Source of the DNA: Cucumis sativus
Lineage: Eukaryota; Streptophyta; Magnoliopsida; Cucurbitales; Cucurbitaceae
Length of the DNA: 64,000 nt
NCBI RefSeq assembly: GCF_000004075.3
Contig: NC_026658.2
Span: 2,108,001 to 2,172,000 of the forward strand
Direction of reading: 5' to 3'
This document shows positions 1 to 64,000 of this stretch, one piece after another. Within the stretch, counting starts at the first letter, position 1; each line of letters begins with the position of its first letter. The notes below the pieces were generated by a model. It did not search any database. It was not told the DNA's origin and saw nothing but the letters and a program-made list of their open reading frames with translations. Position numbers and translations under genes: made by a program.

Positions 1-969
1 TTCTAACCTTCCCATGTTTCCAATCCACTGTGGGAGCTCATCTGAAAAACTGTTGAATCCTATATTGAGGAAGGTTAAGGAGGTTAAGAGCCTCATTGAG
101 TTCGGTAGCGGCCCGGTGAGACGGTTTCCACTGACATCCAATGTAGCTAAGTGGACGCATAATCCCAAGTCTGAAGGTAATGGCCCTGAGAATTGGTTGT
201 TCTGCAACTTGAGCTCTTTTAGATTATGAATAGCTGAAATCCCTTGTGGTAAAACACCAGAGAAATCATTTTTTGAGAGATCTAATGTCCTCAGCCTTGC
301 TAAAGACCAAATCCCAGGAGCAAAATTTAAGCTACCGGAGAATTGATTGGTTGAAAGATTGAGAGTGTTTAAATATAAACACCTTGTGGGCAATGTGTTG
401 GGAACAGGGCCTTGAAGCATATTAGAAGCAAGAGAAAGATAATGAAGAGAAGAACAATTAACAAACATTTCATCAGGAAGTGGCCCAGATAAGAGATTAT
501 CAGAAAAATCAAGAAATCTAATGGAAGACATAGAGATAAGAGAAACAGGAATCCGCCCAGATAAACTATTGCCGCTGAAATTAACTCTGTCGAGACTAGG
601 AGGAAGAACAAGCTGAGGACTAAGATTCCCAGTGAAATTATTCCCAGAGAGAGACAATACCTTGAGATGCTGTAATTTCTCAAGCCCTCTTCCGATTCTC
701 CCAGATAATCCCAACCCATCAATGGAAACCTCAGAAACTCTGCCATTAATGGGGTTGCATTTAATGAACTTCCAAGAACAAGGGGAGTCATCGTCTTCAC
801 TCCAGGAGGAAAGAACGGAAGAAGGGTCTTGAAGGTCGGATTTGAAAACGATTAAGCCGAGGATATCGTCGTTGAGTTGAGGATAAAGTTCATTGAAGGC
901 AATGGCATTTTGAAGAAGAGTGGAGATGGATCCCAAAAGGGAAAGAGCGAAGAAACAGAGGAAAGACAT
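1..969 (-). CDS. LRR receptor-like protein kinase, N-terminal part (gene continues past the left edge)
   Basis: The reading frame is open from the ATG at 969 to the window edge (323 codons) with no intron. Residues 1-24 form a hydrophobic signal peptide. An LRR N-terminal cap follows, with a C-S-W-x-x-x-x-C cysteine pair at residues 64 and 71. From about residue 80 to the edge there are roughly ten plant-type repeats of the LxxLxLxxNxLSGxIP kind. The order and wording (LNDDILGLIVFKSDLQDP, then a SWSEDD segment) closely match the Arabidopsis At3g28040 group, known as probably inactive LRR receptor-like kinases. The kinase domain would lie to the left and is not visible, so activity cannot be judged. 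Expected location is the plasma membrane with the LRRs outside. The other frames over this stretch are shadows. Confidence 0.9.
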   Translation of the reverse strand, partial: MSFLCFFALSLLGSISTLLQNAIAFNELYPQLNDDILGLIVFKSDLQDPSSVLSSWSEDDDSPCSWKFIKCNPINGRVSEVSIDGLGLSGRIGRGLEKLQHLKVLSLSGNNFTGNLSPQLVLPPSLDRVNFSGNSLSGRIPVSLISMSSIRFLDFSDNLLSGPLPDEMFVNCSSLHYLSLASNMLQGPVPNTLPTRCLYLNTLNLSTNQFSGSLNFAPGIWSLARLRTLDLSKNDFSGVLPQGISAIHNLKELKLQNNQFSGPLPSDLGLCVHLATLDVSGNRLTGPLPNSMRLLTSLTFLNIGFNSFSDELPQWIGNMGRLE

Positions 970-3900
970 TGGAGAAGAATGAAGTTCAGTTAATGGGTGT
1001 TTTTTCAGTTGAAGGAGATGGAAAGTTACATGGAAAAGGAGAGAGGAAACAGAAATTGGAGGAGAAAGAATGAAGAATGAAGATTGTAGAATGAAGAAGA
1101 AAGAGAGAAATGATATATGAAATTATGAATGGCCATTTTTGGATCATTGTCGCTTACTTCATCTTCTCTTATGTTTTCTTGCTTTCTCTCTTACTTCGCT
1201 TTCTGTGCCTTTCTATTTTTAAATTCACCTTCTTCTTATATCATTTTCTATTTCTTTATTTATTTTTAAAACATTTCTCAAATTTATCCATCTTTTTCAA
1301 TTTCACCCCGTCTTTTAAAATAAAAAAAATATCAAATTCTATCTATGATAAATACCGATTCCCTTATAACTTCTATCAACCCTACTACTTTATCTACTCT
1401 ACTTAAAAAAAAATGCAAACATGTAACTAGAGAAAATAGGTTTCACTCCCAAGAATAAAAGCAAAATAGTTATTCGAGATAGAAACTAAATATCAATAAC
1501 ATAGTAATCAAATAGTAATGGTAATAATAGACCTTCTAAATGGAAATAATATTAGTAAAGTTATAATTAATATATATTTTTTAAAATTGAGCTAAAAATT
1601 CCAAATTGTTATATGGAAATGTGATTAAATCTTAATTAAATTGTCATGTGACTTTAATCTTTCAAACTATTTAGTCACAAGACACATTTATAATATATAG
1701 GCTAAAGTGAATAGGTAGGCCTCTTGTAGCCTCTCAATGCTTTCATAAGTTTAGTTTTTCCCCCTCACTTTTTCCTATTCTTTTTTTTTATATCTTCATT
1801 TAACAAAACAACAAAATTCACTATTTTCTCTTAGATTTTCTTTTACTCATTCCAAAAACTACCATAAAAGTACGATAGCAATTGTTGTCGTTGTATCTTA
1901 AGCTTTTAAACTTTATTGAACTCTCAAATTTATCAAAATTTTAAACTTAGATTCTCAAACATGTATAATTGTATAAATTTGAAGATTCAATTTGTCATTT
2001 TTATAAGTTTAGAGTTACAATTTTCTTAAAATTAGTTAAGTCATTCTAATACTTTTTATACATAAAAAAGAAATACATTTATAAATATGTTTCTAAAAGA
2101 GTAGAGTCAAAATATTCGAAAATAATGAGAAAAATGGTAATTATAATTGGTGAAAATATTATGAATAATAATTAAGTATATAGCAATATTTAAAAAAAAT
2201 TACAAATATAACAAAATCTATCAGTGTAGATTTCTAGTGATAGACCAATATTTGTAATTTGCTAGACTTTGATAGATTTTACTATATTTGTAAATTTTTG
2301 TAATTATTTTGAATCTATAATTGTTGTATTTATAATTACCTTTAAAAAAATTACAAAATAGTAATATAGACTAGATTTAAAGTTTATTGAAAATAAATAC
2401 ATCGATGTCTTAAATATAGCGATAAATTTTGAACTAAAAAATAATATTGAATTTGTATTTTGATTGAAATCTAAAATATCAATATCGTGTAAATATTTTG
2501 CCAAAAGTTATATCTTTTACAATATTTTCTTTTAAAATAAATAAGATAAAATATCTATAGTCTATATTTAGTTTTTTTTTTAATGTTTTATAGATTCTTT
2601 TATTATATAATGAAAAAATCAATTATTTTATACAAATTCATAATATTAAAAGTTTGAGGGTATAATTGCAATTACCTGTATATAATAAGGATGACTTTTC
2701 CACTTTGTCCTCTTTTTCTAACCTACACCATGAGTAGAACCCTATAGAACTACAAAGTTAGCATTCATCATTCTTTTTTCTTTCTTTCTCGTGTATGTAT
2801 ATGTATATGTGTACGTATATATAACCTAACTTCGTGATTGTAAGTTTTAATTAAAACTTTACACGTTTTTAGGAGTCAGTATCGATTTAAAGCTAGACTA
2901 ATAATTGTAATTTAGTTTCATAGGTATATCAATTTACATCATACATTAGTTGTTTCATTTGGAAAAAACTAATGTAAAATTTATAAATTGTATCAATTAA
3001 ACCCCTAAACTTCAATAAATAAATCAATTTAGATTCTTAACCATATATAATTTTAATTAAAAATAATTTATAGCACTACTCAATCATCCATTTTGTAAAA
3101 TTGACATTTGATAAAGTTTATACACGTTTGAAAGCTAATGCATTCATAATAAATTATCTAAATTTTTTTTCCATAAAAAAAAACTAAATCATCAGTGTTA
3201 AAATTGATACATACGAACAAATATTTTTAAATTTTTATTGAAAATTCAAGGCTATTTTTTTTATATACAAAGATTAAAGTTCAAATATATTTAGTAGAAT
3301 TTAGTCTATACTTTTCTATATTGGATTTATATAAAGAAATTAAGAAAGGGACAACAAATTATTTTATATCCCATAACTCGATACCATTTTCTTGATTTTG
3401 AAATTCATTAATTATAGTTTTTAGGATTCGATTCCAATACCATACTTTATTAACAATTAACAAAAATAAAATTTTAAAAGGACAAACACCATTTATTTTA
3501 TTGTCATATTTACACAAATTTTCAATTTTTAATTATGGCATTAAATTCTGCTGTTTTTTCATCATTTAAAAATGATAAATAATATAATATAAAATTAAAA
3601 TATGCCAATTTGCTTTATCTAAACATTATAACTTAAATTACATTGTACGGCTTATCATTTACCTCAATTTCAATTAAGTTATTAAATCTCATATTATCCT
3701 TTTTTTTCTCCCTTAATTAAATTAAGGATTCGATGCAATTTTTGAGTTTTTGCTTATGAAATTTATGATTCAACATTTTCTTTCAATTATATGAGAGTCT
3801 AATAGACATTATAACTTTTAAGTTTGATCTACAAGTAACTTGGTACACTAAATTTTAAATATTTTATTGATGCGTTAATATTATTAATAAAAAAATATGT

Positions 3901-4850
3901 ATAATTTGCTAGAATTTTTATTTATTTGAGTGGGAAAAAACTTATAAACATGTGCTAATCTCAATGCTTAAGAATTAATTACACCAATTTGGTTGATCAA
4001 ATTGCTGTTTAGTGGGAAGATATTTGAAATGTTTATGTTTCTCACTCAAAATTTGAGTTTTTTTTTTTTCCATTTTTTAAAAAACGAGATATTTAAATTG
4101 AAAGTTGTGAATTTGAATCAAACTTAATGCAACAAACAATGCATATTTATAATTTAAAAAAAGAAGTTTATTTTGAAATACATTTTAGAGAAATTCTAAA
4201 AGCAAAACAAAATGTGTTTAAAGTTTAAATATTAAAACAAATTAAATAAGAAAGTTTAAGGAATAATTTTCTTTTGAAGACAATTTAAGGAACAAATTAA
4301 AAAGAATCTATAAACCCAACTTTTAAAGATATAAATGCAAAAATATTTTTTTAATGTTGACAAAGAAAAAAGGGGGGAGAAAGTAAAAACCAATTTTATA
4401 TTATTTTAGTACAAACTTTCCAACACATATATATTTGAATAGAAACAACATAAAATTTAGAAGTGTACATGAAGGGATATGGAGGAATGTTTTTAGCCAT
4501 TGTGAAATACAATTTATTTGATTATTAAATAAAAAAACCTATCTAATTTTTTTCTTTCGATATTATCAATAATAAATATTGATATAGTTATTTCATTGTT
4601 TATTAATACCACTAAAATCTATTAGTTTTTATTAACGATAGATCTAAAACCTTGTTACCTTTTATAAATATTTTAGAAATTTACAAATTATATACAAAAC
4701 TAAAATATAACATTTCAAAACTTTAATATAAATTTAAGAGAAAAAACTAATTATGAAGGACAAAATTGTGGGAAAATATTGCATTTATTAAAAATATGTC
4801 CAAATAATTAATAACAATAATAATAAAAGAGTAGAAGAAAAAAGAGGGAA
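970..4850. other. AT-rich intergenic DNA
   Basis: About 970-1110 is the A/G-rich 5' leader and proximal promoter of the LRR kinase gene on the minus strand. Beyond that the sequence is very AT-rich, with many poly-A and poly-T runs. The only open frames are short and have no recognisable protein character. One palindromic MITE-like element lies at 2191-2298, and a weaker relic of the same kind may lie near 4560-4690. I see no gene here. Confidence 0.7.
2191..2298. repeat. MITE-like element with long terminal inverted repeats
   Basis: The left end (2191-2223) and the right end (2270-2298) are inverted copies of each other over about 29 bases with a few mismatches. Both ends carry the core ACAAATATA near the outside and AAAATCTATCA inside. 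The inner part repeats the TCTATCA/TGATAGA theme. Such palindromic AT-rich elements with a TGATAGA core are, from memory, very common in cucurbit intergenic DNA. There is no coding capacity. Confidence 0.6.
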
Positions 4851-5180
4851 TGAATAAGAAGAACACATGAGGAAGGAGAGGAGGAGGGTAAGGGTTGGGA
4901 AAATCCAAAGAAAGTTCACGGGAAAGACTGAATGACTATTTTGTCCTTTTGTTTATGTCTTTTCTTTTTTGCTTCTAAAGTGGTGGGTAGTTATTGTGTG
5001 TGGTAAGGGACCACCCTTACTCTCCCATACACCGCTGTCTGCCAAACCTTCCTTTCTTCAACTCTCCTTCTTCAGTTCTTTCCCTTTTTCATAGCTCAAC
5101 ACTTCCTTTAATCCACGTTTTCAGAGTTCGAATGGAATTGATTTTGCAATCACTTTATAACTACTTAATCTCCTTTTAAG
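4850..5180 (+). promoter_or_regulatory. Promoter/leader-like stretch without an attached gene
   Basis: This stretch is less AT-rich than its flanks. Purine-rich on the left, it becomes C/T-rich after 5010, which is how plant 5' leaders often look. It ends where the mitochondrial-like block begins. The only open frame (4994-5179, 61 codons) has no recognisable domain. It could be the displaced 5' end of a gene interrupted by the insertion, or simply chance composition. Confidence 0.25.
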
Positions 5181-5189
5181 TCTTTTCCA

Positions 5190-5795
5190 TATTTTAAAAC
5201 CAAGGCAACCAAGGGAACTAAGGCCCTATCCTGTCCTGCCTGCCCTGTCCTCTGAAATCCGTTACTTACGGATGAGCTACTTTCTGCTGGATGTTCCCCT
5301 TCGTAGTTATTCGTGATTATTCAGGCAAATCTTTCCTATTTTTCTAATGCAAGAGCTTTTTTCCTATTCAACCTCAATGTTAACCCTCTGACTTGCTGGT
5401 CGTCAATATTCTTTGAACCTTTTATTTACAATAGAGGCATCAGTCTCAGTTTCCAATCTTGCTAGTAGGACTAGGACTAAAAGGGGAAAGCTATCACAAA
5501 GAGCAGCTCAACAGATAGGGTAACTGAAATCGGAAAGATAGTAGCCTCATCCGTTGTGGAAGAGGGAGCATAAGATCACATAAAAAGATAGGGAGGGGGC
5601 AAAGGAAGCAGCTCTTTCATTCTCAGTTGCTACATAAAATAGGATAAGTTCTCTCAAATTCTTTGACCCCGTCTTCAATCTACCATTGAATTTGAATAAA
5701 GGTCCAGGTGACCTAGAATATCCCTGTCTTATGGAGCCTCCTCCGGATATAAGGGGTCCTTGTTGAAACAATAAGCATTTAACTCGAACTTCCAT
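5190..5795. other. Probable nuclear insertion of mitochondrial DNA (NUMT)
   Basis: Over about 600 bases the composition changes from very AT-rich to near-balanced, with none of the poly-A/T runs seen on both sides. The wording, such as CCTGTCCTGCCTGCCCTG and GGGTAACTGAAATCGG, resembles plant mitochondrial intergenic DNA. A minus-strand open frame of 82 codons (5547-5795) has the character of anonymous mitochondrial reading frames. It contains no known mitochondrial gene that I recognise. Edges are judged from composition only. A chloroplast origin is less likely because no plastid gene is visible. Confidence 0.5.
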
Positions 5796-8392
5796 GCATC
5801 TATCAATTTAAACAACTTTTATAAGTGTGTTTAAGTAAAACATAATAAACAGTTTAAATTGATACATTATATAAGTTTAAGATATACATTGATATACAGG
5901 TAAGAATTTAGGGTCTAAATTGATACAATTACTAGTTTGAAAGTTAAAATTGAGTTTAAACGAATACAATTATTAGTTAAAAGTTAGGATATAAATTGAA
6001 AATTTTCCCTAAAACAAAATATTTGAAAAATATACATAATTGAATCGATCTTTTTTTATTGACTCTCGACCAAAATGACAAAAAATTGAATTCTCAAATA
6101 TATAATGGCTCACATGTTAAGTTTTTTTCTTTTTTTTTTCTTAAAAAACATAAAAATTGCGAGGAAATAAATATTTGAAATTGTTGAGCTAATTTATGAA
6201 CTTAAGATTTAAACATTATATACATTTATAAATATAGGAAATACATAAAGGAAAAAAAGAAAGAATAATTGAAGGTGTTCAATAATTTTGACAAATGGGG
6301 TTTTTTTGGAACGACTTGTCGCACTCCCACAGGCCAGCTCCAAAAGGATGTCGTCTTAGACTCTTAGCTAATTCATTTCAAAACAAAATCAATTTGAAAT
6401 CTTTGTACAAAAATAATTTACAAATAAATGATATATATAAATTTGAGAATCTTTTTGTATTACTTTTATAATAGAGTTACATTGTCTTATATAATATAAT
6501 CATGGACATGGAGATTCTAAAATAGTGTATTTTATACCAAGGGGAATTTTGGCTACTTGCATTCCATGTCATTAAAAAAATTCTTTCATTTTATTTTGTC
6601 AAATTAAAACGACCCATTTGTTAGGTATTATATTATTTCAAAACACTTTATTTTGTCCATAACGGACTAGGATATATCTGTATCAAGGACCAAGAATTTT
6701 ATGATTCAAATGCTCCACAACCACTTGTAGTAAATAGCAAAACTTTAGGTTTCTATACAACATGAAATTAATACAACTTGATCCATCTAGACTAACTATA
6801 AATCAAATTCATAGTCATATAACTTTAGAGGAATGCTTGATCTTGTAATAAGCAATAATTTTTTCACTAAAAATAAACTGTTTTTTCTTTATCAATTCTT
6901 CACTGTTTTCAATATTCGTTTATCTTCGTTCGTGTATATTTCTTAACATTATTGTCGTTATGATTGGTTGCTTTAAAAAGAAAAAGGAAATATACTATAA
7001 AGATGATAAGATCTGTAAACATGAACAAGAAGATGTTATGGTTAAAACCATCCAAAGAATTAATGTAAAATATGAAAATGGGGAATAATATGACAAGAGA
7101 AGAGAAGGGAGTTTTTGGGTTTTAATGGAAGGTTTCCATGTGGCATGTTACCCTCTTCCCCTATTTGATAAGATATATATAGAATTTCATTGGAGAGTTG
7201 AGAGAGAGAAATTGATTGGACAATAATTTGAGAGAGAGATGAGAGATTCTTCCTAGCTATTTGATGTGACTCATAATTCATCTATGTATCACCTTCTAAG
7301 TTAGACTTAATCTAAGAATTAAAATATCAATATTAATGTCGATAACGAGATTTTAATTTTACGAATATATTAATGAAATATCGATATTGATAGATATTCT
7401 AGAAGTCACAAATTTATGAGAAAGAAAAGAAAAGAAATACATTGAAATTTTAGAAAATGTAACTTGATTGATCATAAGATGGGCGTGTGAAGTTACAAAT
7501 TGAGAGATTTGATGGTTTTGCCCCTACTTAATTTTGCATTTTGTTCGTGGAGAGATTTGTTTGTATGTACTTAGTTTATGTAATATTTTGTTTGTATGCT
7601 TTTGAAATTAAAATGTGATAAGAAAAGGATTATTAGAGATATTGAGTCATGCATTCCATCATCGAACTTTTTCTTCACTGTAAAGTGAAAGTGAAAGTGA
7701 CAACTTTTAGTTGAATTTAATGAGGAAGAAAAACAACTTTAATTTATCATATTTCAATTATTTTTCATTCAACTAAACAAACACATGAATCTGATGAATG
7801 TCCAAAATCATCTTTATTAAATTGGTACAATAAAATACTTGAAATAAAAGCCACATAAATATGCTCAACAAATCATATAGAAGGTTAAATAAGAAAAATC
7901 AACCATAAATTTTCCAAAGCATAACACTAGTTATCTATTTAGATGGAGTGTTTGAGAAGTTGAGTTAAAACCAAACTTTATGCGACCATTTTCCTATCAA
8001 ATGACCCAAAAAACAGTGCAATTTGTTTTATTCTTCTATCAGTCTGCTATGCTTTTATTCTAAGACACATGAAAAAGTTTGATAAAACTTATTGGAAAAA
8101 ATAAGTTTAGCTCGGCAGTATGATATTCCATCCAGAACTAAGCAGTTTAATCCTTCGTACTAAACAAAACCAATGCATGTGTAAAAGAGAAGGTAGTAAC
8201 AGTCAAGTCACTTGGAAGCCGTAGATTTTTTCATTTTCAAATAAACATGAAACATACAACCAAAAAGGAACTACGTCTATATACAACTTCAAAAACAGTT
8301 CCAACCAAGAATTAATTTCAAGTCATTGACATCTTGTTCAAAACCATGTTTTTTTTTTTTTTTTTTTCTTTTTACCTCTGTCTACAGAGTGA
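5796..8392. other. AT-rich intergenic DNA and 3' flank of the WD40 gene
   Basis: No coding region is supported. 5840-6010 holds a degenerate repeat (listed separately). A short GC-richer patch at 6305-6365 stands out from its AT-rich surroundings but I cannot identify it. At 7165-7250 a TATA-like string is followed by GA-rich sequence, promoter-like on the plus strand but without a gene after it. 7320-7400 is rich in ATATCGATATT-like words, a style frequent in cucurbit repeats. The last several hundred bases are probably the 3' untranslated region of the WD40 gene, including a long T run at 8349-8367. Confidence 0.5.
5840..6010. repeat. Degenerate repeat with a recurring 'AATTGATACAATTATTAG' phrase
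   Basis: The phrase TAAATTGATACA and close variants recur three to four times at roughly 45-70 base spacing within this stretch. Related phrases (ATACAATTATTAGTTT) occur again near 2900-3060 and at 25540-25660. This looks like one dispersed, decayed AT-rich family rather than chance. No terminal repeats or coding content were found. Confidence 0.45.
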
Positions 8393-11300
8393 CTACAAGA
8401 ATGAATCAATATATCCATAGGTATGCCTTCTATTATACTGTAGTAAGCTTGCATATGTCCTATCCCATATTCCTATGTACAGAGACTCGTCATCTGGACT
8501 CAATGACACCCCTGAGATCTCTCCGAAGAAATCGATCTCTTGTCTCTTTTTGTAATCTGTGCTCGTGCTGTACACATGTACAAAATCGGCAGGTTCAGCA
8601 ACCACCATGAACTGACCATCAGATGAATAACGAATCGATCGAGCAGCACCGATATGTCCCTTCAGAACTGCAACGGGTGTTGAGAAGTTCCTTACATCCC
8701 ATACTCGGCATGTCTTGTCTTGATTCCCAGTAGCGAACATGCGACCATCAGGGTGCCAAGCAGATGCAAATGAATAATCTCGATGACCAACAACTGTGCC
8801 TATAGTCTGAAACACATTGCAACACATCATGCGAGTGTCACTTTGAGAGTTATAAGGCCTAGATGCCATGACCAACTTGCTTAATTGTGTGATGATCCAA
8901 AATACTAAAACATCTTCTATGCAACTTAAAGATGAGGGAAGATGATAATTATCATCTGAATTCCCATCAATACTCTCTGAATAGAATCAGAGATAAATTC
9001 ATACAGAGAGCGTATGAGCAGTGCAGTTGAACCAGTTTGAAGAGGAAAAGAGATAGCAATAACCAAGGTTAATGTTTTTTTTCTTCATCCGTGAGAATTT
9101 GGCTAATTTGCTTGTTGCACCTCAACTAATTTCATAGGACAACAGCTTGACCTACTGTACAACATTTGGGTGTAAAAGACCCAACATGAATCAAACTCAG
9201 CTTGACCTACCTATGACCCTCATTGACCACCAGGGTGAGGTGATTTGAACTTTTACACCCTCATAACATTATATAAATGTAAAAAACTATGCATTAAAAG
9301 AAATTAAGACGGTATCTTAAATCCACACATTATCCTAAATTTAGTCAAAATTCTAAATGTCATATTTGACATCATTTTCATGATTAGTAGAACTTCTGTT
9401 TCCAATCTTCTTTTGAGGCAACTAGAAGTAAAGATCATTCAAAAGGTCCTTTAAATGCTACCAACAAGGGACATGAAGACTAAGAAAGTACATTATTGAT
9501 CCACCTCATTTTGTCTTCCATCCTTGCAGTTCCTTCCTCCCTACTTTCCCATTTTATATTTTATCCCACCAAAAGATCTACACTATTCCTCCCTGATTTT
9601 TTGCTTTCGACCATGTGTTAAACAGACTTACCGTGCGAGTAACAAAAATGCAGCTAATGAATCTCAGAAACATGCAATATCTTAGAAATAACTCAAGAAC
9701 ATGCTAGTGACTTCTATGAAACATGAAGTATTACTTGATGAACTTGAGCCCAAATTGTGAGGCCAGACAAGAACTTCAAACAATATTGACTCATTCAAAT
9801 CCTACTTCCATTCGAATATAATCTAACACAGTTCAATCTATCTGCATGGTAAGGAAACTTCCTTACCGTTCCATTTCGTGAATCAACAATCAATCCATCT
9901 GTGTGATCACCAACAACAACAATCAGCCTGCGATCTGGACTCACTGACGTATGCTGCAGCAACATAAACAAAAAATCATTAAAACATTGTTCCTGTACAC
10001 TCAAACCATTCATCTTAACCAAAAGGACTGTGTTTTAATATGCTATATATAGTTGCATTCAATAATTTGATATAGTTGTAAATTAACTTTCACTACTACA
10101 GCTGTACAGGCAGAATGGTCCTGGCATAGGGTACTAACAGTTACAAAGCATTCAGCCGCTCAGGAAATAAAAGAAATTAGTGGAGAAAATGCAACGGAAC
10201 AGATTGGGAACATAGACCCAAATGTTCACATAAAACCTGGAGGAGACATACATTTACTGGCCAAGGAAAATGGAAGTGATTCAAAAGCTGAAACCTCTCC
10301 ATGTCATACTCTCTCATGCTGCAATCATTATTTGCTGCCATGAAATGTAACTCACCACTGCAAAATATACTAATCAGTCTGAATTCATGTACATAATCCA
10401 GCCAAACAAGACAAGACTCAGCCAAAGTGCTAAAAGTACCTTCTGCTGTCATATATTTCAACAGCATTTGTAATGGCATTCTCATCATGTGTAGTTCGAG
10501 TACAGAAGCTTACCCCTTGTTTATCCAAACGCTACAGGAACAAACGAAGTTATTAATTCAGTACAATCTGAAATAAGCTACGTATTCAAAGAATATTTCC
10601 TCCAAAAAAAAAGTCACCTCAATTTTTCAACTTTAACTTGACTGAACCAAATGGCAGAGAATTTTCCATAAGATAGAAAATTCACAACGAACAAATCACA
10701 ATGGCAAATATCAAATTGACATCACTCCACTCAGTTAACCAAACCAGGGAAGCTAAAAACATTTAAGATAGATTGCAAATGTTGAATATTGAAATTGAAA
10801 GAGATTTGAAGTGAGACACAATAACAAAATGTCACATACAAAATTGACATCATTCCTCTCAGATTACACCAATTGACCAAACCATGAAAGTTCAAAACAT
10901 TTAAAATAAAACAAAGAATTTTGGAACATTGAAAATAGAACTGATTTGATGTGAGACACTATCAATAAAGCAGAAGGCGTTCTTCTCCAGGAACTGTGTT
11001 CTTTCATAAACTAAGAGAATTTGGAAATTCAGCATGGGAAAAAAAATTACAATAATAAGCTACATGCTGACCTTACAAGTAAGCTCTCCTTGGAATCCAC
11101 CTGCAACAAGAAAATTATCCTTGACTGCAAGTGTGCTAATCTGAGTTTGTGTAAAACCCTCCAATAAACTTCCAGCATGTTTCTGTATGACCAAGCAAAC
11201 AAAACAAATTACAGAAGCCATAGGGAATTTATGAAATGAAAGCGATAACATTGAACCTTAACTCCTACTCCCACCCCAAGCCATCGGCAGAAAATAAATA

Positions 11301-12952
11301 GAGCTTGAGAAACAATAAGTAAGAACAAGTGCATAGAAAAATAGACACGAGCAATGTAGCAGATACATCATTGAAAAGGTACAAATGTTCCTTTACTATC
11401 AACATCAACAGCCAAAGCCAGAAAGAAAAAAACGAGATTTAAAAGGGATCTTGATTTGTAACCTTCGAAACTGGGAAGTGTTATTTTCAATGGACTAAAC
11501 AAAAACATCAATTATTTTATACCCTGTCCCTAACTCTCATTTGTAATGTAATCTGATGCTTTAGTTCACTAGGTGGGAAGATTTGTGTACAAAGATAAGA
11601 GAAGAATGTCTGTGCTGGTTTCTGACTCTCCTCCATTACAATCTTTACATTTGCTAAAATATGATGGATCAATGAGAACAAGTGTGATACCAACCTCTGT
11701 AGGCGCTATATGCCCAGCAAAATTGAGGATTTCAGATAAGTTGCCAGATAAAGATGACCAATGCATGACAGAATAGTTGGACATCAAATAGACATCATGC
11801 TTTGAAGTTGCCCAGACCAAGTTCCTTAGCTGCAAGACATAAGTAAATAACAAATTATTTTTCCCCAAAAGCACTCGGGAAGAGGATACAAGCACAGAGT
11901 CCAACAACAGCAACTAAACTATTTGAAAATAAGGATTTCACTTCAGAATTCCATTTATTTTATCATGGGCAGCCTGACCAGTTGCCAGATATGGACACAA
12001 TTACAATAAAATGTAGCAGATAAACAGACCACTTAACACAAAAAAAGTTGTCCATATGTCATTTGAGAACAATTGTGAATCAATCACCATTTACCAAAAA
12101 TAAATTAAAAATACCTAGAGAACGGACCAACCAACCAAGACCATGACTCTGTATGTGAGTGGTCCTGGAAGTTGACAAGGACAGGTATGCATAGACTGGT
12201 GAAGTACGAAACTTCATACTAAGGCATTTTGAAAAGTGGTAAACAAACTAGTCTATAGAAAATGTCAAATAGAGTATCAACTTATACTCATTACAATTAT
12301 TAGAATAAAAAAGAGAATTGAACACTATCAACTCCAATACCTGAAAGTGCAAGATAGTAGGCTTAACCAGTCTTGTATTATGAAAGAACTCATAGTAGTT
12401 CCCTCCTTTCTCTATTGCTTTGCATTCCTAAAAAGACAAATACAATTACTAAAATACTTGTGTAAGAATTTCCAATGTCCATAAGGCCGTGAAAGCCTCT
12501 ACTCAACCTTTGAACCTTCAGCAAACATCGATGATTATGCGACAATTCATACCTTATCAACGGCTGCTCCAGATGAAGGAATATTTTCATAATTTTTGTA
12601 CTGTTCAAGCCTTGTCAACCGGTACTTCTCACGACTAATGTTCAATCTATCCCATGGAATACCTTGAATGTCCAGTCCCTTCCTCGCAAGGGCGGATGAC
12701 GTATCTATCGACTTTGTAAGCTGCAAAAAGTTTATGAAGATCTTGATGTCAAAGGGTCGCACATGATTTATAAAATAACCAGTGTTAGCCCAATAAAGAG
12801 CCATAATAACAGTTAGGAAATCAAAGAAAACAAACCATGTCAAATTCGTCATCACCCGATTCTCCATCACCTCCATCATCAATGTCATCAGCCATTTCAT
12901 GACCAGCAGCCATATAATCAAATTCATCCATATTTTGCTGTTGGTAAGACAT
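8393..12952 (-). CDS. WD40-repeat protein, C2A9.03-like (nine exons)
   Basis: Nine coding exons, 5' to 3' on the minus strand: 12952-12836, 12720-12553, 12427-12341, 11829-11695, 11182-11072, 10531-10440, 10357-10252, 9953-9867, 8806-8393. All junctions are GT..AG and phases join, giving 438 residues. The N-terminus (MSYQQQNMDEFDYMAAG) is followed by an acidic stretch and a conserved GIPWDRLNISREKYR segment. The C-terminal half holds WD40 repeats; clear ones read VVGHRDYSFASAWHPDG with RVWD, and LKGHIGAARSIRYSSDG. This is the conserved eukaryotic family annotated after fission yeast C2A9.03, a probable beta-propeller scaffold whose exact role is not established. The start is the first ATG of the conserved N-terminus. 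The stop at 8393 directly follows YIDSFL. Confidence 0.9.
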
Positions 12953-13620
12953 GCGGATGCACTCCTCACCAATCTATATCTCTGCAATCAAACCCATAAA
13001 CCTTGCTTATTAAATAAAACTCTGTGCAGAGAATGCATTTTCATCAAAACTGAACCAAAGCAACACACGTAAGAAAAAAAAAGGTAGAAAAATCCAAACG
13101 AATACGCCAACCACCACCACCAACATACATAAAAAATGACCAAAGAGCAGGAAATTACAACATTCCCATAGAAAACCCCAATAAATAGAAAAAGAAAACA
13201 AGATGCACATTCGAACAAGAACGAATTTTTTTACAAACCCAGTTCCTAATTTTTCGTATTAATCATTATCACGAAAGAAAGAAACAGAGAAATAATCATT
13301 CAATGAAAAAATATCATACCCACAAAATAAAAAACCTAAAAGAGAACAAGACGCGACGCAATCCAGAAAAAAAAAAAATGCATGTAATCAAACAGAAACA
13401 GAAATCAATCAACAAAATTCCATAAACGACCAAATAGAAACTAAAAGGGAACCTTGTGAAGGGAATTCATAGAAAAGGGGATAAAAAAATCAAATTGAAG
13501 AACAAATTAAGGGATAAAAAAAGAGGAAAAGGAGGGGGATAAACACACGTTTATCACTCCGTATGGCTTCGTTTCGTTGCGCCTCTTTCTCCTTTTTCTC
13601 TCTCAAAATTTCCAGAGATG
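12953..13620 (-). promoter_or_regulatory. 5' leader (with probable leader intron) and promoter of the WD40 gene
   Basis: Reading the minus strand, a good acceptor (TTTGATTGCAG) lies just before 12981, and a donor (CACAAG/GT) after 13453. This suggests a leader intron at about 12982-13452 and a non-coding first exon near 13453-13600. The CTCTCTC-rich sequence at 13580-13610 fits a plant transcription start region. No separate coding sequence is supported; the open frames here are short and hydrophobic by composition. Confidence 0.45.
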
Positions 13621-16050
13621 ATAACGATGGTGGGGGGGTTTTAAGCTAAATCCGCAAACCGACCTCTCGAGAATTTTAAATCATATGAACATATTATTAT
13701 ATTAATATATGAAATTCATATATGATATAATAATGATTTTTCTTTTGATTAAATAAAGGTTGAAACTTGAAAGCAATTTGTTCAATTTATTTGTAAAACT
13801 TTTAGTTTAGAAGAATATACATTTGATGTATTGAGACTTATCCATTTGTGTTGTAAAATGTCTTCAATCTCCTTCTCCAAATATATGGTAGTTAGGCAAC
13901 TTTACTCAATCACCCTCAAACACGATACCACTATTACATTGTTGAATGCATCGGAAAAATTTTAAATTGTTGTGTAGACAAACATGTTAAGAACTTGCTT
14001 CGAATGATTATTAAGGAGTGGTTGTAAATTTACCTAAAGAAAGGAAAGTATTAATCTACGAAACTTGAGGCTATCTTCAAAAGTTTGATTGTGATCAAAC
14101 ATGAATGGAGAGGGTCCAACCAGTTGTTAGAGGTTGATTTTGATTCACTCGAGACCATTGATCTCATAAATGGGATGAATTTCTTCTCTAAAAATGTGAT
14201 GTGTTTTTATCCTATTTTTTTGAGAGATGAACAAACATGCTCATGCTTTTGCAACTTTAACATCCTCTCAAATTTTAATATAGGAAATATCGTTTTCCAA
14301 ATAATTTTTCGTGCTTCATTTTCTTGATCAGGAAGTTGGGTCGTGAATATGTGATTTCTTTCAAATGTTCATGTTAGTCTAAAAAAAAAGTTAAAACCAA
14401 TTTTAGATGTATTTTTAATTTTTTTTAGTTCAATATTAATACGCAAAGATGGAGATTTGACCATCTAACAACTTTATTTACAAGTTGATTCGATTTACAT
14501 GTTTATGATATAATTCTTCCATTCAAACTCAAACCAAATTGTTTTAAATTCTGGTTATATATGTATCTTTTAACTTGTCGTGGTAACCTCCAATTGCAAA
14601 CTCAATTGTCAACCTTCTAATCATTTGCCTTCACATTCACCCTTTGCCAAACATGGCTTTGCTTCCACACTCTCATTGTGTATCTTGTATTCCTCAAATT
14701 TATCTTAATTGTTCATCTTTGTCTCACCTAGATGTAAAGCAGTCGAGAATAAAATTTGAATGAGGATTGATTGTTCTTTATATATAGTTTTTTAATGTCA
14801 TACCATCTATTTAAAAAAAAACGTCACCAAAGCTTCATAAACTAGCTAGCTATTTGTTATGAATGTTTAAGGTTATAAGAGAGTGCATAGACACTCGTAA
14901 TGAAATTTGAATGCATTGTAATGTAATCCAAAACTCATGTTTGAATTAAGCGTTTTGAACTCTTATCATAATATTAAGCTCATTTCATTTTGATAGTTTT
15001 CAGTTAAGCTCTATTTAGGAGGTTTTGAGACGTGGAATTGAACTAATTTGATAAGTGAAGGAAATGATTTAGAATTTGTTGAAGAAAAAATTGAAACACA
15101 ATTATTCCTATCTTCTAAAATTATTTTTCAAGAAAACAAAAAAGAAGACGTCGTGTCATCACCACTTTACTATTGATTGACAATGTCGGTGATAACAACA
15201 AGGCATGTGCTGATGTGGATGCTGACCGAGCAATGTCTCCAAATTATTATTCTTTCAATATTCTACAAATCTCTTTTCGTAAATATAATCATTTTTCTTA
15301 TCAACAAATTTGACCAATTTTATTATTACTTTCTAAATTTTAACAAATTAATTGTTTATTTCCATTCAAACACATGAATCCAAATATTTTACTTTTATAA
15401 AAAAAATAGCAAAACAACTCTTTAATCTCTTTATCAATACAATAGTACATTATTAATTTTTAAAATACATATTCTTTCACCTCTATTTTATCATAACATT
15501 TTAAATAATCAAACTCAAGGTTGAAATCGACAAAAATTGTTCATATAACTTACCTCACTAATATTCAATTATTTGTGTGAGGTCGCATAGATTTATAAAG
15601 ATTAAGATTTGATTAAAGTAATAAATAGATGTGCAAATTTACTAAAAAATGAAGGAAAAGGGTAGGATTTTGAGTGTTTGGGGGAATGGAATTAGTAAGG
15701 TAATTAAGGGGAACACAAATGATTAGAGTAATAAGGTAGGAAATTAATGAAAAGCATTTGATTTGTGGAGAAATTAGAAGGCAATTATCAAAGTAGAGTA
15801 GGGGAAGGAAGCATGCTTTTTATTTTATGTTATTTATTTTGGTGTAGAAGAGTGTCATTTACAAAGTTCTCTTCCCAATATATTTCATTCTCTTTCTACT
15901 CATCGTATTCTCCCACTTTACATGCAACTATTACACTTTCCTCTCTCTCTCTTTCTTTTTCACATTCAGGTAACTTAATCAATCAATATTTTCATTCCAT
16001 CCTAAAACAATTTATAAATAATAAACAAGTTAATCTTACCTTGTATAACA
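13621..16050. other. AT-rich intergenic DNA
   Basis: I see no gene. A plus-strand frame at 14085-14327 is open for 80 codons and its first third looks somewhat protein-like, but nothing around it continues the frame and I recognise no family. It may be a trace of an old element. 15700-16050 is C/T-rich in part, without a following gene. Confidence 0.5.
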
Positions 16051-16051
16051 A

Positions 16052-16190
16052 ATGCTAAACCAACTCATGATGTCGTAGAAAATTAATTAATAAGTAGGTA
16101 GTCGTCAGGATTGAACGCATTACCTTGTAGTTAGTTATTGAGACTGTTTTTTTACCACTACCAAACCAACTCATGATGGTTGAGAACCCT
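16052..16190 (-). repeat. tRNA-derived SINE-like element, partly duplicated
   Basis: On the minus strand, ATCATGAGTTGGTTTGGTAG is followed by TGGTAAA (an A-box-like RNA polymerase III motif), then about 45 bases on by GCGTTCAATCCTG (B-box-like), then CTACCTACTTATTAATT. I know this order from a common cucurbit dispersed repeat of tRNA origin. The first fifteen or so bases occur twice, at 16056-16070 and 16161-16175 in plus coordinates, so the element is partly duplicated or two copies abut. It is a relic with no gene. Confidence 0.5.
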
Positions 16191-16225
16191 GTAAATAATA
16201 AACAAACAATCACTCACTAAAAAGC

Positions 16226-16948
16226 TTATACAAGTTTTTGTTTATTATAAATTTGATGCATATGATTTTGCCATGTACAGGTTTTTATTGGAAGATTCAC
16301 GAAAAGGTTATCATTTCCATCAAAAAGGTACAGTTTGATTAAGGAAACTTCTTTTGCCTCTTCATCAACTAAGGTTAAGGCTCTAAACATAACTGAATTA
16401 AAAAAATGTAGTAGGGAGATGTAATCGAGTAATTTCAAGTCTAATGCATGCTTAGAGAAAAGATTCAAAGCAATGATTGATAAGAACATTTGAAAACTAA
16501 AACCAATACAGTCATTATGCTGGTGCTTCCATAGTTCATCAATTCCTTTGTTTTCATCTACATGGCACGAACTCGCCTCATGGTGTCTACGCACACGCTT
16601 TGGGAAAATGTCAAGAACTGCACTGTTGCATGCTTTTTTTATTGCATTTGATAAGTGATTACATGATATATTATTATTTCATGAGACACATAATTCGAGA
16701 TAACTTAGTGATAGCAATTTTCTCCATGCTTTGTTGGCCTTTTCAGAATAAATCAGATTGCTAGGTGACAGAATATGTACCTCCACATAAGCTTGGAGAA
16801 TATAGTCTTTCTGAGTTTTTAAGACATCATCAACTTTCCCTAGACAATCGGAAGATACACATTCAGCAGAAATAATGAACACAAATGCATGCATATCAAT
16901 TCCACAGAACACATGATTGCACACATCTAGTACAAGTCTTGTTTTCAC
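16226..16948 (-). other. Unrecognised coding-like relic
   Basis: Two minus-strand frames lie in tandem: 16948-16679 (89 codons from its ATG) and 16594-16226 (122 codons). The second can be read upstream without a stop into the gap, giving a plausible protein-like segment (ACNSAVLDIFPKRVRRHHE). Base composition is less skewed than in the flanks and a few splice-like sites exist, for example an acceptor before GKVDDVLK. I recognise no domain. The two blocks are separated by in-frame stops, so this may be a decayed gene, exons of an unknown gene, or chance. Confidence 0.25.
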
Positions 16949-18469
16949 AATGAAAATAACTTAAGGCGATCTTTAAAATCAGTATTTTAAAGTGAGATAC
17001 TTTTCCTACATTTACTTTTGAGAAAATAGTGAAGTGTTGTTACATGCTTCAGAATAAATTTTGGCTAATAACTAATCACCATTAAGATTTTGAAAAGTAA
17101 TTTTGAATGACTAAAACACTATTTAACCCTCTAAGAAAGTTACCACGAGCTCAGCTAAGTAAAAACTGAACACAAATGATTAGCACAAATGCATGCATAT
17201 CAACTGCACGAAGCACGAAGATCATTATATGCACATTTCAAGTGTGCTTTCTGCTGATTGAAAGATGGCGTGGGTGTGTCTTTTTAGATAACAAAAGCTT
17301 TGAGTTGTAATAATTGATGTGTGTTCATCAAACAACTATAGTCCAACAAATATCAAGAAGAAACAAAGTCTGGTCAGTGAAGATGTCTAGCAACACCTAT
17401 GTGTTTTCTATTTTTCTGTATCAAAACTGGAAAGTATACTATATATCATAAACAATGCTTCTGTGTATAAAAAGCTAGACATATCTCAGAAAAGAGCAGT
17501 AAAAATAAGCATACCATTAATATATTAGGCATAGAACTGAAATAAGGATACATGCAAAACGTGTAAGGTGTAACACATCAAAGAATGGATAAAAATGTTT
17601 GACCCGTATCTGTCCACACAGAATATCTGTTACTGTGTAGTCATCAGAAGCCAATTCATTAATTTAGGAGCATATACTAAGGATACAACCAAAGCTAGAA
17701 GGATCCATCCATAATGCTCCACCAAATACATATTATGCATGCATCATATAACCAAAATGAGCTACTTGTAGACCAAGCCAACCGTTAGAAGTTGGAGAAA
17801 CTTTAAACGTTATACACATGTTTAACAGAAGAATTCAAGGTTTAGTTGGTGACAATCATGTTTCTTATTCCATGTTTTCGGTTTTCTAAAAAAAAGTTTG
17901 ATAATTGATTTTTGTTTCTTAAAATGAGAAACAAGAAATGACAATTTACCAGTGGGGGGAACAAATTCTGAATACATTCACAGCAAGAGACCACGAGGTA
18001 GAATGAGCTACCAAACTATACCCAACTATTTACATTATTCATTAACATGAATTTGTTGTCTTAATTTATCTAATGGTATGCATAAGTAAGAGTTAGAACT
18101 TATATCCCAGACATCCCTTTTGATTAGGGAGAAGTTTCGTCTAGACTTCACAGAAAGGTCTAGCACTAATTGTACATTTTGAGGGGACAAATGAACAGGT
18201 CAAGCAGGTTTGAATTATACAGCTTGAGAAGGTATAATGGTATATCAGCAGAGGTTTAATAGCCCATGCACAAACAGATGAGACTAGAACCAGTAGCTTC
18301 AGCCCTTCCTATAGATCATCAGGCTTCACTTAAAGATTTTCTCAGCTTACCAGGTCAATCTTTATATTCAGTATTCACAAAGTTCTTTTTCTGAATTCTG
18401 AAGGGGCCCTTTGTTTCCATTAATAATAGAAATATTTTGATGATCCTTCCAAACAAATTAAATTAACCA
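16949..18469. other. Intergenic DNA and probable 3' region of the PORR gene
   Basis: No coding region is supported. A block of about 30 bases containing CACAAATGCATGCATATCAA occurs at 16880-16905 and again, slightly changed, at 17184-17210, so a small local duplication has happened. The stretch closest to 18470 is probably the 3' untranslated region of the PORR gene on the minus strand. Confidence 0.45.
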
Positions 18470-19924
18470 TCACCAAGGTTCTATGTGACCTCCATCTGCA
18501 TCATTACTAATATCTACGTTATTTGTAGTCCAAAAGTCTCCATTCGACCAAATGCTTGGCACACCACTGTTCTCATCTTCAAAATCTAAATCCTCATACT
18601 GAAATAAACTCTCAAAACCATCATCGTAATCGTCGTCATAGTCATTTTCCATCTCATGATCATGATTATTGTTTTCATGATCATTTCCATATTTACTGTC
18701 ATATATTTGAGCCTTCTTCTTCTCCCGTCTCAACCTTTTTGCTTCCTTCAAAAGCGTCATCCATTGATTTTTTATTGCTAAAGTCTCATCCTTCTCCAGA
18801 AGAACACCCTTATCGTCAAATCCTTCCACAAGGAATACAGAGTCTCTCTGACCCTTCAAACTCACATAAAATAACTCCGGATGCCTCACAATCATTCCTC
18901 TCAGTTTATTTGGTAGCCCAAAATCTTTTCTGAAATGTGTCAAGTGGTCTATTAAAGTCCTCTTCTCAACCATCATCCCCAATACCTCTCGCACCACAGC
19001 ACAAGCTCGTTTCTCTGACTCGAGAGACTCCTTGGCCAACTCACTCGCTGGATTTTTGTAAGGGCATACATCTGGCAAATCCCTGAACTTAATTAGAAAT
19101 TCCTGGTGGGTTCTTTTCAAATTCAGCCCCTTTCTTAGTCTCAACAAGTTGAATTTTAATGGCCTATCCACAATTAGCTCACGTGAAGGCACTTGAATGC
19201 AAGGTAAAGGCTTTGCCAACTCGGGGTCCCAGGAGACAAGCTCCAGTGCACGGCCATATGAGGTATCAACAGTCCTAAATTTTTCTGGATAATCATTACA
19301 GAGACGGGACCTAAAATTTGGGGGCAGGCTTAGATCGGGAGCAAGGTGAACCAGCTTTGATAAAAGAATCCTGTGGTGTGAAGAAAGCATAAGTAATTTC
19401 TGGAGCTTTTCAGCCAATTTGTTAGAGATTACCATTTTGAGATCAGAGTCCTGTTTAGCAATAGATGCTGCTGCTGGGGTTAGACGAACACAAAGTTGAG
19501 GGTAAAGCTTTGTTGCATTGAGTGGTGTGGGTGGATAAGGGATTGAAAAAAGTTCAAAAATGGAAGGATAACGATGAATCATTGAAAGGAGAGAACGGGG
19601 TCTGGGAAGGGAAAGATAGCCACGGCATTTGGAAAGAATGTGTAGTGGTATATAATGCTTTGGTTTAGATAGCAGTAGGATTATCAGCTTTTGCACAAAT
19701 CGAGTTTTGTTATGTTTTACAGCATGCCGATCTAACGAACGACTACGAACAATCTTGATAGAGGAACAAGGAGTCAAAGTATAATGAGTTCTGAAATTTT
19801 CTTTTCTTTGACACTTGAAGTCGACTTTGGAGTGCAACCACAATGGACTGCCGCTGAGGAGGTTTGAACTAAGGGATGTTACATGCCAGTCCGTAGGGGT
19901 CAAGAAATGAGAACATAAAGCCAT
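18470..19924 (-). CDS. PORR-domain organellar RNA-binding protein (WTF/RPD1 family)
   Basis: Single-exon frame of 484 residues with ATG at 19924. The N-terminal 50 residues are rich in Ser, Leu, Arg and Lys with few acidic residues, fitting a plastid or mitochondrial transit peptide. The plant organelle RNA recognition (PORR, formerly DUF860) domain runs from about residue 60 to 400. It includes the typical opening (RDLPDVCPYKNP much later, and before it the LHILSKCRGYLSLPRPRS and HRYPSIFELF segments). The family is known to bind group II introns and assist their splicing in organelles. The C-terminal 80 residues are strongly acidic (Asp/Glu runs), as in some members such as WTF1. I cannot tell which paralogue this is. 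The plus-strand frame inside it is a shadow. Confidence 0.9.
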   Translation of the reverse strand: MALCSHFLTPTDWHVTSLSSNLLSGSPLWLHSKVDFKCQRKENFRTHYTLTPCSSIKIVRSRSLDRHAVKHNKTRFVQKLIILLLSKPKHYIPLHILSKCRGYLSLPRPRSLLSMIHRYPSIFELFSIPYPPTPLNATKLYPQLCVRLTPAAASIAKQDSDLKMVISNKLAEKLQKLLMLSSHHRILLSKLVHLAPDLSLPPNFRSRLCNDYPEKFRTVDTSYGRALELVSWDPELAKPLPCIQVPSRELIVDRPLKFNLLRLRKGLNLKRTHQEFLIKFRDLPDVCPYKNPASELAKESLESEKRACAVVREVLGMMVEKRTLIDHLTHFRKDFGLPNKLRGMIVRHPELFYVSLKGQRDSVFLVEGFDDKGVLLEKDETLAIKNQWMTLLKEAKRLRREKKKAQIYDSKYGNDHENNNHDHEMENDYDDDYDDGFESLFQYEDLDFEDENSGVPSIWSNGDFWTTNNVDISNDADGGHIEPW

Positions 19925-21195
19925 TTTTCAGTTTTGTATAAATGGAAGGGCTTTTAGATTACAATAGGTAAACAGATTCATCAAATTAATCTAAAGAAGA
20001 TGACACATATCATTCTTCCAACTCTAACTCAAGAGCACCCACCAGATGGGGGATGCTACTGTCTGGCATCAACAGATTAAACTGCAAGCAACTATCTTGA
20101 GGTTCTTTACCACCTGCAGAACATAAATTGCATTTATGCAGTTAACATTTCAGTACAGTTTATGGTCCCATGGTATTTATACTTTCTTGACTTGTACAAA
20201 GTGAAAATTCTGAATAGAAAAAATAGCAAGGTGCAGCAGAGTCCAAAAAAGCATTTCGATAGTAAAATACTGAAATGTAAATAAACAAAAGCAGAATATT
20301 CACAAGAGAATGCCTAAATTTTTCATCTTCTTGAATTCATAATGAACCGTATGTAAATAAGTGAAAGAAAATTGTTTGGCGTCATGGGAGAGAGTAAACT
20401 AGAAAATAGTAAACCAAGACTTCTTTTTTGTCTACAGATTCTTCTTATGACTGTAAATTTCAGGTTTTTAAAGAGTATGATATGAGGAGGAAATCTCTTC
20501 AGATATCCTTCTCTTAAAAAACTTCTTTTCAGTTACATGGGTAATAAGAGTAAAAAACCATAGAACAAAGTAAAAGCGTCGACCTCAGAAAAGTTCAGCG
20601 ATCAAACAATTACTCCATTTTATCTCCTTTTTTCCCCCTTCTCCCTGGGGTTAGATTAAATCACGATACTAAATTAGCAAATCCCAACCACAGCAATCAA
20701 TATCCTTCACTATAAACGTAAATATAATGCAAACCCACTACCTATTCCACACTGTTCACTTTCTTTCCATAACTATTGGTATTCTAAAATTCACAAAACC
20801 AAATGCCGATTTCCTCAAGCACTACCACCATTATTCTCGATCCAAACATCAAACACCTCTTAGGCAAGAACAGAAATTAATTAAAAGAAGAAAAAAAAGA
20901 GAAACAAACCCACTTTTAGTATCCATCTCCTAACATAAATCTAGCTAAGTAAATGATTTTAGACACAGCTACAAGATGAATTGATTCAACTTAGTGGCAT
21001 GACATGCATATAGTCTCACGAATCCGCACCCTAAACAGAGTTTAAGACGTAAAGTAGCACAGCATGAGATTGTAAATGAGAAGTAATGTAAAAGATAAAC
21101 GAACATCAGCAAACCTGTTGAAAGGTGCGAAGAACTGAAGAGCGGTTTGTAAGCAAGCAGCTAAGACCCGACTCGATAGCAATAGAGGAGGATGA
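19925..21195 (-). promoter_or_regulatory. 5' leader of the PORR gene with a probable leader intron
   Basis: On the minus strand an acceptor (TTATGTTCTGCAG) lies just before 20113 and a donor (TTTCAACAG/GTTTG) after 21115. This suggests a non-coding exon at about 21115-21195, a leader intron at 20114-21114, and a second leader stretch at 19925-20113 leading to the ATG. The sequence has no supported coding region. The structure is inferred from splice-site appearance only. Confidence 0.4.
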
Positions 21196-21708
21196 AGGGT
21201 TACAATTTTTTTATTATTTATTTCAATATTGGATTCAATACGAAGCCTAGAAATTCAAATCATTAGAAAAAAAACAATAGATGGACTTATTGTATTCCAA
21301 AAATTATGAGGACAAAATAGTAAAAACGTGAACTTTCTTCTTCTTTTTTGGTACCAAACGATAATGATTAGGAGAAATATTTATGCATAAACTTTTGGTT
21401 ACTATAGACTTAACTTTTGATAAATGTGAATCAAGGCTATTAGACAAAATTTTCTTCTAAAGATCGTTAGATATTTGAAGAATTTTTTACCCATTCAATC
21501 TAACTCTTCAATTACTCAAAGTTTTCGAACAAAAATGTTTGTTTTAAAATGTGGGATAGGCTATGATTGATGTATTCTACATGTCACTAATGACCAAAAG
21601 TCTTCAAATTTATGTATTGGAGTAGGAATGGTGACAGCCCACCTATTAAACCCAAAGGAAAGTAGGAAACAATCACTCCATTCATCTCTATAACCCAAAA
21701 GCTTGAAC
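21196..21708. promoter_or_regulatory. Divergent promoter region between the PORR gene and NLR1
   Basis: About 500 AT-rich bases separate the inferred 5' end of the minus-strand PORR gene from the start codon of the plus-strand NLR1. Both promoters must lie here, possibly sharing elements. I see no strong TATA box for either gene. Confidence 0.35.
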
Positions 21709-24700
21709 ATGGCGGAATTTCTTTGGACTTTCGCAGCTCAAGAGCTGTTGAAGAAGACAGTGAAGCTCGCAGCAGAACAGATCGGCCTGGCATGGGGTTT
21801 CAACAATGAGCTGTCAAACCTCAGAGACTCTCTACTTATGGTGGAAGCCATTCTTCGTGATGTCGACAGAATTAAGGCAGAGCATCAAGCTGTGAAGCTA
21901 TGGGTAGAGAAGCTTGAAGCTATTATTTTCGAAGTCGATGTTCTACTGGATGAGCTCGCTTACGAAGATCTTCGCCGCAAGGTTGAACCCCAAAAAGAGA
22001 TGATGGTAAGTAATTTCATTTCTTTCTCCAAAACCCCTCTTGTTTTTCGTCTCAAAATGGCCAATAAAATCAAGAACATTGCTAAGATGTTGGAAAGACA
22101 TTATTCTGCTGCTAGTACTGTGGGGCTTGTTGCTATATTATCTAAACAGACTGAACCTGATTTTAGCCAAATTCAGGAGACAGATTCGTTTCTTGATGAG
22201 TATGGAGTTATTGGGAGAGAAAGTGAAGTTTTGGAGATTGTGAATGTATCTGTCGATCTTAGCTATAGGGAGAATTTGTCTGTTTTGCCAATTGTTGGCA
22301 TGGGTGGATTAGGAAAGACAGCTTTGGCTAAGGTAATATTCAATCATGAATTGATAAAGGGGAATTTTGATAGAGCTGTATGGGTGTGTGTTTCGGAACC
22401 TTTTCTTATCAAGAAGATTTTAAGAGCAATTTTGGAAACTCTTAATTCTCATTTTGGTGGCTTAGATAGTAAAGAAGCCTTACTTCAAGAGCTACAAAAG
22501 TTGTTGAATGATAAAAAGTATTTTCTAGTTCTTGATGATGTTTGGAATGAGAATCCTATCCTCTGGAATGAGTTGAAAGGTTGTTTGTTAAAGATTAGCC
22601 AAAGATCTGGAAATGTTGTTGTTGTGACTACTAGGAGTGACAGAGTTGCTGAAATCATGGAGACACATTCTAGATATCATTTGACAAAACTATCCGATGA
22701 CCATTGCTGGTCTTTATTCAAGAAATATGCATTTGGAAATGAATTGCTACGAATTCCTGAATTGGATATTGTTCAGAAAGAGCTCGTTAAAAGATTTGGA
22801 GGCATACCATTGGCTGTAAAAGTGATGGGAGGAATCGTTAAATTTGACGAGAATCACGAGGGATTGCAGAAATCTTTGGAGAATCTAATGAGACTTCAAT
22901 TGCAAGATGAAAACCATGTTGTATCCACAATAAAGTTAACTGTAGATCGCCTACCATTGCCATCGTTAAAACAATGTTTTGCCTACTGTTCAAATTTTCC
23001 AAAAGACTTTAAGTTCAGAAAAGAAGCCCTTATTCAGATGTGGATAGCACAAGGCTTTATTCAACCGTCTTTGGGAAGTGATGAAATGATGGAGGATATT
23101 GGTGAGAAGTACTTCAATGTTTTGTTGTCTCGCTTCTTGTTTCAAGATATTGTCAAGGATAATAGAGGGAGAATTATATTCTGTAAGATGCATGATCTTA
23201 TACATGATGTTGCATGTGCTATTTCAAATTCTCCAGGATTGAAATGGGATCCTTCAGATTTGTTTGATGGAGAACCTTGGAGACGTCAAGCTTGCTTTGC
23301 TAGCCTTGAACTAAAAACGCCAGATTGTAATGAAAATCCTTCTAGAAAGTTGCACATGTTGACATTTGATAGTCATGTGTTTCACAATAAGGTCACAAAC
23401 TTTCTCTACTTGCGGGTTTTAATTACACATTCGTGGTTTATATGTAAATTACCAAATTCAATTGCTAAGCTGAAGCATTTGAGGTATCTTGACATTTCAT
23501 ATTCTACCATAAGGGAGCTACCAGATTCCGCTGTTTTGCTTTATAATTTGCAAACACTGAAGCTTTCAAGATTTTTAAACGGCCTTCCAAAAAATTTGAG
23601 GAAGTTGGTTAGTTTAAGACATTTAGAATTTTTCTCTGATCCTTGTAATCCTAAACAAATGCCTCAACATTTGGGTAAATTGATTCAACTTCAAACGTTG
23701 TCTAGCTTTGTAGTTGGGTTTGATGATGGATGTAAGATAGAAGAACTCAGATCTTTGAGAAATCTTAAAGGTAAGTTAAGCCTTTTATGTCTTGAGCGAG
23801 TGAAAAGTAAAAAGGAAGCCATGGCTGCAAATTTGGTGGAGAAGAGGAATATTTCATATCTGTCTTTTTATTGGGCCTTGAGATGTGAAAGATCAGAGGG
23901 AAGCAACTACAATGATCTGAACGTGTTAGAAGGACTTCAACCACATAAAAATCTTCAAGCTTTGAGAATTCAAAACTTTTTAGGCAAACTTCTGCCCAAT
24001 GTTATTTTTGTCGAAAATTTGGTCGAGATATATCTACACGAATGCGAAATGTGTGAAACTTTACCAACACTTGGGCAGTTATCAAAGCTTGAAGTACTCG
24101 AACTTCGTTGTCTATATAGTGTAAGAAGTATTGGAGAAGAATTTTATGGGAATTACCTTGAGAAGATGATTTTATTCCCAACATTGAAAGCATTTCATAT
24201 CTGTGAAATGATCAATCTAGAGAATTGGGAAGAAATAATGGTTGTATCAAATGGTACAATCTTTTCCAACCTTGAAAGCTTCAACATTGTTTGTTGTCCG
24301 AGATTGACGAGCATTCCAAACCTTTTTGCATCTCAGCATGAGAGTTCATTTCCAAGCTTACAACATTCGGCAAAGCTTCGATCTCTAAAGATTTTGGGAT
24401 GTGAAAGTTTGCAAAAACAACCAAATGGTTTAGAATTCTGCAGCTCCCTTGAAAACATGTGGATAAGCAACTGTTCTAACTTGAACTACCCTCCAAGCTT
24501 GCAGAATATGCAGAATTTAACTTCTTTAAGCATAACCGAGTTTCGAAAGCTGCCAGACGGGTTAGCTCAGGTTTGTAAGTTGAAAAGCTTGAGTGTTCAT
24601 GGTTACTTGCAAGGTTACGATTGGAGTCCTCTTGTACATCTTGGTTCACTCGAAAATCTTGTGTTGGTTGACTTGGATGGAAGTGGTGCAATACAACTTC

Positions 24701-24972
24701 CTCAACAACTTGAGCAACTCACTTCTTTGAGATCACTGCATATTTCGCATTTTAGTGGCATTGAAGCGCTACCAGAATGGTTCGGAAACTTTACATGTTT
24801 GGAAACGTTGAAGCTTTACAATTGTGTAAACTTGAAAGACATGGCGTCGAAGGAAGCTATGTCAAAACTTACAAGATTAACGAGTCTACGAGTTTATGGA
24901 TGTCCACAACTTAAGCTTAATATAGGAGACTTTGAGCGGGTAAACATTTCCCTTGTACCTACCATCAGTTGA
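21709..24972 (+). CDS. CC-NB-LRR disease resistance protein NLR1 (RGA type)
   Basis: Intact single-exon gene of 1087 residues. The start is the ATG at 21709 (MAEFLW), which matches the family; the frame is open a little upstream but has no earlier ATG. An Rx-type coiled coil covers residues 1-130, with an EDVID-like region around LLDELAYEDL. The NB-ARC domain holds the P-loop GMGGLGKTA (197-205), kinase-2 FLVLDDVW (about 272-279), RNBS-B VVVVTTRS, GGIPLA (364-369), RNBS-D CFAYCSNFPKDF and MHD (494-496). About 18-20 irregular LRRs run from residue 570 to the end. Such proteins sense pathogen effectors in the cytoplasm and trigger cell death and defence. The residue after GKT is Ala where most have Thr. 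It converges with NLR2, its closest neighbour in sequence. Which pathogen it recognises cannot be read from the sequence. Confidence 0.95.
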   Translation: MAEFLWTFAAQELLKKTVKLAAEQIGLAWGFNNELSNLRDSLLMVEAILRDVDRIKAEHQAVKLWVEKLEAIIFEVDVLLDELAYEDLRRKVEPQKEMMVSNFISFSKTPLVFRLKMANKIKNIAKMLERHYSAASTVGLVAILSKQTEPDFSQIQETDSFLDEYGVIGRESEVLEIVNVSVDLSYRENLSVLPIVGMGGLGKTALAKVIFNHELIKGNFDRAVWVCVSEPFLIKKILRAILETLNSHFGGLDSKEALLQELQKLLNDKKYFLVLDDVWNENPILWNELKGCLLKISQRSGNVVVVTTRSDRVAEIMETHSRYHLTKLSDDHCWSLFKKYAFGNELLRIPELDIVQKELVKRFGGIPLAVKVMGGIVKFDENHEGLQKSLENLMRLQLQDENHVVSTIKLTVDRLPLPSLKQCFAYCSNFPKDFKFRKEALIQMWIAQGFIQPSLGSDEMMEDIGEKYFNVLLSRFLFQDIVKDNRGRIIFCKMHDLIHDVACAISNSPGLKWDPSDLFDGEPWRRQACFASLELKTPDCNENPSRKLHMLTFDSHVFHNKVTNFLYLRVLITHSWFICKLPNSIAKLKHLRYLDISYSTIRELPDSAVLLYNLQTLKLSRFLNGLPKNLRKLVSLRHLEFFSDPCNPKQMPQHLGKLIQLQTLSSFVVGFDDGCKIEELRSLRNLKGKLSLLCLERVKSKKEAMAANLVEKRNISYLSFYWALRCERSEGSNYNDLNVLEGLQPHKNLQALRIQNFLGKLLPNVIFVENLVEIYLHECEMCETLPTLGQLSKLEVLELRCLYSVRSIGEEFYGNYLEKMILFPTLKAFHICEMINLENWEEIMVVSNGTIFSNLESFNIVCCPRLTSIPNLFASQHESSFPSLQHSAKLRSLKILGCESLQKQPNGLEFCSSLENMWISNCSNLNYPPSLQNMQNLTSLSITEFRKLPDGLAQVCKLKSLSVHGYLQGYDWSPLVHLGSLENLVLVDLDGSGAIQLPQQLEQLTSLRSLHISHFSGIEALPEWFGNFTCLETLKLYNCVNLKDMASKEAMSKLTRLTSLRVYGCPQLKLNIGDFERVNISLVPTIS

Positions 24973-25020
24973 ATTCCAATCTTCACTATAGCTTTTTTTA
25001 GTTAAACTATGGTTACTTGC

Positions 25021-25390
25021 AACAAAACACTGTTTCAATAACGATGATGGTAGTAATCCACGGTTAATTTTATCGTGGATAAAATGAGATTTTATTTTGT
25101 AATAGAATTCTCGTTTCGGTCTAATTTCAGTGTTTATTCTAGTACTTTTATGTTTAATGGTATGTCACCAAATTCCTCGACGAGCTCTTCCCGAACCTTA
25201 TCGACATTGGAATGACTGGCTGGTCGTTTTCAAAAACACATTTATTAAATAAAAACCAAGAAGAATTTTCTTAATTAATACCTATGTCTCCATGATGATT
25301 GCAACTTCATCACTCTTGGTGGTCAGTCACAACTACAAAACTGCACAAATACTTTTATGATCTTTAACAAACAAGCTTTGAATGGAATTT
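25021..25390 (-). pseudogene. Decayed NLR fragment (NB-ARC region)
   Basis: This stretch, read on the same strand as NLR2, aligns by eye with 28135-28580 of NLR2 in the same order. The segment around RLPSSSLKQC comes first on the plus strand (GATGATGGTAG against GATGATGGCAG). Next comes the GLPL region (GGTATGTCACCAAAT against GGTATGCCACCAAAT, then CAAGCTCTTC-like words). The RNBS-B region follows (TTGCAACTTCATCACTC in both). Then comes the stretch before it (CTTTAACAAACAAGC against CTTTAGCAAACAAGC). Small deletions and stops break every frame. Nothing of the coiled coil or LRRs remains. It is a non-functional relic of another NLR that lay in the same orientation as NLR2. Confidence 0.8.
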
Positions 25391-26166
25391 AAGATTCACA
25401 TTGCATTAGTTCTTATTGGAGAGTCTAAATTTATTCATTATATAAGTTTAGAGATTTAGATTTAAGTGATAAAAATTACACGTCGTCTCACATACTATTT
25501 ATTTAAATAAAACATAATCGAGAGTTTAAATTAATACACTTGTGAAAGTTTAAAATTTAAACCAATACAATTATTAGTTTATGATTTAAATTTAAATGGT
25601 CCTTCAAGTTCAAGATTTAACTCGATATAGTTATTGAGTTATGTTTTAAATTGATAAAGTATAAATTAATATTTTTTTTTGGCTAAATTATAAAAAAATA
25701 CCTATAAATTTTATATTTGTGTTAAAAATGCTTCTAAAGTTCTAAAAGTTTCAAAAAATACCCTTAAAATTCTAAAATGAATTAAAAAATACTGTTGCAG
25801 TTGGTTTTGAATGGTAACAATTAAAATTTTATTTGAAAAATAACCATAAAGTTTCAAATTCTTTGAACTTAAAAAGGAAAAAAAAGGTTAAAAAATGACA
25901 TTTGCTATGTTAGGAAGTTGTAAAGTCTCAAATTAAAAAAATAATGATTCACAATTACAAATACATCTAATAAAAAAGTAGTGGCAGTTACAAATTAAAA
26001 AGCTTAATTGTTGATCCAATTCAACTCAATAATGAGATCTAAATACACAATACAAGATTAATAAAATGAGAAGAAGAAAAAAAAGATAATAAACAAGTTC
26101 GTTGGAAGTAGTTGTCCTCACTTATGATCTTAAAGGTGAAACTTTAGTCGTTACAAACCTGAAGTG
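25391..26166. other. AT-rich spacer between the convergent NLR genes
   Basis: Apart from a copy of the dispersed AT-rich repeat phrase (25540-25660) I see nothing here. The last part is the 3' flank of NLR2. Confidence 0.5.
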
Positions 26167-29100
26167 CTAGCAGCTAATATCATGTACATGCGCAATTTTC
26201 GCCCGCTCATAGCTACCTTCGTCGAGTTTAAGTTGGAAACATTCATAAGTTTCCAAACGACTTAATTTGGTGAGATTAGACATGGCTTCTATTGAAGGGA
26301 AACTTTTCAAATTTTTGCAATAACGTAGATTTAACGTCTCTAAAGATGTAAGGTTTCCCAACCATTCTGGCAAAGAATCAATGTCACTAAAACGTTCGAT
26401 ATCCAATGATCTTAAAGCGGTGAGATACTCAAGTTGTCGAGGAAGTTGCAGAAGTAAATTACTTACTCCTGTGTTAACCAACCGAAGAATTTCAATCGAT
26501 GAATTGAGATACATGAATGGACTCCAATCCAAACCTTGCAATTCCCCATAAACATCCAATCTTTTCAAGTTATGAATGGTGGCAAGCCCCTCCGGCAACT
26601 TCTCGAAAGCTTGGATGCTCAAGGACGACAAGTTTGGCATACTTTTCAAATTTGGAAGAGAATTATTGTTAACGTTAGGACAATTGCATATGACCATATT
26701 TTCAATGGAGCTGCAGAGATTTAACCAATGTGGTAACTTTGTCAATTTTTCACAATAAAAAATCTTGAGAGATTGAAGCTTTGGAGGAACTTGAAAAAGG
26801 TTAGGAATATTCATCAATTTCGAACACCAAACAATGCTCAAGCTTTCAAGATGAGGAAAGGTCGCACCATAGTTTGATGAACTCCCTATTTCTTGCCAAA
26901 GCTCTAAACTTTTCATTTGGGAAATATGAAGGGTCTTGAGTTTAGGGAATAACAATGAAGACCACTCATTGTGGTAACTATTATTGTTCCCATAAAATTC
27001 ATCCCCAATACTTTTTACACTATCTAAGCAACGAATATGAAGTAATTCAAGCTTAGATAAGTGCCCCAACATTGGCAAAGTTTCACATCTTTTGCAATCA
27101 TATAGAATTACCTCCACCAAATTTTCAACAAAGAGGCCATTAGGCAGAACACCTCCAAAGTTTTCAATTTTCAAGGCTTGAAGGTTTTTGTGTGGTCGAA
27201 GCCCTTCCAACACATTCAAATCATTGTTACTACAATCTTCTCTTTCACTTAACAAACTCCATTGAAAATATAGATCAGAAATGTTTTCCTTCATTGCCAA
27301 ATTTGCAGCCATAGCCTCGGTTTTACTTTTGACATGCTCAAGATGGAAAAGGCTTAGTTCACCTTTAAGGTTATTCAGTGGTCCAAGTTCCTCTATCTTA
27401 CATCCTTTGTCGAAACCGACTACAAAACTCGAAAGCGTTTGAAGTTGAAGCAATCGACTCAGATGTTGAGGCATTTGTTTAGTTTGAGTTGAGAGAGAGA
27501 ATTCTAAATGCCTTAAATTGACCAATTTTCTCAATTTTGTAGGAAGATGCATAATTTTACTTCCAAGCCTCAATGTCTGCAGATTATAGAGTGAAACAAT
27601 AGAGTCTGGAAGCGTTCTTATTAGAGAGTGTGAAATGTCGAGGTACCTTAAATGCTTCAACTTAGCAATTGAATCTGGCAGTTGATGTATAAACCATGAA
27701 TGAATAATTAAAACGCACAAGTAGGTGAAGTTGCTGATCTCATTGTGAAATACATGACTATCAAAGGTTGGCAGGTGAAACCGTTCAACAACATTTTCAC
27801 TGCAATGAAGTGTTCTAATTTCATGACCGATCGAAAGAGCTTTGTCTCCATTAGATTTGCCACTCAGTCTCAATTTTTGAGCATTTGAAATAGCACATGC
27901 AACATCATGTACAACATCGTGCATCTTGCAATACAGAATTCTTTCTCTGTCATCTTTGACGACATCTTGAAACAAAGAGCGAGACAACAAAGTATTAAAG
28001 TAGTTTGCTCCAATATCCTCCATCGTTACATTGCTCCCACTAGGTAGATGAATAAACCCTTGTGCTATCCACATTTGAACAAGTGGTTCTCTTATAAATA
28101 AGAAGCCTCGTGGAAAGTTTGAACAATAGGCAAAACATTGCTTCAATGAAGATGATGGCAGCCTGTCCACACTTAATTTTATGGTAGATAAAATACTATT
28201 TTCATATTGTAATGGACTTATGATTAGATTTTCCAAAGTTGATCGCAATCCTTGACAACATTTATTCTTGTCTAATTTCACCATTCCTCCAAACACTTTC
28301 ACAACCAAAGGTATGCCACCAAATCTTTTAACAAGCTCTTCTCTGATTACATGATCAACTCTTGGAGTCACTGGCAAATCACTTCCAAATGCACATTTTT
28401 CAAATAAAGTCCAACAATAATCATTTGATAACTTTCTCAAACGATGTCTTTGATGATTTGTCTCCACAATATTTGCAACTTCATCACTCCTAGTAGTCAC
28501 AACAATAACACTTCCAAATTTTTTATTGGCCTTTAGCAAACAAGCCCTTAACTCATTCCACAGATCAGGATTTTCATTCCAGACATCGTCAAGCACCAGA
28601 AAATACTTTTTGTTCCTCAACAATTTTTGAAGCTCTTGAAGTAAAGCTTCCTTATTGTCTAATCCACCAAAATTAGCATTAAGAGTTTCCAAAATTGCTC
28701 TTAAAATCTTGTTGATAACAAAAGGTTCAGACACACACACCCATATCATTCTATCGAAATTCTCCCTTATCATTTCATGATGAAATATCGCCTTCGCCAA
28801 AGATGTTTTTCCTAGTCCACCTATACCAACAATTGGTAAAACAGATAGAGCTGCTTCTTGTTTGCTAAGTTCAAGTAGTTTATTCACTATCTCTAATACT
28901 TCAGCTTCCCTCCCTATAACTCCAATCTCATCAAGAAACGAGTCTGTCTCTAGAATTTGGCTAGGTTCGGACTCGACTTCTTTGGATGTTATAGCAACAA
29001 GCCCCATGATACTCGCTGCACAATAATGCTCGTCTAACCTTTTAGCAATAGCTTTAATTTTATTGGCCATTTTGAGGCGAAAAACAAGGGGATTTTTGGA

Positions 29101-29409
29101 GGATGAAACGAAACTACGTACCGGCCTGGCGTCCACCTTGCGTCGAAGATCTTCGTAAGAGAGCTCGTCGAGTAAAACGTCGGCTTCAAAAACGATATGT
29201 TCAAGCTTCTCCACCCATAGCCTCAAGGCTTGATGTTCTGCCTTGATTCTGTTAACATCACGTAGGATGGCTTCTACCATTAGTAAAGAGTCCCTTAGTT
29301 TTGAAAGATCCTTCTTAAACCCCCATGACATGCCAATTTGCTCTGCCACAAGCTTCACTGTCTTCTTTAACACTTCATCTACAGCAAAGCTCCATAGGAA
29401 ATCCGCCAT
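26167..29409 (-). CDS. CC-NB-LRR disease resistance protein NLR2 (RGA type)
   Basis: Intact single-exon gene of 1080 residues starting MADFLWSFAV. Coiled coil 1-130 with DVLLDELSYEDLRR. NB-ARC motifs: P-loop GIGGLGKTS (195-203), kinase-2 LVLDDVW (271-277), RNBS-B VIVVTTRS, GGIPLV (364-369), CFAYCSNFPRGF, MHD (496-498). LRRs fill the rest, from about residue 570. It follows NLR1 almost residue for residue up to the MHD motif, including the spacing of all motifs, and the LRR parts also correspond. The two are recent paralogues in inverted orientation. The residue after GKT is Ser instead of Thr, which should still allow nucleotide binding. Its tail faces NLR1 and its head faces NLR3. Confidence 0.95.
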   Translation of the reverse strand: MADFLWSFAVDEVLKKTVKLVAEQIGMSWGFKKDLSKLRDSLLMVEAILRDVNRIKAEHQALRLWVEKLEHIVFEADVLLDELSYEDLRRKVDARPVRSFVSSSKNPLVFRLKMANKIKAIAKRLDEHYCAASIMGLVAITSKEVESEPSQILETDSFLDEIGVIGREAEVLEIVNKLLELSKQEAALSVLPIVGIGGLGKTSLAKAIFHHEMIRENFDRMIWVCVSEPFVINKILRAILETLNANFGGLDNKEALLQELQKLLRNKKYFLVLDDVWNENPDLWNELRACLLKANKKFGSVIVVTTRSDEVANIVETNHQRHRLRKLSNDYCWTLFEKCAFGSDLPVTPRVDHVIREELVKRFGGIPLVVKVFGGMVKLDKNKCCQGLRSTLENLIISPLQYENSILSTIKLSVDRLPSSSLKQCFAYCSNFPRGFLFIREPLVQMWIAQGFIHLPSGSNVTMEDIGANYFNTLLSRSLFQDVVKDDRERILYCKMHDVVHDVACAISNAQKLRLSGKSNGDKALSIGHEIRTLHCSENVVERFHLPTFDSHVFHNEISNFTYLCVLIIHSWFIHQLPDSIAKLKHLRYLDISHSLIRTLPDSIVSLYNLQTLRLGSKIMHLPTKLRKLVNLRHLEFSLSTQTKQMPQHLSRLLQLQTLSSFVVGFDKGCKIEELGPLNNLKGELSLFHLEHVKSKTEAMAANLAMKENISDLYFQWSLLSEREDCSNNDLNVLEGLRPHKNLQALKIENFGGVLPNGLFVENLVEVILYDCKRCETLPMLGHLSKLELLHIRCLDSVKSIGDEFYGNNNSYHNEWSSLLFPKLKTLHISQMKSLELWQEIGSSSNYGATFPHLESLSIVWCSKLMNIPNLFQVPPKLQSLKIFYCEKLTKLPHWLNLCSSIENMVICNCPNVNNNSLPNLKSMPNLSSLSIQAFEKLPEGLATIHNLKRLDVYGELQGLDWSPFMYLNSSIEILRLVNTGVSNLLLQLPRQLEYLTALRSLDIERFSDIDSLPEWLGNLTSLETLNLRYCKNLKSFPSIEAMSNLTKLSRLETYECFQLKLDEGSYERAKIAHVHDISC

Positions 29410-32314
29410 ATTTTCTTGTCTTGGTTTCTCAAGTCTGCAATTAAAATATATTTTGGATTTTTGTACCGACGTCCCCTCTTCGAGGCGAACATGAAAGAGA
29501 TTGATTGACTAAAAGACCCAATCTCAAACCTCATAATGCATGGTTTTGGCTCCACTTTTGCTTACATTATCATGAGTCAAAGTCACAAAACAGACTCTGA
29601 ATTTTTTCTTTTTCTCCTGCCTTTTCTTCTTCTTAATTTGCTTTCGTCAATTTGTGCAATTCATTCTCAAATCTTTCTTACTCCATTTGTCACCGACCAT
29701 CAGGTGCAATGGAGCAACAAAGCAAACAGCAAAGAGTGAAAGCAAAAGAAAAAGGTCAATTCTCACATAATTATTTTTAACATTCTACTTGCACCATAAG
29801 AAAAATTGCCATAACAATCATGTGAAGCATACGTTGATCTTCAATGCTCGATTCTTGCATGCTTATCTTGATACTCATTTCTTAGTTTTTGATTGCTCAA
29901 CTTTAATTCTATCAATATGATAGAGTGGGAATCAAGAACGAGTAGCAAAAGCGAGCAAGTGTCAAGTCATCACGAGCTATAACAAGATTAAGTTGCAAGA
30001 ATCAACTATTAAGAGTTGTCATACATACTTGTTATTGGTAATTTCACTTATAATAGCAAATGCAAAAAAAAAAAAATCTAAAATATGGATCCTTTTTAAA
30101 TTTTAATGGATGATCCATCAACATTCCAAATTTATCGAACATTTGTGTCCACAAAAACATTGGGCCATCTAAAAAAAATCTTATATACACGACGTCCTTG
30201 ATATTCTAAAAAAGAAAGTTTGAAGACTTCAAATATATGTGTAAATCTTATATACTCTAAAAGATATTTTCAAGGCCTATATACACATATACACATGTAC
30301 ACTGTAGTCAAGTAGGCTTGGTTGGATGTTATTGTGACGGTACGAAATCAATTAGAGAACTTTGAGATGGGTTTTTGATGTTGTATTGAAGTGAGTTCAA
30401 TCAAAGCTTGGAAAAAGCTTTCTTACGAAGGTAAGGGGGCGGTTATACACTCAATTGAGGGGAGTATAAGTACATTATATTGATGGGATCCATACAAAGC
30501 TTGAAGAAGAGAGTAATTGTAGGAGTGAGGAGGGAGAAGTTAAAGTTGAGACGAAAGAATAAGGTATACAGATAAATACTCCATTGTAATTTAACTCTTT
30601 ATAAGTTGAATTTTTTTTTTTTCTATTAGGGCATACAATCCTCCAAATAGTAAGTAATATTGCACTAAACGAGTTATGAATATTTTCGTCTCACAATCTC
30701 TTTGCTCTTCTTTGATATTATGTTATTATATTTGTCGGCAATTTTGTTACGCAACCATACCCTATTTCTTAGTCATCTCTAAAACATCTCTTTTTTTTTT
30801 TCTCCATATATTGACTTTTCTATGTAATTTCTTTTCAAAGTGCATTTAAGAACTAAGTCCCGTAATTTAATTTGCCACTAAAACCACTTACTTGAACAAT
30901 TGATTCATTCGTGAGAGAAAATTAAAATTTAATCGAAGGAAGAACTTTTTTTTTAAAAAAAAAGAAAAAATGTTAATATATTTCAAAAATAGAGTAGGTA
31001 AGATTTAGAGAACGTGTGTTAGGTCGGTCAAAGAAATTATGTTTTGATCTCGATTAAATTTATTTTTTTAGTACAATAAAGATCAAAAGATGTGAACTAC
31101 AATTTTTTTGGTCACAGCTCATCGACACATTTATATTATCCATAATATGATACTTAACTATTTTACTATTCAAAGCAATCAAATTTACATAGGAATCTTT
31201 TTGTAAGAATGATTTGTTCACGAGATCTTTTACGATTAGTAAACTCGTCCCTTCGTAAAGGATTCTAACATTTTTCTTACATCATAGTGCACTACCACAT
31301 TTTATAACGCGATAACCATTTTTATTACGGTTTTAGATGAGAAAAATGAAAGAATGTGCTAGAGATGATCGTCAAGTTAAGGCCATGTATACATTATAAA
31401 AAGCAATAGTGTGTTCTAAGGATAAGTATAAGTTTGTGAGGGAGAAGTTAGTTAGTTACATGGGAAATTAACAAAAATAGGATAATTTTTAAGGGTTTAA
31501 AGAGTTTTAGGATGAATTTTAAAAAATATGACATCTAAGACAAATTAACTAGGAAAAGTCTATATTACCCTCTAGTTATAAAAAAACCTAAAAAGCAATT
31601 TATTGAATTCCTTCTCCTTCTTCCTCTATTTTCTCACTTCCAAAAAGAATATTTCATTTTTCTCTCATCTTTCCTTGTGCGTATTAAAACCTTTGATTTT
31701 TTTTTTCTTTCTTTTCCATTTTTCATTCACAAAACTACAAAAACAATGGTAGTTTCAGTGATTTCATTGTGGAACATTCACAAAGATGTGTACGAGATAG
31801 GTGTGAGATGTGTACGAGATAGGTGTGAGATGTGTACGAGATAGGCTAAGAGGGATTAAAGAAAAGTTCAATTAGTTTACAAGCCTAGAGGATTAATAGT
31901 GGAGAAGAAATGGATGGAAGTGGAGAAGAAATGAACGGAAGAGAAGAAACGTGGGCACCAAAAATTGAAGGAAGGAAAAAGAAAAGAGAAAGGAGGAAGT
32001 TAAATGATAGTATTTTCGTCATTTCACCTCTAATTTATCCTAAATATCAACTTTTTTACAATCAATACTGAAAATCTTATCTAGCTCATTTTTGGCTCTG
32101 TCAATTCCGGGAGTTACATCCCAACAAGAAAAGAAATGGTTACATCAAATGTGGACTTAAGACTAAATACCCACTTGTACAATCAATGCCGTGAATGGCA
32201 AGAACAAGAATTCAAAGAAGAGAAAAGTGAGCACTAGAAAAGAACCAACAACCATGGTGGAAAATTTGGATCAGATTTCCCACTAATTTAGAACTTCTTC
32301 TCTTTGAGAAAAGT
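29410..32314. promoter_or_regulatory. Head-to-head spacer and promoters of NLR2 and NLR3
   Basis: 2.9 kb lie between the start codons of divergent NLR2 and NLR3. The stretch at 30330-30620 is less AT-rich and contains TCAATTGAGGGGAG and a later T run, resembling the edge of an old Copia-type retroelement, but I cannot define ends. A three-copy short tandem repeat lies at 31785-31845. No coding region is supported. A frame at 29536-29739 has only low-complexity character. Confidence 0.4.
31785..31845. repeat. Tandem repeat, 22-base unit, about 2.8 copies
   Basis: The unit starting GATGTGTACGAGATAGG occurs at 31785, 31807 and 31829, the third copy being 17 bases long. The copies are identical where they overlap, so the duplication is young. 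It lies about 470 bases before the NLR3 start codon, in its promoter region. Confidence 0.9.
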
Positions 32315-35300
32315 ATGGCTGAATTCCTTTGGACATTTGCTGTGGAAGAGACGTTGAAGAGAACGGTGAACGTTGCAGCTCAGAAAATTTCTCTCGTTTG
32401 GGGTTTGGAAGATGAACTTTCAAATTTAAGCAAATGGCTACTCGATGCTGGAGCCCTTTTGCGCGATATCGATAGGGAAATACTTCGCAAGGAATCGGTG
32501 AAGAGATGGGCAGATGGGCTTGAAGATATCGTTAGTGAAGCTGAGGATCTTTTGGACGAGCTTGCTTATGAAGATCTTCGAAGAAAAGTGGAAACAAGTT
32601 CAAGGGTGTGTAATAATTTCAAATTTTCTTCTGTTCTTAACCCTCTTGTTCGTCATGATATGGCCTGTAAAATGAAGAAAATTACTAAAATGTTAAAACA
32701 ACATTATCGCAACTCTGCTCCTTTAGGGCTTGTTGGGAAGGAATCCATGGAGAAAGAAGATGGAGGTAATAATCTTAGGCAGATTAGGGAAACAACTTCG
32801 ATTCTGAATTTTGATGTTGTGGGAAGGGAAACTGAAGTTTTAGACATATTGAGATTGGTGATTGATTCTAGTAGTAATGAGTATGAGCTTCCTTTGTTGA
32901 TTGTACCGATTGTAGGGATGGGTGGAGTTGGAAAAACAACTTTGGCGAAATTGGTTTTTCGTCATGAGTTGATCAAGAAACATTTTCATGAAACAATATG
33001 GATATGTGTGTCGGAACACTTCAACATCGACGAGATTTTGGTAGCAATTTTGGAAAGTTTGACGGATAAAGTTCCAACCAAAAGGGAAGCTGTACTTCGC
33101 AGGCTTCAAAAAGAGTTGCTAGACAAAAGATGTTTCCTTGTTTTGGATGATGTTTGGAATGAAAGTTCTAAGTTGTGGGAAGAGTTAGAAGACTGTTTAA
33201 AAGAGATAGTTGGGAAATTTGGAATCACCATTATAGTAACTACAAGGTTGGATGAAGTTGCTAATATTATGGGAACAGTTTCGGGTTATCGTTTGGAAAA
33301 GTTACCTGAAGACCATTGTTGGTCCTTATTTAAGAGAAGTGCAAATGCAAATGGAGTAAAAATGACTCCAAAGTTGGAGGCTATTCGAATAAAGTTGCTT
33401 CAAAAAATTGATGGCATACCGCTTGTTGCAAAAGTTTTGGGAGGAGCCGTGGAATTTGAAGGAGATCTTGATAGGTGGGAGACCACACTTGAAAGCATAG
33501 TAAGAGAAATTCCAATGAAACAAAAAAGTTATGTGTTGTCCATATTACAATTAAGTGTGGACCGTCTACCCTTTGTGGAAAAACAATGTTTTGCCTATTG
33601 TTCAATTTTTCCTAAAGATTGTGAAGTTGTTAAAGAAAATTTGATTAGAATGTGGATAGCACAAGGGTTTATTCAACCAACAGAAGGAGAGAACACGATG
33701 GAGGATCTGGGAGAAGGGCACTTCAACTTCCTCTTATCTCGCTCCTTATTTCAAGATGTCGTCAAGGATAAGTATGGGAGAATTACTCACTTTAAGATGC
33801 ATGATCTAATACATGATGTTGCCCTTGCCATTTTGTCAACTCGTCAAAAGTCGGTATTAGATCCTACTCATTGGAATGGAAAAACGTCAAGAAAGTTGCG
33901 CACCTTACTTTACAATAACCAAGAGATCCACCATAAAGTTGCAGACTGTGTTTTCTTGCGTGTTTTAGAAGTGAATTCCTTACATATGATGAATAACTTA
34001 CCAGACTTCATTGCTAAGTTGAAACACTTGAGATACCTTGACATTTCATCATGTTCTATGTGGGTTATGCCCCACTCTGTTACTACGCTTTTCAATTTAC
34101 AGACACTGAAGCTTGGAAGTATAGAAAATCTTCCAATGAATTTGAGAAATTTGGTTAGACTACGTCACTTAGAATTCCACGTCTATTACAACACAAGGAA
34201 AATGCCTTCTCATATGGGTGAGTTGATTCATCTTCAAATATTGTCTTGGTTTGTTGCAGGGTTTGAGGAAGGCTGTAAAATTGAAGAACTCGGAAATTTG
34301 AAAAATTTGAAAGGTCAATTGCAACTTTCAAATCTTGAGCAAGTGAGGAGTAAAGAAGAAGCTCTAGCTGCAAAATTGGTCAATAAGAAAAACTTACGTG
34401 AGCTAACTTTTGAATGGAGTATAGATATTTTACGAGAATGTAGCAGCTACAATGACTTTGAAGTGTTGGAAGGACTTCAACCACCCAAAAATCTCAGTTC
34501 TTTGAAAATTACCAACTTTGGAGGGAAATTTTTGCCTGCTGCTACTTTTGTTGAAAATTTGGTGTTCCTATGTTTGTATGGTTGTACAAAATGTGAAAGG
34601 CTTCCAATGCTTGGACAATTAGCCAACTTGCAAGAACTTAGTATTTGTTTCATGGATAGTGTGAGAAGTATAGGGAGTGAGTTTTATGGCATTGACTCCA
34701 ACCGAAGGGGTTATTTTCCCAAGTTGAAGAAATTTGACTTCTGTTGGATGTGCAACCTAGAGCAATGGGAATTAGAAGTGGCAAATCATGAGTCAAATCA
34801 TTTTGGTTCTCTTCAAACTCTAAAGTTGGATAGATGTGGCAAATTGACAAAACTGCCAAATGGGTTAGAATGTTGCAAATCTGTTCATGAGGTGATAATA
34901 TCAAATTGTCCTAACCTTACCTTAAATGTAGAGGAAATGCATAACCTGTCTGTTTTATTAATAGATGGGTTGAAGTTTTTGCCAAAAGGATTAGCTCTCC
35001 ACCCTAACTTGAAGACCATAATGATTAAAGGATGCATAGAGGATTATGATTATAGCCCTTTCCTAAACTTGCCTTCTCTTACAAAACTTTACTTGAACGA
35101 TGGCCTTGGAAATGCCACCCAGCTTCCTAAACAACTTCAGCATCTCACTGCCTTAAAGATTTTAGCCATTGAAAATTTTTATGGCATTGAAGTTCTTCCT
35201 GAATGGTTGAGAAAGCTTACATGTTTGGAGACTTTGGATCTTGTTCGTTGCAAAAACTTGAAACGGTTGCCTTCAAGAGGAGCCATGCGATGCCTCACCA

Positions 35301-35452
35301 AATTAAAGGATTTCAAAGTTATAGCATGTCCATTGTTGCTACTTGGGGGCCAAGCTGACCAAGAAGGTGCCAAGTATCTTCATATTCCAGCCTATCTTTG
35401 TCATGTGTATCAATCTAGAGGAAGCCCTCTTTCCAAAACATCTTCCATCTAA
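32315..35452 (+). CDS. CC-NB-LRR disease resistance protein NLR3 (RGA type)
   Basis: Intact single-exon gene of 1045 residues starting MAEFLWTFAV. Coiled coil 1-135 with AEDLLDELAYEDLRR. NB-ARC motifs: P-loop GMGGVGKTT (201-209), kinase-2 FLVLDDVW (274-281), RNBS-B IIVTTR, DGIPLV (367-371), CFAYCSIFPKDC, MHD (495-497). LRRs from about 560 to 1015. It is clearly of the same family as NLR1 and NLR2 but more distant, with different wording in the coiled coil and LRRs and a shorter LRR region. Its last 20 or so residues, after the point where the other two stop, have no counterpart. They may come from use of a new stop codon downstream of an old one. All nucleotide-binding motifs are of the usual form. 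Confidence 0.95.
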   Translation: MAEFLWTFAVEETLKRTVNVAAQKISLVWGLEDELSNLSKWLLDAGALLRDIDREILRKESVKRWADGLEDIVSEAEDLLDELAYEDLRRKVETSSRVCNNFKFSSVLNPLVRHDMACKMKKITKMLKQHYRNSAPLGLVGKESMEKEDGGNNLRQIRETTSILNFDVVGRETEVLDILRLVIDSSSNEYELPLLIVPIVGMGGVGKTTLAKLVFRHELIKKHFHETIWICVSEHFNIDEILVAILESLTDKVPTKREAVLRRLQKELLDKRCFLVLDDVWNESSKLWEELEDCLKEIVGKFGITIIVTTRLDEVANIMGTVSGYRLEKLPEDHCWSLFKRSANANGVKMTPKLEAIRIKLLQKIDGIPLVAKVLGGAVEFEGDLDRWETTLESIVREIPMKQKSYVLSILQLSVDRLPFVEKQCFAYCSIFPKDCEVVKENLIRMWIAQGFIQPTEGENTMEDLGEGHFNFLLSRSLFQDVVKDKYGRITHFKMHDLIHDVALAILSTRQKSVLDPTHWNGKTSRKLRTLLYNNQEIHHKVADCVFLRVLEVNSLHMMNNLPDFIAKLKHLRYLDISSCSMWVMPHSVTTLFNLQTLKLGSIENLPMNLRNLVRLRHLEFHVYYNTRKMPSHMGELIHLQILSWFVAGFEEGCKIEELGNLKNLKGQLQLSNLEQVRSKEEALAAKLVNKKNLRELTFEWSIDILRECSSYNDFEVLEGLQPPKNLSSLKITNFGGKFLPAATFVENLVFLCLYGCTKCERLPMLGQLANLQELSICFMDSVRSIGSEFYGIDSNRRGYFPKLKKFDFCWMCNLEQWELEVANHESNHFGSLQTLKLDRCGKLTKLPNGLECCKSVHEVIISNCPNLTLNVEEMHNLSVLLIDGLKFLPKGLALHPNLKTIMIKGCIEDYDYSPFLNLPSLTKLYLNDGLGNATQLPKQLQHLTALKILAIENFYGIEVLPEWLRKLTCLETLDLVRCKNLKRLPSRGAMRCLTKLKDFKVIACPLLLLGGQADQEGAKYLHIPAYLCHVYQSRGSPLSKTSSI

Positions 35453-35740
35453 AGCTTGTATTATCATATCCAATGCATCCTTTGCCTTACCATTATGGAC
35501 TTTCCTACAAACGGCCTTTTCTGGTTGGTGTCTTGCAAGACCTGGTGAAATCTTTACCATCTCTTCAAGGAGAAGACAATCGTGTGGTGGAAATTGCGTA
35601 TGAAACGGGTGAGATGGAAACATACGAATGTGACAACAAAAGATCATGGTTTCGGTGGGGTTTAACTAATGGCTACACCAATCTGTTATTGTTGAAGACT
35701 ACATGTAAAACAAGATGGGAATGTGTTACCAATAGTTAAA
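35453..35740 (+). other. Coding-like tail after NLR3
   Basis: Directly after the NLR3 stop the sequence stays GC-richer and open in other frames: 35473-35739 on plus (88 codons) and 35647-35339 on minus (102 codons), the latter overlapping the end of NLR3. Neither resembles a family I know. The stretch could be a fused piece of unrelated DNA that also supplied the extra C-terminal residues of NLR3. I cannot decide the true frame. Confidence 0.25.
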
Positions 35741-35816
35741 TTTTTACGGTTGTACCTTAGTAGAGCTTGTTTAAGCTTGTTGATAGTTTGTTAGAAATAA
35801 TTTTGTTTATAAATAC

Positions 35817-35884
35817 TTTGCAATCGTTCACTAATTTTAAATGTCAAGTATTTGCAATCGTTCACTAATTTTAAATGTCAAGTA
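35817..35884. repeat. Exact tandem duplication, 34-base unit, two copies
   Basis: Two identical 34-base copies, 35817-35850 and 35851-35884, each starting TTTGCAATCGTTCAC. It lies in the 3' flank of NLR3. Confidence 0.95.
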
Positions 35885-37861
35885 TTCAAAAATTCTTTTG
35901 CAATGTACTATTTATATTCACCCTACAACGGAAGACTATGGTCTCTAAACAATTTAGAAATCTGAGTTTGAATTGGTTTCGAGTTTATTAACTATTGCAT
36001 TTGATGCATTTTAATAATGTTTGAGCTTTACTGAATCACCAAATCTTGAAAGTTTCCTGGTTAAAGTGAGCTTAGTTCAATGGTAATTGACATGTCTTTT
36101 CTTCCTAAAAGTTGGAGATTTGATACTATGATCTTACCGTTTTTGTATTAACATAATGTGAAGGTATCATTTAGGATTTAGACTCCTCGTTTAATGTTTA
36201 GCAATTGGAGGTAATATGTTAGTGTTTTCATCAAACTCTACAACTCTAATAAAATAGTTGTCAATAAAACGAAAATTAAACTATTACAAGTTGATGAGAC
36301 TAACATATATGACATAAAACATACAAAAATAATATACTATTGATATATTGGTTCATCCACTACTGTTCTTTTTTCTAATCTTGCAAGTGTTCCTTCAATA
36401 TTGTACGGATTTCACATCTTTCCTTCTTTTAAATTGGAATAAACTATATTCTTCCTTTTGTAATTGTACTTTGACCTCTTGACACATTAAATGAGTTCTC
36501 TCTCTCTTTGTTTTTTTGTTGATATTTTTAGTAATTATCCACATGTAGAGTTTCTATGTAATCTATTTAGTTAATTGATGAGATGGTTTTTGGTTCTTAA
36601 ATTGTTCTCTTTTTTTTTTCCAAAAAAGAGAGTTTATTTTCTTATCTTTTTATTATAAATAACATAACAAAGGTATAAAACCACATAAAATAATAGCTTA
36701 AAAAGACTAATAGTTTAGTCTCTAAACTTTTAAAAGTTTATTCTAATTTAGCCTTTTAGGGAGATTAGACAGTGGTTTGGTCATGGGGAATGGGAGAAGG
36801 GAAAGATACTTTTTATTTTTATGGATTTTAACAATGAACTATATTATTATTGCTACTGTCATGTGTGACTTCCATCAACTATTCAACAAAATTGACCATA
36901 ATCTAAAATTTGACACAAATTTCAAACTTGAAAATTCAAGAGAAACCGTGTTTGTAAATTTCAACGAGAGCTTCAAAACATTTGTACCTTTGCCTTTTTA
37001 GTTCATACTTCATTCAACTAAGAACATTCATGCCTTTAACTTTTCGTCTTTCAAGTCTGCATTGTTTTTAAAAATAAAATGACATAAAATGGAGCAAACA
37101 TTGGATAATGATTATTCCGATTCTCTCATATGATTACAAAAACATGATTCTAGTTTTATTACTTACTGCTTACAATATGATTCTAAAAAACTTTCAGCAT
37201 CTAATTTCATAATTCTTTTATTCAAAGAATCAAATTACACATTAATTAATAATCGGATGAATGAGCCAATCAATGAATTAACGCTAAACTTGATCACGAT
37301 ACTTTATACAAAGTTAAGATTTATAAGATTGGGCTCTTAGAAGAAAATTTCAGGAGTTAGAAGCCTACTTAAAAAGTATATGGACATCTTCAGGACCGAA
37401 GCTTTGATGATATCAATTCCCCATATTTGTAGGAAGCACCTTCATGCAAACAAAAGGCAGAAATTTATAAGTGATAAATGACGTAAATAAGCCGTCAAAC
37501 ACAACGAATATAGATAATAATTCTTTTTAAGAGTATGACAATTTGAACCTTCAGCACAAACTCGTTACCGTTTGAGTTCCATTTTGTACAATAAAGTAAT
37601 AGCAGCATGTAACATTAACTAATTAAAGCAGTTAAGCACATAACTTAGTGGATAAAGCAATTATTACTCGTTACCTCAAAGCTTCCAAAATTGTAGAACT
37701 AAGAAACATGGACTCTTCCCAAATGCACTCAGTTAGAGGAACGAAAATGATATTTTAACCAAAATAATACCACATGGACTCCCCCTCCCAAATGCACTAC
37801 AGATTGGTATCACCATATAAGAAAAAAATCCATCCAATGGTTAACTAATCACAAGATACAC
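35885..37861. other. Intergenic DNA between NLR3 and the plastid-protein gene
   Basis: AT-rich, with a SINE-like trace at 36065-36140. The open frame 36777-37001 looks like chance. The part near 37862 is probably the 3' untranslated region of the minus-strand gene. No gene is supported. Confidence 0.5.
36065..36140 (+). repeat. tRNA-derived SINE-like trace
   Basis: GAGCTTAGTTCAATGGTAAT resembles an RNA polymerase III A box in a tRNA-like context. About 35 bases later GTTGGAGATTTGATACT resembles a degenerate B box. The order and spacing match a dispersed plant repeat of tRNA origin. A functional tRNA is excluded because no cloverleaf or anticodon arm can be drawn. Confidence 0.4.
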
Positions 37862-40800
37862 TTAAATGACATCTCCAATTATATCTCGGGTAGTTAATAC
37901 TCCTTGCATCAACCAAGAAGCAATTCCTTCCTGTTTCCAAGATAACCCCCTGTGAATCCTTTGCTTTCGCTTCAACAAGTTCTCATTGCATCCAAGAAGT
38001 TAAAATCCGTTTTAATTAAGCCTGTCCATTATTCTAATGGCAAAAAAAGGGGACTGAGGATAAGAACTCTTCTGATAATTCAGATAAAATTGAAGAATTA
38101 TGTTCTTAGAAAAACATACAGTCACAACGCCACCAGATTTTTTGAGACATAACAACCTCTCTGTCAACCATAGCTGTCCTAATGAATTTCCTCCCGATGG
38201 TTCAAAGAAGACCTTAAACAAAAGGAGTACTCTATTCAACGAAAAACCCTTCTGTCCCGCGGCCTCCTACTATTCCATGTGTGGATGATAATGTGGAGAC
38301 GGAAGTCTGAGCTACGTGAAGCTGATTTTTTTTCTTTCTTAATATGAAACAGAGACGTACATTCATCAAAAGAGCCAAAAGAACAACCTAAAGATAGGGG
38401 TAGAGGAAACCCCCTCCAACACTATTTTAAAAAAAAGGAAGGAAAAAAAGAGCTCTCCGATTGTTAATAATCACAAGAAAGCTATAACTACAAAACAATT
38501 TGAGATAATTTTGTGCACCACCAATGAACGTATGCTAAACAAAGCTCAAGAGGAAATAATCAAAACTTATCTTCAAACATCTTTCATTCATTTCCTTTCA
38601 AAGACAGCATAAAAGTGCACGAGTAGCACGTCTCTAAAGGATTTTAGATATACTTGATGACTTAGATGAATATACATCTCTATTTCCTACAAATAAAAAA
38701 AAAAAGCAATTTAAAAAAAATGTATTTATGCTTAGGCTGAGAATTGCAACTTAGAATCTGACGGTGTACTTGACAATTCAAATGTAGAAGCTTTTGGATG
38801 AATTTTTCAGGATTGTGAAAAGGAGTTTCCTTCTAAATTGGATGTTCCTTATTCTAGTTCCGAATCTGTACATCCAAATTTGCATCTCTCATTGAAGTTT
38901 GTAGTCTCCAGATGCAGAAATTTCTCCCTTCATTTCAGAAAGAGAATGAACAATCAAAGAGAGGGGCTTGAAAACTTTGGTTAGATCCCATTTAGCCTTG
39001 AAAATTCCTAAGGGATAGACAAATTGAGATTCATGCCCCGTGTATCTATACTTGAATAAAAGATCAAGTCTAAAATGAATCATTCAAAATTTCAGAATAG
39101 ATAAATCCTAAAAATCAAACATCATCTATACTTGCATAAAATCAATGTGAAGTTTTAAAATGAATCATGCGTACCCAAATAAATTAATGTTTCTATTTGT
39201 ATTCACTATGCATCAAAAGACCTGGGTAAATCTTCCTCCAACAAAGGTTTGTTGAAGCGGGTATGAAAGACGCCTCTACCAGCAATAATAGAACTCTAAA
39301 TTAGAGAGAGATAGATGGGATTAATAACATACCAAACCAAGAGCTTCCGCAGCGGTGCTATGACTATCTTTACCACAAATACCAATAAACATATTCATTA
39401 ATGATTCTCTCTGTTCTACCTTCAAGACTTTCTTCAAGCCTAGAGTCAACATCTCCATCTCAGGCTGGAGAACCAACGAAGATAACATCAGAAAATTGGA
39501 GTAAATACAAGTTTAATACGAAAGTTCAGGATACATACCGAGGACTTCTCAGGAGGGAATATCTGTATAATGTGACAGATCTTCAACAACTCAGCATTTG
39601 CTTCTGAATGTCTGTCTTGCATCACTAGAGCCTGTGGTGTGATAAATTGGCTTAGCAGGATCCTCTTCATTGTATATCATTTAAACAATAAAGAAGTTGG
39701 GTTTCTTTAGACCAACAACTACAGGGTTATCCTCGTTTTTCACTTTTTCTCAAGGGTAAGTGATGTGTATTTTAGTTTCAGTAAGGTTGTGGCAGAGAGT
39801 AGGTTCAGTTTTATTTTATTCAGTTGAAGATTTGTAACTTTCTAATTACTAGATCAAAAGATTTTATATATATATATATATATGTTGGATACAAAACTAT
39901 TTAACTGCTGATATTTTAATTAATATCTCCGTTCATGAGGCCCAAGCCCACTATTTCTAACAAATCATTGGAAATTATAAAAATATTTACCCAGGCCTGT
40001 AAGAAGTACGAACGCATTCTAGCAGCAACAGCAGCAGAAACTATCCTGGCAGCACGGACATTCTCAATGCCAATGTCCTCAGCAAGCCCAGCAATAAAAT
40101 TTGGACCATCCTCACCATTAATAAAAATTAAGTGTGGGTAAATGGGAGTCCTGCAAATTCCAAATAAGTTACAACCAGATGAACATTTAAAACCTCAGTA
40201 TGAGAGAAAGAGAGAGAGAGAGGAGAGAGAGAGAGAGCATATATTTGTAGGAGTACAATTATAAAGTTACCTGCTATAGATATTTAAAACAAAGTCCACA
40301 GATGCTCGATAAAATGAATCACGCATATTTTCTGTGTTGAAGGAAACTTTTACTCCAGATATCCTGCATATTTCACGCAACTGCTCATCCATTCAGGCAC
40401 AGAGAAGTGCAGGCAATGATAAAACAATCAGCATGGTAATAAGGAATCAACTACTACTAATGATGAAAATTCAAACAAATTTGACAATGCCATTCATACA
40501 TGAAAATTTTCCATGCCAGTGGAGGAAAAAACTTTTACAAAAATGGTTTGGAAAATATAATATCAGTCTAATATATTGATTTGCTTAAATCTTCAATATG
40601 AAATTGTCAAGAGAAAGAACATGAATCTTCAATATGAAATTGTCAACAAATATGCTTATTTGGCGATCTTTGTGGATCCTTCAAATTATAGCGGACAAGA
40701 TATATCGTGGAACGGCTGCAAGTTGTAAGGTCTTAACTATTTGATATCTTAGATTAGAACAGCATTTTTCAATCAATACTATAATCTAGCCAGATCTTAT

Positions 40801-43121
40801 TCAATAACCAAAGCAATTGATCTATCCCCTTTACATATTCCAAGCTCATTATCCTTTAAGTTAAATTGCTCAGCGATAGGAAAGCTACTGTATGACATTC
40901 TGCTAGTTTGGTTAATGCAATTGTCTTGATGCAAGTAGCTTCAGGTTTTCCTTTCCTTTAAACTTATAACGTCAGAAACTAGAACATTCAACTCAGCAGA
41001 ATCCTCACATTTGCAATGAATTTCAAGTTTTCTTTTTAAAGAAACCATACTTTCATTTAAAAAAATGGAAGAATACAAGAACATACAAAAACAAACCCCA
41101 TAAAATAAGACTCCAACACTAACTACGGAGAGAACTCCACTCTAAAAGAATAAGATAAATGTTCTAAAAGAATAAGATAAATGTCATTATTACAAAACTG
41201 TCAAGTGGCTGACACCCAAACGGAAGCATTAAACCTCACCAACATCCAAACCTCCTCTCTAAATTATGAACCAAAACGTCTTGATAACTTACTCATATGA
41301 CATGCCAACTAAGAAAGAAAGGAATAGAAGTTTAACCACGAAAATCTAATATCTTTTAATGGATTATAAAAGAACTGATTGTAGCAATACAAAATTTAAC
41401 TTTTACATTGTGTAGACTGGAAGTAGCTAGGTTTCTGTTCATATATTGTAAGAAAACTACACCACATCCAAAACGTTATGTCAAGAGGTACTAACCACTA
41501 CAATCATTGAATTCATAGTATGTATTATCAGGCAAGGAACATCACATAATAATTATGAACGTGATCTCTAGAAAAATGATACACAAGATGAAAGTAATCA
41601 CCTTTACCATACACACATATAGATCCAAACAAATACAGATTGTGCATGAATCAAACACTTCAGTAGGCCTTAAATGCAATCACAGATGCTATCATCATGG
41701 TAAAAATGAGTTTACGCGCTATTTATCCATATACATCATTTACAAAATCCACTAGTGCAAAGGTAGAAGAATAAAAACCAAGTGAGCAGACAAATCAAAA
41801 AGGTAAACATTTAATTTTCTTCATTTACAACTAGAGTTTTGAAAGTCCTTAATGCTCTCATTCAAGTAATTCCACCTTTATCTCGTTTTCCTATTGCTTA
41901 CTTTTGTGTTTGAAAAGAAAAATGAGAGTGTTGAATAATTCCAAAATATAAAGCATGATGGACGATAGATGAAAATGATGAAATTCAGTAGATCATAGAT
42001 TAATGCACTCAAAATTCACCCATTGTAGTTTTAAAGAACACCACTCACTTGAACAATATCGTCCTCCATGAAATCCCGCCCACTCATTCTATTGTCCACA
42101 AGGGCTGGGAATCAAGTGGGTCAGTTCAGCTTGAATTTCCAATAAAGAGTATAACATAATGGCAATTCGGAAATCATACAAATTTTTTTGTCAGCAGATA
42201 CAAAAACAGCTTGTTACTACAAGAATTATGCTTAATGAAGTCAGAATAATAGATAAAACATTTTAACATATTAGAAATCTTTGTGCACTAACCTCGGACT
42301 AATCTGTTAGCTTCTATCTGATACTCTTGCCTATTCGCCGTAGCATTCCGTCGGGGAACTGCCGGAGGCCACCATTTTGGCAACCTTTCTCCACCCCAAA
42401 CCCCGTTCTTCGAAATTTCACTTGAAACATCATTCAGAGCCATTGTGTCCGCTAACACGGGACTGTCCAATAACCCTAAAAGATTATTTTTCTTCCCCAT
42501 ACCTTTATTTCGCGCTACAACACTCCTCCTAGTCCCAACAACAACCTCTCGTCCACCAAGGCTCCGGTCCCTTCTCATTACAGGGGCCGTATACCCAGAA
42601 CTAAATTTGTTACCCAAACGAGATACAATCCCAACTAAAAACTTAACTACAAAGACCACAACAAAGCTCAACAGCACCAATTGGCCAACGAATTCCACAG
42701 TGGAACGACGACAAGAGACGGTCAGCGTTCGATTTTGGTCATCAAAGGCAATCAATGTCCGCAAATCGTCGAAAGCGTCCAATCCCGATGACAGAAACTG
42801 GCGGAGGTGGGAGCGGGAAGTGTAGTAAACGGAGTAGAAAAGAGAGGAGGCTTCGGCGGCGACTTGGTCGAGTTCAATTACAGTTTGGAGGTTCGAATCA
42901 GAGGAAGAGGGTGAGGAGTCGAAGGGATGGTGGGTGGTGGTGCGGAGTTTGGTGAGGCTGTTTTTCCGGCGAGTACGACGACGTGGTTTGAAGCAGGAGA
43001 CAGGGGTGAAGAGTGGTCGGGAGTCCGGCGAGGAGAAGCGGCGGTTGAAATGGAGGTTATGGCGACGGGAAGTGAATGGATATGGAAGGAAGAGGCAGAG
43101 TGTGGTTGCTGTGGTGTCCAT
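37862..43121 (-). CDS. Probable plastid-targeted single-pass membrane protein, function unknown (seven exons)
   Basis: Exons on the minus strand: 43121-42293, 42104-42049, 40380-40271, 40150-39991, 39631-39539, 39464-39333, 37981-37862. All use GT..AG and phases join to 499 residues. The last exon is the least certain (acceptor ATGAG before 37981). The start is the ATG at 43121; the longer open frame begins with GTG. Residues 1-60 are rich in Ser, Thr, Arg and poor in acids, like a plastid transit peptide. A strong hydrophobic helix lies at about 143-168 (VVVFVVKFLVG). Further on are a conserved-looking WGGERLPKWWPPAVPRR segment and a helical C-terminal part (MRDSFYRASVDFVLNIYSR, AARIVSAAVAARMRS). 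I do not recognise the family by name. The other frames over exon 1 are shadows. Confidence 0.75.
39865..39883. repeat. AT dinucleotide microsatellite
   Basis: An uninterrupted TA/AT run of about nine units lies inside the intron between exons 4 and 5 of the plastid-protein gene. It is likely polymorphic. Confidence 0.95.
40202..40238. repeat. GA dinucleotide microsatellite, imperfect
   Basis: A GA run with two single-base interruptions (AAAG and AGG) lies in the intron between exons 3 and 4 of the plastid-protein gene. Confidence 0.95.
40589..40645. repeat. Short direct repeat, 22 bases, two copies
   Basis: ATCTTCAATATGAAATTGTC and the next two bases occur at 40589-40610 and again at 40624-40645, inside an intron. 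A local duplication of no known function. Confidence 0.9.
41035..41105. repeat. Dispersed repeat copy ('GAATACAAG..CATACAAA' family)
   Basis: AAACCATACTTTCATTTAAA is followed by GGAAGAATACAAGAACATAC. A closely similar block lies at 46900-46960 (TGAAAGAATACAAGGGCATA), and weaker relatives near 38345-38400 and 52215-52275. I know this phrase as a frequent intron and intergenic repeat in cucurbits. Its class is unclear. Confidence 0.5.
41141..41184. repeat. Exact tandem duplication, 22-base unit, two copies
   Basis: Copies at 41141-41162 and 41163-41184, each starting TCTAAAAGAATAAG. It lies in an intron of the plastid-protein gene, directly after the dispersed repeat at 41035. Confidence 0.95.
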
Positions 43122-43318
43122 TAGTCCATGTAGAGCAAAAGAATTGGAAGCTCCGTTTTTCCACACCTAAAATGGTGGAATGATTATATATACAATACAA
43201 TAAAGCTTTGACGTTAGGTAAAATTCTGCGCTCCGATTTGGCGCCTCTTCTTCCGCCGTCGCCGGAGCTCACTTTCAGTTTGCAGACTATTGCTCACTTA
43301 GGCCCGAGCTCCGATTGG

Positions 43319-43328
43319 TTAGGGTTTT
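43319..43328. promoter_or_regulatory. Telo-box (AAACCCTAA type)
   Basis: TTAGGGTTTT on the plus strand is the reverse complement of the telo-box found in promoters of many plant growth and translation-related genes. It follows GGCCCGAG and ATTGG within 30 bases, upstream of the minus-strand plastid-protein gene. Confidence 0.4.
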
Positions 43329-44098
43329 GTTATTGGAAGCTTAATACAATTTTGTTATTTTGTGTTAGTCTCTGCTAAGCTACAAAACATGGAATATATA
43401 CTTTACAAAATTTAATTTCTCAACTTTGAGTATACACCAAGATGCTACATTCTTGTTCACACAATCGTTATATTAGATAAAAGTTAAATGATATAGGTCG
43501 TGTTATATGAGCCAATATCAATTTGACAAGTTACCATAATTATTCCATTGTACTTTAGAGTTACAATATTGTTATAGTAAAAATCTTCAGAACTAGGGTT
43601 TACTTCTCAATATCCAATAGTTTAATTGATTAGTCTTTTATAAAACAGATTAAATTTAGTCATTCCAAAGTTACAATGAATTAAATGCAATTTATCGAAG
43701 TGAATCTCACCTGCGTTTAGAGTTTATCTAAATTTGTAATTGAAATCATTGACTTTATGATTTTCATTCTAAACAATTATAGATTGCATGAAAACTACAC
43801 CTCATTTTTATTATTCACTTCACACGATTTAATGTTTTTGCTCGTATATTTTTTGTAGAGCAACAGATCAAGGTATTAAACCATAATACTATCAAATTAA
43901 CCCAAAAAAAAAACTTATTTTCTTTGGTACGTGAGGATGAAAATTCAAAGTTGTTAACATTCATAATATTGGTAATGTTAATTGTTAAGATTAGAACATT
44001 CAAAGAAATAAGCATTATAATTCTATTTTACCATTTCTCGCTTTCTGATTGGTTAACAACCATCATTATTCATTCATTGTTCTTCCACTCTAAGTTAC

Positions 44099-44108
44099 AT
44101 TATATATA
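44099..44108 (+). promoter_or_regulatory. Probable TATA box of GOT1
   Basis: ATTATATATA lies about 35-50 bases before the presumed start of the GC-richer GOT1 leader. It is the best TATA match on this strand upstream of the gene. Inferred from position only. Confidence 0.4.
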
Positions 44109-44694
44109 TGTGTGTGAGTGTGTTATTTTTTAACGTATATAAGAGAGTACCGTTCCGAATTTTGGCAGTGGCACGTGCCTGCATTCCTCTCCTCCACATC
44201 ACGCGAACCGCCGCCCACCAGCCGGTCACCTGCAATCCCAACGCCGCCCCATCTCTGCACGCGAACCACGCCGCCCATCTCTTCCCTCAATCTGCTTCAA
44301 GGTTTGTTCCTTATTTTATTTTTCTTTTGAGATTCTGTTGCGTTTGGGTTGCTGAGATCACAATTGAATGTTCGTATTTGTATTATTAATTAATCTCCAT
44401 CTGGTTGTTATTTGGTGAGTTGGTAAAATCAATCTCTAGGTTTTCTTTTCATTTCATTTGTTTTTAGTTATTCGGTTATTTTATTCCCGTGGTTGATTCA
44501 TTGATTCAGCTTCTTCTAGATCTTGTACGACTTTTCTCAATTTGCTACGCGAACCCTAGGATTTTTGTCGATTGGATTTCTTTTGCTTGTTTGCTTATTT
44601 GATCGACTAGTTATTTTGTTTTTGTTCTTTTTTTTCTCATTTTGAACTTTTTTGCAGTGAAGGGAGGGAGGTGAATTAATAGTTTTCGGCAGAT

Positions 44695-47600
44695 ATGGTT
44701 TCCTTCGAAATGAATGACCGCAAGAGTGAGTTACTTTTTCTCTTATGGATATGTTGTTTTTTCCGGCAGATATGAATGACCGCGACGATGTTAATCTAGT
44801 ATTTTTGCTTCTCGTCGTTGCCTGGATTTTTGGAACTGGAATGTGCTGATTGCATTATGGTCATCGACTCATTCACTTAGTTTAGTGCCTAGTTATGAGC
44901 CCTAGGTTTCTTAGAGATTCTGTGCGGTGTATTTTGTTGAGTATTGTACGTCTACTTAGCAATGGTCGTGCATAAAGGAGGGAAGTTATGTGATTTTTTC
45001 TAATAATTTTGTTTCTTATATGAATTGCTTTTGTAATGGCATTAATGATGAATTTGCAAATGAGCAGAGATTGGGCTAGGACTTACAGGATTTGGGGTAT
45101 TTTTCTCATTCCTCGGAATTGTCTTCTTTTTTGACAAGGGATTACTTGCTATGGGAAATGTAAGTGTAGAATTTATATTTTTCTCAACCCAAATAAAAAC
45201 AATTGCAAATCTTGTTTCATTCTAATGTAACCTCTTAACACCACATCTCTTCTTTGGTTCACCGAATCAGATCCTGTTCTTCTCAGGAGTAACTCTCACC
45301 ATTGGACTAAAGTCAACCATGCAATTCTTTATGAAACGTCAAAATTTTAAGGTTGGACATCCTAGAGAGACCTTTCCCCGTATGCTTTTTCTTTGGTGTG
45401 CATGCTTTTTGTTTGACGGTGTACTTTTCATCATTTATGCAGGGAACAATTTCTTTTGGTTTAGGGTTCTTTTTTGTTATCATAGGATGGCCAATCTTTG
45501 GCATGATATTGGAAGCATATGGTTTCGTTGTCCTTTTCAGGTTTGTTGGATATAGATGGCCATTTGCCAGAATTTGGATTTGTATGTACATATCTTTTTA
45601 CTCTTTGGCCATGCTGAATGTTGATAAATTATGCTGTGCAGTGGCTTCTGGCCAACATTGGCAGTCTTTCTTCAGAAAATTCCTGTTCTTGGATGGTTAT
45701 TTCAGCAACCATATGTCAGATCGGTTAGTTTGTGCTTTTTAATTAATAAATTGTAATCCGTTGTTTGAATAATTTTTAAATATATGGATATTGTTTCCTT
45801 CATGGAGCCTTTTTTCTATAACAAAATTAATCGTTTTATCTGGAGTTCCATTATAACATATTGTAAGAAAAGGGGCTGTAAGAAATTTGCACCAATTGTC
45901 GTCTTTTCTTCCATCTTCTTTTTAATTGTTGGGAAGATGTAGTGGAGAAATGATGACCAAAGCAATCTCTTATATACTGTAACGATAACCCCCCTAATGC
46001 AATAGGTATATCAAGGAGGGAGTAAAACAATGATTAGAAGGGGAGGGAATGTTAACTTAAAAGATTTCTGGTTTCTTGCAACAAGCCGCTTTAGCTAGTA
46101 TGAGGTAGAGAATGAGTGAGGAAGATGATAGAACCCGGATATATTAATATAAAAGATAACCAAATTACATGATAAACCAAGTGACTCGAGGTTCTTGGAC
46201 CCTCACTTCTTGAGATCTCACACTCTGAGATCTCTCATGCCCTAGTTCATATACCAAACATTGCTTACCTTCTTCCCTCCCCTCCCCTCCCCTCTATTTA
46301 TAACCAAATTCCCTAACATCCTCCCTAACTAACTACTAATGGACCTCTAATATTTATCTAGTACCAATCCTAAAAGAAGAGTAGGGGAATATAAGTGGTT
46401 AAAAGAGTGGGGGGTAGGGGGAACTTTCAGGTGATATGATGTAAGGTGGGGGTATTAGGTTCAATAAATCTAGTGTAGCAAGAGCATTGTAGTATTTCAG
46501 AATACCTAAATTTGTATCTTTGGGTTTTCATTATTGGGACCTTTGGCCTCTAGTTAAAAAAATCTTCACTTGCTCAACATTCGATTTCTCATCCACCAAC
46601 CATTTTGATCAGATCTCTCATGTTTGTGTTTTCCTCCATTTGAATTTGTTTGTCTCTTTTTGCACATGGCATTGCCATCCAAACCAAAGTATGCCATCTA
46701 ACCTAACTCGAACACATAGGGTTGGGTTGGATTTGGTTCCTTCTCTAACTGGATTGATCAGGTGGGGAACTAACCTACTCAAAAGCGCAGGTTGGTCTAA
46801 AAAAACTTTAACCAAACCGACCCAACTCAACTACATCCCTATCATTTGCAACTGAACGCAACATCTTATGATTCAGCTTTTTTGTTTTTGATGAATTAAA
46901 CAGCTCTCATCGGGAAAGAATGAAAGAATACAAGGGCATACAAATAAACCAGCCACAAAAACACCCCAACTAATAGAAGGGGACCAACTAAGTAGAATGT
47001 CGCCATTAGAGTAATTACAAAAGAGATTCAAAATTGAAGCCCAATGGGAAGCATGAAATCTAGCTAAAGACCAAATCTCACTATGCTCCCTCTTCCCAAA
47101 GAAATGATTCAGATTGGGTCAGTTGAATCATTTCTTTATGACCCTAGCCAAGGAAATCTGTAGGATCATAAACTTCTGGTGGATGGTTAATATGACTCAA
47201 ACTTTTTCTCTCTGAATATTGTCATGCCCTTCACAAACAACTCATGAAGGGCAATGTCTCATGGAATGAGGTGCTGAGATGCTTTCCAGAAGCTGATGAC
47301 AACCGTGATCAGTGTTTCTGTTTTGGCACATCCGAACATGGTAGAGCCTTTAATCATTGATACAGATGCCCTGGATGTGAGCAGTGAGATAATGTTTATG
47401 CATGATCGTAGGTCCGTGGCTTTCTTCAGTCTCCTATCCTTCCTGATATATAGGCACAAGGCAATTGTTGAGTGCAATATAGTAGACATAGTGTTGATTA
47501 TGACTAAATGGGGACAATATTTGGTGGGGTGGAGATTTGTTTTCAAATGGAGCTCAAAAGTTCCAAAAGAGCATGGATTGGTCGGGTGGTATTAACCTAA

Positions 47601-47974
47601 TGCGAAGAGGATAAGATTGGGGCATTGTGAGAAGTAGATATAAGGATTCTCAATTCAAGATATCTAGTGGGATTGGCTTACTTTCATAACACCTTTATAG
47701 TTATGCTTTTATTTATTTACTTATTTTAAATTTTGGGCATGTTTTGTATATCATAGCATTAGTCTCTTTAACCATCCTGGTGCAATTCATAGTTGGCATT
47801 CGTATTTAGCTTCATGGACTAGTTATTCTCCATTAAATCAGTTAGCATTGTTTGAGTTTTTATTCAATTTCCGCATACACATTGTAAAATTTTCTGGATG
47901 GCAGATTTATATGTTTTTCTTTTTTAATGTTGCAGTTCTTCGACAAATATCGGGGTAGACGTGTACCTGTTTGA
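44695..47974 (+). CDS. GOT1: Vesicle transport protein GOT1 (six exons)
   Basis: Exons: 44695-44725, 45068-45159, 45271-45351, 45443-45540, 45642-45723, 47936-47974, all GT..AG with matching phases, giving 140 residues, the usual length for plant GOT1. The protein starts MVSFEMNDRKKIGLGLTG and ends FFDKYRGRRVPV. It has four predicted membrane helices: around 11-33, 40-58, 69-90 and 91-112 (GTISFGLGFFFVIIGWP marks the third). The family acts at the ER-Golgi interface in membrane traffic of COPII and early Golgi compartments. The long last intron (45724-47935, 2.2 kb) is unlike the four shorter ones and holds two retroelement relics. Intron 1 contains a partial copy of the start-codon region. 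Confidence 0.95.
46126..46318 (-). mobile_element. Solo-LTR-like relic of a Copia-type retrotransposon
   Basis: On the minus strand the element runs from TGTTAGGGAATTTGG to GGGTTCTATCA, giving the TG..CA ends usual for LTRs. A TATA box (GGTTATAAATAGAGG) lies close to its start, as expected for an LTR promoter. A T/A-rich stretch (TTTTATATTAATATAT) precedes the end, as in many Copia LTRs. Length is about 193 bases. The 5-base flanks do not match, so no target duplication is visible and the boundaries may be off. No internal region is attached. It sits in the last intron of GOT1, opposite to the gene. Confidence 0.5.
46900..46965. repeat. Dispersed repeat copy ('GAATACAAG..CATACAAA' family)
   Basis: The block with TGAAAGAATACAAGGGCATA matches the copy at 41035-41105 with a few differences. 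It lies in the GOT1 last intron between the LTR-like relic and the Ty3 relic. Confidence 0.5.
47245..47600 (+). mobile_element. Ty3/gypsy polymerase relic (end of reverse transcriptase, RNase H start)
   Basis: In the plus frame from about 47278 the translation reads DAFQKLM, then VSVLAHPNM, then IIDTDALD, then SVAFFS and KWGQYLVGWRF. This is the order of the Ty3/gypsy connection and RNase H region: AFxKLK, PVLAxPdF, fxieTDAs, pIAyfS and kWRxYLlGrkF. The Asp of the TDA motif is the first RNase H catalytic residue. Just upstream KGNVSWNEVL continues the same alignment in another frame, so there is a frameshift. No LTRs or other domains are attached. It is an old inactive fragment inside the last intron of GOT1, in the same direction as the gene. 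Confidence 0.7.
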
Positions 47975-49166
47975 GCCAGGGATGTTATAAATTGGTTTGT
48001 AGGTGAACTTGTAAGTTGTAAACCACTCTTGCTTGGAAGACCCAGTCTTTGTTCAGATGGGGAGAGTAGAAGAAGCTTCGTTGGCAGTTGATAATGATGA
48101 GAATGGGATTGCTTTGTTATCCAAAAAAAAGAAAATAAAGGAAAAAGAAAAGAAAGAAAGAACTAACAAACAAACACAAACTCTTTTTTCTTTTCTTTTC
48201 TTTTTGGTTTTTGATAATTTCATTTGTGTAAAAAGTACTCGTGACGTGTAGCTGAAAATTCTATAGTTGTTAATTTTCAAAATTCTTAGATGCCATTCTT
48301 TGTATTTTAGTTGGATGAGGAAAGGATATGTGGTGAGACTTCTATAGCTTACTAAGGTGGATTTCTATATAATACTAAAAAAAATATTGATGTATGTATA
48401 TATAATTATGTGTAACAGTAGAGCCTGTCTTGGTGGTTGAAAGTATTAAAATTACTTTTGTGATTTTCAAAATCAAGTGAAATGATTTTTAGTGATTAAA
48501 CGCAGTTTATTTATAACCTCTGATGACAACTTCTAAAAATATTGACAAATCCAAAACTCAAATTGTTTACCAAATAGACTCCAAAATGATTTGCATTTTT
48601 ATATTATTGGTTTAATGTTTAATGTGGATCTCTAAAAAGAAATTTGGTTTGATGGTTCAAGTCTTAATTCCATTCCATATGATGTTCAAAGAGAACAACC
48701 ATCATCCGTATACAAAACGTCATCTCACACAAATCAAAGTAAAAGAGAAAGAAGAAATGAAAACAAGAAAGCTCTTCTTCTAAGGAAGGCTTTTCCATAA
48801 TCTAAAATGACCTATTTTTTCTTCAAAGAAGATTCCCAGCTTTGTTTATCCCTTGAAGGACACAATCCTCCCTCGAGCAATTTGATGACTGTCTCATCAT
48901 ATGGACACTAGAAACATTTTACATACACAAGGTACAAAAAAAAGTACATACTTCCTTTGGATATCGATCATTAAGGGAGTGATTGTGAACATTGCACACG
49001 AAAATTTGATTTTCTACTCCATCTATTGATTCTCCTTTCAGTTCCTTTGCCTAAGATTTGATATTCTCCTCTCATCTGTGATTCATCAACTTCCTTGTTA
49101 GATGTAGTAAAATATCTGAACTACTTCTAATTCTCTGTTTATTTCCCTTTCCCGAATTTTCATGAG
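47975..49166. other. 3' region of GOT1 and intergenic DNA before KNL2
   Basis: The first 300-400 bases are the 3' untranslated region of GOT1, with a purine-rich then C/T-rich stretch at 48120-48210. After that the sequence is ordinary AT-rich DNA up to the end of the convergent minus-strand gene. Nothing else is supported. Confidence 0.5.
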
Positions 49167-50992
49167 CTATTTTCTACTCTTTTTCTTCTTCCGAGAATCT
49201 GATATGAGACTCTCTTTACTTCTATTCCTAGTATTTTTCAACTTTGTCATGCTTCTTGTACAAACACCTTGTCCTCTTCGAATCTGGAGGTCGATATCCA
49301 ACTTCTTAGCTTCTTGTCTAGCGTGCAATGAATCCTTTATTACATCATCATTCTTCCCCTCATTCGAGAAACTTTGTGTTGGACAACAACTAGAATTTGA
49401 GTTCTTCATAAAGAGGTCATGACCATGACTAGACTCTCCATAAGTGGACAAACAGAGATCTCGCAACCTAGTTACTGCAAGATTATCCAAGTCAGGTTCT
49501 AAATAATGACTTGTACCTTGGTCGTTGGAACGAGAAGTACTCGCTTTAAAAAACTCGACAGTGGATTTTCTAATCGAACCAGAACTCATATAGTCTTTCC
49601 AATTGAAGGGAAAGCCAAGAAGGAAATGATTGTACACCTGCTCAAGTTGCATGTCATGAACTTTCCTCAGTTTCTAAAATACTTGCAATAATGCTCAGGA
49701 CATGATATGTTTAACAAAATAGTTCATCCAACGGCAATGACACAAACAGAAAGTTAGGTGAAATAAGAACAATGCCCTGCAAACATACCTTTGGTGGAAA
49801 GCCGTTTTCATGTGTTCGTGGTCTATTTATGAAGCCACTGATTGAAATGATAATGCCATCGGTTGCCTCAAGAATAGTAGTTTCATGTCTCTTAGAAATC
49901 GCTGCAGAATAAAATGCTCTTATCCCAGATCTCCTGAAACAATGGATCATAATTTTTCTTGAGCACAGAGCAATAATTCCCATTCTAGAAGAGGACAGAC
50001 TTAATATACAGTATATGAGAATGAAAACTATTTTCCTTCTACGCAATCAGACCAATGAAAGGAAGATCAGTCATTTATTAAATTTCTCCCACTTGGAATT
50101 AATTTATAAAGAGCGAACTGCTTCACTTTTTCTCCTTCAGCAGATTTTATCACCTCCTTTATCCTCCAGTTTTATTAACTTCTTTCATCCCTATGAGCTT
50201 TCTAGAATTTGAAAGCTGAAACCAATTGGAGTTTTTTATGGTCAGGATACCAACACCAGTTAATAATTTTGTACCCAATGATAACCAAAAACACTAAAGA
50301 TACTCCCCATAAAATCACCGAGTATCTTAGTTAAAAATACAAGAACTAAGACAAATATTTTAACCCTCATTTACATAATGGCAGACTCTTCATGGATGAA
50401 TTTCAGTATCAAAAACTAAGATAACTAAATCCAACTAAAATACTTATCTTAGTTAAAAGTAAAATACATGTTAAATCTTCTTTTATATAGTGGGTTATTG
50501 AGAAGATTTCAATCAAATTTCAAAACTTCCCCAAATTCACTTTAATATCAAATATTAGAATAAAGATAAACAGTGAATAATCTATCTTCTGGAACAAAAC
50601 TTAGTCACTCAAACATATTTCTTCAAAGAACAAACAGAAAACAAACAAAACAAGGGAAGCAATGTCTTACTCTCTGGATGCAAAGCCTCCGATAGCCAAT
50701 CCCTCACCATCGTTAGCCTTTACCAGCCACCAATCGTACAGAAAAATCTAAGCGAGAGAGAAAACACAGAAAATGTGAAAACCAACAATCAGATATGAGA
50801 AAGTGATGTACTGGAGTGAGAAATGGAAGAAAAACGTACTGATTTGAGTGAGGAAGGAATGATGGATGTAGAACAGGTAGCCGGAGTTTTTGGCGTCGTG
50901 GGAGTGGCAGTGGGCTTCCGGTCGGTCTTGAAGGGAACGGAGGAGGGAGTAGCAGAGGCGGAGCTTCGAATTCCTCTTGGTCTGGTGGCCAT
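49167..50992 (-). CDS. KNL2: SANTA-domain centromere protein, KNL2 type (four exons)
   Basis: Exons on the minus strand: 50992-50840, 50747-50671, 49933-49789, 49637-49167, GT..AG with phases that join to 281 residues. Residues 1-51 are Ser/Thr/Pro-rich. The SANTA domain spans about 53-142: FLYDWWLVKA, GLAIGGFASRERSG, IRAFYSAAISKRH, ILEATDGIIISISGFINR, RTHENGFPPK, then VYNHFLLGFPFNWKDYM. The C-terminus is basic (RKKKKSRK). In plants KNL2 is needed to load the centromeric histone CENH3. I see no CENPC-k motif, which alpha-KNL2 carries near its C-terminus, and the protein is short, so this fits the beta type better. A further exon downstream replacing the last part cannot be ruled out. Confidence 0.85.
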
Positions 50993-51615
50993 GATGACCG
51001 ATTAGGCGGGAAGGCGAAGAGAAGATACCATTTTTCTCGTTTCCTCACCTTTTTATTGCCTATTTCCAAATACACTCAAAACTATTCATACTCTTCTAAA
51101 TAAACTATCATACTTTGCTATTTTACTTTTTAAAACTTTTGTTATTTAAAATAATTTTATTTATTTGTTTGTTTTTCTAATATTGCCTTGTGAAGATGAC
51201 AATCAAATTCTTTAATGGAAGATTATACCAATTATAGAAAAGATTTCCAAAATATTAGAAAAAGAAAAACGAATTTGAACTAAAATGTATGGACATAGGG
51301 TTAGCTTTTTCTTGTGTTAAATTGGTTAAATTATAAGAGTAGTTAGCTTAAATCATAATTCAACGAGGTAAAAACGTGCATTGTTTGTTAATGAAAAAAT
51401 ATAAAGGACAATAGAACATAGTAATATTTCTACTAAGTCATCAAAAAATAATTTCTTAAACACACTTCAATTTTTTTCCTTCAGAAATAGAAACTAATTT
51501 ACAAATTTCATTGTCTGTCTGAGTCAGACTCCTCGAATCGTCCTCCAAAAGACTAACAAGAGACCAACTTTGGGAGGAAGATAAAAAACAGGTCAATGAT
51601 CTCACCATCATAGCT
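50993..51615. other. Spacer between GEMIN2 and KNL2
   Basis: About 600 AT-rich bases separate the end of GEMIN2 from the start of KNL2 on the same strand. It must hold the KNL2 promoter and the GEMIN2 3' end. No motif stands out and no coding region is supported. Confidence 0.5.
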
Positions 51616-54600
51616 TCAATTTTCCGACTGTGCAAAGTACCTTCCAGAAATTGTGGAAAGGATATTGAGCATTATCACCTCGTTGTCAATCTCGGTCTTC
51701 TCGGCCCGCAAGCTGGCACATTTTCGAAGCAGACTTCTGAAAGCAGCACAAGTATCTCCATCCAGAGGAGTGTCAACTGCTGCACTTAAAGCAAACAACC
51801 AAAGACAATCGGCCCTTGAAAGTGTTGTCTGTGTTTCGAACGAGTTTATGCGCTTCCTCAACGACGAAACACGAAATATTGGATTCATCTTTGAAATTGC
51901 TGATAAAGATGGATAATCGTTGCAACTCTTTTCCTTGGCTGAAGTGCTGCCACTTGATTCCTTAGATTGATGTGAGTCGGCATCATTGGCAGGCAAGACA
52001 CTTGGCTGAGCTATTAAGTTCGGAACTAAAGGATCGATCTTTTCATGGAGGATGAAATCAGACTTCATACATTCTTCTTCAGAGTGTGATAGAGCCTGAC
52101 ATGACAATTAGCTATTTATTAGCATCATCAAGAAAACCCATGATTTTCTTATTTTCTGCCAGAACTCATTTCAAGTATTCTCTTTACAACTTCTCATTCT
52201 ACTCTATGACTTAACTTTTTTTATAAGAAACGATTTGATTGATTGAATGAAATATTCAAATATATACAAAAGGGGCCCCTTTTATAGATATACAAAAGAT
52301 ATTTTGAATTTGTAAAGATAGTAAAACCTATGGCTTTTGGCCGTAAAGATCTACCGCCATGTTTCTCGTTTCCTCACCTTTTAATCTAATGACAGAACTA
52401 TATCTAAATTAATGCAAGAATGATGGGGCATCATATTTCATTTATCAGCCATTGAAATGATCAACTTAAAGTAAGAATCAAACGTAGAAGTACATTCAGA
52501 CATAACAGACCATTAGGGGTTAACCAAGAGCCAAAAGAAAGAAACAAAACATAGAATGTGATACAGATTTAATATAAGAAAATTCCAGTACTCAGTAACA
52601 TGGGATAAAGAAAGTTTAAGATATAGGCATTCAAATGCTTTTTTTTCTTCTGATTATTGATAAGGTAGATGTAAATTACCTGACGCAGTTTAGAAAAATC
52701 AGCAAGAAATGCATTCTCCCACTCTTTCGAAGGCAGTAAATGCTCGGGGCACTGAGCAATTGCAGGAATAACCGGCATATAAACACTTTGCTCTTTCTTA
52801 AAATTACTTCTATCAACTTTTGCCACCGTCACATTTGGAATATGGGAAGCCTCCCACCTAACAAGGAATTTTTTTTAGTTCAAATTCAAGCCATCACATT
52901 TAGTTTCTTAAAATTGATAGACATTTCAACAATAATCACAAAAGTAAGATCAAACATGAACTATCAACTTGATGAAATACTCTCTAAATGGAGAAATGAG
53001 AGAAAGAAGAGCACCTCTCCCTTTTTTCCCCTCGGGAGAATATCACTTCCTATAGACTCCTCTATGTATTTTCTACTTGGAGGGATTTCCTTGTAACGAA
53101 TGAGTAAAGTGGTGATTTTTTAAGTCAAGAGATCATAGTATTAGTATCTATCTAGATTGTATTTTAAGCTTGTCCAATCCTAGATACATATTAAAACAAC
53201 TAGGAAATTAGCCAAAATCGTTGTTACCAAAAATAGTTGATTAACAGCCAACAGACTGCCAAGTGGGAACAGACTCCTAATCGCATAAACTTTTCGAGTA
53301 CGAAGAACCAGACAATATTAAGATAGTAGATTCATGTTTGCAACATCATAATCCTATTCATTCAACACAACACTATTACCCTAACTAAATATATTCTATC
53401 TCACTATTCATTCAACACAACACTATTACCCTAACTAAATATATTCTATCTCATATCACCGCCTCCAAAATCCCCTCATATAGTTTTCTCAAATTTCTTG
53501 ACAATACAACAAGGAACGTCAAAAAGGACAAGATATAGAACAGAAAGCCTCATTTTTGTACATAGAAACAATATAATAGACAGGACTAACTGAAAACAAG
53601 CTACCCTTGCACCTTCAGGAAAAATGCTCTTTACCACCTTATTAATATAGCACACCAAAGTACTACAGAGTTTTTGTTTTAATTTAACAAAAGCATCGTA
53701 ACGTTCGAGGCTTTGAGCAATGCTTTTCTTTTAGATATTAGGGACAACTAAAGAGCGCAATAAAATACTAGCAGTAAAAAAAATAGTAGGCACATGCGCA
53801 TTTATCCCCAAGAAGAAAGATGATTTCTAACATATTGCAGCTTTAAATTCTCTTTAGGCCTCTAAGCCACTCTTCCAGTTTCATCCTAAGATGAACATCG
53901 TATTCTTTTTCTATGATTCAAAGATGTAATCATGTTTTCAAGGTTGAGCCTATACGCTAGGAACCCTCAGTGCAAAACACACCATGACAGGCACCAATGT
54001 TTCCTTTCTTTTTCATTGTCTCATTATTTTCTATACACTACACTATACCTTTTCATACATCATATTACTTTTCTACAGTTTGCTATCTCACTTTGTCTTT
54101 TACTTCATATGTAAGAAAAACTGAACCATTATGCCTCATTGCATCTCACGATTTAAACCTCTTCATTTGCTAATTATGCTCGAGTTTGTCTATATGCTTG
54201 TTTGTCATCTGATTCATTTTATGCTGAAGGTCACTTTGACGAATAATTCATACAGAATCAAACAGTATGACAGTACCTCAACCTAAGCTGAAGAAGTTCT
54301 AAAATAAAATGTGGGGCAGAGAAACTCAAGGGAATTACATAGAACATTAAACAAGTGTACTAATAATTACGTATAAGAACTTACCTAACACGTCTAAGAT
54401 ATTCTAGTCCATCTTCTGGAGGTCCTGAATCAAAATTGGGTTCTCCCTCCACATGAAAGGCGGGTCTCTGAATACTATGGTAATATTTATCATCATCACT
54501 ATCTTGGCTAAGACTGCAAGAGGGTTCCGAAATTACAAAGTTTGTAATTTCATCATCACCACCCATGTCCTCTATCTCACCATCCAAGCTTTCTGAACAT

Positions 54601-56736
54601 CCCTCCCCTGTTTAGTTGCCACAGAATTTTAGTGATCTTATCAAACTATTTAAACATCAAATTTCACCCCATAAAGAATATGTATGGTTCTGATGAAGAG
54701 AGATGACAAAATCACGAAGCGCAAATGAGTGAAAAAGAATTGAATTATTTTCATATTATTCAGCACCAAACTAATGAGTTTGCATCATGTACAAAAGAAT
54801 GAGACTGTAATAATTTCCAAACAAAAATGACCAAAAACTTTGCGTAGTCGGTAAATTTGTACAAACAAGATTTATCATTTGCCTATTACAGAAAACATAT
54901 TGATTTTGATGCACATAAGGTCTTTAGTTGGATTGATTTAGGCCATTCTTCAATGCACAAAAATATTCATATGATTCCATCTTCCCCGTGCAGCAACAAC
55001 ACCTGTGCACAAGAGAAATTGAAACCATCAAAATGACTCAACCAAAACCAAAAACCATGACAATAATTGTGAAGCTCGTTTGTTTCAAAATAATAAATAA
55101 TCTTCTGAAGGAAAATAAGGTATTGAGAAAACCAAAATAGGCTTATGAACTTTTTTTACTATCCAATCGAAGGGCATTCGTCCATTACGAAAAATAATTT
55201 CCTAAAAATCCTCAACTCAAAAACGTGGTTTACCATGAAGCAGAAAGAATGAGAGAAACTCTCAACAGAAAGCACCTTATGAAATCAACGGGAAAAAAAT
55301 TAATAAAAGTGACAATTTATCAAAAGATTGCCATTCATAGACATCTTCATACAGTGATAGTAGCCATACTTTAGAATCCTAAGCAACCATTCATAAACAA
55401 ACTTCATTTTTATCCAAGAAAAATTCATAATCGAACTTCATAAGCAACTCAGTTAGAAATATAAATACTTACTTATAATGGAAGAGGCTTCTTCTCTCTT
55501 CACTAAAGGCTGTCTAGGATCAGAGGTAGAGCCTGTCTTTATTGTTAAGCTACTGTATTCCCTGGCTACAACGGGCAAAAGTTCTTTACATATAGCTTTC
55601 CACAATCTTTTCTGTTCTGCAACATTCACAAACCTAAGTGCTTCCATATCTTTCCTCGAATACACTATCTTGTTTCCTTCCGCATTTTCTTGGCGTCCAT
55701 TGACTTTATCAACTTCGTTCAGATTCCCCATATTCCAATGCATCTCAGAAAGCTTCCCTTCCCTTGCCTTCCTCCTTGATTTTTTAGCCTTTTTCCCTCC
55801 TTTATCAGGTTCATGGGATTTGTTCACCTTCATCTGCATTGACCTTGTTGGACAAACAATACCAATCCCTTCTCCATTTCCAATTCTGGAGACATGAACC
55901 GGTTCAACTAATGCAGTTTCGTCTATTACTTCAATCTTCAATGAATTTCTGAGAGACAAATGACTTCTTCTAAGAACATTCATGGTTTCAGAATCATTAT
56001 TTTGCTGATCAGCAATCTTCTCCTCACCCATAAGCATCGTTTTTTTGCAACCGTCCACGATCCCTCCTGAGCTAGGGGGATTGTCTCCCTCCTGTAGATG
56101 AATTTCATCTCCAGGAACCAACATGGCGTCGATTTTTTCCAATAGTAATTTCTTTTTCATTTCCAAAATGCTCTCAGAATCAGTTTCTTTCTTCAACAAC
56201 TTCTCCGTTCGTGCAAAGGCTTCTTTGTCAGCAGCCAACTGACCTTCTCGAACAAGTTCTTCCTTCGCACAATCTTGATTCCCATCAAGACTTAGTACAC
56301 TTCTTGCAAAATCTTTCACATCTACTTCATCGACAGCAACATCTTGCTTCCCATCTTCCCCGGTATCGAGCGTTCCAAAATCATGGACAGCGTCCACCTT
56401 GAGAGGTTCTTTTCCGAGCTCAAGGTCAAGATTCTGAATCTTGCCCACCACCAAACTTCCCATATTTCCTCCGTTTTCAGAAGACCCACAAGCCGAATCG
56501 CACAAGACCATCTTGTCCACAGAAGTCTCTGGGTCTTCTTGCGCAGAAGCGGAAGTCACACTGTTGATGACTTCAGAGTCCGGGTTTTGATTCGAGACGA
56601 TGAGAGGGAAGTTATGGTGATCGGCAGAGATCTGTAAGGCAGAATCCACCAGTCGAGAAGGAGACTGGGGTTTCTCAGATGATAAGAATTTAGGATTAAA
56701 CCCATCAGCATAGTCAGAACTTATCTCATCCGCCAT
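51616..56736 (-). CDS. GEMIN2: Gem-associated protein 2 (SMN-complex/SIP1 family, four exons)
   Basis: Exons on the minus strand: 56736-55473, 54607-54385, 52857-52680, 52095-51616, GT..AG, phases joining to 714 residues. The start is the ATG of MADEISSDYADGFNP; the frame is open upstream but that stretch looks like leader. The conserved GEMIN2/SIP1 domain is C-terminal, from about residue 485: GLEYLRRVRWEASHIPNV, SVYMPVIPAIAQCPEHLLPS, WENAFLADFSKLRQ, and a final helical part ending SGRYFAQSEN. In animals and plants GEMIN2 helps assemble Sm rings on spliceosomal snRNAs. The N-terminal 420 residues are acidic and low in conservation, with a basic patch (KKAKKSRRKAREGK). That makes the protein far longer than the animal form of about 280. 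KNL2 follows 620 bases downstream on the same strand. Confidence 0.9.
53354..53453. repeat. Exact tandem duplication, 50-base unit, two copies
   Basis: Copies at 53354-53403 and 53404-53453, each starting CTATTCATTCAACACAAC and identical as far as I can see. It lies in the intron between exons 2 and 3 of GEMIN2. The perfect match suggests a recent event. Confidence 0.95.
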
Positions 56737-58984
56737 TGCTTGAAGAAAAGCAGGTGGGTTTAGCAACGGCAGCGAGTGAGGAATGAGAAGAAAATGGGGT
56801 TTAAGATATATATGTAGTGATGCTTTCTCTTCACGTCGGTATATTCCAATGTGCATCAATCAAAAATAGTTAGAAAAACTGAAATGTAATCAACCTTATT
56901 CAAAATTATAAAAGTGTTCAATCCAAAATTAAATAAGTTTTATATTAAAAATGGGACCCAAAACATTTCATCCAAATATGGGTTTTTGATTACATTACAA
57001 ACCTCACCTACTATGGATTACCAAACACCCCTTTATTGAAAACAAGATATTAAGTGTTTCTATAGTTACGGTAGCTTTTTTATTCAAAAATCTATTTGAC
57101 TATCTTTTCGACCTGAAGGCATGCGTGCACACACTACATAAGAAAACAACCCTTTACTAGAGATGCAAGTAGTAGAGTAGATGTCAAAACAACGACACTC
57201 CCATCAACTACTAAGCCCTCAACCTAAAAGATTAAGTCCACTTAGTCACATTATCCCATCTACCTCTAGCAGCAATGGCATCATAAATCAACCCAAGGAC
57301 ATAAGTAAACAACAAGCTTTGAAAATCAAAATAAGAAGAGCGCGTAATATTGCTACCAACCAAATCTACTTCATAGAACGACATTAATTCGGTCATTCAA
57401 CATTTGAACCATTAGTTGGGAGGTGGAAAAAGGACGAACATGAATCTTCTTCCACTTAGTCGCAATTGAATTCAATCTAAAATAACATAAAGTATCGATC
57501 GAAAGAGGCTTTGAGTAGAGCCATGCATATAGTGGTTAACCACACAACCATCAGGCTTTATATTTTGACCTAGATGCTAGACGTTTTAACTTACATGTTC
57601 GAATCATATTTTATTAAGTTGTTGCTAAGGTTTTACTCTCAAAATGTCCATTTTGATTGTTACGTGTTTAGCATTTATGGATTTTGATTTTTTAAAATCT
57701 TATTTTCATAAATGTTAACCTAAAAAATAATAATTGAACATTTAAGTGCCCGTTTGATAATTCATTTATTTTAATTTTAAAAAACAAGCATGTTTAATAA
57801 CTAATTCACTTTTGTTTTTAAAATTATGAAAGGAAATTGGAAATAAAATGAAAGAGAAGTTTTCATCTTGTTTTTAGAAAACATAAAACAAGATCAGTTA
57901 CCAAACATATATTATATATTTTTTGTTTTTCATAAACAAAATTTTTAAAAACAAAAAAATTGAAATGATTACCATACTACCTAATACTTTTTAAAATACA
58001 TGCATACAACTCAATTCAATTAGATTTTAAAATTTACTTGTTGGTGAGTCGTTATACATAATTTTACAAAAGAAAAAAAAAAACTTTTTAATACAAAGGT
58101 ATACAAATATTTGAAAACTTATAAAATAAAATATATTTTAGGATATTATTGGGCAATAGTTCTCTGTTTTTAAATGGAATAACATGAAAGACCTCCATAG
58201 GACCCATATGAGATTTCAAAATCACGTAGGAGACCTTGAACGATCCATTGAATATGTTTACAGTATCTATAGCTAAACAATTCAAATTCTCAACCGACAA
58301 TTCATATAAGAACCATAGAGAACTTGAGTTGATGATGCACTTAAAACATATGTTACCACCTAATTGTTGATAGTGTAACTTAAATGGTTGGTTCCAAAAA
58401 CTTACGAGAGATAACTGCGAGTCCAAATGTTAATTACATATTACTATCTTTTATTGTTAAAAGTATATACCAAAATTCTCTACTATTTTTCTACTATCAA
58501 TACAAGTTAATCATAAACCTTATTTTATTCTCATAACACAAATTCACGATTGGTCTAATTCCTTAAAATGGTCCAATTCTCCCTATCTTCACCTATTGTT
58601 TAGTTATGTTCGTGGAAATAGTTTGCTAATTTTTTCATTTTAAAAAAATCGTATTATTGTAAACATGATTTTTATAAAGTATAGTAAAATAAATGAAAAT
58701 ATTTATAAATATATGAGAAATACATCCTAATAATTTGATTATATTAGTTAAAAATATAGATGGCAATAATATAAAATTAGAGGTCAATGAAGTCAATGAA
58801 ATGTATGTTTTTTAAAATTTTGGAAAGAGTCAATTAAATAAATAGGAATGAAAAGGCATCAAAGAAAAGGAGACCACAATCTCTCTGGCAGTTTGGTTTA
58901 CAATTCACCAAAAAGAAAATTTCTTAATTTAAAATTCCATTAAAAAAAGAAAAAGAAGAAAAATTGTAAAAAGAAAAGGGAAAG
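56737..58984. other. Intergenic DNA between GEMIN2 and the PTI1-like kinase gene
   Basis: The first 150 bases are the leader and promoter of GEMIN2, with a minus-strand TATA-like string at 56804-56813. The rest is AT-rich. A hAT-like MITE trace lies at 57750-57910. GTGGTTAACC at 57532 and TGTTCGAATCA at 57596 resemble tRNA promoter boxes but form no tRNA. No gene is supported. Confidence 0.5.
57750..57910. repeat. MITE-like trace with GTTTGGTAA-type ends
   Basis: GCCCGTTTGATAA on the left and GTTACCAAACA on the right are imperfect inverted copies. The A/T-rich core between them carries palindromic TTTTTAAAA-like words. Non-autonomous elements with such ends are common in cucurbits as I recall. 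No target duplication was established. Confidence 0.35.
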
Positions 58985-59589
58985 GAAAAGAAAGGAAAAC
59001 TTCTCCGCCTTTGCCATTTGCCCCGCGTTTTGCTACTCTGTCATCCGTTCATTGCGTTTCTCCGAATAACTACCGAAAACCCAAAACCGAAGAACACCCA
59101 ACAAAGCCAAAAGCCAAACCCATTCCGCAAATTCCACCCTGTCTTTCCCCCTTTATTCTTCCATTTCTCTTCCCGGAGCCCAGGAGAGGCATTAACCTGA
59201 AGGTAATTCCCATTTCCTCTAAATTCCCTTTCTCGATCTCTTCTTCTTTCATCTATTTCTCTTCCCTTTTCACCCTTTCTCCCACTCTCTCGCTCCCTTT
59301 CCTTCTTTTTCAGTTTTCCTCACCCCCAGTTCCGATTTACGTATCTGGGTTTTCATTTTCTGGAACAGGGGTTGAATCTTTTTGGGCTTTTCCTTTTTCT
59401 TTTTGTTTTTGCGTTGTTGGGTTTTTAGTGATTTGTTTTCTTTTTTCTATTTCTGTTTCTGGGGTTTGATTTGTTTTTTAAGGGATCAATCTATATCTGG
59501 GGTTTTGCCTTTTCTTTTCCTTTTTTGCTTGTTTGTTTCTGTCTTGTTGATTCTATTGGGATTTTGAATTTTGAATCCCTGGTTTGATT
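58985..59589 (+). promoter_or_regulatory. 5' leader of the PTI1-like kinase gene
   Basis: From about 58990 the sequence turns C/T-rich, typical of a plant leader. A donor-like AAG/GTAATT lies at 59203 and an acceptor-like run CTTCTTTTTCAG ends at 59312, so a short leader intron is possible. Open frames here reflect pyrimidine-rich composition and start from ATGs upstream of the main one, for example at 59011 and 59018. These could act as upstream ORFs if they are transcribed. Confidence 0.4.
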
Positions 59590-62500
59590 ATGGACCGTCG
59601 AGATCATCATCGTTTTGGTTTAGTGGTAAGGATTGTTGGATGTTTTCTTTCATTTGATTGGCTTTGTCATTACTTGCAATGTTTTTGGCCCCCCCTATGT
59701 GAATCTATGTTTCAATTTTCTATTTATAGGCTCATCTTCTTTATCTCTTCGTGATATTGGTTTCCTGAAAGGTTGAAAGTTTTCAAGCATTGGTTTGGGG
59801 GTATTGATGTTTTTTTTTAATTAATATATTTAAATTGGTTGTGGGAGGGGATATTTTTCCATTGTTGTATTTTGAAATATTTGGAACTGTCTGTCGTTCT
59901 ACTACCTGGAAGTTGAATTGTTCAAGAAGGATGTGATCATGTGTAAGGGTGGCGGGGGTTTGAGTTATGTGGCAATAAAATAATCTCGAGATTATGAAGG
60001 TAATATAGTTTGAGAAGGTGAGGTATTGGTGGAATTGAAAGATCTGAGGCATTCTTCATCAATGAATTCTAAGTATATTTCAACCATTATCACGAGTAAC
60101 GTTGCTCCCTTTTTTTGCTCCTGTCATTTTTCTTTGGCTTCCATGAAAAGAAAAAAATAATTTTCTCCTTTGAGCCTTTGTTTTAGTTTTATTTTTTGGT
60201 CGTTCATATTAAGCAAAAAGATCTCTTGCAGATCATTGTTCTTTGACTTCTAAAAATCTGTCTCATATCTTTAAAACAAGAGAATTGTTTTCACTAGAGC
60301 TTTTGGTTATTTTCAGGCGCATGCCCCTCCTCCTGGTTACTTCGTTCGTTTGAAGAATACAGGTTCTAAAGACGATCTATATCTAAGTAAAAAGGATAGA
60401 ATGCGCAGGTGGCTTTGTTGTACTTGTCAAATTGAAGAGGCCTACCCATCAGCGGAAAGTGAGCACCTGAAAAGCCCACGAAGTTATGGAGATGGTAATA
60501 CTTTAATCTATCACTTGATGCTCACCATTTTATAGGATTTGTGATGAAGGTTATCTATTTACTCTGAAGTCTTTGAGATATCAATATTTTGTAAAATATA
60601 TATAGCTTTAGGAATTTTTTTGATTAACTGAATTGCTGGAATGTGCTTGCTTTTTCTTCCTATTTTCTTATCAAGAATGTTAGTTGAAATGATTATAAAG
60701 TTAACAAAATTAGCATTTCTGTATTTATAGTATATATGCACAGTTGTCTCTCCTTTGTATGTATGTATGGTATATTAGGATATCTTGGCCATGTCAATCT
60801 TTAGTTGAGGAGTTCGTTAGGAATGGTTATAAAATAGAGTAACTGAGAGACTGAAAGCAATTGTTCAACTGTTTGTGCTTGAACTTGCTTAGAAAGATGT
60901 CCAAGTTCTTCAACTTTTTGTCGAGTTCTTTTTAAATTTTAGATACAATTTCTATTCCAATTCTTTGGTTCCTATCAAAATGGTTTAAACCCGTTTGATT
61001 TATGAGAATAAATCTGGAGATGCTGGAAGTTTAAAATATTTGGAAGTGATTGAGGAAGACAGGTGGAGTCCAAGGAGGAAAATCTGAAAGCAACATAATC
61101 ATGCTTAGAATCAGATGGATAGAAGCCAAAATAAGTAAGGAATGATCAATGCTGTCAAATATTGAAGATGGGGAAAGTGCCATGCAACTTTGTGTTGGGG
61201 GATCCATTGCAAGGAAGTTGATGGAGTGAGAAGAAGTGAATCGATTTTTTATTTGTTAATGTGTTGGAAATTGCAAATATAAGTGCGGAAGAGTTCTGAA
61301 ACTCATTTGTAGTGCTACGAAATTGGGACAATACATAGATGCAGGCAATGTAGTTAGATGAAAATGGCAGGAGGATAATTGAAGGAAACCAAGAAGGAAG
61401 TTTGGTGTTCATCAATGCGATGGCAAATGGTTACTGCACATTTTACCTTCTCAGAGGAACTAGAGAAGGAATTTATGGTTCTGGTGATAGAAGTTTTGGG
61501 GAAGGGTTGGTTAGGTTTTCCGAAGCAAAGAAGAAAATGGAAGTGCATATTAGGAAATCTACTTGAATCTGAGAATAGAAAGAGAAGGATTCGATAATGT
61601 TGACAAATAAAATTGTCCATGGAGAAGAAGAAAAACAAACTCAATCCATGTCGATTTGGGCAAGGAGTTGCTTGGCCACAAAAACTGAAGAAATCAATGA
61701 AGCGGACTAGGAGAATTGAATTGATCGCTAGACAAAAGGAATGCCAGGTAGATTTTACTGTGTTGGTGGTGAAGATGCTGTGGGATTGATGTTGTAGGCA
61801 GTGGTGCCCACCGCCCAAGTTCGGTGAAAGCAACAGTAGAAGGTTTTATGATGCTTTTTGTTCAACACATGCATATATGCATGGGTATACATACAGCCAT
61901 CTATTGCTATGAAACAGGTTCAAAAAGCTGAACTCTTCATAGGAGTGAAATTGAATTGAGGATATTTTTCATGACTTGGGGAATTGGTGAGCGATCTGAG
62001 GAACTTAAAAGTAGGCAAACAAATCAGAGATAAAGGATAAAGAAAGAAAACAGTTATTTTTATGGATTTTGCTTCATCCACCGTTTCTGTATTTGGGGAA
62101 ACTGGTTGACCGATCATAATAGGAGGACAAGTGGGTTTTAGGAGCAGAGTTGTATTGGGAAAATTAGTTGGAATATTTGGGACATTTAGTGGTTATAGAA
62201 AGAGGAAGCGAGAGGAGTGAAGGCAAAGGACAGTTCAATTTTAATTCCTACAAGTAAAATATCACAAATAATAATGATATACAAACATACCATTTATTTA
62301 AGCATATTTATGAATATTTCTTTTGTTGTTTGAGCCAGTTTTTGGGTCACGGTAATAGGCTAGGGCTTGCTATATCATGCAAATAAATGGAACAGTGAAT
62401 CTCAATAATCTTTCTGGGGTATTTTATGGTTTGGGAACTCTAGTTTAGAACCCTATTTTTAATATGTAGGATTTCTAGTGTTGTGGAAGGTGTTTTTTTT

Positions 62501-64000
62501 TTTTCCTCCAATTTGATCTCTATTGTAGCATTCCCTTATGACTCTTCTTAGATGTTCCCCAACCACTATTCTGGTCATCTAATGTAATTCTGCCTTGTTT
62601 ATGATTTATCTTGTATCTGGGTTACTATTTTCTATGTGATGTTCTTCTTGGATTTTAGAATCGTTGCTTTGTCTATGATCTGTATGGTGTGTGATTTAAG
62701 TCTGTCTTATATATTTTATGCCTGTTAGGTCACGTTCAAAGAAAAGAGGCAGCTACTTTCAAATCTGAAGCACCAAAAACTCCTCCTCCCATAGAAGTGC
62801 CAGCGTTGTCTCTGGAAGAACTGAAAGAAAAGACTGACAACTTTGGGTCTAAGGCACTGATTGGTGAAGGGTCTTATGGTCGAGTTTATTATGCTAGTTT
62901 AAATGATGGGAAAGCTGTGGCTGTGAAGAAGCTGGATGTTTCTTCCGAGCCCGACTCCAGTGTTGACTTTTTGACGCAGGTTTGTCTTCAGTATCGATAT
63001 AATAGATTTACCACATTAAAGCTTCATTTTTTCCTCTATAGTCTATACATTATTTTCTTTCATCCTTATTGTTTATGGCATTGCTTCAGGTTTCTACTGT
63101 CTCAAGGTTGAAACATGAAAATTTTGTTGAGTTGCACGGATATTGTGTTGAAGGAAATCTCCGTGTACTTGCATATGAATTTGCAACTATGGGTTCTCTA
63201 CATGACATATTGCATGGTACGCCAACATTCTAAGTTCAGTCTTTTAGTTCAGTTTCATGTCCAGTTAGTTTCTCATGAATTGTTGCTCTACGCCAGGTAG
63301 AAAGGGAGTGCAAGGAGCACAGCCTGGTCCTGTTCTCGATTGGATGCAGAGAGTGAGAATTGCTGTTGATGCAGCTCGAGGATTGGAATACTTGCATGAG
63401 AAGGTTCAGCCTTCTATCATACATAGAGATGTTAGATCCAGCAATGTGCTTCTCTTCGAAGATTTCAAAGCAAAGATTGCAGACTTTAACCTTTCAAACC
63501 AGGCTCCTGACATGGCTGCTCGGCTTCACTCTACTCGTGTTTTAGGAACTTTTGGCTATCATGCTCCAGAGTAATGTTTCTGAAATCTCTTTTATTTGTG
63601 GTTTCTTTCTCTCTCCCAAATGTTGACTTCTCAATGGATACGTGAACTCTGTCCTTTTTGTTCACTGGAATTTGGATAAGTAGCTATGAAGAGAAAGTAT
63701 ACTGATGCTAAGTCCTCTCTTCTCCAGGTATGCAATGACGGGACAATTGACACAGAAGAGTGATGTCTATAGCTTTGGAGTCGTTCTACTTGAACTTTTG
63801 ACCGGGAGGAAGCCGGTTGATCATACCATGCCTCGCGGTCAGCAGAGTCTTGTTACTTGGGTGAGCACATTTATCTGCTTTCTTATTGCTTTTCATTGTG
63901 CTCGTGCCTTTTTGTCTCCAGCTATTCAAATTTTACAAGTCTAAAATGATGGTTTTTTGTTTGTTTAAGGCTACCCCAAGACTAAGTGAAGACAAAGTCA
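59590..64000 (+). CDS. PTI1-like receptor-like cytoplasmic kinase (partial, runs off the right edge)
   Basis: Exons: 59590-59625, 60317-60494, 62729-62979, 63090-63216, 63297-63570, 63728-63860, 63970 to the edge, all GT..AG with matching phases. The N-terminus has Cys46, Cys47 and Cys49 (RRWLCCTC), a likely palmitoylation site for plasma-membrane attachment. The kinase domain begins near 110: glycine loop GEGSYGRV (117-124), Lys138 in AVAVKK, HRD at 240-242, then DFN at 260-262 in place of DFG, APE at 287-289, and [19 protein letters not shown]. The wording matches the Arabidopsis At2g43230/At3g59350 PTI1-like group, serine/threonine kinases in defence, oxidative stress and ABA signalling. 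DFN and HRDVR are, as I recall, normal in this group. The C-terminal lobe is missing from the window. Confidence 0.92.
61000..62250. other. Purine-rich block inside the second intron of the PTI1-like gene, possible decayed element
   Basis: Plant introns are usually T-rich on the coding strand, but this 1.2 kb block is A/G-rich on that strand, with many GAAGAA and GGAAG words. Open frames of 72 codons on plus (61379-61597) and 159 on minus (61833-61354) overlap. The plus frame has protein-like wording ([19 protein letters not shown]) but no domain I recognise. It may be the remains of a retroelement or captured gene. Ends and identity are unknown. Confidence 0.3.

Follow-up and report, generated by a model that had tools for sequence, protein, structure and literature searches.

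What is the short NLR-like stretch that lies between NLR1 and NLR2, an inverted gene pair of Cucumis sativus: the remainder of a lost resistance gene, a small piece copied in from elsewhere, or an element that acts on its neighbours today? The earlier note had described it as a fourth, decayed NLR at 25021..25390. The window is the whole stretch of 64,000 nucleotides that was analysed (C4:2108001-2172000), and the genome searched comprised 226.6 Mb on 88 contigs. The features concerned, numbered from the first base of the window, are as follows.

21694..24972, plus strand: NLR1, open CNL frame with Rx_N, NB-ARC, WH and LRR, 1087 aa from the first MA (open frames, domain models)
22573..22981, plus strand, opposite to the relic: NLR1 counterpart of the relic (blastn pieces on the minus strand)
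24973..25022, no strand: gap of 50 bases from the NLR1 stop to the relic, for which no further NLR homology was reported (blastn, tblastn)
25023..25383, minus strand: NLR relic, psi-NB-ARC (alignment and shuffles, tblastn, multiple alignment, lesion count)
about 25384..26166, no strand: A+T-rich spacer from the relic to the 3' end of NLR2 (genome DNA search, tblastn, inverted-repeat search)
26167..29508, minus strand: NLR2, open CNL frame with Rx_N, NB-ARC, WH and LRR, 1080 aa from the first MA (open frames, domain models)
28131..28560, minus strand: NLR2 counterpart of the relic (pairwise alignment to 28545, remainder by multiple alignment)
32231..35452, plus strand: NLR3, open CNL frame with Rx_N, NB-ARC, WH and LRR, in the same cluster and more distant (open frames, domain models)
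about 65396-68577, past the window end: NLR4 (L012), full-length-like, in several frame pieces (tblastn)
72785-76021, past the window end: NLR5, full-length and open (tblastn)

Besides the relic, the cluster has at least five NLR copies; two lie past the window end, one of them frame-broken, and the designation as a fourth NLR therefore has to be given up. Cucumber chromosome 4 carries a five-gene CNL cluster (PMC9099878), and five RGHs within 43.4 kb were reported on scaffold00919 of Gy14 chromosome 4, compared to four in its melon counterpart (PMC3626583). With likewise five NLR copies, three inside the window and two beyond, the cluster described here is probably the published one; a relic between its first two genes is not mentioned in those parts of the text of both papers that were covered. 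Judged from length and place, NLR1 and NLR2 would correspond to Csa4G015840 (1087 aa) and Csa4G015850 (1080 aa), both single-exon genes (PMC9099878), and going by order and length one might guess that NLR4 is Csa4G016430, annotated with 840 aa and 3 exons. The covered part of PMC3599390 contains nothing specific to the chromosome 4 cluster, and the locus-tag prefix CsaV3_4G003 together with NBS-LRR gave no literature match.

The several frames of NLR4, which is nearest to NLR5 in the tree, may reflect a younger pseudogene, introns or assembly errors. Elsewhere in the window, a gene encoding a PORR (plant organelle RNA recognition) domain is situated at 18470-19927 on the minus strand (E 4e-93). 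At the left edge, weak matches to NLR LRRs (about -83..381, minus strand, E 9e-6 to 0.018) fall within an open frame at -581..1122, and, on inspection by eye, a further open frame at -2786..-1215 resembles LRR sequence; a gene of the LRR receptor type may extend across this edge.

Judged from its sequence, the relic (25023 to about 25383) derives from the second half of the NB-ARC of a CC-NB-LRR (CNL) gene and has since decayed; in terms of motif names it runs from RNBS-B to the start of RNBS-D. A local alignment of 25023-25376 with 28131-28545 shows strand and order to be those of NLR2, a minus-strand gene, in agreement with what had been claimed. The alignment score of 98 compares with a maximum of 35 and a mean of 21.9 in 500 dinucleotide shuffles of the query, and under a second scoring the score of 98 stands against a shuffle maximum of 33. 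Using 24973-25500 as a query, blastn matched NLR2 in two pieces (E 3e-14 and 1e-12) and NLR1, on the opposite strand, likewise in two (E 1e-13 and 2e-9). The best NLR1 piece reaches 68.0 bits compared to 69.8 for NLR2, the second NLR1 piece 54.5 bits; that NLR1 matches the relic almost as well as NLR2 does was passed over in the earlier note. At the protein level, tblastn with NLR2 detects the relic as two pieces that differ in frame (E 7e-8), and with NLR1 as a single piece (E 2e-5). Similarity lies far above chance, and a DNA search of the whole genome with the relic found three places, namely the relic itself, NLR2 and NLR1. In case of the boundaries, the proposed span is correct within about 10 bases: the NLR1 match extends the homology to 25382, past which the alignment is forced. 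The counterpart in NLR2, previously drawn to 28580, stops short of this position between 28545 and 28560.

The description of the stretch as broken by deletions and stops is borne out: the relic carries eight indels, and its aligned frame (117 gap-free codons) is interrupted by two stops. The six deletions comprise 8, 11, 4, 41, 1, and 1 bases relative to NLR2 and 5, 11, 1, 35, 1, and 1 bases relative to NLR1, the two insertions 1 and 4 bases; stops occur in all three raw frames. The relic makes no protein. It amounts to about one ninth of an NLR; because tblastn reported no more than this NB-ARC piece between NLR1 and NLR2, it is called a fragment here and not a whole pseudogene.

For the kinship of the relic, 26 loci were picked from the stronger of 89 genomic NB-ARC matches, of which five yielded no segment, leaving 21 NLR segments. 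Scored against the relic, NLR2 (231) and NLR1 (223) are followed by a third best segment with only 139. The multiple alignment spans 25021 to 25390, with a few columns at each end outside clear homology, and the tree comprises 13 rows, the relic and 12 of the 21 segments; L004, with the same score as L003, and eight remote segments were omitted. L003 and L004 (C5:7.94 Mb and 8.70 Mb) are CNL loci that have identical scores and are separated by about 0.75 Mb, and they reflect either a duplication of recent date or one introduced by the assembly.

In the tree, the relic, NLR1, and NLR2 are separated from all other rows with 99% bootstrap. Within this trio, the relic is identical to NLR1 at 252 and to NLR2 at 253 of 365 sites, and NLR1 and NLR2 agree at 271 of 365. 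Of the sites that separate NLR1 from NLR2, the relic agrees with NLR1 at 36, with NLR2 at 37, and with neither at 21. The topology joining the relic to NLR2 is best by just 0.27 log units, and the AU test keeps all three topologies (p-AU 0.61, 0.53, and 0.18). A 3-base insertion in NLR2 is absent from the relic, NLR1, and the outgroups shown, in an alignment judged by eye. On these comparisons, third lineage of the NLR1/NLR2 subclade is the most fitting label for the relic, which is not demonstrably a copy of NLR2. Of the proposal that the cluster lost a gene in tandem with NLR2, the shared orientation stands, but a special kinship to NLR2 is not borne out (253 versus 252 of 365 sites, likelihood difference 0.27); because the relic is about equally close to both genes, it is orientation that supports the term tandem copy of NLR2. 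The use of the relic as a marker for the order of events behind the inverted pair is likewise lost, because all three branching orders stay acceptable and no topology is rejected.

Whether the relic had a coding life of its own was approached via the substitutions in the 117 codons, a small data set with 20 ambiguous sites. The changes counted on the branch leading to the relic (majority node for the trio) comprise 26 synonymous and 42 nonsynonymous ones, compared to 48-53 nonsynonymous changes expected from neutral simulation (P 0.0015, 0.009, and 0.057 at kappa 1, 2, and 4), and the synonymous to nonsynonymous ratios on the NLR1 and NLR2 branches resemble that of the relic branch. Pairwise dN/dS values over 115 codons are 0.30 for relic and NLR1, 0.23 for relic and NLR2, and 0.28 for NLR1 and NLR2. 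Measured against the outgroup L028, dN/dS reaches 0.64 in the relic, compared to 0.31 in NLR1 and 0.45 in NLR2, and the value of the relic speaks for relaxed constraint. Two codon-position tests of the relic-specific changes showed no significance (P 0.72 and 0.083). Taken from substitutions of this kind, a coding period followed by decay receives modest, mixed support.

These observations bear on the origin of the relic, which we consider likely to be what is still readable of a third CNL gene of the NLR1/NLR2 subclade, left as debris of birth-and-death evolution. A local duplication inside the cluster would have given rise to about three sister genes at nearly one time, the third of which would have been under coding constraint for a while and would have lost its function later; deletions and the insertion of dispersed repeats on the 5' side may then have removed the CC, P-loop, and LRR parts. 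A short NLR piece that was copied or carried in alone, as filler of a double-strand break or by mobile-element capture, with never a whole gene at this site, is the less probable origin and an unlikely one, although several features suit it. The relic comprises just 360 bases and breaks off sharply near 25023 and 25383, its dN/dS against L028 is relaxed, and dispersed repeat-like sequence adjoins it: pieces of the spacer resemble dispersed genomic sequences, with at least 45 matches listed, the spacer itself included (40 of 195 candidates scored). A search by tblastn with NLR1-3 (E 0.05; the window plus 10 kb to the left and 20 kb to the right, matches inside NLR1-3 left out) reported only the NB-ARC piece between NLR1 and NLR2 and no remnants of CC, P-loop, or LRR, and across the same span it yielded, besides the relic, only NLR4, NLR5, and the weak LRR matches at the left edge, hence no further NLR relics. 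Because other parts of the gene were not found nearby, it is by inference that a whole-gene ancestor is placed exactly at this site.

A 14-base exact direct repeat is present at 24599-24612 within NLR1 and at 25009-25022, its second copy ending at the edge of the relic; with an E of 0.34 by itself it is possibly due to chance or a trace of repair, the latter being in line with a copied piece. By contrast, the ratio of changes on the relic branch hints at a coding past of the relic itself, a close source copy was not found in the genome, and inverted repeats of at least 12 bases bracketing the relic are absent from 24900-26200. Transposon capture was discarded for lack of such repeats. No Rfam family was found at the gathering score in the whole window.

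The location of the relic invites yet another reading. It starts 50 bases past the stop codon of NLR1, and a 3' UTR of ordinary length on NLR1 would take in at least part of it. By geometry, a read-through RNA from NLR1 would carry the relic antisense to the NB-ARC, as had been pointed out. As a working part of the NLR1 3' UTR, the relic would fold back on the NB-ARC coding region and damp translation or feed small-RNA dicing, a reading to which we assign very little probability. When the fold of 21709-25450 is predicted, 260 of the 361 bases of the relic are paired with the NB-ARC of NLR1, compared to 14-42 in six shuffles, the MFE being -1051 versus -949 to -966; the predicted duplex of the relic with NLR1 reaches -268.5 versus -119 +/- 8 in 100 shuffles, and pairing with NLR2 is predicted to be even better. 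However, such pairing with the NB-ARC follows from homology alone. The longest exact run shared with the relic is 15 bases for NLR1 and 17 for NLR2. Between the relic and all 21 segments, no 21-mers occur at up to one mismatch, and up to two mismatches admit five to NLR1 and five to NLR2. The relic thus lacks the near-perfect 21-nt complementarity by which a source of siRNAs or phasiRNAs is recognised. Relic-specific transitions that keep pairs are not significantly enriched (26 versus 15, P 0.12), and selection for pairing was dismissed on this account. The P-loop, a common miRNA target (PMC9201817), lies outside the relic. Among the matches listed for NLR, antisense, pseudogene, and small RNA, titles and abstract openings described no such arrangement.

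It is tempting to speculate that the relic might slow NLR1 by folding back on it, and NLR2 by pairing in trans, such that the loss of a gene would have created a regulator of its neighbours, but this model is highly improbable. The antisense layout 50 bases beyond a stop codon makes an inexpensive RNA test feasible. The relic probably has no present role.

Relics of NLRs are common in the genome. Stops were found in 16 of the 89 genomic NB-ARC matches, which are matches and not genes, since several may share one gene; the relic itself is absent from these 89. Similar to the relic, the NLR pseudogenes of cacao are, in the part of PMC12405883 covered, broken NLR-like stretches beside the parental cluster and fit birth-and-death evolution, but the cucumber relic is shorter and more decayed. 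The tblastn cut-off of 1e-20 given there is far stricter than the best E of 7e-8 obtained for the relic, with the reservation that database sizes differ.

As relics of this kind are common and expected, the general lesson is a small one. For the cluster itself, the relic indicates a former third member of the NLR1/NLR2 subclade, and its site offers a place for comparing gene loss across cucurbit genomes.
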